Part shown: piece after piece, positions 1 to 37,382 of the stretch
Layout: each line of letters opens with the position of its first letter
Numbering within the stretch: position 1 is the stretch's first letter
Virus record (IMG/VR): IMGVR_UViG_3300045915_000019
Coordinates: 1-37,382 of that record
Source: a virus
DNA: 37,382 bases
Reading direction: 5' to 3' (one strand)
Position numbers and translations under genes: made by a program
The notes under the pieces: model-generated
Seen by the model: only the letters and a program-made list of their open reading frames with translations
Database searches by the model: none
What the model was told of the DNA's origin: nothing

Positions 1-19
1 TGATTCTGCGGAGGATGTT

Positions 20-211
20 TTGGGCAGACGACGCCAAGATGGGGTGAATAGCGAGCGCGAGCGCATTCTCGAGGAGATCCGGCGGTGCGATGCGGTGCCG
101 GCGGGCGATCCAGATGCCTTCGGCGCGACGCTGGGATCCTGCGACTGGCGGGCGGAGTTGGCGCTGCTGGACGCGGAATTGGCGAATGATTCGCACGAAA
201 AATGTGTATAA
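20..211 (+). CDS. Small hypothetical protein (63 aa)
   Basis: Small acidic, mostly helical protein of unknown function. The TTG start is chosen because a GGAGG ribosome site at 10-14 lies 5 nt upstream. A GTG at 44 in the same frame is an alternative and would give 55 residues. The core is rich in Glu, Arg, Leu and Ala, with the repeating pattern expected of a short helical hairpin, and codon third positions are mostly G/C as in neighbouring genes. It is followed closely by the next small gene. No family is recognised. If the window is circular, it would follow the partial zinc-ribbon gene at the far end. Confidence 0.55.
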   Translation: MGRRRQDGVNSERERILEEIRRCDAVPAGDPDAFGATLGSCDWRAELALLDAELANDSHEKCV

Positions 212-230
212 TTGGCGCGGGGAATTTATC

Positions 231-545
231 TTGAGCGGCGCGATCCCAGCATTAGGCGATGTGGTGGTGCTATCGGCCGACCTCGGCACGGCCGCCGGCA
301 TCGTAGTGGATGTCTGGGATGTCGCGCTGGGCGTGCCGGCGCATATTCAGGGCGGCTTGACGCTGCGCGTCGAGGCATTCCTGAAAGAGCGCGGCGCGGA
401 CCATGTGATCTGGATTTGTCCGACGACCGACGAAGGCGGCGACAGACTTCTGCTGCTGCTGGTAATGCGCGTCGGCGGCGAATTCTACGACATGAATGGG
501 CGGCGGCTGACGCTCACGAAGGCGCCGGATGCGCGGTGGAATTGA
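231..545 (+). CDS. Hypothetical protein (104 aa)
   Basis: Unrecognised small soluble protein. The beginning (GAIPALGDVVVLS) and the middle have alternating hydrophobic residues typical of a small beta-barrel, followed by a hydrophobic Leu-rich strand near residues 75-85. The TTG start at 231 is preferred because GGGGAA at 219-224 lies 6 nt upstream. An in-frame ATG at 186 has no clear ribosome site and overlaps the preceding gene. The frame is supported over two competing overlapping frames by its hydrophobic patterning and codon use. No catalytic motif is visible. Confidence 0.55.
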   Translation: MSGAIPALGDVVVLSADLGTAAGIVVDVWDVALGVPAHIQGGLTLRVEAFLKERGADHVIWICPTTDEGGDRLLLLLVMRVGGEFYDMNGRRLTLTKAPDARWN

Positions 546-546
546 T

Positions 547-861
547 ATGAGCGATTTCAATCTCGGCCCATGCTGTATCTGTGAGCGGAAGGACTCGACC
601 GTGCGCGTTTTATGGATGCTGCCGTTCCGCAGTCCTTACGGACATGGGTGGGGTTGTGTCCAGTGCGGCCTGGCGGCAGAAGGCGCCAGCGCTGTGATTT
701 GCGACGAGTGCGCGGACGCGAATCCCACCGAAAAGGATCTGAAGTTTTTCTGTCGACCGAGCAGCACGTCTGACTATACGCGGGGGCGGGCGCCAATCAG
801 CGAACTCGATGGCCAGCCCGAATGGAAACACGATATGGCGCGGCACCCGGAGGAATCATGA
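547..861 (+). CDS. Cys-rich zinc-binding-like small protein
   Basis: A 104-residue protein with three Cys pairs: CCxxC near residues 9-12, CxxC near 38-41 and CxxC near 53-56. This spacing suggests a treble-clef or zinc-ribbon fold binding one or two zinc ions. No catalytic residues are seen, and a nucleic-acid or protein contact role is only a guess from the fold. The ATG at 547 almost abuts the preceding stop, and its end overlaps the next start by 4 bases (ATGA), so the two are probably translationally coupled. Confidence 0.6.
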   Translation: MSDFNLGPCCICERKDSTVRVLWMLPFRSPYGHGWGCVQCGLAAEGASAVICDECADANPTEKDLKFFCRPSSTSDYTRGRAPISELDGQPEWKHDMARHPEES

Positions 862-1082
862 CGGCCGCCGACATCGCGCGCATCCAGCCAGGCACGGCGC
901 TGGTGTATCGCCAGGGCGCCTTGGAGCAGACGGTCTACCTGGCCGATCGCCGATGCCGCCGGTGCGGCCGCGTCAAGGTCTGGCTCGAGCCGCGGCGCGG
1001 GCCGTGGTGGCTGGTGCTGCCGGCGAATCTGCGGCCGAACGGCGCACCAGGCGATGACCAGGCGATTACGGTAACACCGTAA
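858..1082 (+). CDS. Hypothetical protein with one Cys pair (74 aa)
   Basis: A 74-residue basic protein of unknown function. It contains a single CxxCG knuckle near residues 33-37 (RRCRRCG), flanked by beta-strand-like segments ending in WWLVLP. GGAGG at 849-853 lies 4 nt before the ATG, and the start overlaps the upstream stop (ATGA), which fixes the start. This is the last gene before a short spacer containing a promoter candidate. Confidence 0.6.
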   Translation: MTAADIARIQPGTALVYRQGALEQTVYLADRRCRRCGRVKVWLEPRRGPWWLVLPANLRPNGAPGDDQAITVTP

Positions 1083-1123
1083 AAATAGTGGCCGGAATTG
1101 TGGCCGGCGGCGGTCGATTGCCG

Positions 1124-1152
1124 TTGACAATACTACGCGGTAATGGCAACAT
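1124..1152 (+). promoter_or_regulatory. Candidate sigma70-like promoter
   Basis: A perfect TTGACA hexamer at 1124-1129 is followed after 17 bases by CAACAT (1147-1152), a weak -10. It lies in the only gap in this gene run, 10 bases before the ATG at 1162. Just upstream an 8-base direct repeat (GTGGCCGG, twice, separated by AATT) could be an operator. The -10 is poor, so the call is tentative. Confidence 0.4.
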
Positions 1153-1161
1153 GGGACCACG

Positions 1162-1311
1162 ATGGAAAACGTAAACAAGACGACGACGAAGGCCACGCCT
1201 GCGGCCGAAAAGAAGATGACGGCGCGCGAGATTGCCAGACGGTATTGGGCCGGATACGTAATCAAGCCGGCCACCAAGCCCGAAGCGCGATTGCAGGACC
1301 AGGCGCGCTAA
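1162..1311 (+). CDS. Small hypothetical protein (49 aa)
   Basis: A 49-residue basic protein. Its N-terminal 18 residues are Thr/Lys/Ala-rich and probably disordered, followed by a helix (TAREIARRYWAGYVI). It lies directly behind the promoter candidate at 1124-1152 and ends 18 bases before the next ATG. Codon use resembles its neighbours. No function can be assigned. Confidence 0.5.
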   Translation: MENVNKTTTKATPAAEKKMTAREIARRYWAGYVIKPATKPEARLQDQAR

Positions 1312-1329
1312 CCAGAAAGGACCACGAAC

Positions 1330-1536
1330 ATGACCACCACGAAGGACTACCAGGCGCAGGGATTTTCCAGCGCCAAGGGCATTACCCTCAGCCGGACGCT
1401 GGCGAACGCGAATGCGCTCTTGAATGTGGCGCGCGAGGCCACGCCGGCGGCCGAATGGCCGCGCTACCAGGCGGTCATTCGCTTCAACCGCGATGTCGAG
1501 AACCTCGGATACGCCTGGAGCTGGCAACTCCGATGA
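1330..1536 (+). CDS. Small hypothetical protein (68 aa)
   Basis: A 68-residue protein with AGAAAGGA about 6 nt before its ATG. It has a Thr/Lys-rich start, then two helices (ITLSRTLANANALLN and WPRYQAVIRFNRDVENLGY). Its stop overlaps the start of the coiled-coil gene at 1533 (ATGA), so both are probably made from one message. No family is recognised. Confidence 0.6.
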   Translation: MTTTKDYQAQGFSSAKGITLSRTLANANALLNVAREATPAAEWPRYQAVIRFNRDVENLGYAWSWQLR

Positions 1537-1859
1537 CGACGACGCCAGAACAACGCCTGGACCGGCTCGAGCATTTCCTGGCCGGCTGGGTCGAGCAATC
1601 GAAGAAAGAGCATGCGGAGAACCGCGAATTTATCCGCGAATCGAAGCGGGACATGGACGATGCGCTCAGGAGATTCACAGACGAAGGTCGGGCGCAGATG
1701 GCCGCGATCCGCGCCGAGTTCGCCGAACGCGACCGCGCCTGGCATGCGGAAATGGCCGCCTGGCGCGCCGAAGTAGCCGCTCGCGATATTGCCCTCGACC
1801 GGCGCATTACGGATCTCGTAATCGCCATTGGCAAATTGATCGAAAGGAAACCGGAATGA
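1533..1859 (+). CDS. Coiled-coil protein, small phage accessory
   Basis: A 108-residue, highly charged, almost entirely helical protein. After a short TTTPEQRLD start, residues 10-95 form a heptad-patterned coiled coil rich in Glu, Arg and Ala, and the end (ITDLVIAIGKLIE) is more hydrophobic. No enzymatic motif is seen. A closely related N-terminal half occurs on the opposite strand at 4838-4955, where most base differences are synonymous, which shows this family has been under protein-level selection. It overlaps both neighbours by ATGA, so it belongs to one operon with the zinc-knuckle protein and the membrane coil that follow. Confidence 0.65.
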   Translation: MTTTPEQRLDRLEHFLAGWVEQSKKEHAENREFIRESKRDMDDALRRFTDEGRAQMAAIRAEFAERDRAWHAEMAAWRAEVAARDIALDRRITDLVIAIGKLIERKPE

Positions 1860-2038
1860 AAACCAAGATGACGAAGGCCCAGCGCAGCGAACTGGGCCGC
1901 CTGTTGAATTCGCTGCGGAAGACGAATGGCGGTGGCCGCCCGCGGCTCGAGGGCGTCGAGCGCTGCCCCTGCGGCGCCATGACGGCCAGGCGCGCCAAGG
2001 CGCGGTGCCATAAGTGCGTGGCCGGGGCGGCGGCATGA
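1856..2038 (+). CDS. Zinc-knuckle small basic protein, copy 1
   Basis: A 60-residue basic protein. The N-terminal half is a helix (KAQRSELGRLLNSLRK), and the C-terminal half carries CPCGAMTARR followed by RCHKC, a likely zinc knuckle with four Cys/His ligands. A paralogue lies at 3171-3335 with the same order of helix and knuckle. The ATG overlaps the previous stop (ATGA), and the end overlaps the next start. The basic charge and zinc site would fit nucleic-acid binding, but this is inference only. Confidence 0.65.
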   Translation: MKTKMTKAQRSELGRLLNSLRKTNGGGRPRLEGVERCPCGAMTARRAKARCHKCVAGAAA

Positions 2039-2277
2039 GTACGAATCAACTGTTCTTCGCGCTCGTCACCGTCATGGCGATATTCGCCGGCTTCTTCAAG
2101 TACTACATCGACGCGAAGATTGACGGCGTTGATCAAAAGGCCGGCGCGAGGATCGACGGCCTGGACCAGAAATTCACCGCCAAAATCGACGGCCTGGCCA
2201 AGCAGGTCGATCTGCTCGTTGGCTACATGATCGACCACGAAAGCCGGATCTCGAAGTTGGAGGAAAAGACAAAATGA
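2035..2277 (+). CDS. Membrane-anchored coiled-coil protein, copy 1
   Basis: An 80-residue protein with one hydrophobic segment at residues 6-22 (FFALVTVMAIFAGFF), then a repeated motif of the form KIDG-hydrophobic-D seen three times, giving a short coiled coil. It is probably a membrane-anchored rod. The neighbour order zinc knuckle then membrane coil is repeated at 3171-3544. Such a topology occurs in some phage holin-like or spanin-like proteins, but no lysis family is recognised and the role is open. Confidence 0.6.
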   Translation: MSTNQLFFALVTVMAIFAGFFKYYIDAKIDGVDQKAGARIDGLDQKFTAKIDGLAKQVDLLVGYMIDHESRISKLEEKTK

Positions 2278-2567
2278 GCGACGACCTGGCGCAACTGATC
2301 ACCGAAATGAAGGAGAGCCTGGAGCGCGAGATTCATGCATTCCGGGATGAAATGCGGACGAGATTTGATACCCAGGCGACCAGGCTCGAGCGCCACGCGG
2401 GTTTGCTCCAAAATGGGGGCCGGTCCATTGTGCGGCTCAATGAATGGGCAGAAAAGATCGATGGCGCGATTGAGACCAAGGACCGCGAAATCGTGGATCT
2501 GCGCGAGCGCGTAGAGGACCTGCGCGATCGTCTGGATGATCTGGAAAAACGAATGGAGAAGAAATAG
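2274..2567 (+). CDS. Coiled-coil protein (97 aa)
   Basis: A 97-residue, strongly charged helical protein. Residues 60-97 form a clear coiled coil (REIVDLRERVEDLRDRLDD), and an earlier helix covers residues 5-45. It overlaps the upstream stop (ATGA) and ends directly at the ATG of the lipoprotein gene, so it is co-translated with it. It may pair with one of the other coils in the cluster. No family is recognised. Confidence 0.6.
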   Translation: MSDDLAQLITEMKESLEREIHAFRDEMRTRFDTQATRLERHAGLLQNGGRSIVRLNEWAEKIDGAIETKDREIVDLRERVEDLRDRLDDLEKRMEKK

Positions 2568-2942
2568 ATGCAGTATCTGAAATTGGTGCTGGGCGCCGCC
2601 GCGCTCCTGGCGCTTACGGGATGCGAATCCCCTGAAGTGCGCGCCGAGCGCCTGGCGGCCTCAGAGGCCCAGGCGGCCGAGCGCGATAAGGACAAGCCGG
2701 TCCAGGAGGCCTACGAGGCGGCGCGCGATTATATCCGGCGCATGCATCGCCGGGTCAGCGCGGAGGCGTCGCGGGCGGAAGCGACCATCGAGCCGGCAGG
2801 CGAGCGCGTCTACCGCGTCAGGACCTGGATCGACACGAAATCTTACGATGGCCAATACACCTTCCGGCACACGTATGTCTGCGAAGTGGCGTTCGATAAG
2901 GTGCGGCCACCTTGCAAGGAGGAGAAGGCGCCCAAGAAGTAG
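2568..2942 (+). CDS. Putative lipoprotein
   Basis: A 124-residue protein with a type II signal peptide: a positively charged start, a Leu/Ala-rich core and the lipobox LTGC, with Cys19 as lipid site. The mature part begins with a charged helical region (residues 22-75), followed by a small beta-rich end (RVYRVRTWIDTKSYDG). It would be exported and anchored in the envelope. Outer-membrane spanin subunits are also small lipoproteins, but usually shorter and Pro-rich, so a lysis role is not supported by sequence alone. Superinfection exclusion or lysogenic conversion are alternatives. Confidence 0.65.
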   Translation: MQYLKLVLGAAALLALTGCESPEVRAERLAASEAQAAERDKDKPVQEAYEAARDYIRRMHRRVSAEASRAEATIEPAGERVYRVRTWIDTKSYDGQYTFRHTYVCEVAFDKVRPPCKEEKAPKK

Positions 2943-2958
2943 AAGAGGAAGAACTGTC

Positions 2959-3174
2959 ATGAAGCGCACGACGACGAAACCGCGGCCGTACGTTTTCAGG
3001 ATTCTTGATTGGAACCAGGACCCGCTTTGCGGCGCATACGGCTTGCGATGGTTCGAACGGCGGTATTCCAGCCTGACGCAAGACGAACGACAGAAAGTAA
3101 TCGACGCCGTGCGCGATGGTCGCATTTCCAGCGATGAATACATGAATTGGCAAGACATAGAGGAACGGTCATGA
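2959..3174 (+). CDS. Small hypothetical protein (71 aa)
   Basis: A 71-residue protein of unknown function. Its basic start (MKRTTTKPRPY) resembles that of the next zinc-knuckle gene, and GGAAG lies upstream of the ATG. The second half (SLTQDERQKVIDAVRDG) looks like a compact helical pair. Its stop overlaps the start at 3171 (ATGA), tying it to the second zinc-knuckle and membrane-coil pair. Confidence 0.6.
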   Translation: MKRTTTKPRPYVFRILDWNQDPLCGAYGLRWFERRYSSLTQDERQKVIDAVRDGRISSDEYMNWQDIEERS

Positions 3175-3335
3175 AACGCACCACCAAAGCCGAACGCAGC
3201 GACGCCGCGCGGCTGTTAGCGTCGCTGCGCAAGACGTTCGGCGGTCCCAAGCGCAAACGCAGCCGGTGTGCGTGCGGCGCGATGACAAAGAAACGCGCCG
3301 CGGCGCGCTATCACAAGTGCGAGGTGCCGCAATGA
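3171..3335 (+). CDS. Zinc-knuckle small basic protein, copy 2
   Basis: A 54-residue paralogue of the protein at 1856-2038. It shares the helix (KAERSDAARLLASLRK), the CACGAMTKKR element and the terminal YHKC, where copy 1 has CHKC. The C-x-CGAMT then HKC pattern implies zinc binding. It is very basic. It overlaps both neighbours by ATGA and is followed, like copy 1, by a membrane-anchored coil, so a two-gene unit has probably been duplicated. Confidence 0.65.
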   Translation: MKRTTKAERSDAARLLASLRKTFGGPKRKRSRCACGAMTKKRAAARYHKCEVPQ

Positions 3336-3544
3336 CAATACCGGCCGAACTGATGCCGGTCGTGCAAATCACGCTACCGCTGATAGCAGCAATCGCCATT
3401 GCCGGATGGTTGCAGAATCGACGCGTTGATGAAATCAGCAAGCGCATCGACGATATCGGCGCGCGCATTAACGATGTCGGCGGGCGCATTGACCGGGTTG
3501 ATGCACGGCTTGATCGAGGACCGGTAAGAATAGACCAACCCTGA
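3332..3544 (+). CDS. Membrane-anchored coiled-coil protein, copy 2
   Basis: A 70-residue protein with a hydrophobic segment at about residues 8-26 (PVVQITLPLIAAIAIAGW), followed by repeats of RIDDIG, RINDVG, RIDRVD and RLD in heptad-like spacing. It is similar in plan to the protein at 2035-2277 and follows the second zinc knuckle with an ATGA overlap. It is likely an inner-membrane rod. The function is unknown; a holin-like role is possible but unproven. Confidence 0.6.
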   Translation: MTIPAELMPVVQITLPLIAAIAIAGWLQNRRVDEISKRIDDIGARINDVGGRIDRVDARLDRGPVRIDQP

Positions 3545-3560
3545 GCAAGGAGAACCTGTC

Positions 3561-3818
3561 ATGAGCGATGACAACCGGGCTATTCGCGTCGAGATGACGG
3601 ATGCGACTGAATTCCACTGCTTTCAAATGACGCTACGACCGCGCTCCGCTCCGGATCAGCAGATCACCATCATGCTGCATGCGAAGGCATTGGTAGATCT
3701 CATTCACGAGTGCTCGTCTGCCCTCTGCGACTGGCAGAAACAGACGACGACCTACCTGATTCTTGAAAAGACGGGCCTGTCGGAAGACGAGGCGCGGCAT
3801 CAAGGTCTAATCGCATGA
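3561..3818 (+). CDS. Hypothetical protein (85 aa)
   Basis: An 85-residue soluble protein. The first half is beta-strand-like (IRVEMTDATEFHCFQMTLR), and the second half is helical (HAKALVDLIHECSSALCDW). GGAGA lies upstream of the ATG. It is the last substantial gene before the terminator near 3.92 kb. No family or catalytic motif is recognised. Confidence 0.6.
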   Translation: MSDDNRAIRVEMTDATEFHCFQMTLRPRSAPDQQITIMLHAKALVDLIHECSSALCDWQKQTTTYLILEKTGLSEDEARHQGLIA

Positions 3819-3868
3819 GCCGCACTAACGTATTCACCGGCGAGCATTACGAGATCGAGGGGACATGA
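3815..3868 (+). CDS. Possible 17-residue micro-ORF
   Basis: A 17-codon frame starting in an ATGA overlap with the upstream gene and ending in another ATGA at 3865-3868. The spacing matches the tight coupling seen elsewhere in the operon, but so short a peptide cannot be supported by composition. It may be chance. Confidence 0.25.
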   Translation: MSRTNVFTGEHYEIEGT

Positions 3869-3904
3869 GCCGCCGACTTCGGTTTTTCCACCAATCAATC
3901 GCAT

Positions 3905-3941
3905 ACCGCGCCGACTTATCACCGGCGCGGTTTTTGTTTTT
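3905..3941 (+). terminator. Rho-independent terminator of the accessory operon
   Basis: A perfect 9-bp stem (ACCGCGCCG with CGGCGCGGT), a 9-base loop and a run TTTTTGTTTTT right after the stem. It ends the run of small + strand genes. The following 110 bases to the gene at 4053 hold a weaker hairpin (CACCGG with CCGGTG) and no convincing coding frame. Confidence 0.85.
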
Positions 3942-4052
3942 GCACTTGCGCGCAGCCGCACCGGTCGTATAACCTAGCCGGTGGGTCGTGTGGGACTGGC
4001 CCTGACAACCAAAGCGATAGCATCCCGCCATCACCGAATGTTCGGATGACGT

Positions 4053-4346
4053 GTGCGCAGCCGGTCATTTCACAATAAAGTCGCGGTGCTGAGTACCGCT
4101 GGCAATCATGTGCGTTTCGTTCCCGGCGCGCTGGCCCGCGCGCTGGTCCAAGGCCAGACGGCGCGGCCGCAAGCCACCGCCGGCAAGGTGCGCGAAGTGG
4201 TGCTGACGCAGACGCCAGCGCAGGTCGCGCAGCGCATCGGCGAGCCCGAAGGACGCGCCACCGGCGTCCGATTCACCCGCGTCGTCCACCTCGAAGAGTC
4301 GGCGTCGCGGATTATCGAACATCACCCGCGCTGCACGTATGAATAA
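4053..4346 (+). CDS. Hypothetical protein upstream of HNH (97 aa)
   Basis: A 97-residue basic protein with Ala/Gln/Arg-rich helices in the middle (PGALARALVQGQTARPQATAGKVREVVL) and a beta-like end. The GTG start is uncertain because no strong ribosome site is seen, and in-frame alternatives lie slightly downstream. Its end almost abuts the HNH gene. Position just upstream of HNH and terminase could mean a packaging or regulatory role, but no family is recognised. Confidence 0.5.
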   Translation: MRSRSFHNKVAVLSTAGNHVRFVPGALARALVQGQTARPQATAGKVREVVLTQTPAQVAQRIGEPEGRATGVRFTRVVHLEESASRIIEHHPRCTYE

Positions 4347-4352
4347 TCGACC

Positions 4353-4733
4353 ATGGCTCGAGGACTATTACGTGAATGCCGGGTGCCTCGGTGTCCAGGA
4401 TATGCTCGCGACAACGGCTATTGCGCCCAGCATTCGCCTGTCGACGCCGGCAGACATCCGAATCCCTGCGAGACGCCAGGCGTCAATAGCGGCCTCCATA
4501 GCTTCAGGAACCTCAGGCGCGCTTTCCTTCAGCGGCATCCCATCTGTGCCATCTGCCGCAGCCAGCCTGCCGATACTCTCGACCACATCACGCCGCACCG
4601 AGGTGATCGCGGATTGTTCTGGTCCGCTGAGAACTGGCAAGCTCTCTGTTCTCAGTGTCATGGACGCAAGTCGCGGCGCGAAATGCGAAGCAGACAGGAA
4701 ATTTCAGCAAGTCATGCGGAATCAGAGAGATAA
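4353..4733 (+). CDS. HNH endonuclease, terminase-associated
   Basis: A 126-residue HNH nuclease. Two Cys pairs (Cys65/Cys68 and Cys99/Cys102) should bind the structural zinc. The active site is the DH pair at residues 77-78, Asn94 and His103 in the order H-N-H. An extra Cys/His cluster at residues 9-27 precedes the domain. HNH proteins directly before HK97-type terminases are known to stimulate large-terminase cleavage at cos in several siphophages, and the gene order here (HNH, small terminase, large terminase, portal) matches. The cos-cutting role is inferred from context. An overlapping longer frame starting at 4339 lacks such motifs. Confidence 0.9.
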   Translation: MARGLLRECRVPRCPGYARDNGYCAQHSPVDAGRHPNPCETPGVNSGLHSFRNLRRAFLQRHPICAICRSQPADTLDHITPHRGDRGLFWSAENWQALCSQCHGRKSRREMRSRQEISASHAESER

Positions 4734-4955
4734 GGGGAGTCCGAAAACCTGGGCGAAACGCCTGACAAGGCCCAGGGAGTCGAATTTTTGCGTGTCCGAA
4801 ACTAACAGGGGGGGGTATCCCAGTGTTGAGGGGTGATCCATTTCCCGCTTCGACTCGCGGATGAACTCGCGGTTTTCCGCGTGCTCTTTTTTCGATTGCT
4901 CGACCCATCCGGTTAGCAGGTGCTCGATCTTGTCCAAGCGTTCTTCAGGGGTCAT
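4722..4955 (-). CDS. Leftward truncated copy of the coiled-coil gene
   Basis: A leftward frame of 77 residues. Its first 40 residues closely match the start of the coiled-coil protein at 1533-1859 (shared GWVEQSKKEHAENREF), and the base differences are almost all synonymous, implying past selection on the protein. After residue 40 the match stops abruptly and an unrelated tail follows, so it is either a truncated remnant or a short functional gene. A perfect TATAAT on the minus strand at 4970-4965 lies 9 bases before the ATG, with no Shine-Dalgarno site, as in leaderless messages. It sits in the otherwise empty gap between HNH and small terminase. Confidence 0.5.
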   Translation of the reverse strand: MTPEERLDKIEHLLTGWVEQSKKEHAENREFIRESKREMDHPSTLGYPPLLVSDTQKFDSLGLVRRFAQVFGLPLSL

Positions 4956-5000
4956 CTGTTAGCAATTATATGTTTTTTATCCTCAAAACCGTACACTTTT
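4734..5000 (+). other. Gap before terminase; possible cos region
   Basis: There is no + strand gene here. The stretch contains a run of eight G at 4808-4815 next to TATCCC, the leftward coiled-coil copy, and an AT-rich stretch at 4960-5000. Cos sites of HNH-encoding siphophages usually lie next to the small terminase gene and often have G/C-rich overhangs, so this gap is a plausible cos location. No sequence proof is available. Confidence 0.3.
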
Positions 5001-5453
5001 ATGATCGGTAGACCTCCCACACCGACACACCTCAAGATGCTGCGCGGCTCGCGCATCCATAACAAGCGCGACCCGAAGCCTGCCGGCGATCTGAAGACGC
5101 CGCCTGCCGGTTTCGATGAGACGCTGAAAGACATCTGGCGATCTGCCATCCGCAATGCGCCGCCAGGCCTGCTCAAGCGCATTGATGCCTCCGTGCTTGA
5201 GGTCTGGTGCGTCGCGCACAGGATGTATCGCCGGGCAGTCGAGGAAGTCGAGAAATCCGGCATGGTCACGAAGTCGCCAACAACCGGACTGGCGATTGAA
5301 AACCCATATTTGTGGTCCATCAACAAGCAAGCGCTGATCATGCTGCGCGCAGCCGAGCAACTGGGGTTCTCGCCGGCCTCGCGTACACGGATCAGAGCGG
5401 GCGCCGATGCGGGCGATACGCTCGGCGACTGGAAGGACATCGCAACCGGTTAG
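5001..5453 (+). CDS. terS: Terminase small subunit, P27-like
   Basis: A 150-residue small terminase subunit that would recognise the packaging site and regulate the large subunit. The N-terminus (GRPPTPTHLKMLRG) is the signature start of P27-family small terminases, followed by PKP, then a helical body with a long helix near residues 65-85 (EVWCVAHRMYRRAVEEVEKSG) and the typical NPYLWSINKQALIMLRAAEQLGFSPASR end. The ATG at 5001 is chosen because the family begins right at this motif; upstream residues in the open frame look non-coding. Only 6 bases separate it from the large subunit. Confidence 0.9.
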   Translation: MIGRPPTPTHLKMLRGSRIHNKRDPKPAGDLKTPPAGFDETLKDIWRSAIRNAPPGLLKRIDASVLEVWCVAHRMYRRAVEEVEKSGMVTKSPTTGLAIENPYLWSINKQALIMLRAAEQLGFSPASRTRIRAGADAGDTLGDWKDIATG

Positions 5454-5459
5454 GACACC

Positions 5460-7175
5460 ATGCCGGCCGCTGCGCGCACATTAGAGCATGTCGCGCTGGC
5501 GGATCAATACGTCAATGACGTCCTGAGCGGTGCGCAGCCTGCCTGCCGCTACGTCGAGCAAGCATGCCAACGGCACTTGGACGACCTGGCGCGCTGGCAG
5601 GGCGTCGACGGGGCCCCGTTCTACTTCGATGAGCAGGCGGCCGGCCGCGTCTGCGATATTGTCGAGCACTTCCCGCACATCAAGGGCGAGTGGGCCAAGG
5701 GCGGCCAGCGGATCCGGCTCCAGCCTTGGCAGTGCTTCATCTTGTGTGCCGTATTCGGCTGGAAGATCGCCGAAACCGGCACACGGCGCTTTCGAGTGGC
5801 CTATATCGAAACGCCCAGGAAAAATTCCAAAAGCACCATATCCAGCGCGGTCGGATTATATCTTCTCGCCTGCGACGGCGAGCAGGGCGCGCATGTCATC
5901 AGCGCCGCGAATACACGCGACCAGGCCAAGATCATCTTTTCCGATGCGCAGCTCATGGTGAAACGCGAGCGCGGATACTGCGCTCGCTTTGGCGTCAGTG
6001 TCCATGCTCACGCCATCACACAGGAAAAGACGGCTTCCAAATTCGAAGCGCTGTCCGGTGAGTATTCGAACCTGGATGGCCTGAATCTGCATGCCGCGCT
6101 GATTGACGAGCTGCACGCGCATCCCACGCGCGGCCTGTGGGACGTGCTCGAGACCGCCATGGGTGCGCGATCGCAACCACTCATGTGGGCGGTGACCACG
6201 GCAGGCACGAATCGCGCCTCCGTCTGCTACGACCAGCGGTCGCATGTCATCGCCATTCTCAACCGCACCATCGCCAACGAAGGCTATTTCGGCATTATCT
6301 ACACGTGCGACGCGGGTGACGACCCATGGGATGAGGCGACCTGGATCAAGGCGAACCCGAACTACGGAATCTCCATGTATCCGCGTACGCTGCGCAATGA
6401 GGGCGCCACGGCGCAGGCCATGCCCAGCATGCAGCATGCGTTTCTGATGAAGCATCTCAACATCTGGGTCAATGCCGATACCGCCTGGCTGCCCCCGGGC
6501 GCCTGGGATAAGTGCGCGGATCCGGCACTCGAGCTGGAAGACTTTGCCGGCATGCCCTGTTATATGGGCGTGGACCTGGCGCGCTGCTCGGATATTGCGG
6601 CGGTCATGCTGGCGTTCCCGCCGTTCGGAGCACGCGAGTACTGGGCTGTGTTCGGCCGGTACTACCTGCCGGAGGAAACCATCAACCGCGGCGAGAACCA
6701 GCACTATCAAGGCTGGGAAGCCATTGGCCGGCTGACAGGCACGCCGGGCGCAGTGACCAATTTCCCAACAATTGTCGACACCATGGCCGAGCTCGCCGCG
6801 CGTGTCTATCTCAACGAGATCGCCATCGACCCGTTTGATGCCGGTCCGTTTGTGGCGTTGCTCGAACCCGCAGGCCTGCCGCAACCCATCGAAGTGCGGC
6901 AGAACGCCGCCAACATGAGTCCGGCCATGGTGGAGCTCGAGGCGCTTGTGCTTGCGCGTAAGATCCGTCACGACGGCGATCCCGTGCTCGCCTGGATGAT
7001 GACGAACGTCGTCTGCACGCGCGCCTCGAGCGATCTGCTCTATCCGCGCAAGGAATCGGAAGAGAAAAAGATCGACGGTGTGACCGCGCTGCTCATGGTG
7101 CTCCACCGCGCCATGAAGCGCGAGGCGGCGCCGACCGGCCGCGGCGCCTGGCTGATCGGGCTGGAGGAGGAATAG
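5460..7175 (+). CDS. terL: Terminase large subunit
   Basis: A 571-residue DNA-packaging motor. The N-terminal ATPase has an atypical Walker A (ETPRKNSKST, residues 117-126) and Walker B (AALIDEL, 212-218, with acidic Asp-Glu), as in the YmfN/HK97 branch. The C-terminal RNase H-like nuclease shows the usual acidic positions Asp372 (GVDLA), Asp457 (AIDPFD) and Asp539 (KIDGV). It translocates DNA into the prohead and cuts at the ends. Length is normal for the family. The long leftward frame inside it (5856-7106) is only the shadow of this coding sequence. Confidence 0.95.
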   Translation: MPAAARTLEHVALADQYVNDVLSGAQPACRYVEQACQRHLDDLARWQGVDGAPFYFDEQAAGRVCDIVEHFPHIKGEWAKGGQRIRLQPWQCFILCAVFGWKIAETGTRRFRVAYIETPRKNSKSTISSAVGLYLLACDGEQGAHVISAANTRDQAKIIFSDAQLMVKRERGYCARFGVSVHAHAITQEKTASKFEALSGEYSNLDGLNLHAALIDELHAHPTRGLWDVLETAMGARSQPLMWAVTTAGTNRASVCYDQRSHVIAILNRTIANEGYFGIIYTCDAGDDPWDEATWIKANPNYGISMYPRTLRNEGATAQAMPSMQHAFLMKHLNIWVNADTAWLPPGAWDKCADPALELEDFAGMPCYMGVDLARCSDIAAVMLAFPPFGAREYWAVFGRYYLPEETINRGENQHYQGWEAIGRLTGTPGAVTNFPTIVDTMAELAARVYLNEIAIDPFDAGPFVALLEPAGLPQPIEVRQNAANMSPAMVELEALVLARKIRHDGDPVLAWMMTNVVCTRASSDLLYPRKESEEKKIDGVTALLMVLHRAMKREAAPTGRGAWLIGLEEE

Positions 7176-7177
7176 CT

Positions 7178-8386
7178 ATGTTTGGCGGATTCTGGCGCGG
7201 CGTTTGGCACAGCATCTGGCGTGGCATCTTCGGTCCAAGCGAGCGTGCGCCCGCGGTCCTGGAATTGCCGCCTGGCATGCAGGCGCCACCGGTGTCGGTG
7301 GCGGGGTCGCTGCAGTGCGCCGCCGTATGGGCCTGCTGCCGCCTGCTGTCGCAATCCATCGCCACGCTGCCCGGCCACATCTACCAGATCACCGACGACG
7401 GTAAGCGCAAAGCTACGGCGCATCCGCTGTATCGGCTGCTTACCGTGCAGCCCAACCCAGTCATGACGCTGCAGCAGTGGCTCCAAACCACGGTGCTGCA
7501 CCTCGCGCTCTACGGCAACGCCTACACGATCATCGGCGAGCAGGACGGTGAGCCGTTCGCGCTGTGGCCGTGGCAGCCAGACCGCGTTCGCATTATCCAG
7601 GACCAGAAGACGGGCGATTACGTATACCGCGTCTGGGACATCGCCGGCCGGCCGAAGCGGGATTATCTGCCGAACGAGCTCCTGCATTTCCGCATCTTCT
7701 CGCTCGACGGCATCATCGGGCTGTCGCCCATCGACTTTCATCGGCTGACCTTCGAGCTAGACGCCGCCTCGCGCGTTTATGCGTCCTCGCTCTATCAGAA
7801 CGGCGGCCGGCCTTCCGGCGTCTTCACGACGCCAGGCCCGCTCAAAAAAGACCAGGTGGACAATATCCGCGCGACCTGGCGGGCGCTGCACGGCGGCCCG
7901 GCGAATGCCGGCCAGGTGGCCATCCTCGAGAGCGGCACCAAGTACGAGGCCGTGGGCATACCGCCAGAGCAGGCACAGTACATCGAGCAGCAGAAGTTCA
8001 GCGTGGAACAGATCGCCCGCATCTATGGCGTGCCGCCGCACCTCGTCGGCGCCATGGATAAGCCGACCTATGCGAGCGTCGAGCAACAGGCTCTGGAATT
8101 CTTGCAGTACACCCTGCAGCCCATCGTCACGGCCATCGAACGCAGCATCCAGACGATGTTGCTCGAAGAGCCGTATTTCTACAAGTTGAACATCGCCGCA
8201 TTCGAGCGCTCCGATATCAAGACGCGGTACGCCGCCTATGCCGTCGGCCGACAGTGGGGCTGGCTGAGCGTGAATGACGTTCGCGAGCTCGAGGACCAGA
8301 ACCGGATAGCCGAGGGCGATGTGTATCTGACGCCACTGAACATGGCGGATGCCGCCCTGTCCCCAACACCGACTCCTGGAGGTTAG
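7178..8386 (+). CDS. Portal protein, HK97 family
   Basis: A 402-residue HK97-type portal protein, the dodecameric ring at the head vertex through which DNA passes. Family landmarks are the N-terminal SVAGSLQCAAVWACCRLLSQSIATLP segment (residues 38-64), LALYGNAY (108-115), the LHFRIFSLDGIIGLSPI region (near 169-185), and RIYGVPPHLVGAMDKPTYASVEQQ (near 283-306). GGAGGAGGAA just before the ATG gives a strong ribosome site. The gene lies between terminase and protease, the standard HK97 order. The Pro/Thr-rich end is probably flexible. Confidence 0.95.
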   Translation: MFGGFWRGVWHSIWRGIFGPSERAPAVLELPPGMQAPPVSVAGSLQCAAVWACCRLLSQSIATLPGHIYQITDDGKRKATAHPLYRLLTVQPNPVMTLQQWLQTTVLHLALYGNAYTIIGEQDGEPFALWPWQPDRVRIIQDQKTGDYVYRVWDIAGRPKRDYLPNELLHFRIFSLDGIIGLSPIDFHRLTFELDAASRVYASSLYQNGGRPSGVFTTPGPLKKDQVDNIRATWRALHGGPANAGQVAILESGTKYEAVGIPPEQAQYIEQQKFSVEQIARIYGVPPHLVGAMDKPTYASVEQQALEFLQYTLQPIVTAIERSIQTMLLEEPYFYKLNIAAFERSDIKTRYAAYAVGRQWGWLSVNDVRELEDQNRIAEGDVYLTPLNMADAALSPTPTPGG

Positions 8387-8389
8387 AAG

Positions 8390-9064
8390 ATGCCGGATCC
8401 AATCCGCGAATATAAAGCCTATTCGCTTCTTGAAACGAAGAGCGAGGCGGCAGGTAAATTTACGGGGTATGCCTCGACCTATGGGCGCGACGCCTATGGC
8501 GACCGCATCCTGGCCGGCGCCTTTGCGGAATCGATCAAAGAGCAGCGCGGCAAGATCCCGATTTTCATGGAGCACTTCGATTGGATCGGCGTGTCGACCG
8601 ACCTGGCCGAGGATGCCAAAGGCCTTTACATCGAAGGGCAGATCGCATTAGATACCGTGCGCGGCCGCGATGCCTTCGCGCTCATGCAGACCTCCGAAAA
8701 GGCGGACTTCCGCGTCGGCCTCTCGATTGGTTTCACCGCCGAAGAGGTGGAGTATGACGAGGCGACCGGCGCTCGCACGCTGAAGAAGATCAATCTCTGG
8801 GAGACGAGCATCACGCCGTTTCCGGCCAACCGCGGCGCGCGGGTGGATTCGATCAAGTCATTGCGCAATGTCGAGCAGATCCTGCGGGACGTAGGGGGCT
8901 GCTCTAAGGAAGGCGCTAAGCGCGCAATCGCGCTGCTCCAGCCTTATCTGCTTCCTGACGGAAGCGGAAGTCCGCCCAGCTCCGAGCGGGACGCCCGGAC
9001 ACTGCGGCATCTATCCGATGCGGCTTTCCGTTCCGCACTACAGGAGATTGCCAATGGCCGATAA
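8390..9064 (+). CDS. Prohead protease, HK97 family (S78)
   Basis: A 224-residue maturation protease that cuts the scaffold part of the capsid protein inside the prohead. The catalytic His62 lies in FMEHF and the nucleophile Ser112 in GLSIGF, both at family spacing, and the ETSITPFPAN motif near residues 138-149 is typical. The C-terminal 60 residues (EGAKRAIALLQPYLLPDG) are a helical tail. The stop lies 8 bases inside the capsid gene, so translation is coupled. Confidence 0.92.
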   Translation: MPDPIREYKAYSLLETKSEAAGKFTGYASTYGRDAYGDRILAGAFAESIKEQRGKIPIFMEHFDWIGVSTDLAEDAKGLYIEGQIALDTVRGRDAFALMQTSEKADFRVGLSIGFTAEEVEYDEATGARTLKKINLWETSITPFPANRGARVDSIKSLRNVEQILRDVGGCSKEGAKRAIALLQPYLLPDGSGSPPSSERDARTLRHLSDAAFRSALQEIANGR

Positions 9065-10259
9065 AACCGAGAAGGAGCTCGCGGAGGAATACCGCGCGCT
9101 GCTGACCGACTTCACCAAGGGTATTGAAACGAAACATACCGATCTGATCGCAACCCAGGGCAAGGCGCTCGAAGCGAAATATGCCGAATGGGCCCTCGCC
9201 CAGGAGGCTGCCAGAAAAGCATTTGAGGAGAAATCAGAGCGCCTCATCAAAGAGCGCACCGCGCGCATGCCCGGTATCATCTCCGGCGCCGACCAGGAGA
9301 TACTATCGCTCGGCCAGCGCATCATTCAGAGCGAGCACTACAAGGCGCTGGGCGAGTTCGCGCAGCGCACCAACAGGCTCTCCATCACTCTCCCCGGCAT
9401 GGTGCTCGAGAAGCGCGCCATCACGAGCGCCAATTATCCGATCAACCCGATCCGCGTAGGCTCGTTTGCCGAGCCGCAACTGCCGCTCGCGATTCGGGAT
9501 CTGCTCACAGTGGTGGCGCTCGGCGCAACGAATGCTGTCGAGTACGTGAAGGAAACCTGGAATCTCCTGGCCGATTACCAGGTGGCTGAGGGCGACAAGA
9601 AGGCGGAATCGACCGGCAGCGGAACGCTCGCGACCGCCATGGTGCGGACCATTGCGCACTTCGCCAAGATGTCCCGGCAGATGGTCGCGGATGCGCCCGC
9701 CTTTGCCGCGAGTCTGAATGCGCAGCTCATCTACGGTGTGCTGAAAAAGGAAGACATCGAGTTGCTCCATGGCGACAATACCGCCGGCCACTTGCACGGG
9801 ATTTACGTGCAGGCGCCGGCGCTGCCAGCCGGCATCCTGACGGATATCACCAATTCGGCAGACCGGATCCTGGCCGCAATTGCACACCTGGCCTCGCTCG
9901 GCTATCGCGCCACCGCGATCGTCGTCGGGCCGACCGCCTGGGCGCAGATGCAGATCCTGAAGAATACGCAGGGCGCCTACATCCTGGGCGGGCCGCCGGC
10001 CATGACCGCGCCGCCGACACTGTGGGGCGTACCGGTAGTCCCAACGTTCGCGATGACCGGCGATGCCTTCCTGGTCGGCGAATTCGCGCCCAACGCAACC
10101 TTGTTTGACCGCGAATCGGTTACCGTCGATATCGCCTACGAAAACGAGGACGACTTCGTGAAGAACATGGTCACGGTCAGAGCGGAGGAGCGGATCGCGC
10201 TCGCCGTATTCCGGCCCAATGCGTTTGTGAAGGGCGTCCTGACGGTCGCCGGCCCGTAA
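9054..10259 (+). CDS. Major capsid protein, HK97 fold
   Basis: A 401-residue HK97-fold major capsid protein. Residues 1-95 form a charged, helical delta domain that acts as scaffold and should be removed by the protease upstream. The shell part then shows RVGSFAEPQLPLAIRDLL, the E-loop (VEYVKETW), LNAQLIYGVLKKEDIELLHGD, a helix with DRILAAIAHLASLGY, and the P-domain end (TVRAEERIALAVFRPNAF). The ATG at 9054 has AGGAG 8 nt upstream within the end of the protease gene. A strong hairpin follows the stop, presumably limiting read-through from this highly expressed gene. Confidence 0.93.
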   Translation: MADKTEKELAEEYRALLTDFTKGIETKHTDLIATQGKALEAKYAEWALAQEAARKAFEEKSERLIKERTARMPGIISGADQEILSLGQRIIQSEHYKALGEFAQRTNRLSITLPGMVLEKRAITSANYPINPIRVGSFAEPQLPLAIRDLLTVVALGATNAVEYVKETWNLLADYQVAEGDKKAESTGSGTLATAMVRTIAHFAKMSRQMVADAPAFAASLNAQLIYGVLKKEDIELLHGDNTAGHLHGIYVQAPALPAGILTDITNSADRILAAIAHLASLGYRATAIVVGPTAWAQMQILKNTQGAYILGGPPAMTAPPTLWGVPVVPTFAMTGDAFLVGEFAPNATLFDRESVTVDIAYENEDDFVKNMVTVRAEERIALAVFRPNAFVKGVLTVAGP

Positions 10260-10267
10260 AAGAAAAG

Positions 10268-10293
10268 GCGGAGGGCTCGCGAGAGTCCTCCGC
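10268..10293 (+). terminator. GNRA-capped hairpin after the capsid gene
   Basis: An 11-bp stem (GCGGAGGGCTC paired with GAGTCCTCCGC, one G-T wobble) closed by the GCGA tetraloop, 8 bases after the capsid stop. No U run follows, so it may be a weak or Rho-assisted terminator, or an RNA-stability element for the capsid message. The remaining spacer to 10348 holds nothing recognisable. Confidence 0.6.
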
Positions 10294-10348
10294 AAATATG
10301 CTCCTCGCGCTCCCATTTTCAGATGTCGATTTGACAGAAAGGTGAACA

Positions 10349-10855
10349 ATGCTCGCTGAAATTACGATCATCCGCAGGCCGGGCGAACCGGATCAGGGCC
10401 TGCCGCCATCGATTGGCGGCGGCCCGGTGTATCCGCCCTCCGTCTGGCCGCCCAAAGGCCTGCCGCCGTTGCCCCCAGGTTGGTGGACCAAACCGCCTGA
10501 TCTGGGCTTGTGGCCCATTGAGCCGCCGGACTGGCCGATCATCGTGCCGCGACCACCGGAGAAGCCTGATCCGGGACTGCCTGGGACATGGCCGGACTTG
10601 CCCGGACAAGGGCTGCCTGGAGGGCCGGGAGGAGGCGGCCCCCCGCCTGTGGCAGGGCACCCTTTACCTGATACGCCCGTAGTCGGCGGCGGGCCCATCT
10701 ATCCCATCGGCATCTGGCCGCCGCTACCGCCCGATGCCGGGATTGCGGGCAAATGCCTCGTTCTCGTCTGGATCGTTGGGATCGGTTATCGCTGGCTGGC
10801 GCTGAGTGCTGGTCTGCCAGGCCATCCACTGCCGCCGACAGCGCAGCCGAAGTGA
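10349..10855 (+). CDS. Pro/Gly-rich protein after capsid
   Basis: A 168-residue protein, extremely rich in Pro, Gly and Trp over residues 10-132. Two similar blocks, GGGPVYPPSVWPP and GGGPIYPIGIWPPLPP, flank a central PPxxP-rich stretch, followed by a short beta-like end (CLVLVWIVGIGYRWLAL). AGAAAGG lies upstream of the ATG. Position just after the major capsid protein is often taken by head decoration or head-fibre proteins, and the extended Pro-rich structure would fit a surface fibre. That role is inferred from position only. Confidence 0.7.
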   Translation: MLAEITIIRRPGEPDQGLPPSIGGGPVYPPSVWPPKGLPPLPPGWWTKPPDLGLWPIEPPDWPIIVPRPPEKPDPGLPGTWPDLPGQGLPGGPGGGGPPPVAGHPLPDTPVVGGGPIYPIGIWPPLPPDAGIAGKCLVLVWIVGIGYRWLALSAGLPGHPLPPTAQPK

Positions 10856-11028
10856 AGCAGAAGGGCAGCTCAGAAGTGACCGTGATCTTCAAGCGGGCGT
10901 ACCAGCAGCCGGGTGGCAAACGCTACACGGCGGGCCAGTACGCCCGCCTGCCCTATGAATTGGCGCTGCATCTGGCCCAAGAAGGGATCGTCGAGATCCG
11001 CGAGCCGGACGCGAGGGAGACGAAGTGA
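10852..11028 (+). CDS. Small hypothetical protein in head module (58 aa)
   Basis: A 58-residue protein starting at GTG within a GTGA overlap. It contains TVIFKRAYQQPGGKRYTAGQYARLP and LALHLAQEGIVEI, a pattern seen in small phage proteins encoded between capsid and connector genes; its role there is unknown. It overlaps the next gene by one base (TGATG). No membrane segment or catalytic residues are visible. Confidence 0.6.
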   Translation: MKQKGSSEVTVIFKRAYQQPGGKRYTAGQYARLPYELALHLAQEGIVEIREPDARETK

Positions 11029-11165
11029 TGATTACGCTGAATTTGATCCTGCTGCTCCTGGCGTTTCTCTGTTTTGTCCTGGCGGCCATCCGCGTCCTGA
11101 TCACCCGTGTCAACCTGACGGCGCTCGGCCTTGCCTTCTGGATGCTATCTCTCCTCATCCGATGA
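11028..11165 (+). CDS. Small membrane protein (45 aa)
   Basis: A 45-residue protein with a strongly hydrophobic Leu-rich N-terminal segment (LILLLLAFLCFVLAAIRVLI, about residues 6-25) and a second hydrophobic stretch near residues 30-44 (LTALGLAFWMLSLLI). The start overlaps the upstream stop by one base. Two-helix phage membrane peptides include some holins, but the location inside the head module and the lack of charged tails make this uncertain. Confidence 0.55.
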   Translation: MITLNLILLLLAFLCFVLAAIRVLITRVNLTALGLAFWMLSLLIR

Positions 11166-11180
11166 GCCGACGGAGACGTA

Positions 11181-11627
11181 ATGGGATGGAATGACCGCGG
11201 TCCAGCTCCGGTTGGCAGCAAGATTCGGGTCATACACTGTCACCAAGAACGCACGCATTGTGTACTGACGTTGGCTTGCGGGCATCAGACGTCCGTATTT
11301 AGCGGCGGCAATCAAATCCAGGAGACATGGTGCGACATTTGCTCTTTCCCGATTCCCGGCGAAACGCGCAGGCAAGTACTCGCTCGCGCCGGTGCGACAC
11401 CAGAACATCCGGTCGGCCGCTGTGAGGATTGTGGTGAATGGGGCCGCCTTGAATTGCACCACTTGAACTATGAATGCCGCGGCCGCGAAACCGCCGAAGA
11501 CCTGGCTGCACTTTGCCGCGGCTGCCACCATCAGCGCCACCGGGACATCAACGGTGAATTTTGGATTGACCCAGTGGAAATGGAAGCCCATTGGTCTGGC
11601 TACTGGCACGCGCGAGAGAAAGGATGA
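11181..11627 (+). CDS. Second HNH endonuclease-like protein
   Basis: A 148-residue protein with two zinc-binding parts. Residues 20-54 hold Cys/His ligands (HCH..., HC, CGH, CDIC). The HNH motif is at residues 81-120: CEDCG, then LELHHL (His93-His94), then LCRGCHHQRH (Cys112, Cys115, His116). The central Asn of a classic HNH is not obvious, with Glu/Asp in its place. A free-standing HNH gene between capsid and head-tail connector genes looks like a mobile homing-type nuclease or a structural-module passenger. The other HNH protein at 4353 is clearly different. Confidence 0.8.
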   Translation: MGWNDRGPAPVGSKIRVIHCHQERTHCVLTLACGHQTSVFSGGNQIQETWCDICSFPIPGETRRQVLARAGATPEHPVGRCEDCGEWGRLELHHLNYECRGRETAEDLAALCRGCHHQRHRDINGEFWIDPVEMEAHWSGYWHAREKG

Positions 11628-11635
11628 CTGAAGAC

Positions 11636-12106
11636 ATGAGTACGCAGCCGCCGATCCTGCCACATATCCGCGTCGATAAGTACAGCTTCGAGGACCGCGA
11701 CAACTTCGTCCGCAATCTGGTCACGATCCTGACCGGTTCGGGCGGCACGGCGGGCATGGCGCCGGAGGACTGGCCGGAAACGCCGCTCACCCCATCCGCG
11801 GCCGGCAGGCCTCCGGTACTGACCGTCGACGAAGTGAAAATGCACTTGCGCATCGAACCCGTGATCACGGAGGAAGACGAGTACCTCACGGATCTGGAGA
11901 TGGCGGCGCGGCTGCACTGTGAGAATATCCTGCGCCGCGAGATCGATGCCGCAGTGGGCGAAAACGTGAAGTGGGCCATGCGCTTTCTCATTGGCCACTG
12001 GTACCGCAACCGTGAAGCCGTGGCCGCCGGCGCCATGACGCCTGTACCCATGGCCGTGGAATCACTGCTTGCGCCGGAAAGGGATTATCCATTCGGGATG
12101 CTATGA
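11636..12106 (+). CDS. Head-tail connector, gp6-like
   Basis: A 156-residue protein. The C-terminal part (residues 55-156) has the helical pattern of gp6-like head-tail connectors: PVLTVDEVKMHLRIEP, then DEYLTDLEMAARLHCENIL, then AMRFLIGHWYRNREAV and PMAVESLLAPER. Such proteins form a ring below the portal. The N-terminal 50 residues are extended. The ATG at 11636 has AAAGGA at 11619-11624 upstream; an in-frame ATG at 11624 overlaps the HNH stop and is an alternative adding four residues. Confidence 0.82.
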   Translation: MSTQPPILPHIRVDKYSFEDRDNFVRNLVTILTGSGGTAGMAPEDWPETPLTPSAAGRPPVLTVDEVKMHLRIEPVITEEDEYLTDLEMAARLHCENILRREIDAAVGENVKWAMRFLIGHWYRNREAVAAGAMTPVPMAVESLLAPERDYPFGML

Positions 12107-12192
12107 CAGACCGCGCATTCTGGCTCTATGTGGCCTTGATAGCGGCACTCGTGTTCAGCGGCTTCGTTGTCCGGTTCTGTGGAGGCGCATGA
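12103..12192 (+). CDS. Tiny membrane peptide (29 aa)
   Basis: A 29-residue peptide that is nearly all one hydrophobic helix (FWLYVALIAALVFSGFVV) with a short polar start. It starts in an ATGA overlap with the connector gene, and its stop directly precedes the next GTG start. Its precise fit between two genes supports translation. The function is unknown; tiny membrane peptides in phages include lysis and regulatory peptides. Confidence 0.45.
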   Translation: MTDRAFWLYVALIAALVFSGFVVRFCGGA

Positions 12193-12525
12193 GTGCCCAA
12201 TCCTGAACTTAGCGCCGGCGACCTGGACAAGCGCGTGACGCTCGAGATGCCGATATTGAACGAGGAGCAGGACGAGATCACGGGCTGGGCGGGCGTGGCG
12301 ACCGTCTGGGCCGCGATCGCGCCCGCCGCCGGCGCCGAGCAGGACGCCTCGGGGCGTGTCGTGGCGCTGCTCCAGACCGTGATCACGATTCGCATGCAAG
12401 GCGCCATCGATTCGCGCTGGCGGGTGCGGGAAACCTACACCGGCGTGATCTACGAAATCCTGGCCATCACGAATACGCAGAGGCGCAACGCAGGCCTCGT
12501 CCTGACCTGCCGGAGGGTGGAATAG
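12193..12525 (+). CDS. Head-tail adaptor (SPP1 gp16-like)
   Basis: A 110-residue head-completion protein. The start GDLDKRVTLEMP, then EEQDEITGWAGVATVWAAIAPAAGAE, then RMQGAIDSRWRVRETYTGVIYEILAI is the standard pattern of the phage head-tail joining family, a small beta-barrel that seals the portal channel and docks the tail. It starts at GTG directly after the upstream stop, behind GGAGG. It is encoded between the gp6-like connector and the HK97 gp10-like protein, the usual order. Confidence 0.85.
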   Translation: MPNPELSAGDLDKRVTLEMPILNEEQDEITGWAGVATVWAAIAPAAGAEQDASGRVVALLQTVITIRMQGAIDSRWRVRETYTGVIYEILAITNTQRRNAGLVLTCRRVE

Positions 12526-12527
12526 TC

Positions 12528-12950
12528 ATGGCCCGGAAGAGCGCCAGGATCGAATGGGCCGGCGTCGACGAATTGCGCCGCACGTTTGAAAAGGCAGGCC
12601 TCGCGCTCGACGATAAGAACGCAGCGGTTAAGGACGTGCTGATCGATCCGTGCGATCGCGCCATGGCCCACGCCCGGTCGCTGATTCACGACGTCACCGG
12701 CACCCTCAGCGCGGCGGTGTATACGACCAAGGGCGGCCCGAAACAGCGCGGCATTCTGATGGGCGTCCGCAAGAAGAAGGCCTACTATGCCGGGTTCGTC
12801 GAATTCGGCACGAGCAAGATGGCGCCTAAGCCGTTTTTCCGGCCCGCGCTGCTCGCCATGCATCCGACCTTTGTCAGCGATATCGCGCCCGGCATCAAGA
12901 AGATTGTCGAGAGCGCGGCCGCGCAGGCCGCCTACCACCCACCCAAATAG
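12528..12950 (+). CDS. HK97 gp10-like neck / tail-completion protein
   Basis: A 140-residue protein of the HK97 gp10 type. Landmarks are IEWAGVDELRRTFEKAG at the start, a helix with MAHARSLIHDVTGTLSAAV in the middle, and the conserved YYAGFVEFGTSKMAPKPFFRPAL end (near residues 85-107). It acts at the head-tail junction during joining. GGAGG lies upstream of the ATG, and the stop shares one base with the next GTG start. Confidence 0.88.
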   Translation: MARKSARIEWAGVDELRRTFEKAGLALDDKNAAVKDVLIDPCDRAMAHARSLIHDVTGTLSAAVYTTKGGPKQRGILMGVRKKKAYYAGFVEFGTSKMAPKPFFRPALLAMHPTFVSDIAPGIKKIVESAAAQAAYHPPK

Positions 12951-13393
12951 TGGTCATTTTCGAGCAGACACTTCGGAAACTCCTGATGGATTCGAACCTC
13001 GTCGGGAACCGCGTCTTCCTGCAGCGTGCGCCGCAAGCGCCGAATGCTGCCCTGGCCGTGCCCTACATTGTGTTCTTCGCCGTCGGCCCGCTGCCGATGC
13101 ACTCGATCAATGGGCCGCTGAAACAGAAGCAGCGCGACTATCAAGTCTCCATCTTCGATGAGTCCCAGTCGCGGGCGCTCGCCGTCGCCGACTCGATGCG
13201 CCAGTGGCTCGACACCTACCACGGCGACTACCAGAACATCCGTTTCGGATCGACGTTCTACCTGATGCAAACGTCGCTCTATGAAGACGACACCCGTTTG
13301 TTTCAAGTCATCCAGGAATACAGGATCCTGTTTGAATTCCTGGAATCCGCAGTACAAACCCGTAGTACCAGACCGCAATTCAACAAGGAGTAA
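12950..13393 (+). CDS. Tail-completion/terminator protein, DUF3168-like
   Basis: A 147-residue protein matching the tail-terminator family DUF3168 in plan: an N-terminal helix (EQTLRKLLMDS), a VFLQRAPQAPN segment, then PYIVFFAVG, RDYQVSIFDESQSRALAVADSMRQWLD and a closing strand pair (QVIQEYRILFEF). These proteins cap the tail tube and bind the head. GTG start, translation coupled to the upstream gene by one shared base. It stands directly before the tail tube gene, as expected. Confidence 0.78.
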   Translation: MVIFEQTLRKLLMDSNLVGNRVFLQRAPQAPNAALAVPYIVFFAVGPLPMHSINGPLKQKQRDYQVSIFDESQSRALAVADSMRQWLDTYHGDYQNIRFGSTFYLMQTSLYEDDTRLFQVIQEYRILFEFLESAVQTRSTRPQFNKE

Positions 13394-13400
13394 AAGGCAT

Positions 13401-14135
13401 ATGCCTGCTGGCTGCTGTGACCAAGAAATCGCAGGGTTCGCGTCGTACGGAACCCTGCTCCAAGTGTGCTCGAATCCCGGTGGCACGCCCGAAGAATACG
13501 TGACCATCGAGGGCGTGGGCGATATCGCCGGGCCATCCGCGATCATGGGCGAAATCGAAACCACGTCGCATTCAACCGGGTCCGCCGTGCGCACGTTCAT
13601 TCCGTCGCTCGCCGATCCCGGTGAGATCACCTTCCCGTGCTTCTGGAATCCGACCGATCCGACCCAGGCCTACAATTCGCCGTTCGGTATGGAGTACCTG
13701 TTCTGGAACCGCATTACGACCAAGTTCCGGCTGATCGCCATGGATGCCAGCCACTACACGCGCGTCTTCTGTGGCTTCCTCAAGTCGCTCGGCGAGGCCT
13801 TCCCGACGCAGGGCGTGGCCACCCGCAACATAGGAATCCGCGTCATGACGAAGCCGACGGTCGTCCCGGCGGCCATCGCTGCCGAACCCGCTGCGGCCAC
13901 TGTGGCCAACGCGGGCGGCCCTGGAACCTTCGACGTCGCAGCGGGCGGCAGCCCGGTCGCATGGACCGCCGTATCGAGCGTGCCCTGGATCACGATTACT
14001 GCGCCGACCGAACCGACCGTGGGCGACCTCGAAGTCACCTACACCGTCGCCCTTGGCACAGGCGCGGCCCGCACGGGTCAGGTGCTGATTGGCGAACTGG
14101 GACTGGTCCACACGGTAACGCAGTCGGCCACATAA
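13401..14135 (+). CDS. Major tail tube protein with BACON-like C-terminus
   Basis: A 244-residue major tail protein. Residues 1-155 are the tube domain (YVTIEGVGDIAGPSAIMGEIETTSHSTG; FRLIAMDASHYTRVFCGFLKSLGE), and residues 160-244 form an added Ig-like domain. Its pattern PVAWTAVSSVPWITIT, TYTVALGTGAARTGQVLI and a final VTQ is typical of BACON domains, carbohydrate- or surface-binding modules common in gut bacteria and phages. Such domains project from the tail surface in other phages. CAAGGAG upstream fixes the ATG at 13401 rather than an earlier in-frame start. Confidence 0.85.
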   Translation: MPAGCCDQEIAGFASYGTLLQVCSNPGGTPEEYVTIEGVGDIAGPSAIMGEIETTSHSTGSAVRTFIPSLADPGEITFPCFWNPTDPTQAYNSPFGMEYLFWNRITTKFRLIAMDASHYTRVFCGFLKSLGEAFPTQGVATRNIGIRVMTKPTVVPAAIAAEPAAATVANAGGPGTFDVAAGGSPVAWTAVSSVPWITITAPTEPTVGDLEVTYTVALGTGAARTGQVLIGELGLVHTVTQSAT

Positions 14136-14148
14136 CCAGGAGGCCCAC

Positions 14149-14568
14149 ATGCCATACACGAAACCGGAACCAGGGAAGCCGATCCTCGTCGAGATTGCAG
14201 GGCAGTCACTCCAACTGCGCTTCAATCTGCGCACGATGAAGGCGCTCGACAAAGACCACGGCATCTCACTCTTCAAGGCCGAAACCGGACTCGGCAACGC
14301 CTGGGAGCATCCCGACCGCATAAGCTTGCTGCTGTACTACGGGCTCAAGGAGCACCATCCGCAGATCACGCAGGACTGGCTCGACGAGCATGTCGAGACG
14401 GAGATGCTTCCGGAGTTGTTCAAGATGGTCATCTATGCGGCCAGTGGCAGTTGGCCCGAACTGCAGCCACCAAAAAACGCCAACGGTCAGAGCCTACTGA
14501 CTGGCTCAGTCTCTGGGCCATCGGAAGATACGACTTCGGCTGTAGCGAAGCCGAATTCTGGGATCTGA
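14149..14568 (+). CDS. Tail assembly chaperone, zero-frame product
   Basis: A 139-residue protein equivalent to lambda gpG: a small chaperone that coats the tape measure during tail assembly. The core (QSLQLRFNLRTMKALDKDHGISLF; HPDRISLLLYYGLKE; LFKMVIYAASGSWPE) is helical, as in the family. The gene contains the heptamer AAAAAAC at 14472-14478 aligned as A AAA AAC in the reading frame, where a share of ribosomes should slip back one base to make the longer form. The zero-frame tail after that point (NANGQSLLTG onward) is probably unstructured. Confidence 0.8.
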   Translation: MPYTKPEPGKPILVEIAGQSLQLRFNLRTMKALDKDHGISLFKAETGLGNAWEHPDRISLLLYYGLKEHHPQITQDWLDEHVETEMLPELFKMVIYAASGSWPELQPPKNANGQSLLTGSVSGPSEDTTSAVAKPNSGI

Positions 14569-14984
14569 CCTTCGAGGAGTTTACTGCGCTCCGCAACCGC
14601 TTTTATGCCGAGCATGACTTTATCGAGCACTGTTCGGCGGTCATTGCCGCCACGCTCGTAAACGTCATGGGCTCGGGTAAAGGGCCAGGAGTGCAGCCAG
14701 AGAGCTTTATGCCGTATGCCAATGCTCGCCGGGCCATGGATACCCGGAGGGCGCCCGCAGCGCCGCCAAGTGCCCAGGTTGCGCAGCCAGGGCCATCACC
14801 GCAACGGGGCACGCCAGCCGTGATCCTGGCACCTGTGGTCCCTGGCGAGATGCGATGGGCCGTCAAGGGCGAGCGCCCGCCATCGAAGTACCGGGCGGGC
14901 GAATCAGGGGAGATCATCCAGCGGCTCGACGCCTGGAGCGCGGCCCGTTATGGAGGTAAGCAATGGCCGACGCGGGCGAATTAA
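14149..14984 (+). CDS. Tail assembly chaperone, -1 frameshift fusion (gpGT-like)
   Basis: Predicted long form of about 278 residues. Codons 1-110 are read in the zero frame to 14478, and reading continues in the -1 frame from base 14478 to the stop at 14984. The downstream frame has no good start or ribosome site of its own but carries the typical T-domain segment (DWLSLWAIGRYDFGCSEAEFWDLTFEEFTAL). Fused G-T chaperones bind both tape measure and tube protein. The order G, GT, tape measure is universal in siphophages. The T part ends with a Pro-rich linker and a short helical end, overlapping the tape measure start by 22 bases. Confidence 0.82.
14472..14511 (+). promoter_or_regulatory. Programmed -1 frameshift signal
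   Basis: Slippery heptamer AAAAAAC (14472-14478) in the correct phase (A AAA AAC), with two alternative small hairpins 12-33 bases downstream: GAGCC with GGCTC (14490-14507), or GACTG with CAGTC (14499-14511). Either could pause the ribosome. Confidence 0.78.
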
Positions 14985-17900
14985 AAGCAAGGGCGACACT
15001 AGAGAACCAGCAATTTCTGAAGGCTGTCGGCGATATGGTCGCGGCCTCGCAGAAGGGCGCAAAGGATTCGGCAGACCGATTTGAGGCCATTGGCTCTGCC
15101 ATCACTGGTATCAGCAGTGCGCTGGCTTCCCTTGGTGCGCTTGCTGGTTTAACCGAGTTTGCCAAGAGTGCGCTTGAGGCGCAGGAAGCCACGGCATTCC
15201 TCGAAGACGCATTCGTCGCCCTCAATGGGCCGACAGAGGAAACGAAGAAGATCTTCGACGAGCTCTCCGATCTCGAAATGAAGTCGATGTTCGACTTCGA
15301 GGACACCATCGGCCCGGCTGCCAAGAACATGATGCTGCTCGGCGTATCCGCAGAGGATACGCAAAAGCAGATGACGGCGCTGGTCGATGCGGCGGCTGGC
15401 CTGAAGATGGCTCCTGAATGGATCACGGAAACGAGTGCCGCTATGGCCACAATGCAGAGCCATACGGTAGCGACGGCGAAGGACATGAAGGCGCTGGAGA
15501 AGCAGTTCGGGCCTGAAGTATGGCAACCGATAGCCACGATGCTCGGCACCGATGTTCCCGGCGCAATGGAAGCCATTAAATCGGGCCTCGTGTCTACCAA
15601 GCAGGTCGCCGCTGCGGTAACAGAAGATCTGGGTAAACGGTTCGAGGGCGCTGCGGAACGGTCCATGCAGGGCTGGAAGGGCGCAATGCATGTCCTCGAC
15701 GAGAGCACCGAAGATGCCATGGTCGCCATCGGCGGCGCTATCAAGGGCGTGCTCGATGTTGTTGCGCCGATCATCCGCGGCGTATCCGATGCTGTGCAGG
15801 CGCTGGCCGAATGGTTCAATAATCTCTCCGGCCCGGTCAAGGAAGCCATTGTCATCGTCGGCGGCATCACGGCTACGTTTGTCACGATTGCTGGCGTGAT
15901 CGGCGGGTTGACGACAGCCCTCGGCGGACTCGGAACCGCCGCGGCGGCGCTGGCGCTGAATCCGGCCACGCTTGCGATTGCGGGAACGGTTGCCGCGCTG
16001 GCGCTGTTAGGCAAGTGGGTCTTCGACAACTGGCCAGCAGTCAAGGCAGCATTCGTCGCGGTCGGCGATTTCCTGGGCACGCTCTTTAGTCCGCTCATCA
16101 CGCTATGGAAGACCGAACTCGATCTGCTCTGGGGCGCTGTGCAGGCCGTCTTCGGACCACTGGTTGAATACTGGAAGTGGGCCTGGGGCCTCATTACTCA
16201 GACTGCCGACACGGCGATCAACCTGATTAAGGGCGCATTCGATTACGTCGTCAGTCTCATTTCGGCAGTGCCCGGCGGCGACTCCCTCATAGCGAAATTC
16301 AAAGCCATCGGTACCGCCTGGGACGAAGCGCAGGCCAAGATGGCCGAGGCTGCCAAGGCGGACGAAGCCAAGAAGAAATCGTCCGATGAGGCTGCCGCTG
16401 CGACACATCGCCTGCGCAACGCCACACGGCAGGCCACCGACGAATCCGTGCTGGCCGCCGCTGCCGCCAAGGCCGAGGCCGACGAGTGCAAGAAGCACAA
16501 GGACGAGACAGAGAAGGCCATCAAAGCGGTTGACAGCCTGACGACTGCCTATAAGACCTTGGGCGTCACGAGCGAGGCCTCGGTCCGGGCCGAGCTCGCC
16601 AAGGCGCAGGCGGCGCTCTATGCCGTGACACTGGCATTTGAAGGCGGCAGGGCCAGTACGGAGGATTTGAGGCAGGCTCAGATAGCCATGCTCGCTGCGC
16701 AGGAAAAGCTTGACAATCACCTGAAGGGCAATCTGATACCTGATCTGCAGGCGGCTTCGCAGGCCGCGGCAGCCTTCGCCAATGTCACGGGCACAGTCAC
16801 AACGCAATCGCTGGCGGCGCTCGATGCCGCCCTCGCCACGACCACTCAGACCATCGCAGCGCAGAAGGCCGAGACGGATCAACTGGCAGGGGCCTACCAT
16901 CAACTGGGCATTAAGAGCAGAGCCGAAATGGACATTATGGTCGCCGACGCCTACGGCGCATGGGCGCAGATCGAGGCCGACCAGAATGCCAGCCAGCATG
17001 CGCGATTGACTGCGCAAGCCAAGTATCTGCGGCAGGTCAAGGAAGCGGCAGACGCGGGTTATGGGACGTGGACCAAGGACCAGGACGCGGCCCTGAAGCA
17101 ACTGGAAAAGCAACTCGAAACAAGCAGCGGCAATCAGAAGACCGTCTGGACCGACTTCGGAAAAGAAGTATCGACCATCGTTACGAACTTCGCGCAGGAC
17201 ATGGCCAAGGCGCTGTTCGATGGCGATATGTCCTGGGGCGAGAAGGCAAAGACAATGCTCAAGGACCTGGGCGAAGCCGCCGTCTCGGTCTTCATTACGC
17301 CCTTTACGAATGCGTTGAAAGATCTGCTCTCCGGCGCCCTGGCCGATCTGCTCGGCGGCAAGGGCCTGGGTGGCATATTTGATGGCTTCAAGAAACTCGG
17401 CGGTATCTTCGGCGGAGGAGGAGGAGGTGGCGGCAGCGCCAGTGTGCCGGGAATACCGGGCATGGGCGGCGGCAGTGGTGGCGCTGGCGGCATGGGCGGC
17501 ATCATGGGCAGTCTCGGAGGCCTCGGCGGCATCGGCGCAATTGTCGGCGCGGGGTCGAGCATCTTCGGCAACTTCCAGATGGCGGGCATGAACAAGACGC
17601 TCGACCTGATCGAGAAGGAAGTGCGGTATTCGCAGATCCATCTGCTGCACATTCTCGAAAACACGAACGACTTCTTTCATCGCGACTGGTGGACCGAGTA
17701 CGGTTTGATTCTCGATATCAAGTCACTGCTCTACGATTCCATCGGGCCAAATATCCAATGGATGGCGACCAAGATTGACTTCATCAAACAACTGGCCGAG
17801 AACGATTTCAAACCTGCGCTGAATATGATCGCCATGGAACTGCCACTCAGCAGGAATATCTCCAGCCAGACACTGCTCAAGATCATGGATTGCGCCGACC

Positions 17901-18052
17901 GCCTGACTGAGTTGTGCCAGTGGGCGGGCACGCAGGGCGAGCGGAGCATCACCGTTAACGTCTCGCCGCAGGGCCTGACGACTGCCGAGGCCGCGCGGGC
18001 GCTCGGCAATCAGATCGCGCAGAATCTCGCTACGCAACTCATGCCGCAATGA
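14963..18052 (+). CDS. Tail tape measure protein
   Basis: A 1029-residue tape measure protein that sets tail length and is ejected with DNA. Residues 1-280 are helical and Ala-rich; 294-355 form a long hydrophobic Ala/Gly/Leu region able to enter a membrane; 360-450 contain Trp-rich amphipathic segments; 470-800 are coiled coil; 811-866 are Gly-rich (runs of Gly and Met-Gly-Gly); and the end (871-1029) is globular. At about 3.1 kb it is the longest gene here and predicts a tail near 150 nm if 1.5 A per residue holds. GGAGG precedes the ATG. The leftward frames opposite it are shadows. Confidence 0.93.
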   Translation: MADAGELKARATLENQQFLKAVGDMVAASQKGAKDSADRFEAIGSAITGISSALASLGALAGLTEFAKSALEAQEATAFLEDAFVALNGPTEETKKIFDELSDLEMKSMFDFEDTIGPAAKNMMLLGVSAEDTQKQMTALVDAAAGLKMAPEWITETSAAMATMQSHTVATAKDMKALEKQFGPEVWQPIATMLGTDVPGAMEAIKSGLVSTKQVAAAVTEDLGKRFEGAAERSMQGWKGAMHVLDESTEDAMVAIGGAIKGVLDVVAPIIRGVSDAVQALAEWFNNLSGPVKEAIVIVGGITATFVTIAGVIGGLTTALGGLGTAAAALALNPATLAIAGTVAALALLGKWVFDNWPAVKAAFVAVGDFLGTLFSPLITLWKTELDLLWGAVQAVFGPLVEYWKWAWGLITQTADTAINLIKGAFDYVVSLISAVPGGDSLIAKFKAIGTAWDEAQAKMAEAAKADEAKKKSSDEAAAATHRLRNATRQATDESVLAAAAAKAEADECKKHKDETEKAIKAVDSLTTAYKTLGVTSEASVRAELAKAQAALYAVTLAFEGGRASTEDLRQAQIAMLAAQEKLDNHLKGNLIPDLQAASQAAAAFANVTGTVTTQSLAALDAALATTTQTIAAQKAETDQLAGAYHQLGIKSRAEMDIMVADAYGAWAQIEADQNASQHARLTAQAKYLRQVKEAADAGYGTWTKDQDAALKQLEKQLETSSGNQKTVWTDFGKEVSTIVTNFAQDMAKALFDGDMSWGEKAKTMLKDLGEAAVSVFITPFTNALKDLLSGALADLLGGKGLGGIFDGFKKLGGIFGGGGGGGGSASVPGIPGMGGGSGGAGGMGGIMGSLGGLGGIGAIVGAGSSIFGNFQMAGMNKTLDLIEKEVRYSQIHLLHILENTNDFFHRDWWTEYGLILDIKSLLYDSIGPNIQWMATKIDFIKQLAENDFKPALNMIAMELPLSRNISSQTLLKIMDCADRLTELCQWAGTQGERSITVNVSPQGLTTAEAARALGNQIAQNLATQLMPQ

Positions 18053-20619
18053 ATATCGTCGTCCTGATGAACGGCACGAACGTTACAGCCGACTGCCGCC
18101 TCCAGGAAACGCGCATCGCCTACGACTCGACCAAGCGCATCACGACGGCCAGCCTGACGATCATGGGCCGCACGTTCGGGCGCGTGGCCCGCTACGACTT
18201 TGCGCACTACGACATCGACCGCTACGCCGTGGACCTGCGCGAGTTGTATGAGGTCGTCATCCTCGACGGGCGCGACGGGGTCACGAAGCTCTTCCATGGC
18301 CACATCTACACGCTCGACATGGAACACTCGGACGCCGCGCCATTCGAGATCTTCTTCCGCGCCGGGCTCAATGACTGGTCGGCGTTCCTCGATAGGGCCG
18401 TAGCCTGGGGCGGCAACTTCTTCCTGGACTTCCCGCTGTCTGATAAGCAGATCATTCAGGCCATCCTCGGCACCTTCTGTCCGACGATCAACCCGAGCGA
18501 CGTCGATACCATCGTGCCCGTCATCCAGAACTTTGACTGGCGCACGAAGACATGCCGCGCGATCCTCGACGAGCTGGCCGCCCTGGCCATGGCCGAGTGG
18601 CGCATCGACTTCAACGCGCAGTTGCATTACAAGGTCGCCTCGGCGGCTCCGGCTGCGCCCTATACGCTCTCAACCAGCGCCGACCTGGTCACCTCGTTTC
18701 CGGTGAAGGTGTCAGGCTACCGCCACGACTTCACGAATCCGGTGAATCGCTCCTATGTACGCGGCACCTGGGACTACGCCTCCGGCATTCTCATCGAGGC
18801 GAGCTATTCCGACCCGGTGTCGATCTCGCTCTACGGCGAGCACGCCGCCGCCGTCGTGGACGATCAGATCACCACGGCGTGGGACGCGGCGCTCCGCGCG
18901 AAGTCGATGGTGCTGCGCGGCGCTTATCCCGTGGAGACGGGCAACTTTACCACGTGGGATACGGACTGGCTCAAGTGCGGCCAGCAGGTCGTTATCGACG
19001 AGCACACGCTCTCACTGAGTTCGGCCTATCTGGTACGGGCGCTAACCATGGTCTGGGAGACGCCGGAGCTCGTCCGCTACGAGGCGCAGTTCGGCGCGGC
19101 GCAGCGGGATCTGGAAGTCACACTGCGCCAGATAGACCAGCGGTCCCGCTGGCATACGTCGCAGCAGCAGTTAGCCAAGCCTGCGCCGGGCTCGATCACC
19201 GACGCCGACATCCTGGTCCCGCCAGGGTTGAGCGCCGCCGTGATCGGCAGTGTGAATGCCAATACGATCATGGGTACGATCACGGCTGGCCAGATCGGCT
19301 CGGTCAATGCGGGCGTCATCGTGGGCCAAGTGGTCGCCGATCAGATCGGCTCAGTGAATGCGCCTGTGATCCAGGGCGCAATCGTGGCCGGGCAGATCGG
19401 CAGTGTCAACGCCGCCGTGATTCAGGGCGTCATCGTCAGTGATCAGTTGGCCGACCAGATCATCGACGACCTCGCCAAGTACTCGACGCCGCTCAGGCCG
19501 ATCCCGATGCTGGCCGGGCCGCCAGCCCTGCCGGACCCGAATAACTACCCGCCCAATACGTTCTTCTACAACCGCGGCGACGGCCACTTCTACCAGATCA
19601 ACGCGGCGGGCACTGGCTACACGCTGAACGACAACCCGCAAGGGGCGCTCATGAATGTGTTTAACATCGGCGGCATGTATGCGAACTCCATCATCGGCCT
19701 GATCGTCGCGGCGCAGATCCAGTCCATTACGGCGGGCCAGATCACGGGCATGATTCAGGCCTCGCAGATCCAGAGCGTGAATGCATCGTCGATCAGCGGG
19801 ACCATCAGCGCCGACCAGATCGCGAGCGTGTATGCAACCGCCATCCAGGGCAGCATCACGGCGGGCCAGATCACCTCGGTGAACGCCTCGGCCATCACCG
19901 GCTCCATCGTCTCGACGCAGATCGGCAGCATCAACGCCGCCACCATCACCATCGGCCTCATCCAGGACGGGCAGGTCGGCACTATCTCGGGCGGCAAGCT
20001 CATTGTCGGCACGGTGAACTCCGACAAGCTCAATGCGAACTTTATCGAGGTCGGCGGCGGCGGCGGCAAGCCAGGCAAGATCAATATCAAGGACGCTGCG
20101 GGCAACATCGTGGGCCAGTTCGGGATTCTCGATTCCGCGCCCGGCGTGCACGGCGGTTGGGTCAAGTACATGGCGGTCGGCGGCAACGGCGCAGCCGATG
20201 CAAAGCTCGTCGCAGATACGGGCGGCAACCTGAACATCAAGGACGCGGCGCTCACCATCACGCACGGCGCAAGCGGTTCGCAGATTGTCAGCGGCCCGAA
20301 TAGCTACGACTCCAGCTACACCAGCCTGTTTCTGCGGATCACGACAGGCAGCGACCGCGCCGATCTTGTGTCGCGCGGTGTCGTCGTCTACGGAGGCGGT
20401 ACCCAGGTGGCCGCTCTCGTCCGTGCGCCGGGCGGCAATTGGGGAACGCTGGTGCTGCAAGGCGGCAGTTATATCGAGATGCAAGGCAACGCCGGTTACG
20501 TGCGGGCCGACGGCGGTTACCGCGTGGGCGGCAGCGTCGGCGTGGCGAACCGCACCATCACTGTCGGCAGCTACACCATGCAGTTCATCGGCGGGATCTG
20601 CGTCAGCATTTCACCATAG
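18049..20619 (+). CDS. Tail-tip/host-interaction protein with solenoid repeats
   Basis: An 856-residue protein directly after the tape measure (ATGA overlap). Residues 1-385 resemble a tail-hub module: beta-rich start, then FDWRTKTCRAILDELAALAMAEWRIDF (near 163-190), a segment common in baseplate hub proteins, and YLVRALTMVWETPELVRYEAQFG. Residues 400-467 are four 17-residue repeats (GSVNA-hydrophobic-I-G-I-A-QI type), 480-540 a short Pro/Tyr-rich insert, and about 541-660 a second set of at least six repeats, probably a beta-solenoid shaft. The last 190 residues are Gly-rich beta structure. It seems to combine hub and central fibre. No peptidase motif (NlpC/P60) is seen. Confidence 0.8.
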   Translation: MNIVVLMNGTNVTADCRLQETRIAYDSTKRITTASLTIMGRTFGRVARYDFAHYDIDRYAVDLRELYEVVILDGRDGVTKLFHGHIYTLDMEHSDAAPFEIFFRAGLNDWSAFLDRAVAWGGNFFLDFPLSDKQIIQAILGTFCPTINPSDVDTIVPVIQNFDWRTKTCRAILDELAALAMAEWRIDFNAQLHYKVASAAPAAPYTLSTSADLVTSFPVKVSGYRHDFTNPVNRSYVRGTWDYASGILIEASYSDPVSISLYGEHAAAVVDDQITTAWDAALRAKSMVLRGAYPVETGNFTTWDTDWLKCGQQVVIDEHTLSLSSAYLVRALTMVWETPELVRYEAQFGAAQRDLEVTLRQIDQRSRWHTSQQQLAKPAPGSITDADILVPPGLSAAVIGSVNANTIMGTITAGQIGSVNAGVIVGQVVADQIGSVNAPVIQGAIVAGQIGSVNAAVIQGVIVSDQLADQIIDDLAKYSTPLRPIPMLAGPPALPDPNNYPPNTFFYNRGDGHFYQINAAGTGYTLNDNPQGALMNVFNIGGMYANSIIGLIVAAQIQSITAGQITGMIQASQIQSVNASSISGTISADQIASVYATAIQGSITAGQITSVNASAITGSIVSTQIGSINAATITIGLIQDGQVGTISGGKLIVGTVNSDKLNANFIEVGGGGGKPGKINIKDAAGNIVGQFGILDSAPGVHGGWVKYMAVGGNGAADAKLVADTGGNLNIKDAALTITHGASGSQIVSGPNSYDSSYTSLFLRITTGSDRADLVSRGVVVYGGGTQVAALVRAPGGNWGTLVLQGGSYIEMQGNAGYVRADGGYRVGGSVGVANRTITVGSYTMQFIGGICVSISP
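19246..19449 (+). repeat. Four 51-bp coding repeats (17-residue period)
   Basis: Four in-frame tandem units of 51 bp, each encoding a GSVNA-type 17-residue repeat. Invariant features are Ser-Val-Asn-Ala at the start and Gln-Ile/Leu at the end. The DNA copies share blocks such as CAGATCGGC, making recombination between units possible. Confidence 0.85.
19669..20034 (+). repeat. Second block of 51-bp coding repeats
   Basis: At least six further 17-residue units, more diverged than the first block. The clearest begin at 19720, 19771, 19822, 19873 and 19924, and carry SVNAS, SVYAT or SINAA in place of GSVNA. One unit near 19924 has an 18th residue, breaking the period before the Gly-rich domain. 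Confidence 0.8.
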
Positions 20620-20632
20620 GAGAGAGAAAGAC

Positions 20633-20848
20633 ATGGAAGCAGAAAACTATCCACTCGACGACGCGAGCATCAACCTGCTCGCCGAACTCAAGGCGGCGCT
20701 CGACCGGCAGATTCTGGCCACAAACTCCCAGATTCAAGGCGCTCTCATTCTGTTCATCCGGCAACAGGGCCTCACCGGCAACTGGCGCGTGGCCGAGAAC
20801 GGGCGCGAGCTGGTGCGCGATCCGGCGCCGGTTCCGGCCCAGTCCTAG
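20633..20848 (+). CDS. Small hypothetical protein between tail genes (71 aa)
   Basis: A 71-residue, mostly helical acidic protein (INLLAELKAALDRQILATNSQIQGALILFIRQQG). The AGGAGAGAG ribosome site is strong. It lies between the tail-tip and tail-fibre genes, where phages often encode small fibre chaperones or accessory proteins. That role is positional inference. It is not long or hydrophobic enough to be a membrane protein. Confidence 0.65.
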   Translation: MEAENYPLDDASINLLAELKAALDRQILATNSQIQGALILFIRQQGLTGNWRVAENGRELVRDPAPVPAQS

Positions 20849-20859
20849 AGGAGGTCATC

Positions 20860-22101
20860 ATGCCCACAGTTCCGCGCGATTCGCTCACCGTGCGCTACCG
20901 GCTGGCGCTGCCGTCGCCGCCGCATTACGCCTTCCCGAATCTCATCGGCTCGAACGTGCCGCCCGACTTCCAGCTCTGGCCCGATCCGCTCAGCGTCACC
21001 GAACCCGGCGCCGCCGAGCCGCTCGGCATCACGCTGCCGGTGACGCCGGTGATTCCGCCCGCCGTGGCCTCCGGCGATCTCATCACGGCCTCGCATGAGA
21101 ACGCCGTGCGGCAGGCCCTCAACGATCTATGGATCGACGTGCAGGCGCTTGGCTCGAAGGCGGTCAACGATCCAACGACAGCCAAGGGCCAGATACTGGT
21201 GCGCGGCGCAAGCGCCGTCGAAGCCATGCCCGCTGGCGTTAACGGGCAAGTGCTGGTCGCGGATTCCTCCCAGGCGCAAGGCCTGCGCTGGACAAATAGC
21301 GGCAGCTTGCAAACGCCGTGGCTACAGAATATCGATGGCGGCGGCTTCACGCTGAGTAATGCGGTGCTCTCTCCGGCAATGAAGGGCGCAGCGCAAACAC
21401 CGTGGCTACAGAATATCGACGGCGCAAATTACGTGCTAAATAATGTCGCCAAAATTGGCATCGGCACCGTCAGTCTCGCGCGGACGTTTCAAGTCCGACC
21501 AGTCGCGAATATAAATTTTGGCATCACCGCATCAGCAACCGATCTTTTGATCGAGTCATTCAATGACGCCGTATCCGCCAATATGCCTATGTTCTTCTAT
21601 GCATCCAAATTTTCCTTTGGTGGAGGCAACGTCGGCATCGGCATGACGAGTCCCTCAGTACCGTTAGGGTTTGCGATGGCAACGGGCCGCAAAATCGGCC
21701 TTTATGATAATCCGGTTAATTGGTTCGGATTTGGCATCGCGCCCAATGAATTGCAGTACGAAGTTCCATTAATTGCCGGTCACGTATTTCTGCGCGGCGG
21801 GGTTGAGCTGATGCGTATTGGTGGAACGGATGCAGATGTTCGCATCGCGAACAATCTCGAGGTGACGGCCGATATCAGGATAGGGAATAGTTCTCCGACG
21901 ACAGCCGTGCAGATGCGACTGGACGGTTATGCCGATACACTGTATTTGGCAACGCAGGGCGGCGCAGGCGGGAAAGTGGCTCTCATGACAAATGGCATCA
22001 CACGACTCCAAATCAATGAAGATGGCTCACCGTTTCTGTGGTTAGGTGGAAGTTTGAAATTGCTCACCGTGGATGGTTCTGGATTCGTAAAGGCAGCCTA
22101 A
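20860..22101 (+). CDS. Tail fibre protein
   Basis: A 413-residue tail fibre. Residues 1-70 are Pro-rich; near 73-95 is the segment ITASHENAVRQALNDLW, common in phage fibres; near 128-146 is GQVLVADSSQAQGLRW. A motif TPWLQNIDG then occurs twice (30-bp DNA repeats at 21310-21339 and 21394-21423, differing at two wobble bases). The rest is beta-rich with short glycine turns, the likely receptor-binding part. Base composition becomes clearly AT-richer from about 21420 to the end, suggesting the distal part came from another phage. GAGGAGG lies before the ATG. Confidence 0.82.
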   Translation: MPTVPRDSLTVRYRLALPSPPHYAFPNLIGSNVPPDFQLWPDPLSVTEPGAAEPLGITLPVTPVIPPAVASGDLITASHENAVRQALNDLWIDVQALGSKAVNDPTTAKGQILVRGASAVEAMPAGVNGQVLVADSSQAQGLRWTNSGSLQTPWLQNIDGGGFTLSNAVLSPAMKGAAQTPWLQNIDGANYVLNNVAKIGIGTVSLARTFQVRPVANINFGITASATDLLIESFNDAVSANMPMFFYASKFSFGGGNVGIGMTSPSVPLGFAMATGRKIGLYDNPVNWFGFGIAPNELQYEVPLIAGHVFLRGGVELMRIGGTDADVRIANNLEVTADIRIGNSSPTTAVQMRLDGYADTLYLATQGGAGGKVALMTNGITRLQINEDGSPFLWLGGSLKLLTVDGSGFVKAA

Positions 22102-22114
22102 GAGAAAGGAAATC

Positions 22115-22402
22115 ATGACACTAGAAGAAAGCGCAGCACTCGCGCAGGACATGACATTTCGCGGGCGCGTCAAGATGTCCTGTATCAGGCTCGCGGACTA
22201 CATCCTCATCGAGCCGATCACAGCGCCAGCGCATAACACGCGCTACAAGTGGGCGCAGGGCACGTTCGCGCAGCCGGACCTCGTCGCGATGCAGGTGCAC
22301 CCGCTCGTCGTCATGGACCCGGCAGTGCAGACGGCGGGCGCTGAGATCGCGGACCCCGCGCTCAACTCAGCGGTCGAGACGACTGTCGGCAAGATGATGT
22401 GA
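22115..22402 (+). CDS. Hypothetical protein ending the late operon (95 aa)
   Basis: A 95-residue protein with a helical start (EESAALAQDMTFRGRVKMSCIRLADYIL), then a segment with PAHNTRYKWAQGTFAQPDLVAMQ. Small proteins of this type are often found at the end of phage tail modules, but no function is established to my knowledge. AGAAAGGA precedes the ATG. It is the last gene before the control region at 22.4-22.8 kb. Confidence 0.7.
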   Translation: MTLEESAALAQDMTFRGRVKMSCIRLADYILIEPITAPAHNTRYKWAQGTFAQPDLVAMQVHPLVVMDPAVQTAGAEIADPALNSAVETTVGKMM

Positions 22403-22769
22403 CCAGGGCCTGGCCGGAGTCCTGAACCCCCAGGGGATAAGAGAAAAAATAGTTGCCCGCCCGGCGCGCGCATTCCTGAAACATGGAAGGGCGAAAATGT
22501 CAGGCGCCCGAAGCCGCGTGGCTATTGGCCCCAACCGTAGTTGGTGCAATATTGGTGCGAATAATGCACGAATAATGCACACACCAACACCACGTTTTTT
22601 TGGGGTTTTTACGGGGTTGACACGATATTTATTTTCGGTTAGAAATATTGGTATCACATTATTGCACCGCGCCTGAAAGCAGCCACGAAAATGAGACGGT
22701 TGGACGGCGCGGCGTAACAAATGGTCAATTCGGGTTTTTGCGCCCCGAGGATAGGAGTATCTACTCGAC
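22403..22769 (+). promoter_or_regulatory. Control region with operator-like repeats
   Basis: A 367-base gap without a convincing gene. It contains GTGCAATATT (22544-22553), AATAATGCAC (22560-22569), AATAATGCAC (22571-22580) and ATTATTGCAC (22658-22667). The first two form an inverted pair, and the middle two are an 11-bp tandem. TTGGTG (22552) and CACCAA (22582) can pair, followed by a T run at 22595-22601, so the left half may also terminate late transcription. The region is AT-rich against its surroundings. Such repeats on both sides of a promoter suggest binding sites for a regulator. Confidence 0.55.
22617..22645 (+). promoter_or_regulatory. Candidate early promoter
   Basis: A perfect TTGACA (22617-22622), a 17-base AT-rich spacer and TAGAAA (22640-22645; 4 of 6 to the -10 consensus). 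It faces the recombination genes and is bracketed by the AATAATGCAC-type motifs, so repression by a bound factor is plausible. Confidence 0.62.
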
Positions 22770-23033
22770 ATGGGACGAATTGCCATGGAAGTCGATGAAG
22801 CCGACTTCGTCAGAATTTCCGTGCGGCTGACCCGCACCGTCCATGCGCAACTGAAGCGCGAGGCGGCGCGGCGCCAGCTGCGCGAGGCGGCCTACATCCC
22901 GATCGGCACGGTGATCTGCGATCTGGCCGAGCAGGCGCTGCCGGGGATCGTCGACGAGGACGCGATGACGAATCGCCCTCCGGCGAATCAGCCGCCGCCG
23001 ACGAATCACAAGAAAACCGGGAAACGAAAATAG
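22770..23033 (+). CDS. Ribbon-helix-helix-like small DNA-binding protein
   Basis: An 87-residue protein. Residues 13-60 match the ribbon-helix-helix plan: a strand (RISVRLT), a first helix (VHAQLKREAARRQL), a turn and a second helix (GTVICDLAEQAL). The last 25 residues are Pro/Lys-rich and disordered. Such proteins bind operators as dimers or regulate recombination genes. It is the first gene behind the promoter at 22617 with its repeated motifs, so autoregulation is possible. An alternative start is ATG 22785. Its stop lies within AAAATAG, where an in-frame zinc-ribbon frame begins. Confidence 0.58.
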   Translation: MGRIAMEVDEADFVRISVRLTRTVHAQLKREAARRQLREAAYIPIGTVICDLAEQALPGIVDEDAMTNRPPANQPPPTNHKKTGKRK

Positions 23034-23149
23034 ACCGCATTCGCTGCGACCTGTGCGGCGGATGGGGGACCGGGTTTGCAGATACCTGGTGGGCCTGCGC
23101 CCGCTGCGCGACACGAATCTTCAATTGGCTCGAATGGGAGAGATATCCG
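23030..23149 (+). other. Zinc-ribbon segment in frame with the exonuclease
   Basis: Forty codons open in the exonuclease frame encode CDLCG, Trp/Gly residues and CARC (CxxC, 12 residues, CxxC), a clear zinc ribbon, and run without a stop into the exonuclease ATG at 23150. No ATG, GTG or TTG starts this segment. The only overlapping candidates are ATA at 23030 (within ATAG, copying the ATGA overlap geometry) or ATT at 23039, or a -1 shift at the AAAA before the upstream stop. It may be an N-terminal extension of the exonuclease or a separate gene with a mutated start. Confidence 0.5.
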
Positions 23150-24112
23150 ATGGTTGACGAGACAATACGCCAGAAAACAATCGGCGGATCTGAGGTGGGG
23201 GCCATCATCGGCTGCGACGCATCGCGCGATGGGCTTTCGGTCTGGCTATCGAAGCATGACTATTTCAGTTATCGGGAATCCAAGCCGACAATGCGGATGA
23301 TCGTCGGCAAATGCCTGGAGCGGGGGCTCATTGATGTCCATGGAAAGCTGACAGGGCGGAATTCTTATTATTACGATCAGACGGTCGTTAATCCCAAATA
23401 TCCCCATCGGAGAGCGACACCGGATGGCCTGTGTCACGGCGAACTCCGCGGCGTCGAGGTGAAGGTGGTGGCCTCGGACCAGCGCCACAACTGGGGTCAT
23501 ACTTCCGACGAAATCCCCGAGCGGGTACAACTCCAGGTCGCGCATTACATGGGCGTCTTGGAGTATCCGGTCTGGGACGTGATCGCGCTGATTGGCGGCG
23601 AGGCGCGGGTGTATACGATCGAGCGCGACCTGGTCCTCGAGGCCGCCATGAACGAGCGCATCGACGAATGGCATCGGCGCTTCATGGTGGGCAATGAGCG
23701 GCCGCCGATGACCGGATCCTGGCAGGCCAGCCAGTGGCTGCAGACGCGGTTCGCCGAATACCGGCCCGATATCCGTCAGGCGACTGACCAGGAAATCGCA
23801 CTGCTCGAGCAATACGCGGCCGTGCGCCAGATGCTGGCAGAGCACGAGGACGAAAAGGATCTTCTGGAGAATCGGATCAAAGAGGCGATCGGCGAGAGCG
23901 AAGGCCTCAAGTGGCCGCGGGGCCGCTTTACCTGGCGCCGGACGCGCGACAGCAAGGCGACCGACTGGGAGGCCTTGGCCATCGCCACGGTCACGAATTT
24001 CATCAAGGACCCCAAACAGCGCGAGGCGCTGATTGCCGAATACACGAAGACCAGGCCGGGAATTCGCCGGATCCGGTTTGTGCACAATGATTTGCCCGCG
24101 GAGGAGGCATGA
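23150..24112 (+). CDS. YqaJ-family phage exonuclease
   Basis: A 320-residue YqaJ-type 5'-3' exonuclease of the PD-(D/E)XK fold that makes 3' single strands for annealing. Motifs: IGGSEVGAIIG at the start (residues 11-21), Glu58 (GKCLERG), Asp92 (ATPDG), Glu103-x-Lys105 (VEVKV) and the QLQ helix (ERVQLQVAHYM, near 124-134). The C-terminal 120 residues are helical, with LLENRIKEAIG, as in many phage members. GGGAGAG lies 7 nt before the ATG at 23150; a zinc ribbon is in frame upstream. A RecT-like gene three genes downstream completes the pair. Confidence 0.9.
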   Translation: MVDETIRQKTIGGSEVGAIIGCDASRDGLSVWLSKHDYFSYRESKPTMRMIVGKCLERGLIDVHGKLTGRNSYYYDQTVVNPKYPHRRATPDGLCHGELRGVEVKVVASDQRHNWGHTSDEIPERVQLQVAHYMGVLEYPVWDVIALIGGEARVYTIERDLVLEAAMNERIDEWHRRFMVGNERPPMTGSWQASQWLQTRFAEYRPDIRQATDQEIALLEQYAAVRQMLAEHEDEKDLLENRIKEAIGESEGLKWPRGRFTWRRTRDSKATDWEALAIATVTNFIKDPKQREALIAEYTKTRPGIRRIRFVHNDLPAEEA

Positions 24113-24942
24113 ACATAATGGCCAGCCTATGGTCGCGCATCGCTAAGAAACAAAACATTGCGCTCTATCCCCCATTCACAAATGAGCATGGCAAAATGCT
24201 TTTTACCGCTATCAATGACCTCCCGCCGGCACTGGTCAATATCCAGGCAATCCACGATTGTATCGGCGATAAAGGTATTGATCTTGATGTCCGAGCGCAA
24301 GATTGTATCCCATGCCGCAAGACGTTATGGCTTGAATGTATTTTCCGAAGCGGCCAGCGCACTGCCGTTCTGATCATCAGGTTTGATCATGAGCAAATTC
24401 CTCTCGCATTTGCGGAAGTGCTGCCTCCTCAGCCGTCGGCGCGATTTCTTATTCACTCCACGCAAATCGTCGAGTATCAGGACACCGCTATTATTGCAGC
24501 GGAACATCTGACCTATCTCGATGGCGACGGGCGAATTCTGGTAGGTGGCCGCCTTTCGATTGAGCAATGGCAGGATACGGCACAATGGACCTACCTCCTG
24601 GCATGCGAATCCCTCACGACGATGAACACCCGCGGCACGCGCGTCGATCCGCCGCTCGATAAGCCGCCAGTCCAGGTCGTGAACCCCAAGCGCGCGCCGT
24701 GCTCGGTCTGGCATACGATCCATTTGCCGCACTTCGCGCACGAGCGATTGAACGCGCCGACCTCCGACGAGATGATTGAGCGGCGCGAGCACTGGGTGCG
24801 CGCGCACCGGCGCGACTATCGGGATGGCGGCGGCCTGTTTGGCCGCGTCAAGGCTCTCGTATGGGTGCCGGAATTCAAGCGCGGGAATGCAGAGCTCGGA
24901 ACTGTGAAGCAGAGTTATTCCATCTTCAAGGCGGGGCAGTAA
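24109..24942 (+). CDS. Hypothetical protein in recombination operon (277 aa)
   Basis: A 277-residue protein without a recognised family. The N-terminal 150 residues have a CIPCRK motif (near 66-71) and alternating strands and helices. The C-terminal part holds VWHTIHLPHF (near 200-209), EHWVRAHRRDYRDGGGLFG and VKALVWVPEFKRGNAELG, the last being basic and glycine-rich. It starts in an ATGA overlap with the exonuclease and is probably coupled to recombination. A nucleic-acid-binding role would fit the basic C-terminus, but this is inference. Confidence 0.7.
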   Translation: MNIMASLWSRIAKKQNIALYPPFTNEHGKMLFTAINDLPPALVNIQAIHDCIGDKGIDLDVRAQDCIPCRKTLWLECIFRSGQRTAVLIIRFDHEQIPLAFAEVLPPQPSARFLIHSTQIVEYQDTAIIAAEHLTYLDGDGRILVGGRLSIEQWQDTAQWTYLLACESLTTMNTRGTRVDPPLDKPPVQVVNPKRAPCSVWHTIHLPHFAHERLNAPTSDEMIERREHWVRAHRRDYRDGGGLFGRVKALVWVPEFKRGNAELGTVKQSYSIFKAGQ

Positions 24943-24944
24943 CT

Positions 24945-25196
24945 ATGGGTGATCTGACATCGGCCGCGGATATTCTCGACATCGACAAATGCCGGCAGCA
25001 ACTGGAGCGCGCACGCGAATGGATGGTCGCGCTCCTGGGGCGCATCGGCGAGCCGGGCACCTGCGCCGGCTGCGGCGCGGAATTGTACTGGGTGCGCCAC
25101 CAGAACGGCCGCATCGCGCCGTATGAGGCGACGGGCGCGATTCACTTTGCCACCTGTCCCAGGGCGAGCGATTTCAGAAAGAGGTATTCGAAATGA
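24945..25196 (+). CDS. Zinc-ribbon small protein (83 aa)
   Basis: An 83-residue protein with a helical first half (DIDKCRQQLERAREWMVALLG) and a zinc site in the second half: CAGCGAELYW, then an HFATC element, giving three Cys plus one His. The arrangement looks like a small zinc ribbon fused to a helix. It sits between the unknown gene and the RecT-like gene, whose start overlaps its stop (ATGA). The function is unknown. Confidence 0.65.
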   Translation: MGDLTSAADILDIDKCRQQLERAREWMVALLGRIGEPGTCAGCGAELYWVRHQNGRIAPYEATGAIHFATCPRASDFRKRYSK

Positions 25197-26311
25197 CGAC
25201 AGCAGAAGACCAGAAACAGACGCCGGCCGATACGGCTGGTCAGACGCGGCACGGCATCGAGCGGAGCGTATCGCCGGTGCCGCAGCAGGCGCCAGAAGCC
25301 AATGCCGTGATCCCGGCGCCGCCTGCGGCCGCGGTAGCTACCACAGAGCCGAGGCCCAACCGCATCACGATCGAGCATCTGCTTTCGGTGCCGGATTCGG
25401 CCAAGCGCGAGGCCTGGATTTCGGCGCTGGTCGAGGTGGAACTGGCGCGGCAAACCTATACGCACGACAGAGCCTTGGCGCGGGAATTTGCCGTTTGCGG
25501 ATTATTCAGCGACATCAAAGGCAGCACATTGGAGCAGGCGGTCGCGACCGCAATGGTCAAGATCCAACTGGGGCGCGCCTGGGGATTCAACCAGGCGGAT
25601 TCGATCCGCTATATCTACTTCGTCAACGGCCGCCCGACGGTGGAAAACGAGATCATCGGCGCCAAATTACAGGCCGCCGGCTATGACTGGGACACCGAAT
25701 GGCACGAAGAGGAAGTGGAGCACAAGGGACGCAAGCACCAGAAATGCGTCGGCTGCACGCTGTGGCTGAAGAAATGGAATCAGGCCTCGCAGCGCTATGA
25801 GCCGGTCGTCGACCGCAATGGCAAGCCGGTGTCGGTATCGTTCACCGAATATCATGCGCAGCAGGCGGGATTACTCGACAAAGCCGGACCATGGAAGCAG
25901 TACACGCAGGACATGTACTACTGGCGGTGTATCGGCCGCGTGAAGAAGTATCATGCGCCGCATGTGATGCGCGGCGCCATTTCGCGGGACGAGGCCGCGG
26001 AGGCGATCCCGGTCGAGAGCGCGGCGCCGGCGCAGCTCCCACGCGACCTGCAGGCCGACCAGGTGGTGCCGGGCCTGGCCTCGAGCGCGGCGATCGTCGT
26101 GCCCTCCCTGCGCGACAAGATTTCGCAGCACCCAGGCTTCGGGCCGCCGGCCGCGGAGACTGAGCCGGACGAGCCGGTGGTCCAGCCCGCGCCGGCGCCG
26201 GACGAGGGGCAGGCCAGTTTTTTTCCGCCAGCGCCCCAGGCGCCGCCGCCCATGCCAGAGCCGGCGGATGCCAAGGCACCGAAGAAGAAGCCGCCCGAGT
26301 CGAAGACGTAG
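25193..26311 (+). CDS. RecT-like single-strand annealing protein
   Basis: A 372-residue annealing protein that would pair the single strands made by the YqaJ exonuclease. Residues 1-60 are Pro/Ala-rich and disordered. The core (about 60-270) has LAREFAVCGLFSDIKGSTLEQAVATAMVKIQLGRAWGF, then IRYIYFVNGRPTVENEIIGAKLQAAGYDW, the pattern of RecT/Bet-type phage proteins. A CVGC motif lies near residue 185. The last 100 residues are Pro/Ala-rich with a basic KKK end, again probably flexible. It overlaps the upstream gene by ATGA. Confidence 0.75.
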   Translation: MTTAEDQKQTPADTAGQTRHGIERSVSPVPQQAPEANAVIPAPPAAAVATTEPRPNRITIEHLLSVPDSAKREAWISALVEVELARQTYTHDRALAREFAVCGLFSDIKGSTLEQAVATAMVKIQLGRAWGFNQADSIRYIYFVNGRPTVENEIIGAKLQAAGYDWDTEWHEEEVEHKGRKHQKCVGCTLWLKKWNQASQRYEPVVDRNGKPVSVSFTEYHAQQAGLLDKAGPWKQYTQDMYYWRCIGRVKKYHAPHVMRGAISRDEAAEAIPVESAAPAQLPRDLQADQVVPGLASSAAIVVPSLRDKISQHPGFGPPAAETEPDEPVVQPAPAPDEGQASFFPPAPQAPPPMPEPADAKAPKKKPPESKT

Positions 26312-26319
26312 AGGAGCAG

Positions 26320-26466
26320 GTGCTGTGCGGATCCTGCGGATCGGCGAACTTGGAATACATCGAGCGGCACGGCCGCACCGGCGTCGTTGCGCCCGATGGT
26401 GGCGAGGAATGGCGATGGGAGGCCCGTATCAAATGCCACGCCTGCGGCGCGGTTGAGGAGCTATGA
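26320..26466 (+). CDS. Zinc-ribbon protein (48 aa)
   Basis: A 48-residue zinc ribbon with CGSCGS at the start and CHACGA near the end, the two CxxC pairs separated by about 35 residues of charged, strand-like sequence. The GTG at 26320 lies very close to GAGGAG (26311-26316), so the exact start is uncertain. Its stop overlaps the MazG-like start. Four-Cys ribbons this small usually bind nucleic acid or a partner protein. Confidence 0.6.
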   Translation: MLCGSCGSANLEYIERHGRTGVVAPDGGEEWRWEARIKCHACGAVEEL

Positions 26467-26705
26467 CGGAATCACAGGAAAAACTCGTTGATGCGATTCG
26501 CCAGGAATATTCGCTGGCGGCCGCGAAATTCCCGCCATTCAATTCGGCGCATGAAGGCTATGCAGTGATTCTCGAAGAACTCGACGAACTGTGGGAAGAG
26601 ATCAAGCGGAAAAAGGAGGACCGGGACCTGGCCGCCATGCGCAAAGAGGCCATCCAGGTCGCGGCAATGGCGCTCAGATTCGTGCGGGATGTCTGCGGGG
26701 ATTGA
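26463..26705 (+). CDS. MazG-like nucleotide pyrophosphohydrolase-like protein
   Basis: An 80-residue helical protein resembling phage MazG-like nucleotide pyrophosphatases: HEGYAVILEELDELWEEIK (near residues 29-48) has the EExxE/D metal-binding pattern, and MRKEAIQVAAMALRFVRD the second helix with acidic and Gln positions. It would hydrolyse dNTPs to dNMP and pyrophosphate, helping to balance nucleotide pools. It is slightly short, so activity is unproven. The ATG overlaps the upstream stop (CTATGA). Confidence 0.72.
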   Translation: MTESQEKLVDAIRQEYSLAAAKFPPFNSAHEGYAVILEELDELWEEIKRKKEDRDLAAMRKEAIQVAAMALRFVRDVCGD

Positions 26706-26716
26706 GGAGATATGTG

Positions 26717-27013
26717 ATGCGAAATCTTGATCTAGAACGAGCGCGCGAATTACTCGCTGAAGCGGATAAGCCACGCTGTCTGGGGCTTTATGTATCGAAG
26801 CGTGATGAACCACTGGAGGCCTTACTAAGGATTCGGGAATTTCTTGTATTGGCGGGCGGTGATGATGCTCATGCACTTGTCGTTGTGTGTCTGGACCGCG
26901 TTATCGAGACCTTGGGTGGATTCGCGAAGCGCATTGTATATGAGCACGCTCCAGATCGGCAGCTCTACCCAATCTGGCAGCCAAAACAGGTGCGCGAGGA
27001 ACAGAAGAAATGA
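26717..27013 (+). CDS. Hypothetical helical protein (98 aa)
   Basis: A 98-residue protein with helices at residues 4-16 (LDLERARELLAEA), 33-45 and 50-70 (DAHALVVVCLDRVIETLGG) and a polar end. No motif is recognised. GAGGAGA lies upstream of the ATG, and its stop overlaps the TcmP-like gene start (ATGA), so it is part of the same message. Confidence 0.58.
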   Translation: MRNLDLERARELLAEADKPRCLGLYVSKRDEPLEALLRIREFLVLAGGDDAHALVVVCLDRVIETLGGFAKRIVYEHAPDRQLYPIWQPKQVREEQKK

Positions 27014-27807
27014 CGCAGGGCCAGGGGCCGAGTACGCCCGACAAGGAGCGCAAACTTGGCGCGATGTTCGATATGCAGGGCAATCTGTATCTAAAAATCA
27101 ATGCGCTCTTTTATGGCCCGGCATACCACATAGACCTGAATGCAGGATGCGGGCATAATCATGCCTTCAATGAGCCGGGCAGCCCGATTGTGTTTTTGGA
27201 TGTCATGCGCGCCCGGTATCCGAGCGTGCCCTTTCGCGCTTGGTTCATTGACCGTGATGTGGCCGCCATCAACGAATTGAAAGATCGAGTTGCGAACCGC
27301 TATGGCCATCTGGACAATGTGTCGATTATGTGTGCAGATAATCGCGATGCCCTCATTCAGATCGCGCCGCAACTAGAGCCGCACTGGGCAACAGGCAGCG
27401 TCCTAGCAGATCCCAATGGCTGGTTGTCCCGCAACAAGAAGGACAAGAGCGGCGTGCCCGTTGAAGAACTGAAGCAGTTTGCTCATCTTTTCCGGCGCAT
27501 GGATTTGCTCATGAATCTGAATGTGCGCAGTTACCGCCTTCAAAGCGGCTGCGATTACGAAACGTATTCTGCGCCAGAATTCGGCGCCTTATTCATGCGC
27601 TCCCATTGGCTCATTACGCGGGCGGCCCACAACGAACACAGCACGTTCATTTGTCTCATGGGCCGCAATCTGAAGACCAGCGGTTACAAGAAATACGACT
27701 GGTACGAAATGAACTCGCCAACAGGGCTGGATATCTTGAATGGTCTAGAAATCTCCAAGCGGCATTTCGGGCCACAAAATGGAACCCTATTCGATGAAAT
27801 CACCTAA
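27010..27807 (+). CDS. TcmP-like methyltransferase-fold protein
   Basis: A 265-residue protein resembling the three-Cys-motif partner family TcmP, with a Rossmann-like methyltransferase fold. Seen: DLNAGCG (near residues 43-49, SAM-loop type), GSPIVFLDV, FIDRDVAAINEL (near 79-90), CADNRDAL and ADPNGW (near 133-138, the motif IV position), then a helical C-terminal part. The reaction is unknown. TcmP genes are named for standing next to three-Cys radical-SAM-like proteins, and here the next gene is exactly such a protein, overlapping by 14 bases. The pair probably acts together. Confidence 0.72.
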   Translation: MTQGQGPSTPDKERKLGAMFDMQGNLYLKINALFYGPAYHIDLNAGCGHNHAFNEPGSPIVFLDVMRARYPSVPFRAWFIDRDVAAINELKDRVANRYGHLDNVSIMCADNRDALIQIAPQLEPHWATGSVLADPNGWLSRNKKDKSGVPVEELKQFAHLFRRMDLLMNLNVRSYRLQSGCDYETYSAPEFGALFMRSHWLITRAAHNEHSTFICLMGRNLKTSGYKKYDWYEMNSPTGLDILNGLEISKRHFGPQNGTLFDEIT

Positions 27808-29278
27808 AGCGATTCCGCTCTCGCGGCTTACTGCGCATCCCGATAATCCCCGGCTTATGCCAGCCGAGGAAATCATTGGGCAAATTGCCGCAGCCATTCG
27901 CGAGCGGGGCTCATTCGATGTTGCGCATGCGTTGATCGTGCGGCCGCTGGGCGATACGTATCAGATCGTGAGCGGCCACAACCGCGCAGAAGCGGCCCGC
28001 CGAGCAGGCCTGGATGCGGTGCCTGCATGGATTCGCGAATTGAGCGAGGACGATGCTCTGCTCATGCTGATCACCGAAAATGCGCAACGGGAATTGCGCC
28101 CACTTGAACGTGGTCTCCATGCGCTGAAGTGCATCAAGAAGGGCAGCCATAAAGACGGGATCGAGGCGTATGCGCGTGCCATCGGCAGGGAAGCGGAACT
28201 GCAAACAGTCAAGCGTGAATATTGGGCGGCAGAAGTGGCGACTGCGGCACAAAAAGAACAACGTTGTTCTTTTTCAGATGTGGTCAAGTACTACCTGCAT
28301 CTGGCGGAGATCCATGCCGCGCCGCCCGAGGTTTGGGGCGCTTTGGTTGAGCGGCTCATTGCGGATACCTGGACGGTCCAGGAGGCGCGCCAGCATGCTC
28401 AGGCGGCTAATGCAAAAGCCAAACGCGAGGAGCAGGCGCGGGTCAAGACTGTAATGGTGCTCGATGAATGGAAGGCTGCGAAGCCGATCGATCGCGGAGA
28501 TTTTCTGGGAGCGTGGCGCACTATCGAAAAGCCGACCACGCTCAACCGCCAGGACACCACATCGATTGACTGGGCCAAATGGTCATGGAACCCGGTGACT
28601 GGCTGCCAGCATAATTGCCCATACTGCTACGCACGCGATATCGCAGAGCGCTTCTATGCGGAAAAATTTCAGCCGGCCATTCATATCGACCGCCTGGGCG
28701 CACCGGCCCATACCCCAGTGCCGGCCACTGCATCGCAGGACACCAGCCTGAAAAACATCTTTACCTGCTCGATGGCTGACCTGTTCGGCAAATGGGTCCC
28801 GAAACAATGGATCGAAGAAGTGCTTGGCGTGGTGCGCGAGAATCCGCAGTGGAATTTCCTGTTTCTGACGAAATTCCCGCTGCGTATGGCTGAGTTTGAA
28901 TATCCGCCGAATGCCTGGTTGGGCACAAGCGTCGATTTGCAGGCGCGAGTCGCCAATGCCGAGCGCACGATGCGAGAAGTGCGCGCATCAGTGAAATGGC
29001 TGAGTCTTGAGCCATTATTGGAACCTCTAGTATTCGAGGATCTGAGTGCATTTAACTGGGTCGTGATCGGCGGCGCGAGCGCCAGCAATCAGACGCCGGA
29101 ATGGCGACCGCCGCAGCAATGGGTCTACGATCTGACGGCGGCAGCGTTACGTGCGGGCTGTGCTGTTTATCACAAGACTAATCTCGACGAGTTGCGCCTA
29201 AAGGCATTCCCATGGGTAAACACGGCACAGGAGAAGGCACTTCCTGATGTCTTCCGCTACCTGAAGGTGATTGCATGA
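27794..29278 (+). CDS. ParB-nuclease / three-Cys (DUF5131) fusion protein
   Basis: A 494-residue fusion. Residues 8-110 are a ParB/Srx-like domain with the SGHNRAEAARRAG core (60-72), in the position of the usual GxxR motif. Residues 110-245 are a helical linker with a Cys near 158. Residues 258-494 are a Gp37/Gp68-like DUF5131 domain with SWNPVTGC and the CxxxCxxC motif Cys271, Cys275, Cys278 that in radical-SAM enzymes holds an iron-sulfur cluster. Starting at ATG 27794 gives the shorter overlap; ATG 27779 would add five residues. It probably modifies a nucleic acid or nucleotide, but the substrate is unknown. Confidence 0.78.
   Translation: MKSPKAIPLSRLTAHPDNPRLMPAEEIIGQIAAAIRERGSFDVAHALIVRPLGDTYQIVSGHNRAEAARRAGLDAVPAWIRELSEDDALLMLITENAQRELRPLERGLHALKCIKKGSHKDGIEAYARAIGREAELQTVKREYWAAEVATAAQKEQRCSFSDVVKYYLHLAEIHAAPPEVWGALVERLIADTWTVQEARQHAQAANAKAKREEQARVKTVMVLDEWKAAKPIDRGDFLGAWRTIEKPTTLNRQDTTSIDWAKWSWNPVTGCQHNCPYCYARDIAERFYAEKFQPAIHIDRLGAPAHTPVPATASQDTSLKNIFTCSMADLFGKWVPKQWIEEVLGVVRENPQWNFLFLTKFPLRMAEFEYPPNAWLGTSVDLQARVANAERTMREVRASVKWLSLEPLLEPLVFEDLSAFNWVVIGGASASNQTPEWRPPQQWVYDLTAAALRAGCAVYHKTNLDELRLKAFPWVNTAQEKALPDVFRYLKVIA
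28251..28274 (+). repeat. Perfect 24-bp palindrome inside the ParB fusion gene
   Basis: AAAAAGAACAAC followed directly by its complement. It lies in the linker between the ParB-like and three-Cys domains. In RNA it could form a hairpin ending in U5 like a terminator on either strand; in DNA it is shaped like a dimer-binding site. Confidence 0.85.
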
Positions 29279-29541
29279 GCGGTATCGACTACACGCGCAT
29301 TCCTGTCGCGACCGTGGACGCGCTGGCGGCGTATATCGTCTGGCACCGGCCTACCGGCAGTTTCCTGCGTGCCGTGATCGAGAACGACCTGGCGCAGGCC
29401 TGCGCTCGCGCATCGGACGACAACCGCGCGGCCTTATTCGATCTTGTGTCGTATGTAGTCAATCTCGCGCCGGCTGCCTCGTGGGGTTCGCCGGCACGCT
29501 ATGAAAACTGGATTCACGAAAGGAGCAATACCCAATGCTAG
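29275..29541 (+). CDS. Conserved phage hypothetical protein (88 aa)
   Basis: An 88-residue protein with PVATVDALAAYIVWHRPTGSFLRAVIENDLAQA, then DDNRAALFDLVSYVVNLAPAASWG. This pattern is familiar from small early proteins of many phages, but no function is known to me. The ATG overlaps the upstream stop (ATGA), and the stop overlaps the next start. It is likely a small all-helical protein. Confidence 0.75.
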   Translation: MSGIDYTRIPVATVDALAAYIVWHRPTGSFLRAVIENDLAQACARASDDNRAALFDLVSYVVNLAPAASWGSPARYENWIHERSNTQC

Positions 29542-29912
29542 ATCCACTGCCCGTTGAAATGAGCGAGGCATCGCTCGAAAAGATCTACCCCGACATCGGC
29601 CACGGCGAATCGCGCCTCGTGCTGGCGGATCTCTATCCGCTGCTCGAGGACCTGAACGCGGCGCTGGTCAAAAACGCCGGCAATCCGTATAACCCGACGG
29701 CCAACACCATCTACGATTTCAAGTGGGCCCATGTGCGCACGCATGGCCCAGGCACGACCGGCACGACGCAGCTCTGCGCCGAATCGAATGTCACCGGGAA
29801 GGTGCACTCAGGGGACACGAAACTGATCCCGATGCCGATGAGCGCCGATACGCCGCCGGTAGGCCTGTTTCAGGGTTACATGGCGGAGTTGAGCAACCTG
29901 TCGCGGCTCTGA
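29535..29912 (+). CDS. Hypothetical protein (125 aa)
   Basis: A 125-residue acidic protein. The first 45 residues are helical (LVLADLYPLLEDLNAALVKNAG), and the remainder has strands with Gly/Thr-rich turns (THGPGTTGTTQLCAESNVTG). GAAAGGAG precedes the ATG at 29535. Not recognised; no metal-binding or catalytic motif is evident. Codon use matches the neighbours. Confidence 0.6.
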   Translation: MLDPLPVEMSEASLEKIYPDIGHGESRLVLADLYPLLEDLNAALVKNAGNPYNPTANTIYDFKWAHVRTHGPGTTGTTQLCAESNVTGKVHSGDTKLIPMPMSADTPPVGLFQGYMAELSNLSRL

Positions 29913-29915
29913 CGT

Positions 29916-30200
29916 ATGGCCGCACGCAGCCGGGGGCGCAGAGTGCGGGAGGCGCCTCCGGGTCCACTGGCCGTGCTGCACGTCTTCGAGCGCGGCGGGT
30001 ACCTGTTGGCGCGCCGCGTCGAGCAGTATTTGCAGGAGCGCGGCGTCGATGCCTGGCTGGTGACGCGGCACGCGGTGAAGGTGCCGGCCACCCAGCAGGC
30101 GCGCGCCGTGGAATTACTGAAGGACTTTGCCGCCTGGGAAGAGACGCTGCCAGGCGCGGCGATCGTAAAGGAGGTGACGAATGGCGAAGACACTGTATGA
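29916..30200 (+). CDS. Small basic protein (94 aa)
   Basis: A 94-residue protein with a very basic, probably disordered start (AARSRGRRVREAPPG), then a beta-alpha segment (LAVLHVFERGGYLLARRVEQYLQERG) and a helical end. Three bases separate it from the upstream stop. It overlaps the next gene by 20 bases. The basic tail could bind nucleic acid, but no family is recognised. Confidence 0.58.
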   Translation: MAARSRGRRVREAPPGPLAVLHVFERGGYLLARRVEQYLQERGVDAWLVTRHAVKVPATQQARAVELLKDFAAWEETLPGAAIVKEVTNGEDTV

Positions 30201-30537
30201 ACTGTGCCGGTATCAATTCTCGAACGACGAACTGCGGGTGCTGGGCGTGCAACTGGCGCGCGAGGCGCAGGACGCGATCGCGCTGAAGGAGGAGCGCGCC
30301 ACCGTGGTGGCAGATTACGCGGCGCGCCTCAAGGAGGCATCGCGGCGGGTCGCGGAATTCTCCCACAAACTGAACTGCGGGTACGAAATGCGCGACACCG
30401 AATGCATCGTGATGATGGATAGTCCGCGGCCAGGCACGAAAACGATCGTCAGGGTCGACACCGGCGAGGCCATCCGCGAGGAGCTCATGGCCGAAGACGA
30501 GCGCCAGGGCGCGCTGTTTCCAGACAGCCATGCCTGA
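30181..30537 (+). CDS. Hypothetical protein (118 aa)
   Basis: A 118-residue protein. Residues 1-65 are helical and charged, with a coiled stretch (ALKEERATVVADYAARLKEASRRVAEFSHKLN), followed by two strand-like pieces (CIVMMDSPRPGTKTIVRVDTGE) and an acidic helix. A GGAGGTG ribosome site lies before the ATG. Not recognised; similarity in plan to small phage coiled-coil proteins only. Confidence 0.62.
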   Translation: MAKTLYELCRYQFSNDELRVLGVQLAREAQDAIALKEERATVVADYAARLKEASRRVAEFSHKLNCGYEMRDTECIVMMDSPRPGTKTIVRVDTGEAIREELMAEDERQGALFPDSHA

Positions 30538-30721
30538 CGATTTGATGTTTGCGCTGACGATCTTCGCGCTCATGCTGGTGCCGGTCGTGATCGTGCTGGG
30601 CGCCATCGTGCGCAGAATCGATGAAGAGCGCCAGAGGCGCGAGATGCGCCGGCACCTGATCGAGCGCGAAATCCCGGATGACGGGTATTCCGATGACGGA
30701 AGAGACGCGCATCGAACTTGA
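30530..30721 (+). CDS. Small single-pass membrane protein (63 aa)
   Basis: A 63-residue protein with an N-terminal hydrophobic helix (FALTIFALMLVPVVIVLGAIV, about residues 7-27), followed by a charged Arg/Glu-rich cytoplasmic tail. It overlaps the upstream stop by 8 bases. One-helix membrane proteins with charged tails are common in phages as lysis, exclusion or signalling peptides, and no specific family is evident. Confidence 0.55.
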   Translation: MPDDLMFALTIFALMLVPVVIVLGAIVRRIDEERQRREMRRHLIEREIPDDGYSDDGRDAHRT

Positions 30722-30902
30722 GCGCATCCGCGAATGGAAGGAGGCCGCGAAACCCTACCGGCTGCGCATCTACGCGCTGATGATTTCGCGCCGCGTCGAC
30801 TGGGGCGCCGTCTACGACCGGGATCTGATCCTCACGGCGGCGAGGGCGGCAGTGCAGCGGGTGACGAATTCGCACCCGGCAATGCTCAAGGAGGACCCAT
30901 GA
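30693..30902 (+). CDS. Small hypothetical protein (69 aa)
   Basis: A 69-residue helical protein (RIELERIREWKEAAKPYRLRIYALMIS; then DLILTAARAAVQRVTN). The ATG at 30693 is chosen over an in-frame ATG at 30678 as the compact start; it overlaps the membrane protein gene by 29 bases. The end overlaps the next gene start (ATGA). No family is recognised. Confidence 0.5.
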   Translation: MTEETRIELERIREWKEAAKPYRLRIYALMISRRVDWGAVYDRDLILTAARAAVQRVTNSHPAMLKEDP

Positions 30903-31240
30903 ACGACGACTGCGCGGACTGCCGGCGGACGGAGGCCATCATCGCGGCGCTCTGGGAGCAGATCTTCCCCACAGAACGCTGGCCAGGCCTCGACCTGGCA
31001 TGCGAATTCATGCTGGCCGAATACGCCTCGCTGAGGTCGCAGAATGAAGAGCGCCTGGCCGCGGCCGAACAGGCGGTGGCCGCAATGACGCGATTCGCCG
31101 AGACCAGGGAAGAGGAAATCCGGCTCACCAGGCGGGAGATCCGTACCATGCTGCTGATGATCTACAAGGCGGCGGCGCCTGAGATCCGCGCCGGCCTGCG
31201 GGATGTGTACCGGCGCATCGGAATCGAGGTGGAGGAATGA
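30899..31240 (+). CDS. Coiled-coil protein with an N-terminal Cys pair
   Basis: A 113-residue protein. The start has CADC (residues 5-8), which could bind a metal with other ligands. Residues 18-42 form a helix (WEQIFPTERWPGLDLACEFMLAEY), and residues 45-100 are a coiled coil rich in Glu and Arg. It overlaps both neighbours by ATGA. No family is recognised. Confidence 0.6.
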   Translation: MNDDCADCRRTEAIIAALWEQIFPTERWPGLDLACEFMLAEYASLRSQNEERLAAAEQAVAAMTRFAETREEEIRLTRREIRTMLLMIYKAAAPEIRAGLRDVYRRIGIEVEE

Positions 31241-31779
31241 GCGATGTCCTAATGGAGATCCGTGAAATTCGCCGGCGGCTCGGCGATTATGCGGCTCGGG
31301 ATCTGGTCGCAGAACGCGACAAATTGATCGCTGAATGGCGCGCCGCGCATCCTGCTGCCGCCAATGAACCGGCCAGCCGCCATCGGCCGCTGATGCAATT
31401 GGAAGACGGCAAACCGGACGATGCGCAACGCCCTGAGCGATGGGTGAACGATGTTTACGTGGTCACTGTCCGGCGCTGGTCCAAGGACCCGGTATTTGGC
31501 ACCCGCGGCGGCATGATTCAGATCGGCATCAATGCGCATGACGGCACAGCGCGTCACGACTGGCGCGATTTCCAGGCGATCAAGAATCAGATGGCCGGCC
31601 CGGAGTGCGAGGCCTTCGAGTTATATCCAGCCGAATCCAGGCTGCTCGATCCATCAAACTATTTCAGTCTGTGGTGTTTCCCTGGCCTGAGGCGGATCAA
31701 GGTCGGCCATGAGGATCGGGTGGTGCGAAATGCCGATGAGGCGCTGGCGCCGCAGCGCGGAATCGAGGTGGAATCGTGA
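31237..31779 (+). CDS. Conserved phage protein, DUF7694-like domain
   Basis: A 180-residue protein. The first 60 residues are a charged helical region. The rest (70-165) has the strand and helix pattern of a domain common in phage genomes: VYVVTVRRW, MIQIGINAHDGTARHDWRDFQAIKNQMAGPECEAFELYPAESRLLDPSNYFSLWCF. I believe this is the DUF7694 family but cannot check it. The function is unknown. The start overlaps the upstream stop (ATGA), and the stop overlaps the next GTG start. Confidence 0.7.
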   Translation: MSDVLMEIREIRRRLGDYAARDLVAERDKLIAEWRAAHPAAANEPASRHRPLMQLEDGKPDDAQRPERWVNDVYVVTVRRWSKDPVFGTRGGMIQIGINAHDGTARHDWRDFQAIKNQMAGPECEAFELYPAESRLLDPSNYFSLWCFPGLRRIKVGHEDRVVRNADEALAPQRGIEVES

Positions 31780-32015
31780 GCACATGGGTGCATCACTTGG
31801 GCCTGGATATCCGCGGAGCGCTCCACAATTGGGATAACCGCATAATGGCGCGTGTGTTCACTGACAACGATGGGCGCTCCATGACTGCATGGGAAGCCCG
31901 TGAATCTCTAATGGATCATATTGCGCGAGGTCATCGCGTGATTCCCTGCGACCCGGAGGCGTGCGATGCGTGGGATTATCAACGAGGATGTCCGGGACAT
32001 GAGGTGGAGGAATGA
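31776..32015 (+). CDS. Conserved phage hypothetical protein (79 aa)
   Basis: A 79-residue protein beginning WVHHLGLDIRGALHNWDNRIMARVFTDNDG and ending in CDAWDYQRGCPGHEVEE. This sequence style is seen in small proteins of many temperate phages. Two Cys and several His near the end could bind zinc. The GTG start lies in a GTGA overlap. The function is unknown. Confidence 0.7.
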   Translation: MSTWVHHLGLDIRGALHNWDNRIMARVFTDNDGRSMTAWEARESLMDHIARGHRVIPCDPEACDAWDYQRGCPGHEVEE

Positions 32016-32218
32016 CCCGCCAGGACAGCCAGCGGCCGCCTACGGTGCGCGAGACGTGTGCCGAATGGGAAGGCCGCCCGATTGTCGTCGTGCTGCATGG
32101 GCGCTATCTCGAACTGCGGCTGAAGGGCCGCCAGTGGCGGGTACGGATTCCATACGACCGGCTGCTCGCTTACGGCTTCAAAAACTATGGGGTCGTCGAT
32201 CCGACCCGCTTACCGTGA
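32012..32218 (+). CDS. Small hypothetical protein (68 aa)
   Basis: A 68-residue basic protein with a helix near the start and a strand-rich middle (PIVVVLHGRYLELRLKGRQWRVRIPYDRLL) suggesting a small beta-barrel. The ATG overlaps the upstream stop (ATGA). It is the last gene before the convergent leftward gene; no clear terminator is seen between them, only 38 bases. Confidence 0.6.
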   Translation: MTRQDSQRPPTVRETCAEWEGRPIVVVLHGRYLELRLKGRQWRVRIPYDRLLAYGFKNYGVVDPTRLP

Positions 32219-32256
32219 CGCCATCGATGAATCGCGCGGTTTTCGTGAATGATCAA

Positions 32257-32547
32257 TTATCCCGGCGTTGGGCGTTTCTTGCCCATACTCATGCGGCGGG
32301 CCATTTCCCGGCGCCGCTCTTCGGGATCGGTGGGCCAACCACCCTGTTTGCCGCCTTTGGCCGGGCGGCGCCGCAGCCGCGGCGCGGGCAGCGCAGGGGG
32401 TGGCGGCGGGGCTATCGGTGTGGGCACCGGGCTCACTGGCAACTCCATCATCGAGGAGTATTCTTTGCAGATTAACTTAATCAGATATGCGAGCGGTGTC
32501 GCTCGCAACGTCTCGATAAAGCTCTGGCTTAATTTGTCTTCTGCCAT
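32257..32547 (-). CDS. Leftward putative regulatory protein, divergent from integrase
   Basis: A 96-residue protein read leftward, one of only two leftward genes. The start (DKLSQSFIETLRATPLAYLIKLICKEYSSMM) is helical, the centre is a Pro run, and the end is basic with GGWPTDPEERRREMARRM, a pattern I know from small proteins in phages and bacteria that may bind DNA. It is divergent from the serine integrase across a 200-base region with an operator-like motif, so it may control integration or lysogeny. That role rests on position and charge only. Confidence 0.65.
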   Translation of the reverse strand: MAEDKLSQSFIETLRATPLAYLIKLICKEYSSMMELPVSPVPTPIAPPPPPALPAPRLRRRPAKGGKQGGWPTDPEERRREMARRMSMGKKRPTPG

Positions 32548-32748
32548 GCATTTTTTAATCCCCGTTAGCGCTATTATTGCACGCTCTAAAGCACGCCGCC
32601 TTCTCCCGTCCGCAGGCTATGCCGCGGCCCCCACAAATGCGGGGATGGCCGTGATTGCGATTATTCACCTGTTGTATCATGAAGCCACTATGCCAAGCAT
32701 GAATTCGCGGCCTCTGGCCGCCATCTATAGCCGCGCCCGGGAGGAGCA
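32548..32748. promoter_or_regulatory. Divergent control region before the integrase
   Basis: A 201-base gap between the leftward gene and the integrase. It holds ATTATTGCAC at 32573-32582, identical to the motif at 22658-22667, and a hairpin at 32625-32651 (CGGCC with GGCCG, CCC with GGG inside). A TATCAT at 32675-32680 is a possible rightward -10 without a good -35. Serine-integrase phages often have attP beside the integrase gene, so attP may lie here, but no crossover core can be identified. Confidence 0.45.
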
Positions 32749-34326
32749 ATGAAACCCCGCGCGGTCGTATACGCCCGCATCTCGCTCGATGAGCAGTCCA
32801 GATTCTCGATGGATTCGCAGGTCGATGCGCTGGTCCCGCTAGCCGTGGCCGATGGATTTGACGTGCCGCCGGAATATATCATCCGCGACGACGGATACCT
32901 GGGCGGCGAGGCCGACCGGCCCGGCTTTGTGCATGCGCATGAGCTGGCGCGCCTGGGCCTCGTGTCCCGGATCTACTGTTATTCGCTCGACCGCTGGGTG
33001 CGAGGCCTCGCGCTGCAGATGTTTTCCGAGGAAGAGCTGGAAAAATGCCGCGTCGAACTGAAATGCGCCACCGAAAACGACGACACATCGACCGGCGAGG
33101 GCCGCATGATGCGCCAGATGCGGGGCGTGTTCGCCGAGTACGAAAAGTACAAAATCAAGGAGCGCACCACGCGTGGCCGGCGCAAGAAGGCGGAGCGCGG
33201 TTTCCGGCCTGGCGGCAAGGCGCCCTTTGGTTACCGCCACGATGGCGATGCCCTGGTGATCGTGCCGGACCAGGCTGCGATCGTACGGCAACTCTTTGGC
33301 TGGGCCGAGCAGGGCGTCAGGATGCAGCATATCGCGCAACGCCTCCACGCCCAGGGCACGAAACCCATCAGGGCCAGGCAATGGGATTACGCCACCGTGC
33401 GCAAGATTCTGTATAATCGCACTTATCTCGGAGAGGCCTGTTACGGGAAACATCAGCGCGCCGAGCCGGCCAGGCGACGCAAGCCGGCGCCGGCGGGCAA
33501 GTCGAAGAAAACGTCGCTGCGCCGGCGGCCTGAAACGGAGTGGTTGAACTTGGTCGCGCCACGCATCATTTCCGATGAGCAATTCGCGCGAGCGCAGGCG
33601 CAACTGGCCCAGTACCGCGGCCGATTCCAAGGCCGCCCGTCGAGCCGGTATCAGATGCGTGGTCTCGTGGTCTGCGGCGCCTGCGGGCGGGCGTGTGTCG
33701 GAAACGGCACCAAGCGCAACGCCTATTACCAGTGCTCGAACATCGACCGGCTGAACTACAGGCGCATCTGCCCGGCGCGCCGGATCCGGGCCGACGTGCT
33801 GGAGACCAGGGTCATGGCCGAACTAGGCAGTACGGCACCATCCCTACTCGCCAAACTGGAAGCGCATGCGCGGCGCGGGCAATCGGCCGCCCGCGAGGCC
33901 GAGGCGGAGCGCAAGGCGATCCTGCAAAACATCGATCGGCTGAAGGCGCGCGAGGACAACGCGGCCGATGCGATCCTCGATGCCGACCTGGCCGATAAGC
34001 GGCCGAAGTTTAAGGCGGCGCTCAAGGCCGCGCAGACGGAGCGCAAGGCGCTCGAGGCGCGCCTGGGACAATTGACGCCGACCTTGGCGCTACCTTCCCT
34101 GGCCGACCTGGAGCGTTTCCGGGCAATCGTCGCCGAGGGTATGGATACCCTCGATCAACGGCAGGTTTTCGAGCATTTCATCGAGCGAGTCGAGGTCGCG
34201 GCCGACCACAGCCTGCGCATCACGTTCAAGGGCGACACGCTGGCCGAAGTCGGATACCGCGACAAACGTGTTAACGATGTTGGCAGTATCCGACATCCCG
34301 GATTCACTGTAGAGGTCGCGGCATGA
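32749..34326 (+). CDS. int: Large serine recombinase / integrase
   Basis: A 525-residue large serine recombinase for integration and excision. The catalytic domain (1-145) has YARIS with Ser12 as nucleophile, then DEQ, SMDSQ (20-24), and SLDRWVRG with the conserved arginines near 82-86. The recombinase domain spans about 155-290 (PFGYRHDG; LYNRTYLGEACYG). A zinc ribbon follows with Cys309, Cys312, Cys329 and Cys341, then a coiled coil (about 375-440) and a beta-strand end. GGGAGGAG precedes the ATG. Excision would need a directionality factor, which is not identified. Confidence 0.93.
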   Translation: MKPRAVVYARISLDEQSRFSMDSQVDALVPLAVADGFDVPPEYIIRDDGYLGGEADRPGFVHAHELARLGLVSRIYCYSLDRWVRGLALQMFSEEELEKCRVELKCATENDDTSTGEGRMMRQMRGVFAEYEKYKIKERTTRGRRKKAERGFRPGGKAPFGYRHDGDALVIVPDQAAIVRQLFGWAEQGVRMQHIAQRLHAQGTKPIRARQWDYATVRKILYNRTYLGEACYGKHQRAEPARRRKPAPAGKSKKTSLRRRPETEWLNLVAPRIISDEQFARAQAQLAQYRGRFQGRPSSRYQMRGLVVCGACGRACVGNGTKRNAYYQCSNIDRLNYRRICPARRIRADVLETRVMAELGSTAPSLLAKLEAHARRGQSAAREAEAERKAILQNIDRLKAREDNAADAILDADLADKRPKFKAALKAAQTERKALEARLGQLTPTLALPSLADLERFRAIVAEGMDTLDQRQVFEHFIERVEVAADHSLRITFKGDTLAEVGYRDKRVNDVGSIRHPGFTVEVAA

Positions 34327-34511
34327 AGCCGCCGCGCGACCGGTCTGCCGCCCTGTTACGTGCAGCCGCGGCCTGCGACGCCGCGAACCGCGAGGCCGCA
34401 GCGATCATTCTGGCCGACCGCACTGGGCGATACGAATGCCTTGTCGCCTGGGCCGAGCGCTTCCTGGCGCGGGTCAACCGCAACCAACCGCCGGCGCCGC
34501 CGCAGGACTAA
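34323..34511 (+). CDS. Small Ala-rich helical protein (62 aa)
   Basis: A 62-residue, Ala/Arg-rich helical protein (SAALLRAAAACDAANREAAAIILADRTG). The ATG overlaps the integrase stop (ATGA), so it may be translationally coupled to it. A recombination directionality factor would be small and basic and encoded near a serine integrase; this gene is a candidate by position and size, but the sequence shows no diagnostic motif. Confidence 0.55.
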   Translation: MKPPRDRSAALLRAAAACDAANREAAAIILADRTGRYECLVAWAERFLARVNRNQPPAPPQD

Positions 34512-34516
34512 ACCGC

Positions 34517-34981
34517 ATGGCCGTCTTCCGCCTGAAGAGACCCGTTATCCAGGAGAATTCGGTGGAAGATGGCTGCCTGAGCGTGCTGCGGCACCGCGGG
34601 TACTGGCCGATCCGGCTGCACGTCGGAAGGTTCCGCACGCTGTATGGCGGCTGGATCACGATGGGCGACGTCGGTACGCCGGACTGGGCCGCGATCCACC
34701 CGCGTCACCGCGGCCTCCTGCTCGAGGTGAAGCGGCCTGGCGGCGAACTCTCCATTGCGCAGGTACGCAAGATCGACCAATTGCGCCTGGGGTATGGTCT
34801 GCCTGTCGCGGTGGTTGATTCGGCGGCCGATCTATCAACCTGGCTCGATCGCCACGAAGGCCGATGCGGTGGGTCCGAGGCGGGATCGGACAAAGCGTAT
34901 CGCCACGAAGGCGGGCGTGCTGGCGATACGCATTCTTCGGCACAGCCTCTGACCAACCGTATCGGCCGTGCTCCCCCGTAA
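34517..34981 (+). CDS. VRR-NUC domain nuclease
   Basis: A 154-residue protein with a VRR-NUC nuclease domain at residues 12-100: a Glu in the first helix (ENSVEDG, Glu17), DVGTPDW (with Asp56) and LLLEVKRPGG (Glu70-x-Lys72), followed by Gln82. This PD-(D/E)XK fold occurs as a structure-specific nuclease in phages. Residues 110-154 look like low-complexity sequence encoded by the repeat region at 34848-34931 and may not be structured. Five bases separate it from the upstream stop, with no strong ribosome site. Confidence 0.82.
   Translation: MAVFRLKRPVIQENSVEDGCLSVLRHRGYWPIRLHVGRFRTLYGGWITMGDVGTPDWAAIHPRHRGLLLEVKRPGGELSIAQVRKIDQLRLGYGLPVAVVDSAADLSTWLDRHEGRCGGSEAGSDKAYRHEGGRAGDTHSSAQPLTNRIGRAPP
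34848..34931 (+). repeat. Direct and inverted repeats at the end of the VRR-NUC gene
   Basis: A direct repeat ATCGCCACGAAGGC at 34848-34861 and 34899-34912 (51 bp apart) and a perfect 11-bp inverted repeat GCGTATCGCCA with TGGCGATACGC (34895-34905 and 34921-34931). The second direct copy overlaps the left arm. It lies inside the last codons of the nuclease gene. Confidence 0.75.
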
Positions 34982-34990
34982 AAACGAAAA

Positions 34991-35022
34991 GGCCGAATGG
35001 CGCCACCATCCGGCCATGTTTT
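34991..35022 (+). terminator. Hairpin terminator after the VRR-NUC gene
   Basis: A 10-bp stem with one mismatch (GGCCGAATGG with CCATCCGGCC), a 5-base loop and ATGTTTT behind it. It lies 10 bases after the nuclease stop. The T run is short, so termination may be partial. The next gene starts at 35104. Confidence 0.68.
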
Positions 35023-35103
35023 AGACCGGGCCTTGCCGCCCCCCGGCCAAGCATGTAGCGAAGGGCGGCTCGAACCCGGGTGTAATCCCAGAAAGGAAAT
35101 TAC

Positions 35104-35349
35104 ATGGGTAATCCCATAGTAAACCAACTTTCCATCAGTTTTTCCACCAGACTTGGTGAAAAATTGACGACAGAGGCTATGGCCTCGGCGCTGGGTATGG
35201 GCCGACGCGCCGCGAAACGTGCAGTGCGCGAGTTGCGCGCGCGTGGTTTGATCCGTCCCATCAACGGGGAACGTGGCGCTTACCTCATAGCGCCCCGGTC
35301 AAAGTGGCGCGCGATCCTGGCGCGGCGCGGGGGGCTTTCCCAATGGTAG
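35104..35349 (+). CDS. Winged-helix / HTH small DNA-binding protein (81 aa)
   Basis: An 81-residue basic protein. Residues 20-58 form a helix-turn-helix (LTTEAMASALGMGRRAAKRAVRELRARGLI) followed by a wing-like strand (NGERGAYLIAP), the plan of small replication or transcription regulators. AGAAAGGAAATTAC lies before the ATG. It overlaps the next gene, which has a similar HTH, so the two may be a duplicated or paired initiator set. Confidence 0.72.
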   Translation: MGNPIVNQLSISFSTRLGEKLTTEAMASALGMGRRAAKRAVRELRARGLIRPINGERGAYLIAPRSKWRAILARRGGLSQW

Positions 35350-36248
35350 ACGCCTACATCGCAGTGCCCAAATGGCTTGACGCAGCGATAGGCGCCAACC
35401 GGCTTAGTAAAACCGTTCTGGTGAGGATCGATGACCACCACAATCGCGTCACCGGCCAGTGCAATCCGCGGCTTCAGACGCTCGCGCATGAAATCGGCGT
35501 CAGCATTCGCACCATAACGCGCGCACTATGCCAGCTCCGCAGCCTGGGATTGGTCAGGAGTCGGAGGACGCGCCGCGGCAATCACTACGTCTGCGCGCCG
35601 CGCTCCGAGTGGCGCGAAATTCTGACTAGACATGCCTGTCCAATGGACACAAATGTCCAATCCGGATTGGACACAAATGTCCAATCTTCGCGCGCGCGCG
35701 TTCTATTAACTGAATTACCCCAAGGTGAACTTTGCTTCGAAGACGTGCCGTGCCTTTCCTCAGGAGTATTGGACTCAGAGGCCGGCGGCGGCACGGCGCA
35801 AACTCCGGTTGAAAAGCAGGAAGTCCCGGTACGCCCGGTTACGCCAGAGCAGTTGGCCGCGGAGTTGGCCGAGCGGCATCCTGAGCCGGGACTACTTGGT
35901 CGGGTACCCGGAGAAATACGGGATGTGCTGCGAGCGGTGGCGCCGGCCATGCGCGACCAGGTCATTGCGCGGATCCGTGCCAGCCATCAGCGGTGGCGTT
36001 ATTTCTGGGCCGATCATCCGACTCGATTCAAGCCGCAACTCTGGCGCTGGCTGCGCGATGGGGATTGGGCGCATCCGCCGGCAGCCGCGGCATTTACGGG
36101 TACGCCACCGCCGCATGCGGAGCGCAAGCCGGTGGCGCGCGCAATGTCCTGTGAGAAATGCGAGCAGCAACCCGGTTGGGTGACGATCATACGGCGCGAC
36201 TTGCCGTTTACCGAGCCGTGCGGGTGCCGGCAGCGAGGTGCGGCATGA
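35343..36248 (+). CDS. Replication-initiator-like HTH protein carrying iterons
   Basis: A 301-residue protein. Residues 3-100 have an HTH (TLAHEIGVSIRTITRALCQLRSLGLV, near 41-66) followed by a wing, as in phage replication organisers, and a nearly repeated MDTNVQSG/LDTNVQSS pair (near 100-115) encoded by the 24-bp-period DNA repeat at 35637-35683. The middle is Pro/Glu-rich. A helical domain (EIRDVLRAVAPAMRDQVIARI, RWRYFWADHPTRF) and a C-terminal CEKC...CGC zinc site (near 273-297) follow. Repeats within the initiator gene suggest the origin lies here, as for lambda O. Confidence 0.78.
   Translation: MVDAYIAVPKWLDAAIGANRLSKTVLVRIDDHHNRVTGQCNPRLQTLAHEIGVSIRTITRALCQLRSLGLVRSRRTRRGNHYVCAPRSEWREILTRHACPMDTNVQSGLDTNVQSSRARVLLTELPQGELCFEDVPCLSSGVLDSEAGGGTAQTPVEKQEVPVRPVTPEQLAAELAERHPEPGLLGRVPGEIRDVLRAVAPAMRDQVIARIRASHQRWRYFWADHPTRFKPQLWRWLRDGDWAHPPAAAAFTGTPPPHAERKPVARAMSCEKCEQQPGWVTIIRRDLPFTEPCGCRQRGAA
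35637..35683 (+). repeat. Iteron-like repeats, origin candidate
   Basis: Two exact copies of the 16-base palindromic unit TGGACACAAATGTCCA (35644-35659 and 35668-35683), 24 bases apart, joined by ATCCGGAT, with an extra TGTCCA at 35637. Just behind are (CG)n (35690-35700) and an AT-rich stretch (35700-35720) that could unwind. All of it is within the initiator-like gene. Confidence 0.72.
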
Positions 36249-37054
36249 TCGAGCCTGCGCGATTGTTTGATTACGATTTGCTCGATGCTGACACGGCGAG
36301 TTATTTGCGAATACATGCTAGTCGGATTCACGAGTTTGCTCGCGCCACCGCAATAGGCATCGTTCAGATCGGCCTTCACCTGACAGAAGCCAAGAACCGG
36401 GTTGGGCATGGGAAGTTTCTCAAATGGATCGAGGCGGAATTCGCATGGACTTATAAGACGGCGGAGCGATTCATTGGCGTATATCAGCGAATCAAAATAG
36501 ACAATTTGTCTAATTTGGCTATCGACGTCTCGGCGCTCTATCTCATTGCTGCACCACGCACAGCCGAACCGGTACGTACTGAAGTTATCCGGCGCGCCGA
36601 AGCGGGCGAGCCTATTACGCATCAAGCGGTGGTCGCACTTCGTAAGCAGTATCAGGAGACGGGCGAACTCCCAGATTCAACTACCGAACTCATCGCGCTA
36701 GTCCAGGATGGGAAGCGGCGCCTCGAAGAAGCAAAGCAGACCTTTCCATCCCCAGCAGCAGCGCGTCAGATCGCGATTCAGACCGGCAAACATACCCGCG
36801 ATTGGAATGGCACATATCAACCACCCATGTCGCAATCGGACGAGGCGCAATGGAATGCCGACCGGAACGTGGCCGATGGCGTCCGGGACTTTGTCGCCTG
36901 GTCTGCGTCTGCTCCGGCCCCAAATGAAATCGCCAGGACGATCCTGAAACATCATTGGACCCGTGAGTTTAATGAGGCAGATCTAGTGGCGGCGATCGAA
37001 TGGCTCTATCAGTTCAAGGAGGCGTTTTATGGTAAGGCGCAAATTGCGCGATGA
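36245..37054 (+). CDS. DUF3102-domain protein
   Basis: A 269-residue protein with a DUF3102-like N-terminal half: RIHEFARATAIGIVQIGLHLTEAKNRVGHGKFLKWIEAEFAWTYKTAERFIGVYQRI (near 27-83), a helical domain found in many phage and plasmid proteins near replication genes. Residues 95-160 are helical (LYLIAAPRTAEPVRTEVIRRAEAGEPITHQAVVALRK, ParB-like in style), and the C-terminal 100 residues are of unknown fold. The start overlaps the upstream stop (ATGA). The exact role is unknown. Confidence 0.78.
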   Translation: MIEPARLFDYDLLDADTASYLRIHASRIHEFARATAIGIVQIGLHLTEAKNRVGHGKFLKWIEAEFAWTYKTAERFIGVYQRIKIDNLSNLAIDVSALYLIAAPRTAEPVRTEVIRRAEAGEPITHQAVVALRKQYQETGELPDSTTELIALVQDGKRRLEEAKQTFPSPAAARQIAIQTGKHTRDWNGTYQPPMSQSDEAQWNADRNVADGVRDFVAWSASAPAPNEIARTILKHHWTREFNEADLVAAIEWLYQFKEAFYGKAQIAR

Positions 37055-37187
37055 CTTGATCGGCGACGCTCGCAGTCGATTTGCCACATTTATCGGCGAG
37101 GAACTCGCTGGCAAACCGGATGTGGGGAAAAGTGATCTAGCAGAAGGATTTATCGCACGTGAAGAAAAACTCGCAGGCCATCGTTGA
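37029..37187 (+). CDS. Small hypothetical protein (52 aa)
   Basis: A 52-residue charged, helical protein (RRKLRDDLIGDARSRFATFIGEELAGKPD) starting inside the end of the DUF3102 gene. AAGGAGG lies 7 nt before the ATG, a good ribosome site. Its end overlaps the next gene, which starts at GTG 37159. Its function is not known. Confidence 0.5.
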   Translation: MVRRKLRDDLIGDARSRFATFIGEELAGKPDVGKSDLAEGFIAREEKLAGHR

Positions 37188-37308
37188 GGCGCGCAAAAAG
37201 AAGCAACGCCTTTACGATGCTTGCGAAGAGTTTTTTGAAGCCGATCCAAACTGCACGCTACCGGATGCCCTCCGTATGGCCGCCGAGCGAGAGCAAAACG
37301 CGGCATGA
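37159..37308 (+). CDS. Small hypothetical protein (49 aa)
   Basis: A 49-residue helical protein with a basic start (KKNSQAIVEARKKKQRLYDACEEFFE) and an acidic second half. It begins at GTG, with AGAAGGATT about 14 nt upstream, and its stop overlaps the next ATG (ATGA). Its function is not known. Confidence 0.5.
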   Translation: MKKNSQAIVEARKKKQRLYDACEEFFEADPNCTLPDALRMAAEREQNAA

Positions 37309-37382
37309 CCGACGAATCCGAAGCGGCACCCGAGGCGGTCCAATTCCCCTGCGCGTACTGCGGTGGTCCAGGGTGGCTTCAG
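37305..37382 (+). CDS. Partial zinc-ribbon-like gene at the right edge
   Basis: The first 26 codons of a protein that begins MTDESEAAPEAVQFP and then shows CAYCGG, a CxxC knuckle. It is open at the edge. If the window is circular, the next codon (bases 1-3) is TGA and the product would be a 26-residue peptide. Otherwise it continues outside the window. Confidence 0.45.
   Translation, partial: MTDESEAAPEAVQFPCAYCGGPGWLQ

Follow-up and report, generated by a model that had tools for sequence, protein, structure and literature searches.

A TcmP-like methyltransferase gene paired with a ParB-DUF5131 fusion in a phage genome: a candidate DNA base-modification system

Two overlapping genes of a phage genome, one encoding a relative of the methyltransferase family TcmP and the other a fusion of a predicted ParB/HTH module to the three-cysteine domain DUF5131, may constitute a two-enzyme base-modification system that is targeted to DNA and used in early infection, a reading to which we assign a probability of roughly 0.4. 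Both families, TcmP and DUF5131, occur widely on plasmids, transposons and phages; we found no account of their reaction in the open-licence literature. Because the fused clade physically ties TcmP and DUF5131 to a DNA-binding ParB module, DNA is the leading candidate substrate. That the pair consists of two small genes makes the question of a DNA substrate testable, and a recurrent HNH gene provides a third component.

Genomic position of the pair

The window, that is, the whole stretch of DNA that was analysed, is virus record IMGVR_UViG_3300045915_000019 (IMG/VR), 37,382 bases long. Its left part carries terminase, portal and HK97-type capsid genes; further along come RecE-like and RecT-like genes (23-26 kb) and a serine integrase (32.7 kb). 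The pair sits after the RecT gene, inside a co-directional block with the RecE/RecT genes, and comprises the following features.

26714-27013, plus strand: small upstream ORF, translationally coupled to the TcmP-like gene (ATGA), no family match
27010-27807, plus strand: TcmP-related protein of 265 aa with a predicted class I SAM-methyltransferase fold; motif I DLNAGCG and motif-IV-like ADPNG, FIDRD also present
27794-29278, plus strand: ParB N-domain and HTH fused to DUF5131, 494 aa, or 499 aa from an alternative start at 27779
27794-28372, plus strand: ParB N-domain and HTH, residues about 1-193, with Box II GHNRAEAA (R64) and an ENAQRELRPLE motif
28448-28546, plus strand: linker helix VMVLDEWKxxxxxxR..., common to fused homologues regardless of the N-terminal module
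28559-29176, plus strand: DUF5131 domain (PF07505), putatively of radical-SAM type
28604-28627, plus strand: CX3CX2C motif with C271, C275 and C278 (numbered from the 27794 start), invariant in 69 homologues

The two overlapping, co-directional ORFs on which the original prediction was based (27010-27807 and 27779/27794-29278) are real. The TcmP start codon lies inside the stop of the upstream gene (ATGA), and the TcmP and fusion ORFs overlap by 14-29 nt, the alternative fusion start being an ATG 15 bases upstream of 27794. Consensus promoters and terminators are no more frequent in the region than in shuffled sequence, and no separate promoter can be claimed for the pair. No base-biosynthesis gene was recognised in the subset of window genes that was scanned.

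The TcmP-like protein

NCBI named TcmP for its association with a three-Cys protein (NCBIfam TIGR04474). This model matches the window protein at E = 4e-9 with 36.8 bits, under the NCBI curated cut-off of 53, and by NCBI's rule the protein is therefore a relative of TcmP and not a member; 17 of 27 relatives are matched at E<=0.01. Profile-profile comparison joins the window-type family to canonical plasmid TcmPs with 98.6% probability over 164 columns. Structure prediction (mean pLDDT 85) yields a Rossmann methyltransferase fold with a SAM loop, and in Foldseek searches the model matches class I methyltransferases, among them PsiM, RlmJ, Trm1 and CamA. These enzymes resemble the model in fold but are 10-16% identical to it, and the [DNS]PP[YFW] motif of class I N6-adenine methyltransferases is absent; DPNG stands in place of DPPY. 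Among 64 homologues, the SAM-loop residues D42, G46 and G48 are kept in 97%, 94% and 86%, D134 is present in 100% and K12 is invariant. The methyltransferase fold that had been proposed from DLNAGCG, FIDRD and ADPNG is upheld by these results: all three motifs are found, the predicted fold is of the expected kind and the SAM loop is conserved.

The ParB/HTH module and the DUF5131 domain

The N-terminal half of the fusion is predicted, from sequence and modelled structure, to be a ParB-CTPase/HTH DNA-binding module of the CTP-binding, DNA-clamp type. PF02195 (ParB_N) passes with 50.5 bits against a curated cut-off of 26.3, and the ParB partition model TIGR00180 scores 53.2 bits, below its curated cut-off of 58.45. 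In the structure prediction of the whole fusion (mean pLDDT 89.9), the first 200 residues resemble ParB, Noc and KorB, including ParB solved with parS or CTP analogues (Foldseek against the PDB, E about 1e-10), and in a sequence profile of 26 fusions residues 7-192 align with Caulobacter ParB 42-230, which spans the N-domain and HTH. The Box-II arginine is retained (GHNR, R64); according to PMC12704722, mutation of the equivalent arginine in other ParB fusions abolishes nucleotide binding. The module is well conserved within the window's subgroup, and no ParA was found among the neighbour genes scanned. The original prediction had described a ParB/Srx-like nuclease domain. Its ParB part stands; the nuclease part is rejected, as the matches are canonical ParB/Noc/KorB structures and there is no sign of nuclease function.

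In the C-terminal half, PF07505 (DUF5131) passes with 145 bits against a curated cut-off of 28.9. C271, C275 and C278 are invariant in 69/69 homologues, which settles the conservation of these cysteines in favour of the original prediction, and besides them about 30 DUF5131 positions are invariant across these diverse sequences. The radical-SAM assignment of the domain, for which motif, fold and weak profile matches speak, is probable: the Pfam radical-SAM model PF04055 gives 16.8 bits on the window fusion, under its curated cut-off of 29.5, and weakly matches 29 of the 69 fusions, while DUF5131 weakly matches the SplB-like PA0069 and Rv2578c radical-SAM models. Once matches to the ParB/Srx fold are set aside, RlmN and spore photoproduct lyase rank among the best in the Foldseek search, at a modest E of about 1e-3 and a TM of 0.3-0.4 across the full chain. 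The fold searches return a methyltransferase fold for TcmP and, for the fusion, a ParB fold and a putative radical-SAM fold, in keeping with the original prediction. RlmN and spore photoproduct lyase have the CX3CX2C motif in common with the fusion, and perhaps the fold; the fusion differs from them by its low sequence similarity, its ParB module and its methyltransferase partner. The cysteine spacing sets the fused clade (CX3CX2C) apart from canonical plasmid DUF5131 members (CX6CX2C).

Fused relatives and their neighbours

As sole query in a single-protein search, the window TcmP found no match in viral contigs; genome contigs searched with A1 contained no relative, and tblastn of phage records with the window TcmP retrieved nothing. 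The family was reached instead through the fusion, which alone served as query against viral and genome collections; systems were counted as distinct when their DUF5131 cores were <90% identical. The window included, 69 distinct fused systems were found. In 64 of them (the window and 63 of the 68 others) the fusion has a TcmP-like gene as its immediate same-strand neighbour, upstream in all but one; the pairing and the ParB fusion noted in the window recur among dozens of further phages. Gene calls in the surveyed loci were mechanical, and the TcmP matches in fused systems (4e-24 or better) come from a profile iterated on the same loci, so that their E-values are not independent. Distances between TcmP proteins correlate positively and weakly with those between DUF5131 domains (Mantel-type r 0.33), which adds little beyond linkage because the N-modules give about the same value (r 0.28).

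Five fused lineages are without TcmP (L072, L073, L079, L148 and L172). At L148:2470-3573, its place is taken by another ORF that overlaps the fusion start, has no Pfam match and looks Rossmann/methyltransferase-like by eye. At L006:7236-8750 and L073:8236-9750, where the fusion stands without TcmP, a C5-cytosine DNA methylase lies about 470 bp downstream (472 bp). At L045:1278-2237 and L049:5722-6708, TcmP is directly followed by a GmrSD_N/DGQHR-like gene (ParB-fold type), and these 53-55 kb records hold no DUF5131.

PF02195 matches 25 of the 69 N-termini and others match ParB-like PHROGs; a few fusions (L050, L057, L062, L016 and L148) carry another N-module that is not recognisably ParB. 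The N-terminal modules differ, but those that could be identified are DNA-binding types, and what the different N-modules have in common is a short linker in which a Trp-Leu pattern is conserved. Profile-profile comparison joins the window-type and L003-type N-modules only in the linker; relatives of the L003-type module match ParB-like PHROGs. In L057, the replacement N-module has a weak match to phrog_1733, the PHROG of a DUF3102 protein encoded elsewhere in the window (36158-37054).

A tree built from 50 DUF5131 sequences places the fused proteins on one side of a branch with support 99/99. Unfused phage and plasmid DUF5131 lie outside, and the fused side also holds unfused cyanobacterial DUF5131 that still adjoin TcmP. 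N-module types, assigned partly by eye, are scattered over the fused clade, so that the DNA-binding modules appear to have been exchanged among fused proteins. In three cyanobacterial genomes (L075, L077 and L078), TcmP is accompanied by a DUF5131 that is unfused but branches within the fused clade, which suggests that the N-module was lost in these members.

In 23 of the 69 systems, L004, L005, L009, L010, L015, L048, L050, L057, L062 and L071 among them, TcmP and the fusion have between them a small ORF (about 75-90 aa) that shows an HNH-type zinc pattern and overlaps both genes or lies near them. Of six such ORFs tested with Pfam HNH, that of L071 scores over the cut-off, one scores under it and four have no match, so that the HNH label rests mainly on the pattern. 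The window's cassette has no HNH gene. On a Burkholderia plasmid (L114), an annotated HNH gene overlaps an unfused DUF5131 by 4 bases. We found no description of the TcmP-HNH-fusion arrangement in the open-licence literature.

Discussion

In the reading we favour, the pair is a DNA-modification system whose expression would accompany that of the phage genes for early recombination and replication. The ParB-CTPase/HTH module would load onto DNA and bring the DUF5131 radical-SAM domain there, perhaps under the control of an NTP switch, and TcmP, as a class I methyltransferase like the RlmJ/Trm1/METTL16-type N-methyltransferases, would act together with the fusion. The likeliest product would be a phage DNA base that carries a modification or hypermodification, protecting the phage or marking self; the benefit may lie in such protection or, alternatively, in action against competitors. 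The fused module and the DNA methyltransferases that neighbour some relatives point to DNA as the substrate, and the motif and fold suggest radical-SAM chemistry. The two genes, their linkage, domain composition, predicted folds and conserved motif residues are established, whereas the succession of steps and a protective function are inferred. This reading draws on the adjacency of TcmP in 64/69 systems retrieved with the fusion as the only query, on the matches to RlmN and spore photoproduct lyase, both radical-SAM enzymes of nucleic acids, on the N-terminal match to ParB bound to parS or CTP, on the conserved cysteines, TcmP SAM loop and D134, on RlmJ, PsiM, Trm1 and CamA among the TcmP fold matches, on the DNA-binding type of the identified N-modules, on DNA methyltransferases that neighbour or replace TcmP, on the ParB-domain proteins that occur with phage DNA carboxymethylation genes, and on the co-directional RecE/RecT block with its start/stop overlaps. 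Against it count the small-molecule and RNA methyltransferases among the TcmP structure matches, DPNG in place of the canonical DPPY, the sub-threshold PF04055 score with a modest radical-SAM fold match, the five lineages without TcmP, the cyanobacterial members without a fused N-module and the listing of the families as candidate defence by PADLOC. A more elaborate, three-part form, in which a CTP-switched ParB clamp would carry the radical-SAM enzyme along DNA, TcmP would prime the base and a small HNH protein of the cassette would be optional, is a tentative proposal that we lean against. If true, the ParB-clamp reading would reveal a new phage DNA modification and, with it, a new route by which radical chemistry is targeted to DNA.

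The main rival to DNA modification is defence, which we consider unlikely: the pair, with HNH in many relatives, would be an anti-phage or superinfection-exclusion system of a temperate phage, one that detects incoming DNA, damages it or makes the infection abort. The PADLOC candidate systems PDC-M30 and PDC-M41 are made of the same TcmP and DUF5131 families, and the window fusion matches their B component at E 2e-40 and 4e-38. Among P. aeruginosa strains, 68.8% of 32 PDC-M30 carriers are phage-resistant, a correlation only (PMC10855318). Plasmids of Streptomyces, Pseudomonas, Roseibium, Agrobacterium, Leisingera and Leptospira carry unfused pairs, some of which have Abi genes, a type ISP restriction-modification enzyme, or a helicase with a GIY-YIG nuclease as neighbours; in Gordonia phage Bosnia, gp44/gp45 (L195:3558-5410) form an unfused, convergent DUF5131/TcmP pair in the immunity region, between integrase and immunity repressor; PMC12445080 names a TcmP gene, SMa2243, together with the Hna defence gene SMa2245; and the HNH-type ORF of 23/69 fused cassettes would also fit a defence role. 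The PADLOC entries, however, are unverified predictions, and other work has set PDC entries aside as either unpublished predictions or not verified by experiment (PMC12409356). The window TcmP misses the PDC-M30/M41 A models, which several relatives do match, the window has no HNH partner, and its fusion lies in the early recombination/replication block, coupled upstream and with no sign of its own promoter.

Other readings are less probable still. Spore photoproduct lyase, which the fusion matches in structure, invites the idea of DNA repair, in which the radical-SAM domain would reverse a lesion as that enzyme does while ParB scans for damage and TcmP is accessory. The weak profile similarity to SplB-like radical-SAM families and the recombination genes close by agree with it, but the sequence similarity to the lyase is weak, and neither a tightly linked methyltransferase nor exchangeable DNA-binding modules are known in lyase repair, which makes the idea improbable. 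We rate as quite improbable that the pair modifies RNA (tRNA or rRNA) and so counters host defences that cleave tRNA or block translation: the top structural matches do include RlmN, RlmJ, Trm1 and MnmM, yet the ParB and HTH modules point to DNA and neither protein was found to have an RNA-binding domain. That the fusion is a regulatory or partition-like DNA-binding protein with a vestigial enzyme domain is more improbable again. Phages frequently carry orphan ParB proteins, as PMC12704722 reports, and conservation of the ParB module in the window's subgroup would suit such a role; the invariance of the cysteines and about 30 further DUF5131 positions over 69 sequences argues the other way, as does the fact that the exchanged part is the N-module and not the enzyme domain.

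How new is the candidate base-modification pair? The original prediction had named it the best candidate in the window for an undescribed system. The TcmP-DUF5131 pair as such is already catalogued (TIGR04474; PDC-M30/PDC-M41) and is not new, while the ParB-fused clade, with its HNH-containing form, appears to be undescribed in the open-licence literature. The catalogued TcmP / DUF5131 (phage Gp37/Gp68) pair likewise has the two families side by side on mobile elements; in the window DUF5131 is instead fused to ParB and HTH and has CX3CX2C spacing, the shorter TcmP precedes the fusion gene, and in many relatives an HNH ORF intervenes. Phage fusions of the ParB-CTPase fold, such as ParB-N6_N4 MTase and ParB-DUF3850, share with the window protein ParB_N, the Box-II arginine and a putative DNA-modifying domain; the DUF5131 fusion is absent from the main text of that survey, whose supplement may list it (PMC12704722). 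The phage DNA carboxymethylation genes CmoX/CmoA/CmoY are comparable in that methyltransferase-type modification genes occur with ParBc proteins; the enzymes differ, and no radical-SAM or TcmP partner was found described in PMC12783734. Proteins with a ParB domain occur together with these carboxymethylation genes, and their fusion to DNA methyltransferases is common (PMC12783734, PMC12704722).

Several unfused loci deserve mention. A C5 methyltransferase lies near unfused DUF5131 in RcapNL and Acaryochloris. A DprA-like gene is found near the Gordonia phage Bosnia pair. ASCH-domain genes recur near unfused DUF5131 without annotated TcmP (L111, L113, L198 and L200). On S. meliloti pSymA (L069), DUF5131 is followed by TcmP, and this is possibly the SMa2243 locus of PMC12445080.
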